A DNA stretch of 34,324 nt from a virus. The position numbers were made by a program, and so were the translations under genes. Position 1 is the stretch's first letter; the number at the start of each line of letters is the position of its first letter. Of the stretch, positions 1 through 34,324 are shown one piece after another. Below the pieces are notes generated by a model that saw only the letters and a program-made list of their open reading frames with translations, was not told the DNA's origin and did not search any database. Where the stretch lies: IMG/VR virus record IMGVR_UViG_3300031962_000016, positions 1 through 34,324 of that record; one strand, 5' to 3'.

Positions 1-68
1 TCGTAGACCATGCGCAGCACTGTATATCTAAACAACGCCGTTGGCAAGAAGGGATTGACATTTCCCTG

Positions 69-524
69 ATGCTCAAACACACTCCTGCGGTAATGCGCGT
101 AGCCCCGCTTGCCACAAACGAACCGCTTCCCACCGTAGCGGAAATGAAGGCCAAGGCCCGCGACCAGATTCGCAGCGAGCGCCAGGCGTTCTTCGAGCGC
201 CGCTTCCGCTGCCGCCAACTGCTCTTCGGCAAGGGCCTGGGCATCCAGAAAAATCTTTCGCACCAGGAGGACTTGTTCGTGCGCGAAGTGGCGCATGAAA
301 CCTACCAACTCTACCTGCAGGAGTTCATTACCGGGAAGTCGCGCTACAACGTGGGGAAGTCCTGGAGCCGAGCGCGACGACCAGGACGACGCAAGAATCC
401 GCTGCGCTTCGCCGAGTGGCGCCGCAAGTGGTGGGGCTCGCAGAAAGTGCGCTACGTGCGGCATGACATTCCGATGCTGTTCCAGAAAAAAATGGAAGAC
501 CTTAGGTACGGTGACCGTAAGTGA
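69..524 (+). CDS. hypothetical basic protein
   Basis: This 151-residue protein is not recognised. It is strongly basic and Arg-rich, especially around residues 95-120. A helical segment near residues 25-60 contains alternating Arg and Glu, and the C-terminus is basic. It lies at the start of a tightly packed + strand run and its stop overlaps the ATG of the next gene (ATGA-type overlap), so the two are probably co-translated. No good Shine-Dalgarno precedes ATG 69, and an internal ATG at codon 9 is possible. A DNA-binding or small-terminase-like role would fit the position upstream of the large terminase, but nothing in the sequence proves it. Confidence 0.6.
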   Translation: MLKHTPAVMRVAPLATNEPLPTVAEMKAKARDQIRSERQAFFERRFRCRQLLFGKGLGIQKNLSHQEDLFVREVAHETYQLYLQEFITGKSRYNVGKSWSRARRPGRRKNPLRFAEWRRKWWGSQKVRYVRHDIPMLFQKKMEDLRYGDRK

Positions 525-763
525 GCGACATACCGTTGTGCCAAAATTTTATCAAGAAGCGCGGCTGCACCGATTCGCGTATGCGCCTCATCGAGTCGAA
601 CGAACACGGCTGGAGTTTTTTCTGTGACGGGTGCAAAAGTGTCCAAGTGGTGAGCTCGGACGGCGTGCGCGACCGCAGTAAGTTTCTCCTCGCCGAACAG
701 CGAAGAAAAGAGCAGGAAGAACTCGACCGCCGCTGGAGCAAGCGCAGAAAGATTTTCGCATGA
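521..763 (+). CDS. small cysteine-containing protein (zinc-ribbon-like)
   Basis: This 80-residue protein has cysteines at about positions 7 and 16 and a CDGC pair near residues 35-38, which could form a small zinc site. The C-terminal third is a charged helix rich in Arg, Glu and Lys. It overlaps the preceding gene by 4 nt and the next by 4 nt, so it is embedded in a translationally coupled operon. It is one of many short cysteine-pair proteins in this window. The function is unknown; a nucleic-acid or protein adaptor role is an inference. Confidence 0.6.
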   Translation: MSDIPLCQNFIKKRGCTDSRMRLIESNEHGWSFFCDGCKSVQVVSSDGVRDRSKFLLAEQRRKEQEELDRRWSKRRKIFA

Positions 764-1170
764 CCGCTCGCGCCAAGAAAGCTCCCGAACTTCCCGCTAA
801 GCGCGTTCCTTCCGCCGCAGAACTGGCCGCGCGAGCTCGCGTGCTCAAGCCGCGCGAAGGCATGGCGGAACAGTTCGGCATCACTCCCGGCCCCGACCCG
901 CCGCGCGAACTTGTGTCCGTCGCGGAACTGCCCGACCCGCCCCGCATTGAAGCCGCCATCTCACCCCGCGCGAATGCGCGCGTGACGGAAGTCGTGAACG
1001 TGGACGAAGCGGTAATGATTATCCTGCGCGAAGAGATGGAAGAACTCGGTAGCCGACTCGCGCGCTTCGGCGTCGGCTTCACTCCAGGGATGCGCCAGGA
1101 CATGATCGACCACGCTTTCGCGCTGCTCGGAGGATTCGTGCAGGGCGGCGGCGCTATCTCGAGTCGTTGA
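760..1170 (+). CDS. hypothetical protein
   Basis: This 136-residue protein starts at an ATG that overlaps the previous stop (ATGA). The N-terminal half is Ala-, Pro- and Arg-rich and probably disordered. The C-terminal half, about residues 85-130, looks helical and amphipathic, ending in a segment with Phe-Ala-Leu-Leu-Gly-Gly. No family is recognised. The codons are GC-rich like the structural genes, so it is probably a resident phage gene. Confidence 0.6.
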   Translation: MTARAKKAPELPAKRVPSAAELAARARVLKPREGMAEQFGITPGPDPPRELVSVAELPDPPRIEAAISPRANARVTEVVNVDEAVMIILREEMEELGSRLARFGVGFTPGMRQDMIDHAFALLGGFVQGGGAISSR

Positions 1171-1186
1171 CGGAACCGGAGGCGCA

Positions 1187-1384
1187 ATGTTAGCCGATGA
1201 CGGATATCTAATTACGGGCAAGAGCGTGGTCGGCCAGGAGATCGGCTGCATCTTCCACAAACACGATGCGCGCTTTTCCGTGCGCTACTACGAAACCGAA
1301 CGTCTGCTGGTCGTCTACTGCGTGTCCTGCAACCCGAAAAATGAGTTGCTGCGCGCGCGGATTGCGAGGGATGAGAATGCCTAA
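1187..1384 (+). CDS. small cysteine-pair protein
   Basis: This 65-residue protein has a beta-like core (residues 5-45) and a CVSC pair near residues 45-48, plus an upstream Cys-His neighbourhood at about residues 21-26. A compact zinc-binding fold is therefore possible. It is preceded by GGAGG about 9 nt before ATG 1187, a strong ribosome site. Its 3' end overlaps the start of the next gene. The function is unknown. Confidence 0.6.
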   Translation: MLADDGYLITGKSVVGQEIGCIFHKHDARFSVRYYETERLLVVYCVSCNPKNELLRARIARDENA

Positions 1385-1871
1385 AGGTGTGTATGCACGC
1401 CACAAGGAAGGCCCTGTACGTCGAACTATCCCCGATGCCGCACCGGAGAAGTCCATCTCGATCGTGCGCAGCGAAGCGGCCAAGAGCCGCTGGGAAGCGG
1501 TGAAAGAGGAGCGCGAATCCTATCTCGCGCCGTTCTACGAACTGTCGATCGAGCGCGCGATGGCCTACCTCGAAGACTTGCGCAAAATCTGTGAGCAGGG
1601 CGGAACGATACTCAACGACCGTATCGGCAACGACAAGGACCGCATGCGCTGCGCCGGGCCGCGCTGCGGGAAAGACTTGTCAGGACTCAGGCCCAACGGT
1701 ATGCCGCTGTGGATTGCTAAGAAGGATTTAAGGGACCGCCAGCATCCCGAGATCATCCGCTCGCTGTATTTTTGTAGTTCGCTCTGCGAGAACTCCTGGG
1801 CACGCGCGGCAGGCGGAGCAGCGGGCGGCGTTGGCGATTCCATTAGTGTCGGCGCACAGGAGAGATTATGA
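1377..1871 (+). CDS. hypothetical zinc-finger-like protein
   Basis: The start chosen is ATG 1377, which has GAGGG six bases upstream; an in-frame ATG at 1371 and longer versions are less likely. The product is 164 residues. It opens with Met-Pro-Lys-Gly-Val-Tyr, an opening I have seen in phage DNA-associated proteins. A helical middle with Glu and Arg follows, then two cysteine groups: Cys-x4-Cys near residue 90 and Cys-x3-Cys near residue 137. The pattern suggests a treble-clef or zinc-finger-like fold, perhaps a DNA-binding partner of the terminase encoded just downstream. It could be the small terminase, but I see no clear helix-turn-helix. Confidence 0.55.
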   Translation: MPKGVYARHKEGPVRRTIPDAAPEKSISIVRSEAAKSRWEAVKEERESYLAPFYELSIERAMAYLEDLRKICEQGGTILNDRIGNDKDRMRCAGPRCGKDLSGLRPNGMPLWIAKKDLRDRQHPEIIRSLYFCSSLCENSWARAAGGAAGGVGDSISVGAQERL

Positions 1872-2281
1872 ACCGTAGAAACTTTCTATCGCGCTTAGGA
1901 ATCGGCACGGTGGCAACGGTCACTAGTGCGATAGTTCCGGCGTCCACTCAGCCAAAAGAACTAGACAGCGGCAGTCTGCGTCCCATGTGCTCCGCCTGCA
2001 AGACCAGAATGATTGTGCGGCACGGAGAAGGCCGTCCCTATGCTTCCTGCCCACTCACGACATGTAAGCGATACGGAGAAGAAATCAGTTTGCAGCCGCT
2101 CCCGGCAAGAGAAATACCCCATAAGTTGTCCGCTAAGACAGAACAAGAAATAATGAACAAGCGGCTAGAGTTGTTCAAAAACTCCATCAATCTAACCGAC
2201 ACAAACCTTGAGGACATCCCGGAACTAGTCGAGTACAGTGAGAAGAAAGATGCTCGCCGGAGGACATTACGGACAAAGTAG
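1868..2281 (+). CDS. Tat-signal-like, zinc-ribbon-like protein
   Basis: This 137-residue protein starts at ATG 1868 with AGGAGAG just upstream and a 4-nt overlap with the preceding gene. Its N-terminus reads NRRNFLSRLG followed by a small hydrophobic stretch (TVATVTSAIVPAS). This matches the RRxFL twin-arginine export motif with a moderate h-region and an Ala-rich end. After the leader, cysteines at Cys-x2-Cys (about 42-45) and Cys-x4-Cys (about 62-67) form a zinc-ribbon-like set. The rest is charged and helical. Codon use is visibly more AT-rich than in the flanking head genes. A folded, metal-loaded exported protein is the reading suggested by the leader; the role is unknown. Confidence 0.55.
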   Translation: MNRRNFLSRLGIGTVATVTSAIVPASTQPKELDSGSLRPMCSACKTRMIVRHGEGRPYASCPLTTCKRYGEEISLQPLPAREIPHKLSAKTEQEIMNKRLELFKNSINLTDTNLEDIPELVEYSEKKDARRRTLRTK

Positions 2282-2430
2282 ACATTCTCGAAGCGCAGAT
2301 CGAGCGACTGGCGGAGAACGACATCGAACTCCAGAGGCTCATTGAGTCTTTAGCGGAACAGCAAAAGCAAATCACCCAAATCTTGGATAAACTCACAGAC
2401 AAGGTGGTTGCGTTGTATGGACCTCGCTAA
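2266..2430 (+). CDS. small coiled-coil protein, non-ATG start
   Basis: An open frame with no ATG, GTG or TTG at its head encodes a clean leucine/isoleucine heptad helix of about 54 residues (LEAQIERLAE..., then ...LIESLAEQQKQI) that ends just inside the terminase gene. GGAGG at 2259-2263 lies immediately before ATT 2266, which would give Met-Thr-Asp-Lys-Val-Asp as the N-terminus. The spacing of 2 nt is short, so ACG 2269 or ATT 2284 remain possible. The coil quality and position make a real gene likely; the start is uncertain. A -1 frameshift extension of the upstream gene is an alternative, but no good slippery site is seen. Confidence 0.4.
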   Translation: MTDKVDILEAQIERLAENDIELQRLIESLAEQQKQITQILDKLTDKVVALYGPR

Positions 2431-4189
2431 AGCGGAAAAATTTCTCTCGCGTTTTTCGATCCGGGATCGCGATAGTCACAAGCAGATTCCGTTCGTTCTC
2501 AACTATAACCAGAAGAAAATCCACGCGCGAGCGGCAAGGCAGCAAGCCAAAGGCCAGCCTATACGTATCATCGTCAATAAAGCAAGGCGTGTCGGCGTTT
2601 CCTCTTGGTCGGAAGGACTCGGCTTCTGCCACTGCTGCGACCTGCCAGGAGCGCACTTCCTCATCGCCGCGCACGAGTTCAAGTCCTCGAAGGCGCTGTT
2701 TTCCATCCCGAAGACTTTTGCAAAACAGGCGCACTTCCTCAACCTCCGCGACGTCGAACGCGAAATTACCTTTCCTCACTCGACTGCTGAATCGCTCATG
2801 CAGATCGTCACTGCCGGTAAAGACACTTCCGGCCGCGGCTTCACGCTCTCGGGACTGCACCTAAGCGAGGCCGCGCACTACAAAGGCCAGGGCGAAATCT
2901 TTACTTCCGTGATTCCAGCGCTCTCAAATCACCGGGATACCATCGGCATCATCGAGTCCACGCCGAACGGCATGGACGGCGAGGGCGAAGACTTCTACAA
3001 CATGTGGCTTGATGCAGTGAATGGCCAGAGCGAGTACGAAGCGGAGTTTCTTACTTGGGTTGACGACCCAGCCTGTGTTGCCGACCCGTCCATCGCCAAG
3101 AACGCGCCGATGGACAAGGAAGAAAAGGAACTACTCAAGCGCGGACTCACGAAAGCGCAACTCGCTTTCCGCAGAATCAAAATTGCTTCGCCGGAGTGCG
3201 GCGGCCTCGTCGAACTGTTCCACCAAGAATACCCGACTACGTGGGAAGAATCGTTTATCACTTCCGGCTTCCCGGCCTTCGCGGAGATCGAGCGCCAATG
3301 GGCCAGTAAGAACACCAAGCCTCCGAAGTGGCAAGGGTTCATCGACCACAGCGAAGACGGCAAACTCAATTTGCGCGAGCACCACCACGGCGACTTCCTC
3401 ATCTGGCAAGATCCCATTCCGGGGCACTACTACTACGTGGGCGCTGACGCGGCGCGCGGCGACGACGAGGACAAGACCAAGGACCGCGACTTTGCGGCCA
3501 ACGTCACCTTCGACGGCAACACCGGACGGCAAGTGTGCCGCTACGCTGGCTTCGTCGTGCCGGAGATTCACGCCTGCTACCTCAACTCCATCGGCCTGCG
3601 CTACAACAAAGCTATGCTCAACGGCGAACTAACGGGAGGCTACGGCTACGGCACGCTTCACGTCGTGCGTGACATCCTGGGCTACCCGAACCTCTACCGC
3701 TGGAAGGGCAAAGACGACAAGATCGGCTCGTGGGCCAGCGGCAAGAATGCCGTATGGATCGAGACGACGCAGCATATCCGCACGATGCTCTTCGAGTCCA
3801 TGCGCGCCGCGCTGCGCGAAGCCGCGGGAACCCAAGGCGAGTACGGCATCACCGTCTACGACGAACTGCTCGCTTCGCAGATCAGGATGTGCACGCGGAA
3901 AGAGACTGGACGCATCGACGTGAAGAAGGGCAAGGACGACGTGCTTTTCGGCGCGATGATTGCAAATCTTGCGATGCGGCAATGGAGTCCGCCCCGCACC
4001 TATAATCAAGCGCGGTCGCACGACCAGGAAGAGGACGAAGAAGTGCGGAAGAAGATGGGCCTGCGCGGCGACGAGATTCAGGACGACGCCTGCCTCGCGC
4101 TGCAAAAACACTACGAGAAAATCATGAAGAAGGTCGATAACTACCCGAACGAAGAGGAGTACGAAGATTCTCCGATAGGAGTAAGTTGA
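2417..4189 (+). CDS. terL: terminase large subunit
   Basis: This 590-residue protein is the DNA-packaging motor ATPase and headful or site-specific nuclease. Walker A-type KARRVGVSS lies at residues 55-63. A Walker B-type strand with SEA follows (catalytic Glu 151), and the coupling segment IIESTPNG is at about 178-185. The family hallmark EYPTTWEESF...SG is near residues 271-284. The RNase H-fold nuclease carries the three expected acids: Asp 344 in VGADAARG, Glu 404 in NGE and Asp 508 in KDDVLFG. ATG 2417 follows AAGGTGG by about 9 nt; an in-frame TTG at 2408 is possible. It overlaps the coiled-coil frame upstream and the next gene by one base. Confidence 0.95.
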   Translation: MDLAKAEKFLSRFSIRDRDSHKQIPFVLNYNQKKIHARAARQQAKGQPIRIIVNKARRVGVSSWSEGLGFCHCCDLPGAHFLIAAHEFKSSKALFSIPKTFAKQAHFLNLRDVEREITFPHSTAESLMQIVTAGKDTSGRGFTLSGLHLSEAAHYKGQGEIFTSVIPALSNHRDTIGIIESTPNGMDGEGEDFYNMWLDAVNGQSEYEAEFLTWVDDPACVADPSIAKNAPMDKEEKELLKRGLTKAQLAFRRIKIASPECGGLVELFHQEYPTTWEESFITSGFPAFAEIERQWASKNTKPPKWQGFIDHSEDGKLNLREHHHGDFLIWQDPIPGHYYYVGADAARGDDEDKTKDRDFAANVTFDGNTGRQVCRYAGFVVPEIHACYLNSIGLRYNKAMLNGELTGGYGYGTLHVVRDILGYPNLYRWKGKDDKIGSWASGKNAVWIETTQHIRTMLFESMRAALREAAGTQGEYGITVYDELLASQIRMCTRKETGRIDVKKGKDDVLFGAMIANLAMRQWSPPRTYNQARSHDQEEDEEVRKKMGLRGDEIQDDACLALQKHYEKIMKKVDNYPNEEEYEDSPIGVS

Positions 4190-4608
4190 TGCCCAGCTAC
4201 AGTTTGGATTTACGCGACCCGCAAGTTGCCCTGCGCATCCTCGTCTGTCTCGTCGAGCAATCGAAGCGCAAGGAGCTTCAGTTTCCCGCCGAGGATTATG
4301 ATTCTCTCACACACGGGAAATTGCTTTTGGTTGACTACAGCCGAAAAAAAGGCGTAATTTCACTGCGTGTCACCTCCGACAACGGAGCCGCTATTCCAGT
4401 AGCACCTGAGGCACATCAATGGGTGAAACCACCGGAAGCCGGGCCGCTCGAAAGAGCAAGACTGGTAGCCGAGCAGGAAGCGGAGCGCAGCGGAGTGAAG
4501 AGCGACGAGGAACTGGCAGCGCTCGAAGAGGAGATGGAGAGGAGACAAGCGGTAGCGCGGCTGGCCAAGGAAGGGAAGAGCCCGATGCGCCTCAAAACAG
4601 TGAAGTAG
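4189..4608 (+). CDS. hypothetical protein with coiled-coil C-terminus
   Basis: ATG 4189 has TAGGAG seven bases upstream and overlaps the terminase stop by one base (TGATG). The 139-residue product begins with a mixed alpha/beta region (1-75). It continues into a long Glu/Arg/Ala-rich helix (about 85-130) with coiled-coil character. The position between terminase and portal is typical of small packaging or head accessory proteins. No family is recognised. Confidence 0.65.
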   Translation: MPSYSLDLRDPQVALRILVCLVEQSKRKELQFPAEDYDSLTHGKLLLVDYSRKKGVISLRVTSDNGAAIPVAPEAHQWVKPPEAGPLERARLVAEQEAERSGVKSDEELAALEEEMERRQAVARLAKEGKSPMRLKTVK

Positions 4609-4631
4609 GGACGCTCAAGGACGCGCGCTTC

Positions 4632-4883
4632 GTGCTGACGAACATGGGCCTGGAGTTCAACCACGTGCGCGAGACGAAAGGCTACATCGCGGCGCTCAAG
4701 AAGTACCAGCAGCGTCTCAACGAGTTTGGCGGCACGCTCGCCGACATCATGAGCCCCAAGGACATCATGGACAAGATTCTCGACATCGAGAAGGAACTGC
4801 GCAGCCTAAGTTCATCTGGAAGTTCCGGCACGGGCAGTGCGCTTGACGAAGTGCGGCACTTTCTGGGGAGTACAGTCCACTAA
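4632..4883 (+). CDS. hypothetical helical protein
   Basis: GTG 4632 with AAGGA about 10 nt upstream gives an 83-residue helical protein. It has Lys-Tyr-Gln-Gln-Arg-Leu-Asn-Glu and Ile-Leu-Asp-Ile-Glu-Lys-Glu-Leu helices and a Ser/Gly-rich linker before a short terminal helix. The frame stays open upstream to ATG 4419, which itself has GAGG seven bases ahead. That longer form would overlap the preceding gene for 190 nt with a low-complexity Arg/Gly/Ser tail, so I prefer the short form. ATG 4644 is a third option. The role is unknown. Confidence 0.55.
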   Translation: MLTNMGLEFNHVRETKGYIAALKKYQQRLNEFGGTLADIMSPKDIMDKILDIEKELRSLSSSGSSGTGSALDEVRHFLGSTVH

Positions 4884-4884
4884 A

Positions 4885-4980
4885 ATGCGTAACTGGCTCG
4901 ACACAAATTATCGCTGGCTCATGCTGGCCGGTATGGTGATAGAAATTCTGCTCATCGCTATTCTCGTGGTGAAACACTAA
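4885..4980 (+). CDS. 31-residue single-span membrane peptide
   Basis: This tiny frame encodes MRNWLDTNYRWLMLAGMVIE followed by an Ile/Leu-rich stretch ending VVKH. A single hydrophobic span covers about residues 12-28, with a charged C-terminus. Its stop overlaps the ATG of the next gene (TAATG), a sign of coupled translation. It is placed between terminase and portal. The function is unknown; a small membrane regulator is possible. Confidence 0.5.
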   Translation: MRNWLDTNYRWLMLAGMVIEILLIAILVVKH

Positions 4981-5171
4981 TGGACGCGGCCCCGAACCCC
5001 GTCCAGTCCGGTCACACAGGTCCGCACTGCGCCGAATGCGGCAATCCTATGCAGTTCGCCGAAGAAGTGAAACACGGAGACAAGGTCATCGCAACGCGCT
5101 ACGTCTGTTTTTGCCAGGGCACAGTCAGACACGTTTCTGTGCACACTGGCGATAAGACAAGGCGTGAATAA
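4980..5171 (+). CDS. small zinc-ribbon-like protein
   Basis: This 63-residue protein has CAEC near residues 18-21 and CFC near residues 43-45, arranged as two knuckles separated by a short beta-hairpin-like segment (HGDKVIATRYV). This is a typical short zinc ribbon. Its ATG overlaps the preceding stop, and the portal start follows within 3 nt of its own stop. The role is unknown. Confidence 0.6.
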   Translation: MDAAPNPVQSGHTGPHCAECGNPMQFAEEVKHGDKVIATRYVCFCQGTVRHVSVHTGDKTRRE

Positions 5172-5173
5172 AC

Positions 5174-6880
5174 TTGGCCTACACTGTATTCCGCACCGCC
5201 CCAGCGACCGGCTCCCCTAAAACCGAAGGCGACGCCTCGACGAAAGACATCCGAGCTCGTCAAATCGACGAGCTCGTGAGGCAGAGCGAAAGTGCGCGCA
5301 AAGAAGTCTACGGCGTCAACTGGGACGAGGACTGCGCCAACGTCTACAACCTAGTTGAACGCTCGCGCAAGATGCCTTCGTTCCGCCCGCGCATCGCCGC
5401 GCCGCAACTCCAACTCTTGCTCCTCCAGGAAGCCGCCGATGCCACCGACACGAACATGCGCGTGTTCATCCACAAGGAAGAAGGGCGCGACAAGCAGAGA
5501 GAGAAAGCCTTCCAGGAACACTGGAAGCAGGAATTTTTCAACCTGCAATTCCTGATGGGGCAGATTTACGCGCAGTTCGCCGGCACGGCGTGGATTCAGG
5601 CGGGCAACAATCCGCTCGCGCGCCGTGGCAAAGGCAACGTGTGGCTTCGCGCTCGGCTGCCGAAGAGCGTACACGTCGATCCGATCAGCCCGTGGCCCGA
5701 CGACTGGACCTGGCAAATCTTCGAGGACTTCGTTTACCTCGACACCATCAAGAAAGAGATGCCGGACCACGCCGAGAACATCAAGCGCGCGAGCGCAAGG
5801 AGCGAGAACCTGGCAGGTGGCGCCGCTGCGGGAACGCTCGAGATGCCTCCCGGCCCGATGTCGGTCACGATGCGCGGCTTACCTTCCGGAGACCAAGCGA
5901 CGACGGACGGCCCGATGAAGCGCCGCACCTGCTACTCGCTCGACACCACCATGCGCGACCTGAAGCGAGAAGAGGAGCGCGAGTTCGTTAAGCGGAAACT
6001 TCCCGTCCCCGACCAAGTGCCGAAGTACCCGAACGGCAGGATGATCGTCGAGTGCGAAGGCACGATTCTTGCCGACGGCGATAGCTGGTGTCCGCTGCCC
6101 GAGATGTGGCCCGCCTATCCCATCTGGTCCGTGCCGCCGTGGGACACCGTGTGGTGCCCGCCGCCGATGAAGTACACGAAGAGTTTGCAGGATGCCGCCG
6201 AGCAGCAGATGACCATGAACTACGAGAACGCGCGCCGGCTGAACAACGGCATCATGATTATTCACGCCAGCACCGGCTTAACTGCGAACACCGTGGGCGG
6301 GTTGCCGGGCGAAGTGCTAGTAGCCGCCGCAAACTCGCAGCCCGGCGCGGGCATCGACATCAAGTATCCCCCGCCGTTCGCCTCGCAGCAGATGGACTAT
6401 CCGATGAAACTGCTCGGGCTGCAAAAAGAACTGCGTGGCGCGACTCCAGCACGGCAAGGCAACCTCAACCCCGGCAACGTCGGCCCGGACTTGTTCGAGG
6501 CCGCCGTATCGCAGTCGCAGGCAGGCACGCGGCTCACGGCACGGCTGTTCGCTTGGACCGTGCAGCGCGTCGCGGAACTGTTGTTTTTTACGATGTGCAA
6601 GAGTTACACCGACGAGCGTATCTTCCGCGACAAGGATAAAGTCATCAAGTGGCAGCCGGACAGTGCGGCGGAGGAGTTTGAGATCCAGGTTCCTGAAGGC
6701 GCCGTCAGGCCGCTGTCGCAAGCGTCTTTGCGCTCGATGGTCATCGAACTTCGCAAGGCAGGAATGATGACGGTGAAGCACGGGCTCGAAATGTTGGATG
6801 TGCCTGAATACGAAGAAGTGGCCGAAGCGATCGAAAAAGAGCAAGCGATGGCAGCCCTGGCCAAGGGAATCAAGAAGTGA
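5174..6880 (+). CDS. portal protein
   Basis: This 568-residue protein sits two small genes after the terminase and has the length and layout of a phage portal, the dodecameric ring through which DNA enters the head. An alpha/beta N-terminal body (residues 50-330) contains aromatic, Pro-rich segments such as PPWDTVWCPPPMKYTKSLQD. A helical stem region follows, rich in Gln, Asn and Arg (QQMTMNYENARRLNNG). The C-terminal part has a long helix and a basic tail. The start is TTG 5174, because no ATG or GTG occurs near the head of the frame; the ribosome site is weak. Assignment rests on order, size and overall pattern rather than a single motif. Confidence 0.8.
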   Translation: MAYTVFRTAPATGSPKTEGDASTKDIRARQIDELVRQSESARKEVYGVNWDEDCANVYNLVERSRKMPSFRPRIAAPQLQLLLLQEAADATDTNMRVFIHKEEGRDKQREKAFQEHWKQEFFNLQFLMGQIYAQFAGTAWIQAGNNPLARRGKGNVWLRARLPKSVHVDPISPWPDDWTWQIFEDFVYLDTIKKEMPDHAENIKRASARSENLAGGAAAGTLEMPPGPMSVTMRGLPSGDQATTDGPMKRRTCYSLDTTMRDLKREEEREFVKRKLPVPDQVPKYPNGRMIVECEGTILADGDSWCPLPEMWPAYPIWSVPPWDTVWCPPPMKYTKSLQDAAEQQMTMNYENARRLNNGIMIIHASTGLTANTVGGLPGEVLVAAANSQPGAGIDIKYPPPFASQQMDYPMKLLGLQKELRGATPARQGNLNPGNVGPDLFEAAVSQSQAGTRLTARLFAWTVQRVAELLFFTMCKSYTDERIFRDKDKVIKWQPDSAAEEFEIQVPEGAVRPLSQASLRSMVIELRKAGMMTVKHGLEMLDVPEYEEVAEAIEKEQAMAALAKGIKK

Positions 6881-7266
6881 TTCAAGAACCACACTACTTG
6901 CAGAGCACAAACAATTACAAGTTTTGCGGCTTTCTCTTTGAAGATAGGCGTGACCAAAAATCACGCGCATTGATAGAAAAAGAAGCCTTCGAATTTTACT
7001 TACACGGAAAAGACATTCCAGACTTTGTCTACCGACAGGTACATCACCTTTTATGCTGGGCAGAACTTCTTAACCCGGAGGCACCTGGTCTCATCCAGTC
7101 GTACCATTCCTACTCCGATGTAGGAGGTTTCGACAGAACAACTGCCGCCGCTTGGCTCATTTCGCATTGGTACGAACACGCGCTAAATATTTGTGAATGT
7201 CTTGGTGGTGAACCAAGTCATTTCAGGTGGGCATTTATCGACACGATACTTTTTCTACAGTCATGA
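6877..7266 (+). CDS. hypothetical protein (possible moron)
   Basis: GTG 6877 overlaps the portal stop (GTGA) and gives 129 residues rich in Tyr, His, Trp and Phe, with no recognised family. Base composition is visibly AT-richer than the portal and capsid genes on either side. It is followed by an excisionase-like small protein with a 4-nt overlap. The compositional contrast inside a structural operon suggests a later insertion. Confidence 0.55.
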   Translation: MIQEPHYLQSTNNYKFCGFLFEDRRDQKSRALIEKEAFEFYLHGKDIPDFVYRQVHHLLCWAELLNPEAPGLIQSYHSYSDVGGFDRTTAAAWLISHWYEHALNICECLGGEPSHFRWAFIDTILFLQS

Positions 7267-7496
7267 GCGGCGAAAGCACACACACGACGATTTTCTCTCA
7301 CGCCGCGAATCCGGTGCACTGGCGCTCGACGACGTTTGCCGCGAAGTTCTACGGGCGCACGAGACGCAGAATCGTGCAATGGTGTAAAACAGGACGCTTT
7401 GCCTCGGTGAACGTACCTGTTTTCCAGGATGCTTCGCGCCGCTGGTGGATCTGTATGGACGATTCCGATGGAAACTTCACAAGCATCAAGGAATAG
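7263..7496 (+). CDS. small winged-helix / excisionase-like DNA-binding protein
   Basis: ATG 7263 overlaps the preceding stop (ATGA) and gives 77 residues. Residues about 23-45 read AAKFYGRTRRRIVQWCKTGR, the classic helix-turn-helix pattern of excisionase and MerR-like proteins: Ala at turn 1, Arg/Arg recognition helix, Trp and Gly at the end. A short beta wing follows (WWICMDD). The family binds DNA to direct recombination or transcription. A helix-turn-helix regulator between portal and scaffold genes is out of place, so it may control the small cassette it sits in. Confidence 0.6.
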   Translation: MSGESTHTTIFSHAANPVHWRSTTFAAKFYGRTRRRIVQWCKTGRFASVNVPVFQDASRRWWICMDDSDGNFTSIKE

Positions 7497-7510
7497 CGTC
7501 TCTTGACGCT
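7495..7510 (+). other. short hairpin after gene end
   Basis: AGCGTC at 7495-7500 and GACGCT at 7505-7510 form a perfect 6-bp stem with a 4-nt loop (TCTT), starting inside the stop codon. No U-run follows, so it is at best a weak terminator or an mRNA 3'-end stabiliser. Confidence 0.35.
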
Positions 7511-7539
7511 TCTGCGCTACCACGCCCACTCTCTTTTCG

Positions 7540-7791
7540 ATGGAACAAGTGATTCTCAACATCGACGCGCTCAACGGGGGCGAATTTTATCTCGTCGAGG
7601 GCGTCGTAGATTATGGCGACCACTTCGAGAAAAGTGTCCCATTCAGCGTCCATAAATCACTGAGAAAAGAAAAATTTACTGACGAAGAAAGGTTCACTCA
7701 GTATCTCGCTCGCATGGTGAAGGCGGTCATTGCGCGCTGCGGTGATGCGCGAAACCCGCTGCCTCAACAGATCGTGGAAGGAGTGTCTTAA
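7540..7791 (+). CDS. hypothetical protein
   Basis: This 83-residue protein begins with a beta-hairpin-like segment (residues 3-35, many Val, Tyr and Gly) and continues into a helix near residues 45-70. The stop is followed directly by the next ATG. No ribosome site is visible ahead of ATG 7540, and a GTG at 7549 is an alternative start. It is not recognised. Confidence 0.5.
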   Translation: MEQVILNIDALNGGEFYLVEGVVDYGDHFEKSVPFSVHKSLRKEKFTDEERFTQYLARMVKAVIARCGDARNPLPQQIVEGVS

Positions 7792-7905
7792 ATGCGCGGA
7801 CGTAAGATGGGAGTTACGAACACCAAAGGCGGTAGAAAGATTCGCGGACGCAAGGACCGCGATGTGCACGCTTCGCGCGGGCGCCGCAAGGGCGGGCGCT
7901 ACTGA
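7792..7905 (+). CDS. 37-residue Arg/Lys/Gly-rich basic peptide
   Basis: ATG 7792 follows the previous stop directly (TAA ATG), with GGAAGGAG about 13 nt upstream. The peptide is almost wholly Arg, Lys and Gly (MRGRKMG at the start, SRGRRKGGRY at the end). Size and composition resemble the DNA-condensing J peptide of microviruses, so binding of packaged DNA or RNA is a reasonable inference. A second, similar peptide follows at 7974. Confidence 0.55.
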   Translation: MRGRKMGVTNTKGGRKIRGRKDRDVHASRGRRKGGRY

Positions 7906-7973
7906 AACTTTCACTCATCGCGTGAGTGCGACTCTGCGGTGAGGCGAGGAAACTCGCAGAAAGGAGAACGCAC

Positions 7974-8045
7974 TTGTTCAACGAACCTGAATCTCACGGC
8001 AAGCGTGGCGGGCGCAAGCACCGTCGCGGCGGACGCCGGAAGTAG
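7974..8045 (+). CDS. 23-residue Arg/Lys/Gly-rich basic peptide
   Basis: TTG 7974 has AAAGGAG about seven bases upstream, a near-perfect ribosome site. It encodes a peptide whose last 14 residues are Gly, Lys, Arg and His (GKRGGRKHRRGGRRK). The arrangement copies the end of the peptide encoded at 7792, so the two may be duplicates. A nucleic-acid-compacting role is an inference. Confidence 0.45.
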   Translation: MFNEPESHGKRGGRKHRRGGRRK

Positions 8046-8070
8046 AAAAAAAGCATTGCGGGAAGGCCGG

Positions 8071-8093
8071 GGGGCGTGTTCCAAGCACGTCCC
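8071..8093 (+). other. intergenic hairpin
   Basis: GGGGCGTG at 8071-8078 pairs with CACGTCCC at 8086-8093 (one G-U pair) around the loop TTCCAAG. No U-run follows. It sits between the basic-peptide genes and the next gene and may attenuate transcription or protect mRNA ends. Confidence 0.35.
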
Positions 8094-8119
8094 TCAATCC
8101 CAGAGAAAGAAGGGTCATC

Positions 8120-8317
8120 ATGCCGGAGAAACTGAAGGGTGGCGGGTACAGCGAACTGATTACGCCGATCAACGAAGAGGGCAACCGAACGGGGAACGAT
8201 CCCGACACGCACAACGTGCCGTCGGACATCGACCCTCCCGACCCGATGGGATTGGCGCACGGACTGACCAGCCCGAGCGGGCGCAAGAAAGAAACGCCTC
8301 CGCCAAAAGGAAAATAA
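8120..8317 (+). CDS. hypothetical disordered protein
   Basis: This 65-residue protein is rich in Pro, Gly, Asp and Lys and ends in a basic Pro-Lys tail; it is likely disordered. GAAGGG about seven bases before ATG 8120 is a good ribosome site. The stop abuts the TTG of the next gene. It belongs to the head module but has no recognisable function. Confidence 0.5.
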   Translation: MPEKLKGGGYSELITPINEEGNRTGNDPDTHNVPSDIDPPDPMGLAHGLTSPSGRKKETPPPKGK

Positions 8318-8755
8318 TTGTCGAGTCCCGCTAATCCGATGATGGGGGGCGCACTAAACCCCCAAATGATTCTCGCCTTGCTGAAGTCCAAGATGGGCGG
8401 AGCGGCTGGCGCTGCGGGCGCGGCTACCGGAACAGGCGGGGCGGAGGAGTCAGTCGGTCCTGCCGCGCGCGAACTGCAAGGCTCGAATCCCGACTACGCG
8501 CTGAAGATCATCAGCGACCTCAAGAAGAAAATCGCCGACATCATTCCCACGCTGGCTTTCCGTGCGCCGGCGGCATCGCGCGCTCTGATGAGCACGTTCA
8601 AGGGACTCGATGCGGCGATCAAGGAATTGCAGCAAGCGCAGGCCACGCTGAACGCCGTGGGAGGGCCGATGCAGATGTCGGCTGTGCCTACGCCTCAGCC
8701 GCCTGGGGGCGTCGGAGCTCCCGAGTTGAGCAAGCCTGCGAGTATAGGAATGTAG
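8318..8755 (+). CDS. hypothetical head-module protein
   Basis: TTG 8318 has AAAAGG seven bases upstream and starts right after the previous stop. The 145-residue product has a Gly/Ala-rich N-terminal region (25-45), an amphipathic helical core (about 60-112, with many Lys, Leu, Ala and Gln), and a Pro/Gly/Met-rich C-terminus. Its place just before the scaffold-like gene suggests a head assembly role. No family is recognised. Confidence 0.55.
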   Translation: MSSPANPMMGGALNPQMILALLKSKMGGAAGAAGAATGTGGAEESVGPAARELQGSNPDYALKIISDLKKKIADIIPTLAFRAPAASRALMSTFKGLDAAIKELQQAQATLNAVGGPMQMSAVPTPQPPGGVGAPELSKPASIGM

Positions 8756-8765
8756 AGGAGAGTTT

Positions 8766-9557
8766 ATGGGTAAGACCTTAAGCGAGTTGATTGCGGACGC
8801 CGCTGCGAACGACGATGTGGAATTTTCCATCCCAGACGGCACGAAGTTCAAGTTGGGCGATGTGCGCTTGTTCAAGGCTGGAGTCGAGAGCGAGAAGAAG
8901 AAATTCGAGACGCAGCGCGCCGAAGCCGAGCGCGTAGCGAGCGAAGCGAAAAAGCTACTCGAAACGCTCGATACAGCGATGAAGGAAGAGCAGAAGAAGC
9001 AGCAGAAGATCGAGCCCGCTGCCGGTCCAGACTGGAAAAAGAATCCGCTGTACGAGGAACTGGTTCCGGTATTCGATGCGCTGACGAATCAAGTCAGCGA
9101 GTCGAAGGCCATCGCCGCCGCAGCGCAGAAGTCGCTTTCGCAGGTTTCCGCGTTCTACTCGATCGAGCGCATGAGGCGCGAGTACGATGCGGCGCCGGAA
9201 GCCTACCGGAAGGCCCATCCCTTCGAGCAAGTCGTCACAGAAGCCTTAGCGAACGGGGACTCCGAAGCCTACGGTTCGGGTGAAAACGTGGTGAAGATGC
9301 CAACGCTGCGGAAGCGCATCCACGAAGCGACCGAGCCGGACAGGATTCAGGCGGCCGTCACCGATGCGGTAGCGAAAGCGCAGAAGGAATGGGAAGCGAA
9401 GCAGAAACTCAACAACATTCCGAAGCCTGCGGGACGCTTCAGTTCCAAGGCCGCGCCTACCGACAAGCCGCCGATTGCGAAGCTCGAGGAACTGACGAGC
9501 GAGAAGATCATGAACGATCCGGACATTGCCGCAGCGATGGAAGGAACGACGAACTAA
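8766..9557 (+). CDS. putative capsid scaffolding protein
   Basis: This 263-residue protein is highly charged and helical. Residues about 42-82 form a coiled coil rich in Glu, Lys, Ala and Gln. Further helices lie at 95-135 and 180-215, and a Pro/Lys-rich linker precedes a short C-terminal helix ending MEGTTN. A charged coiled-coil protein two genes ahead of the capsid gene is the normal place and build of a scaffold, which shapes the procapsid and is then expelled or cleaved. Strong ribosome site: AGAGGAGAG before ATG 8766. The call rests on position and composition only. Confidence 0.6.
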   Translation: MGKTLSELIADAAANDDVEFSIPDGTKFKLGDVRLFKAGVESEKKKFETQRAEAERVASEAKKLLETLDTAMKEEQKKQQKIEPAAGPDWKKNPLYEELVPVFDALTNQVSESKAIAAAAQKSLSQVSAFYSIERMRREYDAAPEAYRKAHPFEQVVTEALANGDSEAYGSGENVVKMPTLRKRIHEATEPDRIQAAVTDAVAKAQKEWEAKQKLNNIPKPAGRFSSKAAPTDKPPIAKLEELTSEKIMNDPDIAAAMEGTTN

Positions 9558-9558
9558 C

Positions 9559-9864
9559 ATGCGCCCGCTAGAGGAACGCTTCCCGACGCTGTACCACGAC
9601 ATCGTGCACGAATCGCCCGCGTCAGGGCCGAAGGGCGAGACCGGTCCGGTGAAGGAAGTGCGCAAGGGAAAAGCAACAGCGCCGACGCTCTACGATGCCA
9701 TTGCCGCCGTGTGTTCCGTGCATCGCGTGACGGACATCGGACTGATGAAGGACTTGACGGCGAGCATCAGCGAGTTCCTGGGACTCAAAGCGAAAACAGC
9801 GACAGCGAGCGAAGAGGACGAAGAGGACGAAGAGGACGCCCCAAAGCGCAAGAGTCGAAACTGA
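9559..9864 (+). CDS. hypothetical protein with acidic tail
   Basis: ATG 9559 sits one base after the scaffold stop. The 101-residue product has a helical centre (about 40-75) and a run of Glu/Asp (SEEDEEDEEDAPK) followed by a basic end. Acidic tails of this type occur in head accessory and chaperone-like proteins. The position between scaffold and capsid suggests a head assembly partner; the function is unknown. Confidence 0.5.
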   Translation: MRPLEERFPTLYHDIVHESPASGPKGETGPVKEVRKGKATAPTLYDAIAAVCSVHRVTDIGLMKDLTASISEFLGLKAKTATASEEDEEDEEDAPKRKSRN

Positions 9865-9902
9865 GTTTTGTAGTCGGACTAGCCTGCTAATTGGAGACGA
9901 AG

Positions 9903-11000
9903 ATGAACGAAGAGTTCAGCAAAAAGAGAATGATTTCCACGCGCGTCGTCATTGACATCGAGTCGATGGCAGTCGTTGAGCGCGATTCTTACGAATACTC
10001 CGGCCCAGTTGAATTAGCCGCGAGCGTCACGGGCACAGGAATCTCCACGCCGCCGGCCCAGTTGGTGAATACTGTTCAGGCAATAGTTCAGAAGTACGTA
10101 GCTCCCGTGGTCGGCGACCAAGTTCTACTTCCCTGCCCGACGATGTGGGCGCTAGTTCGGCGCGGCAAGAAGATGGCTGGCGGTGCGCTGGTCTATCCTG
10201 AGTTCTTCCAGGAAGAGACTACGGGCGGCGCGTATTATGGCGCTCAATTGCTCAACACGGCGCTCCAAGACGTGGTGCAGCCAGCCGAGCAGCAGTGGCG
10301 CTTCTACTACGAAGCCGTCGTGCTGCCCTACACGGACATCATCCTGGGGCGCGGCGGCTACGCGGGCGTGGACATCGTGCGGCAGAAGTTCCAGACTGCC
10401 GCTGGCTCGTTCATGCAGAAGTTAGCGCGTTCGCTCTGGCACGTTGCGCCGCAGAACACTTCGCTCGACATCGACGACATCGACTCCTGGCTGGGCTCGA
10501 CGACCAACACTATCGCGGGCATCAACCGGTCATCGGCGGGCAACGCTTTCTGGCAGCCGCCGGCGAACCAGTCGGGCGGCGCCGCTCCACTCTCGATCGT
10601 CAACGCGGATCTGGCGTACTGGGCCACAGTATTCGGCTACGACGAGCCAGACTTGATGGTGATGGACAACACGCGCTACGCGAACTTCAAGCAAGCGTTT
10701 CAAGCGACAATCCGCTTCACCGAGAACATGCAGGACAAAGAAGCGCTGCAACAGGGCTTCCGCTACCACTTCCTGTTCAACAACTGCATCGTGCTCGCCG
10801 ACCGCAACTGCCTCGCTAACGTCGCTTACATCATGAACTCGAAATATTTATTCCCTGTTTTTCACGAGGCGGATTACTTCGTTATTGACCCCTGGGTAAA
10901 ACCGAGTAACCAGCGCGTTCTAGTTAGTAACATATATTTAACTTGGCAATTAGCTAATCTTTCGCCGAGAATGGGCATCAAGATCGTTTCGATAAATTAA
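9903..11000 (+). CDS. major capsid protein (HK97-fold type)
   Basis: This 365-residue protein lies in the capsid position after a scaffold-like gene and has the build of HK97-fold phage coat proteins. There is an N-terminal arm (1-50), an extended beta and long-helix region with FYYEAVVLPYTDIILGRGG, a mid-domain carrying TNTIAGINRSS followed by WQPP (typical of coat proteins of this fold), then DLMVMDNTRY and a C-terminal beta region. ATG 9903 has GGAG six bases upstream; TTG 9891 is a weaker alternative. The last 159 nt, about 38% G+C by hand count, use AT-rich codons unlike the rest of the gene. A homing endonuclease follows. Confidence 0.85.
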   Translation: MNEEFSKKRMISTRVVIDIESMAVVERDSYEYSGPVELAASVTGTGISTPPAQLVNTVQAIVQKYVAPVVGDQVLLPCPTMWALVRRGKKMAGGALVYPEFFQEETTGGAYYGAQLLNTALQDVVQPAEQQWRFYYEAVVLPYTDIILGRGGYAGVDIVRQKFQTAAGSFMQKLARSLWHVAPQNTSLDIDDIDSWLGSTTNTIAGINRSSAGNAFWQPPANQSGGAAPLSIVNADLAYWATVFGYDEPDLMVMDNTRYANFKQAFQATIRFTENMQDKEALQQGFRYHFLFNNCIVLADRNCLANVAYIMNSKYLFPVFHEADYFVIDPWVKPSNQRVLVSNIYLTWQLANLSPRMGIKIVSIN

Positions 11001-11021
11001 CGTAGGTTGCTGATATACTCT

Positions 11022-11038
11022 GAGTCCTTGGAGGACTC
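11022..11038 (+). promoter_or_regulatory. ribosome-site-sequestering hairpin of the homing endonuclease
   Basis: GAGTCC (11022-11027) and GGACTC (11033-11038) form a 6-bp stem around loop TTGGA, and the only Shine-Dalgarno (GGAGG, 11030-11034) is inside it. ATG 11039 follows the stem at once. When folded, the hairpin would block translation. T4 homing endonuclease genes such as I-TevI are known to be limited by RBS hairpins, so the same logic is inferred here. Confidence 0.6.
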
Positions 11039-11515
11039 ATGAAAGACAAATTCAGCAGGATTCCAGAAACGGATTGGGCAAGACTCGCGGCCTACATTGA
11101 TGGCGAAGTCTGTATACGAATCGACGTGCAGAACTCTTCACCTGGAAACACTTTTCACGCTCGGCATCTGCTCGAAGTTAAAGTGTATAGTTGCGACCCG
11201 CGCTTGATGCTGTGGCTTAAACGAACATTCACCGGAGGTAACGTCAAGCCAGTCAGAACCAAAAATGCCAAGCCTAATTGGAAGCAAGAACACGCTTGGT
11301 ACATCGGTTCCAAAGCAGCGGAGCGTGTGCTACTAGGTTGCCTGCCGTACTTCATCATCAAGCATGAGCACGCACTCACGGCGCTGTCTTTCAGGAAACT
11401 CATCGGCTCGGCAGGAAAGAGATTGCCGAAGGGAAATTTGGAGAAGCGCGAAGAGTTTCGGCAGAAACTTGTCGAACTAAATCGCAAGGGCGTACAAACA
11501 GAAATCGTGCAGTAA
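11039..11515 (+). CDS. LAGLIDADG homing endonuclease
   Basis: This 158-residue protein carries one LAGLIDADG-type motif, RLAAYIDGE at residues 15-23, with catalytic Asp 21. The typical beta-strands follow, with aromatic and basic residues (FTGGNVKPV), and a second helix with ECLPYF-like spacing (VLLGCLPYFIIKHEHAL). A single-motif protein of this size acts as a homodimer and cuts a long near-palindromic site. It is free-standing, not in an intron, and is placed directly behind the capsid gene, with a lower G+C than its neighbours. The Gly usually found after the second acidic residue is Val. Expression is probably held low by the hairpin over its ribosome site. Confidence 0.85.
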   Translation: MKDKFSRIPETDWARLAAYIDGEVCIRIDVQNSSPGNTFHARHLLEVKVYSCDPRLMLWLKRTFTGGNVKPVRTKNAKPNWKQEHAWYIGSKAAERVLLGCLPYFIIKHEHALTALSFRKLIGSAGKRLPKGNLEKREEFRQKLVELNRKGVQTEIVQ

Positions 11516-11527
11516 GGAAGGTGTGCC

Positions 11528-11974
11528 ATCGCAATCGTCAATTCAGTTTCCACACTCACGGGAGTAGGCAACGAGGTTTTGCAGCGCATCGGCGTGGTGA
11601 TTCTCACCGCCACCCCGCAGACGGTCACGGTGCCCTCGGCGGGCTCGATTTCTCCAGCGGTCACGCGCGGCTACGCGCGCTGCAAGATTTATAACCAGTC
11701 GGTCGCTATCTCTGTCACCGCGATTCAGTTGAACGCCAGCGACGGCACAAACACCGTCACGCTCGACGAGTGGGCGCCGCAAGCGGCCTTGGCGATCACC
11801 GCGACGGCCTACTGCGACGTGGTGTTCGACTTCATTCTCGACACTTCGGCGGCGGGCGGCGGCGCTACCGGCACGCTGATCTTCGGCGGCGCGACGACGT
11901 TCAACTTCCTGGTGTTCACATCCGGCGCGGGCGGCACGGCTGCCGGCGACTTTGAAATTGCAACTCAGCCGTAA
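11528..11974 (+). CDS. small virion structural protein, apparent ATC start
   Basis: The product is about 148 residues, mostly beta, rich in Thr, Val, Ala and Gly, and consistent with a head decoration or head-surface protein after the capsid gene. The frame has no ATG at its head. AAGGAAGG (11514-11521) lies exactly six bases before ATC 11528, which would start Met-Ala-Ile-Val-Asn-Ser-Val-Ser. The next usable codon is TTG 11579, which would cut off the natural N-terminus. The ribosome site overlaps the stop of the homing endonuclease in the same frame, so readthrough fusion is a remote alternative. Confidence 0.6.
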   Translation: MAIVNSVSTLTGVGNEVLQRIGVVILTATPQTVTVPSAGSISPAVTRGYARCKIYNQSVAISVTAIQLNASDGTNTVTLDEWAPQAALAITATAYCDVVFDFILDTSAAGGGATGTLIFGGATTFNFLVFTSGAGGTAAGDFEIATQP

Positions 11975-12010
11975 CTTGATTTTGTAGCGTGGTGATGACC
12001 ACTCCGGGGG

Positions 12011-12050
12011 GGCTGGTGGATGATTCGGCATCCTCCAGCCTTTTCCTTTT
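12011..12050 (+). terminator. rho-independent terminator
   Basis: GGCTGG-T-GGATG (12011-12022) pairs with CATCC-T-CCAGCC (12029-12040) around ATTCGG, an 11-bp stem with one T-T mismatch, followed by TTTTCCTTTT. It separates the capsid module from the neck and tail module and probably sets the ratio of their transcripts. Confidence 0.85.
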
Positions 12051-12061
12051 AGGGGGCGCAC

Positions 12062-13321
12062 GTGCTCGTCGGTGACGTCGTGCAAGGAATTCGGGAAAGC
12101 GTTACGGATTTGCCGCAGGTTCTTGCGCCTCCCTCCATCGCCGCTACACCTGTTAATTCCGGCGGTAATTTTGGTCCTGCAACGTATAGCCTCGTGATGA
12201 CGCTCTTCACTCCCTGGGGCGAAACGGCGCCGTCGAACGAACAACTGCCCGTGCTTGTCGGCGTGGGCAACGTCAACAGCATCTCGGTCGCCTGGAGCAC
12301 ACAAGCGCTGGGCGGCATTCCCTCGGTCGTCAGCAAGGTCAGGATTTACCTGGGCGGGCCAACGGCAGGCTCGGAAAGTTTGTACTTGGATTTTCTTCCT
12401 CCGCTTGTGAACCCCATCGTCGTCACTTCGCTCACCGGCGCGCAGCAACAGGTTCCGACGACGCGCAATACTGCCTACCTGCCCGACAGCGATGGCGACG
12501 CCATTAGCGCGGGAATAATGTTCCGCTGGCTCAACGACGCGCTGAAACTCGCTTCGCAGGTTTGCGGCGGACTGCTTGACTACGGCGGCCTCGGCACGGT
12601 CAACGGAGTACCGCAGTACATCGCTCCCGGCGAATGGAAGCGCATCTCTTCGCTGTGGTACGACGGCTACCCGCTCGGCATGGACGATTCCGGAAACTAC
12701 TTCCGGCGCAACTCGATCACAGCGTCGATTCTCGCTTCCGTCGCTACTTCGCTTCTGACCGACCGCATGATGCTCGAAGTCTGGCCGCAGCCGGCGCGCA
12801 CCTCGGCGCAAACCACGCTCGCTTCGCAACTTCTCGCAACCGACACGCAAGCCGTGCTGACTTCGGCGGCGGGGTTCCTCTTGACGAACGGCTTCGTGCA
12901 GATCGGCAGCGAGATCATGTCCTACTCGCAAATCGTCGGCAACACGCTCAAGAACCTAGTCCGCGGACTCTCGGGCACGGTTGCGGCACTGGTAGCTGGC
13001 GGCGGCGCAGTCACGGAAATGAATATCTTCTGGCAAGGCTGGCGACGCTACGCTCCTGCCTTTCAGCCTGGGGACTCGCTGAAAACTATTCCGGTGCCCG
13101 TAGGCTGGGAAACGCAACTGTTCAAGTACGGCCTAGGACGCGCGAAACTTGCGCAACAAGGTGTAGGCGACTACGCGAAACTCGAACAAGACTTCATCAA
13201 GAGTTTGAGGGAATTGTTCCCAGCGAGTGATGTTTCGACCGGCCCGCGCCAACTCGGAGAGCCGACGTACGGACTTGAAACTTTTGGTGGCGGCCCCGGT
13301 GGCGGCTGGGTAATCCCATGA
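12062..13321 (+). CDS. putative head-tail adaptor / neck protein
   Basis: GTG 12062 has GGGGG about five bases upstream. The 419-residue product begins with a helix. It then has a beta domain (about 25-125) that resembles a fibronectin-type fold (PWGETAPSNE, ISVAWS..., VRIYLGG). A helix (RWLNDALKLASQVCGG) follows, with a mixed region and a helical C-terminus ending in repeated GGG residues. The C-terminal helix with YAKLEQDFIKSLREL is like those in connector proteins. Position right after the capsid genes and before the tail hub supports an adaptor or neck role. This is inferred from order, not from a specific family match. Confidence 0.5.
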   Translation: MLVGDVVQGIRESVTDLPQVLAPPSIAATPVNSGGNFGPATYSLVMTLFTPWGETAPSNEQLPVLVGVGNVNSISVAWSTQALGGIPSVVSKVRIYLGGPTAGSESLYLDFLPPLVNPIVVTSLTGAQQQVPTTRNTAYLPDSDGDAISAGIMFRWLNDALKLASQVCGGLLDYGGLGTVNGVPQYIAPGEWKRISSLWYDGYPLGMDDSGNYFRRNSITASILASVATSLLTDRMMLEVWPQPARTSAQTTLASQLLATDTQAVLTSAAGFLLTNGFVQIGSEIMSYSQIVGNTLKNLVRGLSGTVAALVAGGGAVTEMNIFWQGWRRYAPAFQPGDSLKTIPVPVGWETQLFKYGLGRAKLAQQGVGDYAKLEQDFIKSLRELFPASDVSTGPRQLGEPTYGLETFGGGPGGGWVIP

Positions 13322-13611
13322 GCGTTGAGATTCCACACGTAACTCATGCCGACGACATCAAGCCTGGGTGGATTTCTATCTCATCACAAGACGGAAAACC
13401 GTGCAGGCCAATCGTGCGCTGCAACTGCGGAGCGTACATCGGTTTAGCGAATCATCATGTGCACGCCGATGGCACAGTGACAGCCAGTTTCTACGACTCG
13501 AATCAGCCTTTCCAGTGGAAGGGACAGACTGTTCACAATCCGAAAGGCTGCGGTTGGCATGAAAATATTAAATTGAAGGGTTACAACGGAGCGGAGTGGC
13601 TACCTGAATGA
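13318..13611 (+). CDS. small zinc-binding-like protein
   Basis: This 97-residue protein overlaps both neighbours by 4 nt. It contains Cys-Asn-Cys near residue 36, His-His-Val-His near 46-49, and CGWHE near 81-85, which could form one zinc site. The rest is beta-like. It is wedged between the adaptor and tail hub genes, so it is probably a virion or assembly protein. No family is recognised. Confidence 0.55.
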   Translation: MSVEIPHVTHADDIKPGWISISSQDGKPCRPIVRCNCGAYIGLANHHVHADGTVTASFYDSNQPFQWKGQTVHNPKGCGWHENIKLKGYNGAEWLPE

Positions 13612-16460
13612 GTCCCGGATACAAAAGTGCTTCAGTCGCGCCTTTTCTGCGCGGCTTGGCAGCCAGCAGCGATCCGTACTCGCAGCCAAAAGGAACTTTT
13701 CCGCGCGGGTCGAACATGCTGCTCAACCGCCGCGGCGCGCTCGATGTGTGCGACGGCACGCAACTCGTTCATGCGTTCAACGCTGCCGTGCAAAGCGGTC
13801 GCGGCAAGGTCATGGAACCGTTTCTGTTTTCGCCTACGGGTGTGCCGCGCTACTACCTCTCGCTCATCAAGGCGCTCGACATCGGCTTGGGCGCTCCGCA
13901 GAACCTTGTGGCGGCAGACGGCGGCGCGGGCGGAACGCTAGCAATCAACGTAACCCACTTCTACAAGGTCACTGCCATCGACGGCGCGGGCGGCGAAACT
14001 ACGGCGTCGAATGAGGCGAATTTCGTCATGGGCGGGGCTTCCCACAAAGTCACGCTGACGTGGAATGTCGTTCCTAACGCCACCGGATACCGCGTCTATC
14101 ATTCCACTTCCACGAACACCGAAACGATGTATGTGGCCAGCACGCTTCCCGTGTCGCAAGTAGCGGCTGGAATGCTTTCGGTGACGTTCACGGATGACGG
14201 CAGTCCCATCCAGCAGGCCAGCATCGTCGTCAATCCGCTTGGAATCGTGAAAATCTCGGCGGTTGGAGTCTCCCCTGCGGTGGTCGTGATCGGCACGACG
14301 ACGAACTTCAACGCTTCCATCGGGCAACTGCTTCAAGTCGCTGGAGCCGCAAACGCTACGTTCAACCTAAACAATTACATCGTTTCCGGCATCATCAGCA
14401 GTTCGGTTTTCCTGGTAACGACGACCAATGCCGCGGCAATCGCGCTCGCCAAGGGAACCCAAAGCGGCAACGGTACGGTCACGTCCATCGGAACGGTGCC
14501 GGTGGCCGACACCACGCAGCAGACGGCGCTGTTTCAAATGCCGGTCATTACCGGCGTTATCGCCGCTATTCCCGTGTCCTACAACAACGCGAACATCGTT
14601 GCGCTCTTTCCTGCCGATCCGCAGTTCTATGAAGGCGGTGGTGGCGGTGGTGGCGGTGGTGGGGGAGGCACGGGCGGAGGCGGCTCCGGCGGAGGCTCGG
14701 GCGGCGGATCGTCGCCCACGCCCTCGGGCGGCATCCCGGGAAATGTTTCAACGCTCCCGCAGATGGTCGGCTTCACGAACAGGGTGGCCATTGCGCTCGG
14801 CAACGGCTTTCCGCCGCAGGAGTTTTCCGACGCTACAGGCACGCTTGTCAATCCCGCGACGGTTGCGGCCATCTCCGCCATCTCCGTCGATGCCTTTGGC
14901 GTTGTCACCGTAACGACGAGCACGACCAGCGGCATCACTGCCGCAAACATCGGCGGAAACGTGCTCATCGCTGGGGTGACGAATGCGCTTTACAACGGAG
15001 CGTTTGTCACTATCGGCTTTACCGACGCGACACACTTCAAGGTGCGCAACCTCGCAGCCATCGGGCAGGCGGCCTCTTCGGGCGGCACTTCCACCACTAC
15101 GGCACTGCCGTTTACCTCGGCGTTCGTGCCAGCGTTCCCCACGTGGACAACAGCGGTCGCCTATTCAACCAACGCCATCGTGCAGCCCACGCCCACGAAC
15201 GGCCACTACTACAAAGCCGTGCAAGGCGGCGTCGCGGGAGGTGCGCAGCCTGCCTTTCCGACCGGCACGGGACAGCAGGTGAACGACGGCTCGATCATCT
15301 GGCAGGAAGCGGGACTTACGAATACCGCCGCGCCTCCGCCTCCGGGCTGCGCGCACCTGGCGGTCTATGCGGGCTCGCTCTGGGTCATCAACACTTCGCC
15401 GACCAATACCGCCACGGGAATCGACGGTCCCTGCTCGGTGCGCATGTCGGACGTCAACAACATACGTTCGTGGAACCCCATCAACCAAGCGTTTCTCGAC
15501 AAGGACGACGGCACGCAAGGCATGGGACTGGCCTCGGAGACGATTACCGCGCAGGGCATCCCGCCGCAAGGCTCGCTCCTGGCGTTCAAGGACTACACCA
15601 CGTACCAGATGGTCGGGATCTTCGGCTCGCCCACGTTTGCGATTCAGCGCATCAAGAGCGACATGGGGTGCCTCGCGCCGCGCACGATTCAGTTCGTTCC
15701 AGGCTTCGGCATCACGCGCTTCACCCACCTGGGCTTTGCGGTGTTCGATGGCGTCGAAGACCGCATCATCAGCGAAGATATTCGTCCGTTCCTGTTTCCC
15801 ACGCTCGACTTTCAGGATACCGACATCACCGTGCTGGACGCGAACTTCCAAGCCGCCATGTGGGGCTTCCAGACGGCCAATCCGCCGATGTTTTGCTGCG
15901 CCGCGCCTATCGGCAACTCCAACGGGCAACTGACTCGGATCTTCTGCTACGACCTAGTGCTCAAGGCGTGGACGGCTCCGATTGACTTGCCGTTCCCCAT
16001 TTCGAGCGCGGCGCAATTCCGCACGACCGTAGCGAATACCGTGACGATACTCGGAGGATTTTCCGACGGTCTCTTGTCGCGCTGGCAGGCAGGCGACCAG
16101 CAGTGGGACGTGGGCGCAACCGGAGCTCGCACGGCATCGCAAATCGCCTGGAGCGTGAAGTGCCCCGAAGTGTTCGCGCAGAACATCGAGCAAGTGCTGA
16201 ACTGCAACCGCGTGGCGATTCAAGGAATTGCGACGAGTTCCAGCGGAAAGATCAACGTCGTCGCGGTAGTGAACGGAAAGAGCAAGCCCTCGCAGCCCTA
16301 CGTCATCCCGGTAAGCGGCGACTTCACCGTATTCTCTTCTCTGATGCTTGATGGTCTGCGGTTTTCAGCGATAATCTCTGGCAGTGGCAAGGTTCAACTC
16401 AGTCGGCCCACGTTCCACGTATTTCAAAGAGAGGTGGGCTGCGCACGGGTGATTGCGTGA
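13608..16460 (+). CDS. tail hub / packaged-DNA stabilization-type protein with inserted domains
   Basis: This 950-residue protein has an N-terminal segment with GSNMLLNRRGALDVCDG, like the opening of podovirus tail hub proteins (P22 gp10, T7 gp12 class). Residues about 140-200 resemble a fibronectin-type domain (VTLTWNVVPNATGYRVYHS). A glycine-rich linker covers 343-371. Residues about 508-572 look like a small carbohydrate-binding-type module (WTTAVAYSTN...YYKAVQGG...IIWQE). The last third (575-900) has the repeated beta pattern of a propeller (LAVYAGSLWVIN, VRMSDVNNIRSWNP, GLGITRFTHLG-type strands). Such hubs seal the portal after packaging. ATG 13608 overlaps the previous stop by 4 nt. Confidence 0.65.
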   Translation: MSPGYKSASVAPFLRGLAASSDPYSQPKGTFPRGSNMLLNRRGALDVCDGTQLVHAFNAAVQSGRGKVMEPFLFSPTGVPRYYLSLIKALDIGLGAPQNLVAADGGAGGTLAINVTHFYKVTAIDGAGGETTASNEANFVMGGASHKVTLTWNVVPNATGYRVYHSTSTNTETMYVASTLPVSQVAAGMLSVTFTDDGSPIQQASIVVNPLGIVKISAVGVSPAVVVIGTTTNFNASIGQLLQVAGAANATFNLNNYIVSGIISSSVFLVTTTNAAAIALAKGTQSGNGTVTSIGTVPVADTTQQTALFQMPVITGVIAAIPVSYNNANIVALFPADPQFYEGGGGGGGGGGGGTGGGGSGGGSGGGSSPTPSGGIPGNVSTLPQMVGFTNRVAIALGNGFPPQEFSDATGTLVNPATVAAISAISVDAFGVVTVTTSTTSGITAANIGGNVLIAGVTNALYNGAFVTIGFTDATHFKVRNLAAIGQAASSGGTSTTTALPFTSAFVPAFPTWTTAVAYSTNAIVQPTPTNGHYYKAVQGGVAGGAQPAFPTGTGQQVNDGSIIWQEAGLTNTAAPPPPGCAHLAVYAGSLWVINTSPTNTATGIDGPCSVRMSDVNNIRSWNPINQAFLDKDDGTQGMGLASETITAQGIPPQGSLLAFKDYTTYQMVGIFGSPTFAIQRIKSDMGCLAPRTIQFVPGFGITRFTHLGFAVFDGVEDRIISEDIRPFLFPTLDFQDTDITVLDANFQAAMWGFQTANPPMFCCAAPIGNSNGQLTRIFCYDLVLKAWTAPIDLPFPISSAAQFRTTVANTVTILGGFSDGLLSRWQAGDQQWDVGATGARTASQIAWSVKCPEVFAQNIEQVLNCNRVAIQGIATSSSGKINVVAVVNGKSKPSQPYVIPVSGDFTVFSSLMLDGLRFSAIISGSGKVQLSRPTFHVFQREVGCARVIA
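14634..14660 (+). repeat. in-frame 9-bp tandem repeat (Gly-Gly-Gly)
   Basis: Three tandem copies of GGCGGTGGT encode the start of a long Gly-rich linker in the hub protein. The unit is a multiple of three, so copy-number change would alter linker length without breaking the frame. Confidence 0.8.
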
Positions 16461-16828
16461 AAGTACGAACTTTAGAACGCGGCGAAGTGCTTCCAGCGGC
16501 GCTCCAGACCGGCTACGAGAAAACGGAGCAACCGGATTGGATTTGGGTTGTCGAGCGCGATGGCAAACCTGTGGCCGTGCTTGTCACTTCGCCGGCGCAC
16601 ATCATGGTCATCCTGATTCGCATTCTCGCTACGCCTGAAGCGCAGGGAGCGGATGTGCGGTCGCTCCTGCTTCACGCCTTCAGGGAAATGCGTGCGCGGG
16701 GATACAAAGGCTACACCACTTGGCTCGACCCGACTAAGGCACCGGAGAATGCGTTCATCCGTATCATCCGCGCGATTGGAGGATTCCAACTCCTCAACCC
16801 TCAAGTGGTCTGCTGTGGAGCGTTCTAA
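16457..16828 (+). CDS. GNAT-like acetyltransferase fold protein
   Basis: GTG 16457 overlaps the hub stop. The 123-residue product reads as a compact GNAT fold. A strand pair comes first (WIWVVERDGKPVAVLV), then a long central helix (DVRSLLLHAFREMRARG) after a strand with IRILATPE. A strand follows (GYTTWLDP) with a last helix and strand (AFIRIIRAIGG-FQ). Small GNAT-like proteins are common in phage structural operons, where their role is mostly unknown. No catalytic residue can be assigned. The acetyl-CoA P-loop (RxxGxG/A) is not clear, so the fold may be non-enzymatic. Confidence 0.55.
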   Translation: MKVRTLERGEVLPAALQTGYEKTEQPDWIWVVERDGKPVAVLVTSPAHIMVILIRILATPEAQGADVRSLLLHAFREMRARGYKGYTTWLDPTKAPENAFIRIIRAIGGFQLLNPQVVCCGAF

Positions 16829-16829
16829 G

Positions 16830-17216
16830 ATGCCAGCGGCGATACCGATCATCACGGCCATCATTGGCGCGGCAGGCGTGGGCAGTTCCATCTACTCGCT
16901 CACGAACCAGCCCAGCGCGCCGAAGCCTACGACGCCAACGGTGACGCCGGCGGACGCGACGAAAACGCGCAGTGCGCAGGAAGCGGCGCTTAGTCAACAG
17001 TTTCCGGGGATTCAAGCGGCTACGGGAGGTTCGCTATCTCCCGAAGCATGGATTCGCCTTTCGGAATTGCTCACAGGCAAGGCCGGAGAACCTGGCATCG
17101 GCTCGGCGGGAGAAGATTTGCTGCAGAAAGTCTTCAACGTGAGTGCAGGCGGGGGAACAGGCGGCGGAGGCACAGGAACGAGTGGTCTGACGCCAACAGG
17201 GAGTTCATATGGGTGA
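16830..17216 (+). CDS. small structural protein with N-terminal hydrophobic helix
   Basis: ATG 16830 follows GGAG by nine bases and sits one base after the previous stop. The 128-residue product starts with MPAAIPIITAIIGAAGVG, a hydrophobic helix, then has Thr/Pro-rich and Gly/Ser-rich stretches. Short proteins of this build occur beside podovirus ejection proteins and may insert into the host membrane during DNA entry. That role is inferred. Confidence 0.55.
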   Translation: MPAAIPIITAIIGAAGVGSSIYSLTNQPSAPKPTTPTVTPADATKTRSAQEAALSQQFPGIQAATGGSLSPEAWIRLSELLTGKAGEPGIGSAGEDLLQKVFNVSAGGGTGGGGTGTSGLTPTGSSYG

Positions 17217-17805
17217 GGTGCTTGGCAGCATCGGAAGTCTTTTCAAGACGGCGGCACCGGCGCTTGAAGGCGCTACGGCTGGCGCAGGTTTGTTTGGAAA
17301 TATCCTCAACTCCATCACGCGCGGACGGGCTGTAGGGAACCTCGAATCAGCCGAGAAGAAGTTTGCGAAGATGACCCCGGAGCAACTCGCCGGACTCGTC
17401 TCGCGCGCCGAGCAGCCGCTTGGCCAGGACTTGACGCAAAGCGTGGGCAACCTTGTGCAAGCCGATGTCGCAAGCCGCGGACTCGCGGAATCGCCGGGAG
17501 TGTTTGCGGCGACCGAAGCGCAGGCGCTTGCGCCGTACAAACTTGAGCAGCAACGACTGGCGCTTGAACTGGTGATGCGGCAACTCGGCTTGCCGATCGA
17601 GTACGCGCAAGCGATTCTCGCTGGCACTGGCGGCAATGTGGATGTGTCGAAGGTTTTGGCGCTGCTCCAGCAGAACAATCCATCGGCGAATCAAGTGCCC
17701 GACACTTCGGGAGTGGCCAGCGATACGGGTAGCATCATCCAGGACATTATTTCGAGCGGGATTCCTGCACCATCAGGCGACATTCCCGCTGGATTAGGGG
17801 CGTAA
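17209..17805 (+). CDS. putative internal virion / ejection protein
   Basis: ATG 17209 has GGGAG six bases upstream and overlaps the previous gene by 8 nt. The 198-residue product has an amphipathic N-terminus rich in Gly and Ala, followed by helices with Gln, Glu and Leu (residues 45-145), and a disordered Ser/Pro tail. Together with the next two genes it forms a cluster of helical proteins in the position of podovirus ejection proteins, which leave the head with the DNA. The assignment is by order and composition. Confidence 0.5.
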   Translation: MGEVLGSIGSLFKTAAPALEGATAGAGLFGNILNSITRGRAVGNLESAEKKFAKMTPEQLAGLVSRAEQPLGQDLTQSVGNLVQADVASRGLAESPGVFAATEAQALAPYKLEQQRLALELVMRQLGLPIEYAQAILAGTGGNVDVSKVLALLQQNNPSANQVPDTSGVASDTGSIIQDIISSGIPAPSGDIPAGLGA

Positions 17806-18962
17806 TGGCGCTCGCTACGCTAGGTTCGGTCCTCCAAGCTGTCGGCGATGCTGGCAGTCAAGTGGCAGAGTCGAAGACTCTTGCCTACCAGCAAAGACTA
17901 CAGAAGATTTTCGATGCGCTCGGCATCAAGCGCGAGCAGACCGAAGAAGCGCAGCGGGAAGTAAACCTTGAGAAGTCGAAACTTTCGGACGAAGCGAAAC
18001 TTCAGCAGCAGATTGACGCCGCTGAACGTGTGCTGAAGCGGAAACTCACCGAAAGCGAGAAACTGATTTTCCTGGGTCTTCCCGGCCAGCAAGCGTCGCC
18101 AGCGAACGCAGCAGTCAGGCAGCGCATCGAGCAAGGGCTCACGGCGTTGCCCGAAGGCGTGCGCAGAGTCATCGAACCGGCCATCCGCTCGCACCTCGAA
18201 GCCGGAGAGTACGACCTGGCGATGAAAGTATTCGATACCGTAGCGGAAAAGTTTCAGGAAGAGCCGCGCCACAAGCCCCAAGTGCTGCGCACGAAAGCAG
18301 GCACGCCTTACGGCATGGAAGTGGGCAACGAAGACATCGTGCCGGGTAGCACGAAGTGGAACGAGGGCTACCAGAAGGTGCTGGACGCGGAAGTGAAGGC
18401 CGTCGAGGAAGACTGGAAGCGTCAGGAAAAGATAGCCGAGGCGAAGCGCCGTGCGGCGCTGGCAAAAGAGGCTCGTGGGCTGAGCTCGAAGCAGATGGAG
18501 AGCATGTTCCGTGATTACGACGCAGCGGAAAAGATCATGGCGCCGCTGAACCGCATCGAGGACGTCGCGGAACGGGCGAAACAGTACGTTGCGGCTCCTA
18601 CTGGCCCGGGTGACGTGGCGCTATTGCTCGCTTACGTCGAGGCGACCAAGCCGCAGACCGGCTTCCGCTTCACGACGGCGGAACAAAACCTGATTCGCGG
18701 CTCGCGCGGCTGGGTCGAAGCTGCTCAGGCTAAAGTAGAGGGAGGTTTCACCGGCATCTTGTTCGGCGACGAACAGCGGAAGATCATCGGGCAGATCATC
18801 GACAGCGCTGGTAGTGCGGTCGAAGAGCGCAAGAATAACTACCTACGCGGCATCCTGAAAATCAACCCCAAACTCTACAACATCCTGACGGGCACGGAAG
18901 AAGGCGGGCCAACTCCGCCTCCGCCGTTGCCTCCGGGGGCGGTAGCGGTGAGTAATCCCTGA
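17805..18962 (+). CDS. internal virion protein
   Basis: ATG 17805 overlaps the preceding stop (TAATG). The 385-residue product is mostly helical, with a coiled coil at about 38-80. It ends in a conserved-looking domain at about 265-355: PTGPGDVALLLAYVEATKP, then an FTTAEQNLIRGS helix and a GDEQRKIIGQI helix. This arrangement recalls a domain I know from other phage internal virion proteins. The C-terminus is Pro-rich. It probably leaves the virion with the genome; no enzymatic motif is seen. Confidence 0.55.
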   Translation: MALATLGSVLQAVGDAGSQVAESKTLAYQQRLQKIFDALGIKREQTEEAQREVNLEKSKLSDEAKLQQQIDAAERVLKRKLTESEKLIFLGLPGQQASPANAAVRQRIEQGLTALPEGVRRVIEPAIRSHLEAGEYDLAMKVFDTVAEKFQEEPRHKPQVLRTKAGTPYGMEVGNEDIVPGSTKWNEGYQKVLDAEVKAVEEDWKRQEKIAEAKRRAALAKEARGLSSKQMESMFRDYDAAEKIMAPLNRIEDVAERAKQYVAAPTGPGDVALLLAYVEATKPQTGFRFTTAEQNLIRGSRGWVEAAQAKVEGGFTGILFGDEQRKIIGQIIDSAGSAVEERKNNYLRGILKINPKLYNILTGTEEGGPTPPPPLPPGAVAVSNP

Positions 18963-21196
18963 TGCCGGACCTGTCCCACGCTCAGACGGCCGTAGACGTG
19001 AAAAAGGGCGTCATCTACACGCTCATCAACAACCAGTGGGTGCCGCGCAAGATGAACGCTGCGGAAGTCGAGAAGTACACCCCCAAGGTGGCAGCACCAA
19101 AGCCGCCCGAGGAAGAATCGGCGCTCGCTAAGGCAATACGCGGCACCGAGGCCGGCGCATTCGAGGGAGCGGGAATTTCTCTTACCATGAAGCCTGTCGA
19201 GGACACGCTGAAAGCGCTCAAGCAGCAGGCCAAGGATGTGCTTGGCTTCTGGACGCTGAAGCCGGAAGCGATGAAGAAGAGTTTGCTCGCCAATCCGCTG
19301 GTGGCGGTTCCGCGCGCGCTGGGAGCCAAGAGTTTAGATGTAGCCAGGGACTTGAGCAGCGCCGTTGGCACGGAAGAGTTTGACCCGCAAGGTGACCCTA
19401 CGGGCCGGGTTAGCGGCGCTCCGGTTGACATCGAAAAAACTTCGCAAGACGTCGCGGCGTTGGCGACGATGCTTGCCACGCTGCGCGGCGGGAGGAGAGC
19501 CGCCGAAGCGCCTCTCTCGAGCAGTGAAGTGGCCGGCACCATGGGCAAGGGAGTGCGCTCGGCTATCAGGAGCATTGCGGACGCTAAGCCGATCGACATA
19601 CAAGAAGCGGCAAGCGCCAGGGCGAAGGAAGCGCGTGAATTTGAGACGCAGGGGCGGGAGAAACTGGCGGAAGCGCGAGGGGCGCACGAAACCGAAGTGC
19701 GAGAGCGCGAAACCGCTAAACAGAAAGCGCAGAAGGAAGCCGCCGAGGAGCGTACCAAGAAATTCGAGGAACACAAGGCGACCAAGCAGGCCGCTGAAGC
19801 CTCCGCAGCCGAGCGCAAGCGCGTCGAGACGAAGAACATAGGCTTTACCAGAGCTCAACAGGCGCTCAAGACCGCGCGCGACCAGTTAGTGCAGCGAACG
19901 CGCCAGATGCTAGACAACACCCTGGCGGCCAAAGAGAAGTACTTCGAGGCCAAGTACGGAGACTTCCGCAGGAAGATTCTGGGAGCGACGGAAGCGAATC
20001 CCAAGGGCACGCTGCGCTCGCAACTTAGTCCCATCGGCGAGGATGTGCTCTTTGCGAAGAAAAACATTCTGAAGGGTTCTGAGACCAACATCCAGATTTT
20101 CAACTCCATCCTGGGACGGCTGAAAGAGATGATCGAGGCTCCGGACGGCACCGTCAAGCCGCTTGAAGGCCAAGTCATTTCGACCGAAGACTTGCGCGGC
20201 TACTCGAAAGAGATGGGCGACGCCATCTACAAGAAAGATGTGCCTTCGGACGTGCGCCAAGCGATCGAGTACGTCCGCGACAAGATTCAGGATGAAGTCG
20301 GCGCAACGATTGCGGACAACTTCGGCAAGCCTGCGCTCGAAGCGTACAAGGCGCTCAACCGGGAATACTGGGACTTCAAGAACCGCTGGAGCGACCCGAG
20401 CCCGGTGAATCCTCTTCCGCGCATTAGAGATATGCTGCGCGACCCGGCCGTCACGGAGTACGGCGTGCCCATCAGCGACCGCATTGCAGCCATCCTCAAG
20501 GGCGAAAAGGGAAAGTCGGTAGCGACGCTGCTAGCCAAGGACCGGGAGTTTGGCGCAGATCCGAAGTTAGTCGATTCGCTGATGGCCGTGGACGCGAAAC
20601 TAGCGAAGTTCCGTGACTTGTACGAAAAAGTGCCTCCGCAGAAGCCGAAGCATCCCGGCGAGTTCGAGGAGCCTGCCCCTCCGAAGTTACCGCCAGAACT
20701 AACCGAGGCCAAGATCAGGCCGCTCGGAAGCCCGCCGGAGCGCTTCGACCCGCAACAGTTTGTGCGGGAACGTGTAGCGAAAATGGCGCGCACTGGCGGA
20801 AAGATCGGGATGCTGCTATCGCTCGGCAGTTTCATCACCGACATACTCCACGGAAACGTCGGCGCTACGTTGTCGGCGGCGGAGAAGATTGCGGCGGTGC
20901 AGGCAGTAAAAGCGATGATGACGAGCGACTGGTTTCTGGACTGGGTTGCGAAGGAGCAGGGCGCTAAGCCTGGAGCCGCTCCTCGCGGCGGACCGTCTAC
21001 TCCGCCTCCATCGTACCGGCCAAGCGAGAAAGCGGAGACCGCTAGTGCACCGCGCAAGAGCCTGGGCGCTGAATTTGAAGAAGGCGAGCGAACACACGAA
21101 ATTGCACGGTACAAGAACATTTTACGAGACCCACGGGCGACGATGGTAGATAAAGTCATAGCGAGACAGAGGTTAGACGAGTTAGGAGCGCAATGA
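18962..21196 (+). CDS. large coiled-coil internal virion protein
   Basis: ATG 18962 overlaps the previous stop by one base. The 744-residue product is overwhelmingly helical. Residues about 210-330 form a long Glu/Arg/Lys/Ala coiled coil; later helices contain Lys, Glu and Asp; and a Pro-rich segment lies at about 555-600. A hydrophobic helix appears near 615-640 (IGMLLSLGSFITDILHG). Size and place at the end of the virion core module fit a large ejection protein. No lytic transglycosylase motif is visible. A minor tail protein is the alternative. Confidence 0.55.
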   Translation: MPDLSHAQTAVDVKKGVIYTLINNQWVPRKMNAAEVEKYTPKVAAPKPPEEESALAKAIRGTEAGAFEGAGISLTMKPVEDTLKALKQQAKDVLGFWTLKPEAMKKSLLANPLVAVPRALGAKSLDVARDLSSAVGTEEFDPQGDPTGRVSGAPVDIEKTSQDVAALATMLATLRGGRRAAEAPLSSSEVAGTMGKGVRSAIRSIADAKPIDIQEAASARAKEAREFETQGREKLAEARGAHETEVRERETAKQKAQKEAAEERTKKFEEHKATKQAAEASAAERKRVETKNIGFTRAQQALKTARDQLVQRTRQMLDNTLAAKEKYFEAKYGDFRRKILGATEANPKGTLRSQLSPIGEDVLFAKKNILKGSETNIQIFNSILGRLKEMIEAPDGTVKPLEGQVISTEDLRGYSKEMGDAIYKKDVPSDVRQAIEYVRDKIQDEVGATIADNFGKPALEAYKALNREYWDFKNRWSDPSPVNPLPRIRDMLRDPAVTEYGVPISDRIAAILKGEKGKSVATLLAKDREFGADPKLVDSLMAVDAKLAKFRDLYEKVPPQKPKHPGEFEEPAPPKLPPELTEAKIRPLGSPPERFDPQQFVRERVAKMARTGGKIGMLLSLGSFITDILHGNVGATLSAAEKIAAVQAVKAMMTSDWFLDWVAKEQGAKPGAAPRGGPSTPPPSYRPSEKAETASAPRKSLGAEFEEGERTHEIARYKNILRDPRATMVDKVIARQRLDELGAQ

Positions 21197-21348
21197 TGAG
21201 ATACGGCGACAGGTACGTTGAAAATGAGCCTAGCGGCACACCAGCAGAATTTTATGCAATGGAATCGAAGATGAAAGGCAAGCGCATGAGCCATAAACGC
21301 TCGAAGCGAGCGCACAAGCGCCACGGTCGGCGCAAGGGCAGCCGGTGA
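21196..21348 (+). CDS. 50-residue basic-tail peptide
   Basis: ATG 21196 has AGGAG seven bases upstream (ATG 21193 is four bases away). The first half is mixed (RYGDRYVENEPSG), and the last 24 residues are almost entirely Lys, Arg, His, Ser and Gly, ending RRKGSR. It overlaps the next gene by 4 nt. It resembles the basic peptides encoded at 7792 and 7974 and could bind DNA in the virion. Confidence 0.5.
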   Translation: MRYGDRYVENEPSGTPAEFYAMESKMKGKRMSHKRSKRAHKRHGRRKGSR

Positions 21349-21542
21349 AGCGGCACAAGAAGAAGTCGCAGCGCAACCTCCGTGTCTCGGAGAAAATATC
21401 TGTGTTGCGCCGTGAGGGAGAGCCGCAGGACAAGGCAGTAGCTACGGCGCTTTCGATGGAAAGGTCACACCGTCTGAGGCGCGGCGGAAAGTACATCCAC
21501 AAAAGGCACAGTCGCCGAAGGGGAACCGATGAGCAAACATGA
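21345..21542 (+). CDS. small basic protein with conserved helix
   Basis: GTG 21345 overlaps the previous stop (GTGA). The 65-residue product is basic at both ends. In the middle is a segment reading LRREGEPQDKAVATALSMER. Short basic proteins with this pattern (EG-x2-Q-x2-AVA-x-AL) occur in many phages and bacteria, without a proven function to my knowledge. The amphipathic helix between basic arms suggests nucleic-acid contact. Confidence 0.6.
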   Translation: MKRHKKKSQRNLRVSEKISVLRREGEPQDKAVATALSMERSHRLRRGGKYIHKRHSRRRGTDEQT

Positions 21543-21927
21543 AACGCTTCTCCAGTGGTTGAAAGTGGTACTGCTCGGCGCAATCTTGTGCTTCGCGCTC
21601 TGGAGTGTCGGCACGCGCCCGCCAGCGGTCAATGCGCAACTCGCAGCGTCGAGCGGGTTCCAGTTTAAGCATGTGACGACTGCGACCAACACCCAAGAGG
21701 CGTCTGCGTCGGTAATCTTGCACACAGTGACGATCAACGGCGGCACGGCTGGAGTTGTGACCGTGAAGGACACGAGCGCCTCGGACTGTTCGGGAGGTGC
21801 AACGATAGCGGTTATTGAAACAATCGGCACAACGAACCCAGTCACCTTAGCCTATGACCTGCAAACGGCGAATGGCCTCTGCGTGACGACGGCTGCTGCT
21901 AGTGATGTGACAGTGAGTTTTAGGTAA
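21529..21927 (+). CDS. secreted or anchored small beta-domain virion protein
   Basis: ATG 21529 has GGGGA upstream. The 132-residue product opens with a short polar segment and a hydrophobic run (VVLLGAILCFALW), then has a possible signal-peptidase site after VNA. The body (about 45-132) is a beta domain with HTVTINGGTAGVVTV, SDCSGGATIAVI and NGLCV, ending DVTVSFR. This pattern is common in phage structural proteins and tail-surface proteins. It opens a run of five proteins with export-type N-termini. Confidence 0.6.
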   Translation: MSKHETLLQWLKVVLLGAILCFALWSVGTRPPAVNAQLAASSGFQFKHVTTATNTQEASASVILHTVTINGGTAGVVTVKDTSASDCSGGATIAVIETIGTTNPVTLAYDLQTANGLCVTTAAASDVTVSFR

Positions 21928-21938
21928 AAGGAGAAAAC

Positions 21939-22184
21939 ATGCCCACTAATTTCAGATCAAAGACGCCAGCAACACACAGGAACGATAATTTCGAGCGCCG
22001 CTTGCGAGAGACGATGGACACAGAGAGTGATCCGGAAATGTTCACGCCCAATAGTGCAGGGGCGGAGGAACTTACGGACTACGTGGAGAACTTCCCATTG
22101 GTGAAGGAGTTTGGGCAAACTAACATGAAGTCCACTCGCGGACGCCGGGGAAGCCAGTCTGGTCGTGGCCGCGATCAAGATTAG
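21939..22184 (+). CDS. hypothetical small protein
   Basis: This 81-residue hydrophilic protein has a very good ribosome site (AAAAGGAG) before ATG 21939. It is basic at both ends, acidic in the middle (ESDPEMFTPN), and ends in an Arg/Gly/Ser tail. Its stop abuts the ATG of the large tail-fibre-like gene. No family is recognised. Confidence 0.5.
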   Translation: MPTNFRSKTPATHRNDNFERRLRETMDTESDPEMFTPNSAGAEELTDYVENFPLVKEFGQTNMKSTRGRRGSQSGRGRDQD

Positions 22185-25100
22185 ATGAAGAAATATTTCA
22201 CCCTCGGCGCTCTGCTGCTCGCAACGGCTGTGCCTGTGCGCAGTCAGTCGGGATTTACTGCGGTGTCCGCAACAGTTACTGATCCTAGTGGTGTGCCATA
22301 CGCTGGCGGCCACGGATCAGCAGCCTTCGTCCCCTCGCCGAACGCGACCACGCAGGCACTCTTGTCTGGTAGCACTTTCCCCACGGATGTTCCGATTCCC
22401 GCGCTCGACAGCTTCGGCGCCTTCACTGGCTTGGCGCTCGCCGACAACAACGTGGTGAGCGACGGGCATTCTTCGCCTCCAGCGTCAACCTGGCGATTTT
22501 CGATCTGTTCGCAGGACGGCAAGACCTGCTTCTCGACGACAATGACCATTACCGGAGCGACGCAGAATATCAGCGCCTTGCTCAAGGCCGCGGCAGCCCC
22601 GCTCCCGATCAGCAGCTTCACGCAATTTCTGGGACTGAACAACAACTGGACCGGCACGAACAACTTCGCTGGAGCCTCGAACCTGAACGGCGGCGGAGCG
22701 CTTGTGGGAACCTTCACCGGCAATAACACGGAAAGCGGCATCGTGACGAACACAGGGACTCTCGTGCCCTGCACGATGGGACCGGGAATCTACATTGTCG
22801 GCCCTGCTGCTTGCTCCTCGCTACAAACTTCGATCAATGCAGCGGTAGCTTTAGGTGGTGGACAAGTCTGGGTGATCTCTCCGATTACGATTTTATCCAC
22901 CGTCACCGTAGGTAGCAATTCTCCATCGCACATTCCGGTAGTCCTTAAAGTCATGCGCCCAGGGGTTATCACCTGTTCCGTATCGGGAACTAATACCAAT
23001 GACTGCTTTCAGCTTTCGACCGGCTCGCGCATCGAGGGCGACATGGACCCGGACCCGACCTATGCCCAGTACGAAATTGTGCTCGGGGCAAGCATTAACG
23101 TCCGAGATGTGATCCGCCCAATAGCCCTAGATGGCTCCACGGAGAGCATCGGCGGTGGAAATATCGGCATCGACGGCGGGTGCAACAACTCATCCTCGGT
23201 GGTGAGCATCGTCAACACATCAGAAACCTTCGAGGGAACAGAATGGCACAACGTAGGAATGACCAACTTCTGCGGCAACGGCGGCTCCGGCGCAATCGGA
23301 TGGAAAATCTATACCGTCGCAGCCGCGACCGATGGTGCCGCCTCGATTGATATCAACGGTGGATGGGACATCCCCACCAACTCAAATCTATGGTTTGACA
23401 TCAACGGAACTGCGAACACTGCGGTCAATATCAATCGCATCACCTTCCGGCATCACCAGTTCCGCGCCAACGGAACTTCCACTGCGACGATGGGCAAGAT
23501 CACCTCTGGTGTGAACGGGCAGATCAAGACTATCGGCTTCATCGACTCGAACTTTGGCGCGGCTACTATCTCCAATCAAAACTTTTTGACATTCAATGGC
23601 TGTTATTACTGCTACATGATCGGAGGCCAGTTCAGTTTCCAGAGCGGCGCCAACGATGTTGGAGTCGCGCTCGGCAACACCGCAAATCAGCAGAATTTCG
23701 GTGACGACTTTCAGGACCTCGGTTTCGCTGGGGCGTGGGCGAATTTAATAACCGATGCTAGGGCTCCAAGCGCAGGGGGTAGTGCGCAGACAATGGTGTA
23801 TAACGCAGCCGGAACGATGGTCGCACGGTACTCGTCAGACGACGGCAATACAACTGCCGCCCGCTTCAACATTGCTGGCTGGACATTTGACCCGAGCAAG
23901 CCACCAGCAGTGATCGTCGGAGACACGGCGACACAGACTCTTAGTAACAAAACGCTCAATACGCCAACGATTTCCGCAGCCAATCCTACTCTCCTTGGCG
24001 TGCTAGGCTTCGATGGCGTGAACGCGCTTAAAATAGGCGACGGCACGACCAGCCAAATCGTGGCGGATATAAGCGCTAAGGACACGACCACGACGCACGC
24101 AGCGTTCGCCTCAGCGACCGGAGGAATCCTCACGACGCGAGCAATTGCTACGGGCGACATTCCCAACATCCCGCTGAATCAGATCGTCAGCCCAACCGGA
24201 GCGGTTGCGACATTCGCGGATGGCAACAACCCAGTGACCGTGAATTGCGCGCAGACGACAGACTCTCAAGACTGCTGGACGTTCGGCGAGACGTCTGCCG
24301 CAACCGGCGGAACGCTCACGAACCTGCTAGCGAACCAAGCTGAACTTCATGCTGCGACCGCTTCTGGCTCTACAGCGACTCCGCTCGAAGTCGAGCAAGC
24401 AGGCATCACGGCGACTACAGGCCCTCCGCTCGCGCAGTTCGAGAGCACGTGGAACAACGCTTCGCTCGTCGGACAGGGCATCGTCGAGAACGTGACGAAC
24501 ACGAATTCGGCGGCGGGCTCTCTACTACTGAACTTGCGTGTTGGAAACGTGACGCAATTCTCGGCTGATAAAGCTGGAAATTTGGCGATTCCTTCCGGGG
24601 CCGCATTTGCGTGGAATGCCGACACAGGCTTGAGCCGCCTCGCAGCCGCGAGCATTGGCGTTGGCAACGGCACGAATGGAAGCGTAACCGGGAATGTAAC
24701 GGCTACTTCATTCACGACGGCAACCGCTACGCCTGCCGCTAGCGGCGTGCTGCGGGTGGCGAGCGGCGATTCGCTCGGATGCTTCCGCAATGCGGCGAAT
24801 GGTGCCGACAAGTGCTTGGTCAAAAGCGGCGCAGTCTCAGGCGGCATCTCGGCCGATAGCTTGGATCTTACGCAGTTCGGAATGGAAAAAGTAACCGGGC
24901 GCTTGATGGCCGTCGGGACAGTGACAACTTGCGCATTCACGAGCGGCGGCGGCACAAGCCCATCGTGCGCGATTGACACTGGCAGCACGGACCTCGAAGG
25001 TATTATCACGCTGACGGCCGGTACGACGCCTGCTGCGCTCGGAACAATCACACTTACATTCTCGGCTACCTACGGAACGAATAAGCCGCCGTGCGTCTAC

Positions 25101-25259
25101 ACGTTGAGCAACAACGGCACAGGTGCTTGGAACGCTCGTGGAACAATCATTGATCAGACGCCTTCGACATCAAGCGATCTGTTCAACTGGGATAACAACG
25201 GCACATCTTTGACAGGAGCCTCGACTTACAAGATCAACTATTGGTGCGGAGCGAAGTGA
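22185..25259 (+). CDS. tail-fibre/spike-like protein with Sec signal peptide
   Basis: This 1024-residue protein opens with a Sec signal peptide: MKKYF, a Leu/Ala core and a likely cut after VRS or QS. Residues about 25-140 form a beta domain with TVTDPSGVPYAGG and a later WRFSICSQ...CFST motif, which also occurs in the protein encoded at 25614. The middle (about 200-550) is Gly/Asn/Ile-rich and looks like a beta-helix. TQTLSNKTLNTPTI near 588 is a motif often seen in phage tail fibres. The C-terminal part is a beta sandwich ending YWCGAK. It is probably a receptor-binding or host-surface protein. A signal peptide is unusual for a tail protein. Confidence 0.65.
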   Translation: MKKYFTLGALLLATAVPVRSQSGFTAVSATVTDPSGVPYAGGHGSAAFVPSPNATTQALLSGSTFPTDVPIPALDSFGAFTGLALADNNVVSDGHSSPPASTWRFSICSQDGKTCFSTTMTITGATQNISALLKAAAAPLPISSFTQFLGLNNNWTGTNNFAGASNLNGGGALVGTFTGNNTESGIVTNTGTLVPCTMGPGIYIVGPAACSSLQTSINAAVALGGGQVWVISPITILSTVTVGSNSPSHIPVVLKVMRPGVITCSVSGTNTNDCFQLSTGSRIEGDMDPDPTYAQYEIVLGASINVRDVIRPIALDGSTESIGGGNIGIDGGCNNSSSVVSIVNTSETFEGTEWHNVGMTNFCGNGGSGAIGWKIYTVAAATDGAASIDINGGWDIPTNSNLWFDINGTANTAVNINRITFRHHQFRANGTSTATMGKITSGVNGQIKTIGFIDSNFGAATISNQNFLTFNGCYYCYMIGGQFSFQSGANDVGVALGNTANQQNFGDDFQDLGFAGAWANLITDARAPSAGGSAQTMVYNAAGTMVARYSSDDGNTTAARFNIAGWTFDPSKPPAVIVGDTATQTLSNKTLNTPTISAANPTLLGVLGFDGVNALKIGDGTTSQIVADISAKDTTTTHAAFASATGGILTTRAIATGDIPNIPLNQIVSPTGAVATFADGNNPVTVNCAQTTDSQDCWTFGETSAATGGTLTNLLANQAELHAATASGSTATPLEVEQAGITATTGPPLAQFESTWNNASLVGQGIVENVTNTNSAAGSLLLNLRVGNVTQFSADKAGNLAIPSGAAFAWNADTGLSRLAAASIGVGNGTNGSVTGNVTATSFTTATATPAASGVLRVASGDSLGCFRNAANGADKCLVKSGAVSGGISADSLDLTQFGMEKVTGRLMAVGTVTTCAFTSGGGTSPSCAIDTGSTDLEGIITLTAGTTPAALGTITLTFSATYGTNKPPCVYTLSNNGTGAWNARGTIIDQTPSTSSDLFNWDNNGTSLTGASTYKINYWCGAK

Positions 25260-25603
25260 TGAAGCGTCTGTTCGCTGAAATATTTGCTGGTGCCCTGCTA
25301 TTGATCTTACTTTTGCATTCTTACAGCCACGCTTCGAGCGTCAACACTACTTGGATTTACAACACTTCCGGAGTCGAGCAGATTGGCGAGCATATCGTCA
25401 TCGGAACGGCGACTCTTTCTGCGGGAACCGTTACCGTGACGCTAAGCGGAAAAGCCGTATTTACGTCTACTACGAGCTACTCTTGCGGCGTGTCGGATAT
25501 GACGACGATCAACGCGACTGGATTGATCCGCAACAGCGGCTCGTCATTCACGCTCAACGGAGTGCTTACCGATGTCATCGGGTTCGTTTGTGTTGGCACG
25601 TGA
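25259..25603 (+). CDS. secreted small beta-sandwich protein
   Basis: ATG 25259 overlaps the previous stop (TGATG). The 114-residue product has an N-terminal signal peptide (Lys-Arg, then a Leu/Ile core, cut after SHA). Its body is beta-rich, with GTATLSAGTVTVTLSG, a Cys pair and FTLNGVLTDVIGFVCVG at the end. The body resembles the C-terminal domain of the upstream fibre-like protein, as if that head domain existed on its own. Confidence 0.6.
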   Translation: MKRLFAEIFAGALLLILLLHSYSHASSVNTTWIYNTSGVEQIGEHIVIGTATLSAGTVTVTLSGKAVFTSTTSYSCGVSDMTTINATGLIRNSGSSFTLNGVLTDVIGFVCVGT

Positions 25604-25613
25604 GGATACTTCC

Positions 25614-27431
25614 ATGAAGAGACTGCTCATCGCACTATTGATCCTGCTGAGCGCTGCGGTTGGCGCTGAAGCGCAAACAATCTCGGTTTCGCTCTCAGTG
25701 ACCGACTCAGGAAGCCAATCATGGAATAGTGGGACTTGGTCTGTTGTCCTTGATGGCCCAGTCTCCACGGTGTGTCCTGCGGGAGCGACTCCACCGCAAT
25801 CGGGCACCTTGAGCGCTACTGGCACGGCTACTATAACGCTCGCTGACAACGCGACTTGCCAGCCATCAGGAACGAAATGGAGGTTCACGGTCTGTCCGCA
25901 ACCGGGAATTTCCTCGGGGTGCTTTTCTACTTCGCTGGTCGCGGCGCCGACCGTCGCGCTCACCCCTCCGGCCATTTCTATCGCTGTGCCCACCACGCAG
26001 CAGGTCATCAAGCCAGTAACCGCTTACGCGGACAGTGAGATAAGCGGCGGTTGGCTCGGCTTCACCTACTACAACGTAACCACTGTGGGTACCCGCCAGT
26101 GCACTGCCGTAGGTGCAAGCGGCTGCACGACCTGGGGCGCAGGCGGCGGCGTCAGCCCCATACCTGGAGTGTTTCAATCCAACCTTGATCCGCCACTTTA
26201 CCAGAACTATTCGCTAACGACTACTGGCGCTCAGGCAGGAATCAATCTCACAGCCACGCCCATCGACACCCACACGATCAGTTGGCGTCCTTCAGGGACA
26301 GTTTCGACTTGTACGGTCGCGCTTGATACTTCGCCCGATGGAGTCTCGTGGACGGCAGGAGCGGCTATCCCCGGTCAAACCTGTACGGCTGCTGGTCAAT
26401 TTTCCACTGCTTCTCCCGTAGTAGCTAACTTCGTCCGGGTGAATCTTACGACGCTGACCGGCGGTGGAACTGTCGCCATTGTCTATTCTGGTCGCTTAGC
26501 TCAAAGTCCATTTAGCGAAGGCGGGGGTGGGCCAACGATACCTTGCGCAGGTTCTCCCACCGGCCTTGTCATTAAGCAAGGCGATTACATCATCCAGAAC
26601 GATACTGGGAACACGGGTGGTGCTAGTTTTACGCTGACATATCGAATGATTCTTGCAACGGGGGAACGCAAAGAGTTTCAGAACGCGGGGCTTGCGGGAG
26701 CGGCAGGAAACGGGCCAGCCTACAATTTCTTCCCTCTTCCAGAGGGATGTCTCACTGCCGTTTCCTTGACTCTTATCGGTGGGTCAGTGGACTCCGGTCA
26801 AACTGTAGCGCAAGTATTCGTTGGCCGTAACGCCTCTCCAGTTCCGAATGCAAGCTCAACGCAAATTCTAGCTTGCCAACTGAGTTCTAATTATTCATGT
26901 GGTTGGCCGGGAACGTGGCGAGCGCCAACAGACGGCCAGGGTCTAAATCAAAGTTGTACGATAGCCAATCCTGCGGCGGGGGCTGATCTTAGCCAAAACA
27001 TAAACACTGGAACCCTAACTTGCAACGGGGTGAGTGGAATGACCGGCCAGAAACATTGGCTATCCAATATCCGGTTCACCCTAACGACGGATGCTAATGC
27101 GGCGGCGCGGCAAGTGTGCATCAAACTCACGAATGCCAACGGAAATGGCGATTACGGCTACTGTATGCAAGCTACGCAGGCCGCCAGTACTATCGTTACA
27201 TATGATTTCACCGCTGGAGTAGGACCAACGTTTCTAGGTGGTGCTTCGCTCCCGGTCATCCCCACGACAAACGTCGCTGGCACGGCTAACGAAGTCCAGG
27301 GAACGTTACCTTCAAACTTTCAATACTTCGATGCGACCGTACTATCAACTCGCATTGTGAATAAACAAGTAGCCGACCAACTCAGTGCAATCGTAGTCCG
27401 AATTTTCTGGAGCCACCATGATACCGACTAA
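25614..27431 (+). CDS. tail-fibre/adhesin-like protein with Sec signal peptide
   Basis: ATG 25614 has GAGGA about nine bases upstream. The 605-residue product begins MKRLLIALLILLSAAVGAEA, a textbook signal peptide with an AEA cut site. Residues about 22-150 repeat the beta domain of the protein at 22185 (KWRFTVCPQ...CFSTS). After this come Thr/Gly-rich beta segments (AGINLTATPIDTHTISW, then CTVALDTSPDGVSW) and a C-terminal beta region. It probably binds the host surface or is displayed on it. The function and the need for export are unknown. Confidence 0.6.
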   Translation: MKRLLIALLILLSAAVGAEAQTISVSLSVTDSGSQSWNSGTWSVVLDGPVSTVCPAGATPPQSGTLSATGTATITLADNATCQPSGTKWRFTVCPQPGISSGCFSTSLVAAPTVALTPPAISIAVPTTQQVIKPVTAYADSEISGGWLGFTYYNVTTVGTRQCTAVGASGCTTWGAGGGVSPIPGVFQSNLDPPLYQNYSLTTTGAQAGINLTATPIDTHTISWRPSGTVSTCTVALDTSPDGVSWTAGAAIPGQTCTAAGQFSTASPVVANFVRVNLTTLTGGGTVAIVYSGRLAQSPFSEGGGGPTIPCAGSPTGLVIKQGDYIIQNDTGNTGGASFTLTYRMILATGERKEFQNAGLAGAAGNGPAYNFFPLPEGCLTAVSLTLIGGSVDSGQTVAQVFVGRNASPVPNASSTQILACQLSSNYSCGWPGTWRAPTDGQGLNQSCTIANPAAGADLSQNINTGTLTCNGVSGMTGQKHWLSNIRFTLTTDANAAARQVCIKLTNANGNGDYGYCMQATQAASTIVTYDFTAGVGPTFLGGASLPVIPTTNVAGTANEVQGTLPSNFQYFDATVLSTRIVNKQVADQLSAIVVRIFWSHHDTD

Positions 27432-28452
27432 AAAACTCACAGTGATCTTGCTGCTGTTCTCGTTTGCTTTTTTCCCGTTGCAAGCAGCAAACACGCTCAC
27501 GTCGCTGCAAAGCGATACGTTCACGCGAGCGAACGCTCCTAACCTGGGAGCGAACTGGGGAGCGGTCAACAACAATGGCGGTTGTCAAATCGCAAGCAAT
27601 TTTGCAAAACCGACGAGTACAGCGCAAACAGGATTTTGTTTTTTTAGTTCGGCTGATTGGCCAAACGACCAAGCGGCCCAAGCCACTCTTGGACTTATCA
27701 CCACCCTGGGAACTGACTTGGCTGATGCAGTCGTTCGCGGCCAGTTCCCGATGAACGGCCCTAGCGGTTACATTGCTGGTTCGTATAATACGAACACCAA
27801 CGTCCATCTTCTCCGAGCCAACGGTAGTTGTTGTACTGACCTGACCTCGGCTGGAACCGTGGCTCAAGGGGATGTGATCCAGCTTGTAGCTGTCGGCTGC
27901 AATCCGGTGAACTTGACGGTATTCCAAAACGGCGTTTCTCGAATCACTTTCACCGATTCGAGCGCCAGTCAGATTTGTGCCGGTTCACCAGGGATTTTGG
28001 TCTTCTCTCCGGCCAACGTGGCCAACGTCGGGGTTACAAACTGGACGGGCTATGCCGTATCGAATCCGCCTACAGTGAACAATACGGCGCCATTTCCAGT
28101 GCTGACCCGTGCTACGTCTACGAATCTTGGGAATCTGACTGGGGCATCACAGGCGTTACAATTCACGCTCCCCAGTTCAGTGAGCAGAATTCAGATCATC
28201 GTCGGGAGTGCATCAGGAACGGCTGCTGCTCCAGCTTGGTCGCTTGAATGCAGCCAAGATTCTGGCACTAGTTGGTTCGGGGTTCCTGCTCAAATCGTTC
28301 CGAATGCAGCCCCCCAACTCGGCGACATCTTCCCGATTTACACTCCGTTTTACGATGTGTTCGGCTTAGGAGGTGCTTCTTGCAGGTTTGGTTTGGGCAC
28401 GACAAGCGGGACAGTGACGGGCACTTTACCTGTGTGGGTGGTAGTTGGATGA
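27418..28452 (+). CDS. secreted beta-sandwich protein (LamG-like plus terminal domain)
   Basis: ATG 27418 has GGAG about five bases upstream and overlaps the previous gene by 14 nt. The 344-residue product has a signal peptide (Lys-Lys, a Leu/Phe core, cut after LQA). It then has DTFTRANAPNLGANWG, the opening of concanavalin/LamG-like jelly-roll domains, to about residue 215. The C-terminal 110 residues form another beta domain (WSLECSQDSGTSW...). Jelly rolls of this type bind glycans, so a host-surface adhesin is likely. Confidence 0.6.
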   Translation: MIPTKKLTVILLLFSFAFFPLQAANTLTSLQSDTFTRANAPNLGANWGAVNNNGGCQIASNFAKPTSTAQTGFCFFSSADWPNDQAAQATLGLITTLGTDLADAVVRGQFPMNGPSGYIAGSYNTNTNVHLLRANGSCCTDLTSAGTVAQGDVIQLVAVGCNPVNLTVFQNGVSRITFTDSSASQICAGSPGILVFSPANVANVGVTNWTGYAVSNPPTVNNTAPFPVLTRATSTNLGNLTGASQALQFTLPSSVSRIQIIVGSASGTAAAPAWSLECSQDSGTSWFGVPAQIVPNAAPQLGDIFPIYTPFYDVFGLGGASCRFGLGTTSGTVTGTLPVWVVVG

Positions 28453-28503
28453 CCCACCTCTCTCCCTCTCCCCTCTCGGCGCGAAGCGAGGAGGCAACCG
28501 CGT

Positions 28504-28704
28504 GTGGGTGAAATCCTCGTCAAACTCATGGAGTCGCCCGTCGCTCCGCTGGTGCTCTTGGTTCTGTTCTGGCTGGCCTTTCGCACCTTGCGCGCGCAGA
28601 TAAATGGAGTCGGACGGAAGGGTCGCGCGGTGGTAAGTTATTTGCTAGAGATAGAGGAGGACGAAGCGAAGCGCAAGCGGTTGAACGATTTGACGAAAAG
28701 CTAA
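28504..28704 (+). CDS. small membrane protein (holin-like candidate)
   Basis: GTG 28504 has GAGGAGG upstream. The 66-residue product has one hydrophobic span (about residues 13-28: APLVLLVLFWLAF) followed by a long charged tail (EIEEDEAKRKRL). Small single-span proteins of this layout occur as holins or antiholins near lysis genes. Two more membrane proteins follow, supporting a lysis-related cluster. Confidence 0.5.
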   Translation: MGEILVKLMESPVAPLVLLVLFWLAFRTLRAQINGVGRKGRAVVSYLLEIEEDEAKRKRLNDLTKS

Positions 28705-28759
28705 ACATAGGGAATGAACCTGAGAGACACTACCAAAATAGCATGAGAAAGATGTGTAC

Positions 28760-29050
28760 ATGAATGGGCGTTACGGGCTGGCACAAACTCCTTGGGAACG
28801 AGTGGCTATCGCTATGATCGCGGCCATCGGATCCTACTTCCGAGAAAACCCGCGTGGCGTGATGCCGGGGCAAGGTTTCCTAGCGAATTTTATTAAGCCG
28901 TTTCTCGAACTGGAATTTGTGAAGCACGACATTGAAAAAGCGATTAAGGACAACAAGCCGCGCGCAGAGGTGGAACTGGACTTGGCGGAACAAGAAAGTC
29001 GGCTTTATCAGATTTGCACAAAGATGCTTGAGCCGCATCACGAAACCTAG
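28760..29050 (+). CDS. hypothetical helical protein
   Basis: ATG 28760 has GAGAAAG about eight to ten bases upstream; GTG 28754 is an in-frame alternative. The 96-residue product is helical, with a mildly hydrophobic N-terminal helix (ERVAIAMIAAIGSYF) and a charged C-terminal helix (AEVELDLAEQESRL). It sits between two holin-like genes. No family is recognised. Confidence 0.5.
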   Translation: MNGRYGLAQTPWERVAIAMIAAIGSYFRENPRGVMPGQGFLANFIKPFLELEFVKHDIEKAIKDNKPRAEVELDLAEQESRLYQICTKMLEPHHET

Positions 29051-29059
29051 GAGGACATC

Positions 29060-29341
29060 ATGGGTAAAATTGGCCAATTCTACGCTTCACTGCCCCGCTG
29101 GGTTCAGGGCTTGCTCGTTGCCGTGGAGGGCGGAGTGGTCGGATTTCTGATTCAATGGGCTTCTGACCCGGAGCCGCTATGTTTCTCGCGCGTATGCCTT
29201 CGTCACTTCGCCGGCGCCGTTGGCGGGGTTGTCGTGATGAGCATCCGGAACTGGTTAAAACAATCTCCGCTCTCGCGCGACGTTTGGACGCCGGAACAAC
29301 GTGCAGCGGTAGTGGGTGCTCCAACACCGCCGAAGCCTTGA
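29060..29341 (+). CDS. putative two-span holin
   Basis: The ribosome site TAGGAGGA lies before ATG 29060. The 93-residue product has two hydrophobic segments: about 15-32 (VQGLLVAVEGGVVGFLIQW) and about 47-61 (FAGAVGGVVVMSI), a short loop and a charged C-terminus. This is the build of small phage holins that permeabilise the membrane at lysis. The lysozyme is encoded about 3 kb away on the other strand. Confidence 0.6.
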   Translation: MGKIGQFYASLPRWVQGLLVAVEGGVVGFLIQWASDPEPLCFSRVCLRHFAGAVGGVVVMSIRNWLKQSPLSRDVWTPEQRAAVVGAPTPPKP

Positions 29342-29401
29342 AGAACTTGCCGCTAAAAGTCGGGTCGAGTCCAAGAGCTCGATTCGGGGGAGCGGCGAGG
29401 G

Positions 29402-29436
29402 GGGCCAGGGCTAATCTGCGGAGAGGGACCTGGCCC
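29402..29436 (+). other. intergenic hairpin, possible terminator
   Basis: GGGCCAGG (29402-29409) and CCTGGCCC (29429-29436) form a perfect 8-bp GC stem around a 19-nt loop; only TTT follows. It sits after the holin-like gene and could be a weak terminator of the late transcript or an mRNA-protecting structure. Confidence 0.4.
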
Positions 29437-29447
29437 TTTGAACTGAA

Positions 29448-29579
29448 ATGCTCCTATTCCTGCTATGGCTTGCGATTTGCGCGGTCTTCTTTTTGCTGCT
29501 CACCGATAGGTTGAATGGACTATTTTCCCGCGCGAAGGTGAAGTGGAGGAACTTTTTGCACTGGCTCAGAAGGCGCTAG
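29448..29579 (+). CDS. 43-residue membrane peptide
   Basis: ATG 29448 opens a short frame with a strong hydrophobic helix (MLLFLLWLAICAVFFLLL) and a basic tail with several Arg, Lys and Trp residues. It has no visible ribosome site and its 3' end overlaps the opposite-strand gene at 29520-29711. The build suits a small lysis or membrane protein. It may be spurious, but the clean hydrophobic-then-basic layout favours a real peptide. Confidence 0.4.
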   Translation: MLLFLLWLAICAVFFLLLTDRLNGLFSRAKVKWRNFLHWLRRR

Positions 29580-29711
29580 CGGCTGCAACTCGCCAAGTTC
29601 GATCATGCAGCGCTTAATCACTTTGCAGGCGTCGTGACGCACGCGTAACGACCAGCCCGTGTCGAGCCAGATCGCATTGTGCACCCGAAGGAGAAGCATC
29701 CAGCGTACCAT
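29520..29711 (-). CDS. hypothetical small protein
   Basis: The frame reads on the minus strand from ATG 29711 (AAGG about eight bases ahead) or from GTG 29747. The 63-residue form starts with a partly hydrophobic segment (MVRWMLLLRVHNAIW), then has basic and cysteine-containing stretches. It lies at the far end of the minus-strand module, downstream of the pentamer array. It overlaps the small membrane peptide gene of the + strand tail to tail. It is not recognised. Confidence 0.4.
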   Translation of the reverse strand: MVRWMLLLRVHNAIWLDTGWSLRVRHDACKVIKRCMIELGELQPLAPSEPVQKVPPLHLRAGK

Positions 29712-29820
29712 CGGGACCGCCTTGACTTCGCGGAACTGCCCACACACTTGGTTGCTTCAACTACGCCACCTATTCGCGTGTAGTGTCAAGGGTACTAACA
29801 GGACCGCACCCCTCCATGAC

Positions 29821-30016
29821 TCACCATGCCGTAGCCTTCCACGACACGCCTTGCCGAACCAAACACCGCCATAATATGCCATAGCACGCCCACACCGGGA
29901 CTAACCCGACCTCATCCCATCGAACCGTGCCCATCCGTACCACGCCTGAACATTCCACGCCAAAGAGAGCCTCAGCCCGCCCCGCCTTGCCACTGAGCGG
30001 CTTGCCGGAGCCGACC
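29821..30016 (-). repeat. 5-nt periodic array (GGNNN), downstream segment B
   Basis: Read in fives on the + strand, 29821-29890 gives 14 units, nine ending in CC (ACGCC, TTGCC, GAACC and so on). After a one-base slip, 29902-30016 gives 23 units, 15 ending in CC. On the minus strand, the strand of the adjacent gene, each unit starts GG. Units are not identical: only the GG and the spacing are kept. Recurrent units are GGCGT, GGCAA and GGTTC. A long frame runs through it on the minus strand (29821-30288), but a 5-nt period does not favour any codon frame. Confidence 0.8.
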
Positions 30017-30055
30017 AGGGGAAACTTTTCATAAAAATCCATGCCAAACTCCGCC

Positions 30056-30165
30056 ATGCCGAACCGTGGCCAGCCAGACGGCACCACACCGAAGCGCACC
30101 GTGTCCCGCCACAACAGAGGGTACCTCAGCCCGCCCGGCCTTTGGCGGCCCGACCATACCTCGCC
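30056..30165 (-). repeat. 5-nt periodic array (GGNNN), downstream segment A
   Basis: From 30056 to 30165 there are 22 consecutive in-phase pentamers with no slip, and 14 end in CC on the + strand (GG-first on the minus strand). Looser units continue to 30235, into the 3' end of the minus-strand gene. A non-periodic gap of about 40 nt (30017-30055) separates it from segment B. The array follows the 206-residue gene directly. Confidence 0.8.
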
Positions 30166-30217
30166 AGCACCTTGCCGGACCGATAGCCGGTCACTCCGCG
30201 CCCAGGACCACCTCGCC

Positions 30218-30838
30218 TCAAACTTGCTCGACCATAAAATGCGTAATGGCAAATCGCCCGAATGTTGGCCTGAAATCTCCGACTCCAACGAGTCTGCCAG
30301 CAGCTTGAAGCGTTTCGTTCAGCAGCATCGGAGAAATATATTCTGGCAAAAGAATCTGAAACTGCATGCAGGCCTTCCAGCCCTGATACATTGCCGGGCG
30401 ATGGCGAGTGATTCCGTTTCTTTGAACCATCACGCGGCGCCTATCAATGTAGTCCCAATCCTTGACACCCAGAGAGCACAGGTCATTCAGGCTTACCAGA
30501 CCAGCCTTGAACAAATCCATTGCAGACTTGCGCGGAGAGCGGGGATCTTGCTTGTATTTCGCGGCATTGATTGCTGCCATTCTGAAATATTCGGCGGGAA
30601 CACAAAGATTTCCTTCGCGGTCACGGTAAACGTAACTTTCCAAATCATCTTCTTTTTTGGCCTTGCTGCCCTTTGCCGCTTTGCTCTTCGCTTCTACTCC
30701 ATCAACGCTCCATCGGTGAAAGAGGAACGCTGCGGAGCCTTCCACGCTCACATTGGCGAGATAAGGAAGCCCGCTTTCGATTGCGAAGGCGCCATCATTG
30801 CTGACTTGTGCTACGATTGTTGCCGTTTCACCTTTCAT
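30218..30838 (-). CDS. putative RNA/ssDNA-binding protein flanked by pentamer arrays
   Basis: This 206-residue protein starts at ATG 30838 (minus strand) behind AAAAGGAG, a perfect ribosome site. The N-terminus has a beta segment and SAAFLFHRWS. A Lys-rich loop (KAAKGSKAKKED) is at about 53-64, and RSPRKSA at about 100-106. The C-terminus reads strand (ACMQFQILLPE), helix (SPMLLNETLQAAGRLV), glycine loop (GVGDFRPTFGRF) and strand. The order strand-helix-Gly-loop-strand is that of RRM/RAMP-type domains as in Cas6/Cas7. I recognise the overall look from other phage sequences but know no function for it. Both flanks are 5-nt periodic arrays on its own strand, which points to binding of that sequence. 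Confidence 0.7.
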   Translation of the reverse strand: MKGETATIVAQVSNDGAFAIESGLPYLANVSVEGSAAFLFHRWSVDGVEAKSKAAKGSKAKKEDDLESYVYRDREGNLCVPAEYFRMAAINAAKYKQDPRSPRKSAMDLFKAGLVSLNDLCSLGVKDWDYIDRRRVMVQRNGITRHRPAMYQGWKACMQFQILLPEYISPMLLNETLQAAGRLVGVGDFRPTFGRFAITHFMVEQV

Positions 30839-30881
30839 GTTTTCTCCTTTTGAATTTAGGTCGGCAACGCTTTCAGAGAGC

Positions 30882-31080
30882 TTGCCGAACCTTGCCTTAC
30901 AAGACCTTACCCAAGCTAGCCGAACCCGAACGAACCATACACAAGAAAACCTTGCCTTGGACTACCGAACCTAAACTAATCGAACCATAACAGACCACAC
31001 CGTACCTCAGCGGAACCAACCTGACCCAGCCTGTGACTCACCAACACCCGTCCCTATCCCGGCTCAGCTTGACACGCCTT
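30882..31080 (-). repeat. 5-nt periodic array (GGNNN), upstream leader segment
   Basis: From 30882 to 31006 there are 25 consecutive in-phase pentamers without a slip, of which 16 end in CC on the + strand (GGTTC, GGCAA, GGTAA, GGTCT and others on the minus strand). GGTTC alone occurs five times. After a one-base slip, looser units continue to about 31080. The array fills the space between the zinc-ribbon gene and the 206-residue gene, so it would be the 5' leader of the latter. Confidence 0.85.
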
Positions 31081-31096
31081 AGCAAACACCGAAAAA

Positions 31097-31201
31097 TCAC
31101 TTTTTCCATTCATGCCCGCAACGGCGACACCAAAATTTACCGTCACGTTTGCGGAAAAGGACAGTTTTACTTTTACAACTCGGACATACTGGCTTGCTCA
31201 T
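31097..31201 (-). CDS. 34-residue zinc ribbon, apparently leaderless
   Basis: A very short minus-strand gene encodes MSKPVCPSCKSK, then a basic turn and FWCRRCGHEWKK: two CxxC knuckles in a classic zinc ribbon. No ribosome site precedes ATG 31201, and an in-frame TAA is just upstream, so the start is fixed. A perfect-consensus promoter ends nine bases before the ATG, which puts the transcript start at or within 1-3 nt of it. Zinc ribbons of this build bind DNA, RNA or RNA polymerase. It is the first gene of the array unit. Confidence 0.75.
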   Translation of the reverse strand: MSKPVCPSCKSKTVLFRKRDGKFWCRRCGHEWKK

Positions 31202-31209
31202 GCGGAGAC

Positions 31210-31237
31210 ATTATAAATGTGTGAGTGTGTGTGTCAA
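31210..31237 (-). promoter_or_regulatory. consensus sigma-70 promoter
   Basis: On the minus strand TTGACA (31237-31232) and TATAAT (31215-31210) are both perfect and 16 bp apart. Predicted start is near 31203, so the mRNA would begin at the ATG of the zinc-ribbon gene. The -35 box overlaps the stop codon of the upstream minus-strand gene. It is the best host-type promoter I see in the window. Confidence 0.8.
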
Positions 31238-31494
31238 GAGGAAATTTTGAGGCAACTTTCCAGATGATGCCACTGCGACATTCTCTTACCTTCTCGCGCG
31301 TTAAAAAAGTAGTGCGGCTGCGAAATTTCATCATCAAATAAAATTAAGTTCACTGCTCCAGTCGTCTCGTTGATGTTGGTGATGATTGCCGGGATGCAGC
31401 GCAGCGCGGATTTGTAGAAGTGCACGACACGGCCCACTGAGGGCTTGGGCTTGGAAGGGCTTTCGCGTGCTGGCTCGAGCAGAGGGTCACTCAT
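31234..31494 (-). CDS. small phage protein, beta-barrel-like
   Basis: From ATG 31494 (minus strand) the product is 86 residues; longer in-frame starts to 31566 exist but have poorer sites. After a Pro/Ser-rich leader it reads VGRVVHFYKS...CIPAIITNINETTGAVNLILFDD...WHH. I recognise this pattern (GR-VH-Y, PAI-T, VNL-F, WH) from many short phage proteins of unknown function, probably a small SH3-like barrel. Its stop overlaps the -35 box of the next promoter. Confidence 0.65.
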   Translation of the reverse strand: MSDPLLEPARESPSKPKPSVGRVVHFYKSALRCIPAIITNINETTGAVNLILFDDEISQPHYFFNAREGKRMSQWHHLESCLKISS

Positions 31495-31587
31495 GGCTAA
31501 GTAGCCTCTCGCAAGATACAGAGATGCGCAAGAGCTTTCCCATGATAAAATGCGGCTGAAGTTCACAAGTCCTTTCTAGGAGGACCA

Positions 31588-32229
31588 ATGAAATACCGCA
31601 TGAAACGCCACGCGGTCCAACAGCCGCTCTCCGAGTCTTTCAGATACATTCCTTTAACACAAGGGCAGAACGCTATCGTTGATGCCGAGGATTTTGAATG
31701 GCTCAGCCAGTGGAATTGGTACGCTCAGTGGAACCCTGAGACAAATAGTTTTTACGCACGCAGAGGATTTAAACCCCCCATACATATGTCCCATGCAATT
31801 CTTCATTGTATTGGTCATAAGCAACCAGTTGATCACGAGAATCACGATACGCTGGACAATCGGAAAAGAAATTTACGAAAGTGCACTTATAAGAAGAATG
31901 CGGCTAACAGGAGAATGCACATTAACAATGTCTCTGGATTAAAAGGTGTTTGCTGGCACAAAGGGCATCGGAAATGGTCCGCTCAAATCATGATTCATGG
32001 TAAGCGTAAGTATCTTGGATTTTTCCAATCAGCTAAAGAAGCAGCACAAGCCTATGACAGGGCGGCAAGAGAGTATTTCAAAGAGTTTGCGTATGTGAAT
32101 TTTCCTTTAGAAGTTACGCCGCAGCGCGAAGAAGATTTTCTGCAATCCGTCGGCACCAGCCGCGACCAAACGTCGGCCAAGTATGAAGTGAGTCGAGAAA
32201 AAGCAAGCGATAGCTATCGAAACGCATGA
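31588..32229 (+). CDS. HNH homing endonuclease with AP2 domain
   Basis: This 213-residue protein has the two domains of phage HNH-AP2 endonucleases. An HNH segment reads VDHENHDTLDNRKRNLR (residues 81-97, His 83 and Asn 91/95). An AP2 DNA-binding domain at about 114-173 carries SGLKGVCWHKGHRKW, KYLGFF and AAQAYDRAA. ATG 31588 is preceded by TAGGAGGA, a very strong ribosome site. It is the only convincing + strand gene in a minus-strand module. Its last 38 codons, beyond the AP2 domain, run antisense through the 3' end of the lysozyme gene, as expected for an invading element that stopped just short of breaking it. Confidence 0.9.
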   Translation: MKYRMKRHAVQQPLSESFRYIPLTQGQNAIVDAEDFEWLSQWNWYAQWNPETNSFYARRGFKPPIHMSHAILHCIGHKQPVDHENHDTLDNRKRNLRKCTYKKNAANRRMHINNVSGLKGVCWHKGHRKWSAQIMIHGKRKYLGFFQSAKEAAQAYDRAAREYFKEFAYVNFPLEVTPQREEDFLQSVGTSRDQTSAKYEVSREKASDSYRNA

Positions 32230-32563
32230 TGACCTTCTCGGTGTCGTCCGTCGCTGGCTGGAGCGCCTTACCGAGCAATTCCGCGGCGCGTTCCGGACCT
32301 GAGTTGTAGGCGCAGTCGAAGACCTGGAAGTCGAGCTTATCGGGTAGGGTGTCACAACCGACGGCGTCCCAGTACTCTTTCTTGGCTATCGTCTTCGCTA
32401 GTTCGATCGGGAAGTCGCGCATGTCCCCGGTGTAGCCGTTCGCTCGGGCCGTGCGCTCAGTGATGCCATAGCGGGTAGCGCCACCGGGGTCGGATGGGTT
32501 ATCGACGAATCCGCCCTCGGAACCCATTAACTGATCGAATGAACTGTCGAAGTTTTCTTTCAT
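32114..32563 (-). CDS. GH108-type N-acetylmuramidase (endolysin)
   Basis: This 149-residue protein has the signature of glycosyl hydrolase family 108: SEGGFVDNPSDPGGATRYGIT at residues 15-35, with catalytic Glu 16, followed by KEYWDAV and DFQVFDCAYNSG. The C-terminal peptidoglycan-binding part ends FGRGWCRRI. It cuts the glycan backbone of the cell wall at lysis and needs a holin for release, as it has no signal peptide. The family is common in phages of Gram-negative hosts. Its 3' end is overlapped for 116 bp by the + strand HNH gene. No clear ribosome site precedes ATG 32563. Confidence 0.9.
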   Translation of the reverse strand: MKENFDSSFDQLMGSEGGFVDNPSDPGGATRYGITERTARANGYTGDMRDFPIELAKTIAKKEYWDAVGCDTLPDKLDFQVFDCAYNSGPERAAELLGKALQPATDDTEKVIMRFDSYRLLFLDSLHTWPTFGRGWCRRIAENLLRAAA

Positions 32564-32614
32564 TTGGTGATACGATTCAACTCACCCGTAGTTCGTTCCA
32601 CATGAATGCCTCAC

Positions 32615-32651
32615 GGCCCACAGCCCTTCCAACTGTGGGCCTTCTTTTTTT
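32615..32651 (+). terminator. rho-independent terminator, + strand
   Basis: GGCCCACAG (32615-32623) and CTGTGGGCC (32633-32641) form a perfect 9-bp stem around CCCTTCCAA, followed by TTCTTTTTTT on the + strand. It lies between two minus-strand genes and its T-run supplies the stop codon of the gene at 32650. It would stop + strand transcripts coming from the HNH gene. Confidence 0.8.
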
Positions 32652-33099
32652 AGGCTGGAGGAGTCGTCAACGCTGGCGGTACTTGATGCACTCTCGCTAC
32701 CGGCACCAGGGTTATCGCTGTGCCCGTTGACTTGACCGTTCCGCCGTCGAGCGCATTGAGGATTTCCGCCATCGCGCTTGTCAGGTCCGTGCATCCTTGG
32801 AGGAAAAGCGTTTCGTTGGCAATCTTGTGGCCGCTGACAATCTCGCTCGTCTTGATGATGTTGACCACTAGCGGCGCTGCGGCTGCGAGCTTTGCGGCTC
32901 CGCTGCCGGGAGTTTGGATCAGCGCTTCGGCAGTGACCACGACTTGCGCTACGGCGTTCAGGTCATTCGCCACTTTCACGACCGAGCCAGCGACAGCGTT
33001 CGCCTTCGAGCCAAAGAGCGGCGCGATGAGCGGCTCCAATCCAGTCAGTATTGCGACTCCGCGTGCTAAAAAAGTGCCCAGCTTTGCTAAAAATGAGAT
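32650..33099 (-). CDS. hypothetical helical protein beside the endolysin, apparent ATC start
   Basis: The minus-strand frame begins at ATC 33099, with GAAGGGAGA ending seven bases upstream. This gives Met-Ser-Phe-Leu-Ala-Lys-Leu-Gly-Thr-Phe-Leu-Ala as the N-terminus, a natural amphipathic helix. No ATG occurs there; the first usual codon is TTG 33039, which would lose 20 residues. The 149-residue product is Ala/Val-rich and helical, with mildly hydrophobic segments at about 10-25 and 65-85 and a Pro/Thr tail. It lies directly upstream of the lysozyme and may assist lysis; the role is inferred from place only. Confidence 0.6.
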   Translation of the reverse strand: MSFLAKLGTFLARGVAILTGLEPLIAPLFGSKANAVAGSVVKVANDLNAVAQVVVTAEALIQTPGSGAAKLAAAAPLVVNIIKTSEIVSGHKIANETLFLQGCTDLTSAMAEILNALDGGTVKSTGTAITLVPVARVHQVPPALTTPPA

Positions 33100-33148
33100 G
33101 GTAGTTCTCCCTTCATATGAGACTTATCCCGATTCGCGCGCCACTCTA

Positions 33149-33370
33149 TCACAGAATCGCTGGGTCTTTCCTCGAAATATCCGCTGGCATCGCGCCTTGC
33201 TGCGGCCCAGATTGACTCGCTGTGGCTACTGCCAGAGGTTCTAACTCTTCCATCCGTTTGCGTAGCCAATCGCGCTCCGATTTGACAGCGGCCAGTTCTG
33301 CTTTCAGTTCGCCGATGCCTGCGCCAAGGTCCATCAGTTTCTTGAGAGCTTCCAGCGTGTCGCTGTTCAT
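33149..33370 (-). CDS. small coiled-coil protein
   Basis: ATG 33370 (minus strand) has GGGAG nine bases upstream and overlaps the previous stop (ATGA). The 73-residue product is a coiled coil over residues 3-48 (LEALKKLMDLG, LKAELAAVKSERDWLRKRMEEL) with a disordered tail. It is not recognised. The layout recalls small spanin or phage accessory coils, but no signal or membrane part is present. Confidence 0.6.
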   Translation of the reverse strand: MNSDTLEALKKLMDLGAGIGELKAELAAVKSERDWLRKRMEELEPLAVATASQSGPQQGAMPADISRKDPAIL

Positions 33371-33831
33371 GGGTTGTAGCTCCCGTCCCCGCCCTTCAAC
33401 GCTTCGCCGAGACCGGCTGGGGCTGCGTCGGCTGGGGCTGGCCCACGACCTAATTCGCTGGCATAGAAGTTGCGGTATTGACTGCTTCTCACGTCGCGGA
33501 AAACGCATTCTGTTGAATGGATTGGCCGACAAGAGCACTTTAATTTTGGTCCCGGCTGTTCGGTTTGGGATGAAACGCGTGCCAATATGTTCATAAGTAA
33601 CCCTGCTACGCTAGAACACAACATCACGCCATCTTGCTTGCGCAATTCTGAGATAGCTTCTTGCAGATAGGCTAGCAATCTTGTTTCATCGCGCAGTCCG
33701 CCAGTCGCTTGCGGAGCAGCGGAGGCCTGCGCATTGACGAATAGTTTCCAATGTTCGCAAGGCTCCTGAGTGTGCCCACAGGAACTACAATCAAAGCCGT
33801 GTGCGTTATTCCAAGTGATCGTTTCGCTCAT
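33367..33831 (-). CDS. hypothetical cysteine-rich protein
   Basis: This 154-residue minus-strand protein has an N-terminal cluster CSSCGHTQEPCEHW (about 15-28) and a second group CSCRP...EC near 99-108, which together could bind zinc. A helical segment separates them (RLLAYLQEAISEL, residues 51-63). It overlaps both neighbours by 4 nt, so the run 33149-34273 is one translationally coupled operon. The function is unknown. Confidence 0.6.
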   Translation of the reverse strand: MSETITWNNAHGFDCSSCGHTQEPCEHWKLFVNAQASAAPQATGGLRDETRLLAYLQEAISELRKQDGVMLCSSVAGLLMNILARVSSQTEQPGPKLKCSCRPIHSTECVFRDVRSSQYRNFYASELGRGPAPADAAPAGLGEALKGGDGSYNP

Positions 33832-34019
33832 CGCTCGCTCCCTCCTGTTCCTGGCGCGCGGTCGCGGGGCCGCTCTTGCAAAAGCCTAGACAGATTCATG
33901 GCTGCTATTCCAACTAGGGCAACACACAAAATCAAGGCGAACCACCAGGGCACTACGAAGAATTGGAAAGCGCCGAAAAGCGGATAGGCCACTACTTTGA
34001 AGATACGCAATGCTCTCAT
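33828..34019 (-). CDS. small membrane protein
   Basis: This 63-residue minus-strand protein has a basic N-terminus and hydrophobic segments at about 8-23 (VVAYPLFGAFQFFVV) and 26-41 (WFALILCVALVGIAAM), then a basic Arg/Glu tail. The ribosome site (AAGGAG) lies within the end of the upstream gene, and the genes overlap by 4 nt. It may be a lysis or membrane accessory protein. Confidence 0.6.
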   Translation of the reverse strand: MRALRIFKVVAYPLFGAFQFFVVPWWFALILCVALVGIAAMNLSRLLQERPRDRAPGTGGSER

Positions 34020-34273
34020 CGTGGCTCCTTCGGCGGCTTCGCCGCGGGCACGGGCTTCGACGGAAATCCTAGAGAATCCTGAGCCATCGTGGAAGTTTCG
34101 TCGGCTATCTTGGCGTCTTCAGCCGCTTGTTGCCGCTCTTCTCTGTCGCATCGCCTACAAGACTGACAAACTTCGCATTTGCCGTGAGCGCACGTAATCC
34201 CGCTTCCACAAAAGCAACACTTCACGAATGCGCGCTGAACGTCGTCGGACTTCACGCCGCTCCAAAAGCTCAT
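34016..34273 (-). CDS. cysteine-rich zinc-binding-like protein
   Basis: This 85-residue minus-strand protein has nine cysteines within about 25 residues (CCFCGSGITCAHGKCEVCQS, then CRRC), enough for two interleaved zinc sites. A charged helix follows, with a Pro/Lys tail (AAKPPKEPR). GGAGGAG lies directly before ATG 34273, which overlaps the stop of a gene entering from the window edge. The function is unknown. Confidence 0.6.
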   Translation of the reverse strand: MSFWSGVKSDDVQRAFVKCCFCGSGITCAHGKCEVCQSCRRCDREERQQAAEDAKIADETSTMAQDSLGFPSKPVPAAKPPKEPR

Positions 34274-34324
34274 TGCTCCTCCTTCGGTGGTTTCGTGCTC
34301 GGGGCGCTCACGCGAGACACTCCC
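34270..34324 (-). CDS. 3' end of a gene cut by the window edge
   Basis: The minus-strand frame from the edge encodes the last 17 residues of a protein, ending APSTKPPKEEQ. It is coupled to the next gene by a 4-nt overlap and carries that gene's ribosome site in its last codons. The tail resembles that of the next protein (AKPPKEPR), partly because both encode an AAGGAG site. Product unknown. Confidence 0.5.
   Translation of the reverse strand, partial: GVSRVSAPSTKPPKEEQ

Follow-up and report, generated by a model that had tools for sequence, protein, structure and literature searches.

Arrays of GGYNN repeats beside a viral Vipr homologue are most likely the guide RNAs of a phage-borne VIPR system

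We conclude that the window, by which we mean the whole 34,324-nucleotide stretch of viral DNA analysed here, almost certainly carries a phage-borne VIPR system, because one of its genes is, as judged from profile matching and structure prediction, homologous to Vipr, which is a RAMP protein with a single domain, and the arrays on both sides of that gene are made up of GGYNN vrRNA repeats. The arrays are most likely the guide RNAs of this system. VIPR (Viral Interference Programmable Repeat) is a kind of system that is already known, if only very recently, and the window locus is an added member; it was defined in April 2026, in a preprint (PMC13142463 / bioRxiv 2026.04.26.720920). There the RAMP protein Vipr is described along with vrRNAs of alternating GGY and NN, in which the NN letters pair with double-stranded DNA while one target base is skipped per unit, usually at a codon wobble position; competing elements have their transcription repressed by the complex (PMC13142463). 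Expression of vrRNAs, RNP formation and silencing were shown for SUSP1 and P. fulva, and the characterised vrRNAs are discrete molecules of ~100 nt with 9-16 repeats and, after these, a structured 3' tail, although staggered arrays with overlapping vrRNAs are also mentioned (PMC13142463). The phylogeny recognises seven types, an accessory gene, vap, is typical but not universal beside vipr, and VIPR is proposed as an ancestor of CRISPR (PMC13142463). The window locus resembles the systems of Escherichia phage SUSP1 and of a Pseudomonas fulva prophage in having a Vipr-family RAMP, flanking GGY/NN tandem repeats and a phage as its carrier.

The first-pass annotation of this DNA had picked out four blocks of consecutive pentamers on the minus strand, and our recount of these was exact: 16 of the 25 units in block 30882-31006 start with GG, as do 14 of 22 in 30056-30165, 15 of 23 in 29902-30016 and 9 of 14 in 29821-29890. 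It had written the unit as GGNNN. The GG and the period of five are borne out by our analysis; the third position, however, is not free, since a pyrimidine follows the GG in 51 of 54 such units, and the repeat unit of the window is therefore GGYNN. The blocks had also been placed in the transcribed strand of the gene between them, whereas they are in fact coding-strand (mRNA-sense) sequence. The comparison with shuffled controls that had been proposed came out 4.6-4.7 SD above expectation on each side of the gene; using dinucleotide-preserving shuffles, GG at lag 5 was observed 13 times upstream against 4.1 expected (z 4.7) and 29 times downstream against 13.2 expected (z 4.6). On either side of the gene minus-strand GG also peaked at lags 10, 15, 20, 25 and 30, and autocorrelation against shuffles gave no such peak within the 206-residue gene or in a control stretch. 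When either strand of the window was scanned the array threshold was reached nowhere else, the best count of in-phase pentamers per 75 nt being 7 of 15 outside the array region and 11 inside it.

With a score that tolerates single-G changes the array limits could be extended to those of A1 to A4 in Table 1. Over the resulting 100 units the first position is G in 88%, the second is G in 70%, the third is C or T in 92%, and the fourth and fifth are near even. A 34-nt stretch is common to A2 and A3 (79% identical, spacing 154 nt), and part of this stretch (GCTGAGG...) is found again in A1. Tandem Repeats Finder did not detect the arrays in this region, because the units differ from each other. 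Rfam gave no match in the window region or in 15 relatives, and so no hammerhead ribozymes or other known RNAs were found in these sequences.

Table 1. Positions of features at and around the vipr gene of the window.
Feature	Position	Strand	Description
vipr gene	30218..30838	-	206-aa single-domain RAMP (Cas7-like) protein, predicted from profile match, AlphaFold2 and Foldseek
Upstream vrRNA array A1	30882..31031	-	30 GGYNN units
Downstream vrRNA array A2	30036..30165	-	26 units
Downstream vrRNA array A3	29887..30016	-	26 units; final unit overlaps first unit of A4
Downstream vrRNA array A4	29801..29890	-	18 units
Predicted hairpin GGUUCGGCAAGC...GUUGCCGACC	30859..30891	-	3' end of A1; RNA folding
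Ribosome-binding site AAGGAG	30844-30849	-	Directly after the A1 hairpin
34-aa zinc-ribbon ORF	31097..31201	-	Between the sigma-70 promoter and A1
Sigma-70 consensus promoter TTGACA-16-TATAAT	31210..31237	-	Perfect, 12/12 positions

The protein encoded between the arrays was assigned to phrog_4652 (unknown function); it had no match in Pfam, and Pfam and NCBIfam together gave nothing useful. A family profile, built from 83 members, gave one convincing match to a solved protein, namely PDB 36pp chain D, 'SUSP1 Vipr protein' (E=5.5e-12, positions 29-199), so that the similarity to SUSP1 Vipr is distant only. The family and SUSP1 Vipr have in common a G-loop, GVGD(F/W)RPxFGRF, and the window protein carries its G-rich loop, GVGDFRPTFGRF, close to the C-terminus. 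An AlphaFold2 model of the window protein (pLDDT 89.6) was submitted to Foldseek, and the best matches were to type VII Cas7 and to Csm3/Cas7 chains, with E values of 3e-6 to 1e-4. The protein thus resembles the RAMPs of class 1 CRISPR systems (Csm3/Cas7, type VII Cas7) in its predicted RRM/RAMP fold and G-rich loop, although sequence identity to these is about 10-13%. Cas7 subunits oligomerise on a guide RNA, leaving periodic gaps in the pairing; the window has a 5-nt unit with two pairing bases, whereas Cas7 uses a 6-nt segment with five. No CRISPR repeat-spacer array and no other cas gene was recognised in the region. PADLOC gave no match for the window protein and one weak Cas5d match among 15 relatives (E=0.038).

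The perfect sigma-70 promoter listed in Table 1 could, judging from its sequence, be the source of a transcript carrying A1 and vipr; chance alone should give about one promoter-like site with at least nine matches in the region. The predicted hairpin, a strong one, is a candidate vrRNA tail of A1. The zinc-ribbon ORF is not conserved in relatives and has no homologue near other vipr genes. Likewise, among the ORFs of 70 aa or more around the window vipr none has a homologue beside other vipr genes, and hence no vap was recognised, the check being one of ORF homology between vipr neighbourhoods. An HNH endonuclease gene (31588-32229, plus strand) adjoins the locus on the opposite strand, and in phage DSL-LC04, too, an HNH gene lies close to vipr. 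The terminase large subunit of the window (2408-4189, plus strand) is related to terminases encoded in the L011 (40% identity) and L051 (36%) records, and the L011 Vipr is also among those closest to the window Vipr.

In order to examine relatives of the locus we drew on IMG/VR viral contigs, GTDB genome contigs and phage DSL-LC04; this branch is found in uncultivated-virus contigs and in planctomycete, cyanobacterial, Bacillota and other genome contigs. The first-pass annotation had suggested looking for the same periodicity beside homologues and had taken homologues that never carry it as evidence against its reading. This is not the situation in the family, because 108 of the 115 relatives' loci have a GGYNN array on the coding strand at most 700 nt from vipr, on both sides in 42 loci, upstream only in 30 and downstream only in 36. 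Such arrays are rare elsewhere in about 1 Mb of the relatives' flanks, and in four loci (L015, L020, L036 and L060) there are opposite-strand arrays near vipr too. Among the seven loci lacking an array, the stretches that carry L032 and L108 are short or truncated, and in L012 there is a weaker array below the threshold. The 4914 units from relatives and the 100 of the window alike have the composition G-G-Y-N-N. The relatives' arrays often end right before a ribosome-binding site, and putative tail-like hairpins come after many of them.

Some of these loci have features of their own. An Alicyclobacillus sendaiensis contig (L111:4556-5748) carries three GGYNN arrays, 16-18 units long, and after each of them comes a similar tail of ~60 nt (GGCCGCTT...GGTAGTG...), a clean case of separate vrRNAs with a common 3' tail in a cultured bacterium. 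L015 has a 595-nt GGYNN region antisense to vipr (4306-4900) and a sense array downstream of the same gene. Near-identical spacers, TTTTTCCAATAAAACTTT and TTTTTCCAATGAGACTTT, separate the arrays from L044:4702-4911 onward and may serve in processing or as tails between vrRNAs. L089 and L090 are two copies of a vipr locus ~100 kb apart on one Stenomitos rutilans contig.

We then asked whether the NN letters can be read with the published rule. The NN letters of 272 arrays were searched in 0.99 Mb of the relatives' DNA with skips of 0-6 bases, the arrays themselves being left out. It can be seen that a skip of 1 gave the top scores of 26, 21, 20 and 18, several of these matches being of one guide to homologous genes in related elements, so that the independent events number about six; skips 0 and 2-6 reached at most 18, and 40 shuffles of the NN order reached 20 once and otherwise no more than 18. 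The outcome was the same on 2.28 Mb, comprising most of many relatives' records, with skips of 0-4. The skipped base fell mostly at the third codon position. We conclude that these matches conform computationally to the published 1-nt skip rule for the family. Between the arrays of close relatives (16 non-independent array pairs) the NN letters changed at 2.5-3.4%, the first G at 2.8% and the Y at 6.2%; the NN letters therefore appear to be under selection, as they change like the first G and less than the Y. Indels in the array alignments favour multiples of five, but we made no use of this because periodic alignment produces such lengths by itself.

Targets in rival elements were found for the guides of L097, L094/L095, L101/L106, L039, L060 and L025, and the guides usually fit the element's own copy of the gene less well than that of the rival. 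The upstream guide of L097 matched a DUF669-like gene of L096 and other planctomycete elements at 30/32 bases and its own copy at 22/32, while the L094 guide matched the helicase gene of L083 at 23/24 and its own copy at 19/24 (the names DUF669-like and helicase are a reading of the open frames and do not come from database matches). The same L083 helicase gene was matched at 18/18 by the L101 guide, for which the best site in its own locus was 12/18, and the L039 guide matched the vipr gene of L045 at 24/26 and its own vipr at 20/26. The guides of L060 and L025 matched each other, at 27/30 and 20/20, and nothing in their own loci was matched as well. Several guides of the family thus seem, on sequence matching, to target replication genes or another vipr in rival elements. 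The 1-nt skip, its placing at wobble positions and the presence of targets in competitors, including other VIPR loci, are all features of published VIPR.

For the window's own guides, six scans of IMG/VR with 8-unit seeds found no convincing target, as the matches did not extend. There was one exception, a match of units 17-26 of A1 to L122:8948-8977 over 10 units (20/20 bases), in the wobble register of a reverse-strand 228-aa ORF that is TIR-like by eye; this is within chance given the number of matches examined. In addition, A4 units 11-18 (ACxATxGAxATxGGxGCxCCxTAx), the eight final NN pairs including one unit just past the array, match in wobble register the TIEIGAPY codons of the vipr gene of L037, the L037-type site being ACTATCGAAATTGGCGCTCCTTAT. 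Only 2 of 3000 shuffles of A4 equalled this match. However, matches of this kind are not in excess of shuffles over all guides, and for this reason the match is only suggestive of A4 being a guide against a rival vipr gene of the L037 type. A search of phages with decoded peptides found nothing.

Certain features count against the VIPR reading. The window arrays are looser than most, with GG in ~64% of the units of the four blocks, and their tracts run to 18-30 units (up to 99 in relatives) as opposed to the 9-16 reported; no vap was recognised, the guides gave no convincing target in the six scans, and the system is defined by a preprint. The long tracts, like the lack of a recognised vap and of hammerhead ribozymes by Rfam in the region and 15 relatives, set the locus apart from the characterised systems, although these tracts may be the staggered arrays with overlapping vrRNAs of the preprint. 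A potential explanation for the weaker GG and the missing target is that the locus has decayed and its arrays are former guides that are now eroding. This would agree with the second position being G in 70% of units in the window and 86% in relatives, yet we consider it unlikely, as the first G (88%) and the Y (92%) are still kept, relatives whose arrays are good likewise show the single-G changes GCY and GTY, the reading frame of vipr is unbroken and retains every family-invariant residue, and rival elements of the same habitat may simply be unsampled.

An explanation that would not need to invoke guides is that the protein is an autoregulatory coat which binds GGYNN in the flanks of its own mRNA and so controls expression, in the manner of TRAP. 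In TRAP (the trp RNA-binding attenuation protein) each subunit recognises one NAG triplet, the triplets recurring every 5 nt over 11 repeats, and it is not known to have a guide function. The likeness lies in the RNA triplets at a 5-nt period, and arrays lying on the coding strand both 5' and 3' of the gene, often up to the ribosome-binding site, would fit such a coat; the fold, however, is unrelated. This explanation is very improbable, since the NN letters are informative, matching rival genes under the 1-nt skip, and are nearly as constant as the first G between close relatives, the protein has a RAMP fold, four loci have opposite-strand arrays and VIPR as published works with guides (PMC13142463). 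We place next to no weight on the arrays being a DNA-level element read by the protein, such as a partition site or the recombination substrate that had been one early suggestion: although repetitive DNA here adjoins the gene for a nucleic-acid-binding protein, the strand bias of the arrays relative to the gene is strong, the RAMP fold and the decoding result speak against it, and with a 5-bp period each GG would face the opposite side of the helix from the one before. There is essentially no prospect that the arrays are a chance, compositional or coding artefact. G is abundant in this strand at the arrays, and the downstream ones happen to be crossed by a 155-aa open frame, but z lies above 4.5 on either side of the gene when dinucleotides are shuffled, the arrays are found again in the 108 relatives, and a period of five keeps no codon frame. 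The coat, the DNA site and chance were accordingly rejected. The decoy RNA that had also been put forward found no support, while the ideas of a spacing code and of a guide-like RNA both agree with the GGY/NN code, which is that of the published vrRNAs, and with the identity of the protein as a RAMP (Vipr).

In the favoured explanation, that of a VIPR guide system, the arrays would be transcribed as guide RNAs (vrRNAs) and a row of Vipr subunits would grip the GGY triplets, one per five bases, leaving the intervening NN letters free to pair with double-stranded DNA, where each unit would pass over one target base; once bound, the complex would silence genes of competing phages and prophages. 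Transcription, RNP assembly and silencing are taken here by analogy with the published systems (PMC13142463). VIPR is newly described, is RNA-guided with a noncontiguous code and has been proposed as a CRISPR ancestor, and it is therefore useful to have it supported independently from another branch of the family; the one-base skip rule of the preprint and its reading in terms of inter-phage conflict hold computationally on the sequences collected here. We suggest, tentatively and with rather less than even confidence, that in this branch the long uninterrupted GGYNN tracts provide several guides per RNA, drawn from genes that the phage itself shares (DUF669-like, helicase, vipr), the NN letters agreeing with the rival allele and not with the element's own, so that self and non-self would be told apart by the guide letters alone; A4 of the window would be such a guide against a rival vipr. 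The better fit to the rival gene than to the own copy suggests a simple, testable means of avoiding self-targeting, and viruses probably use VIPR to silence the genes of rival viruses.
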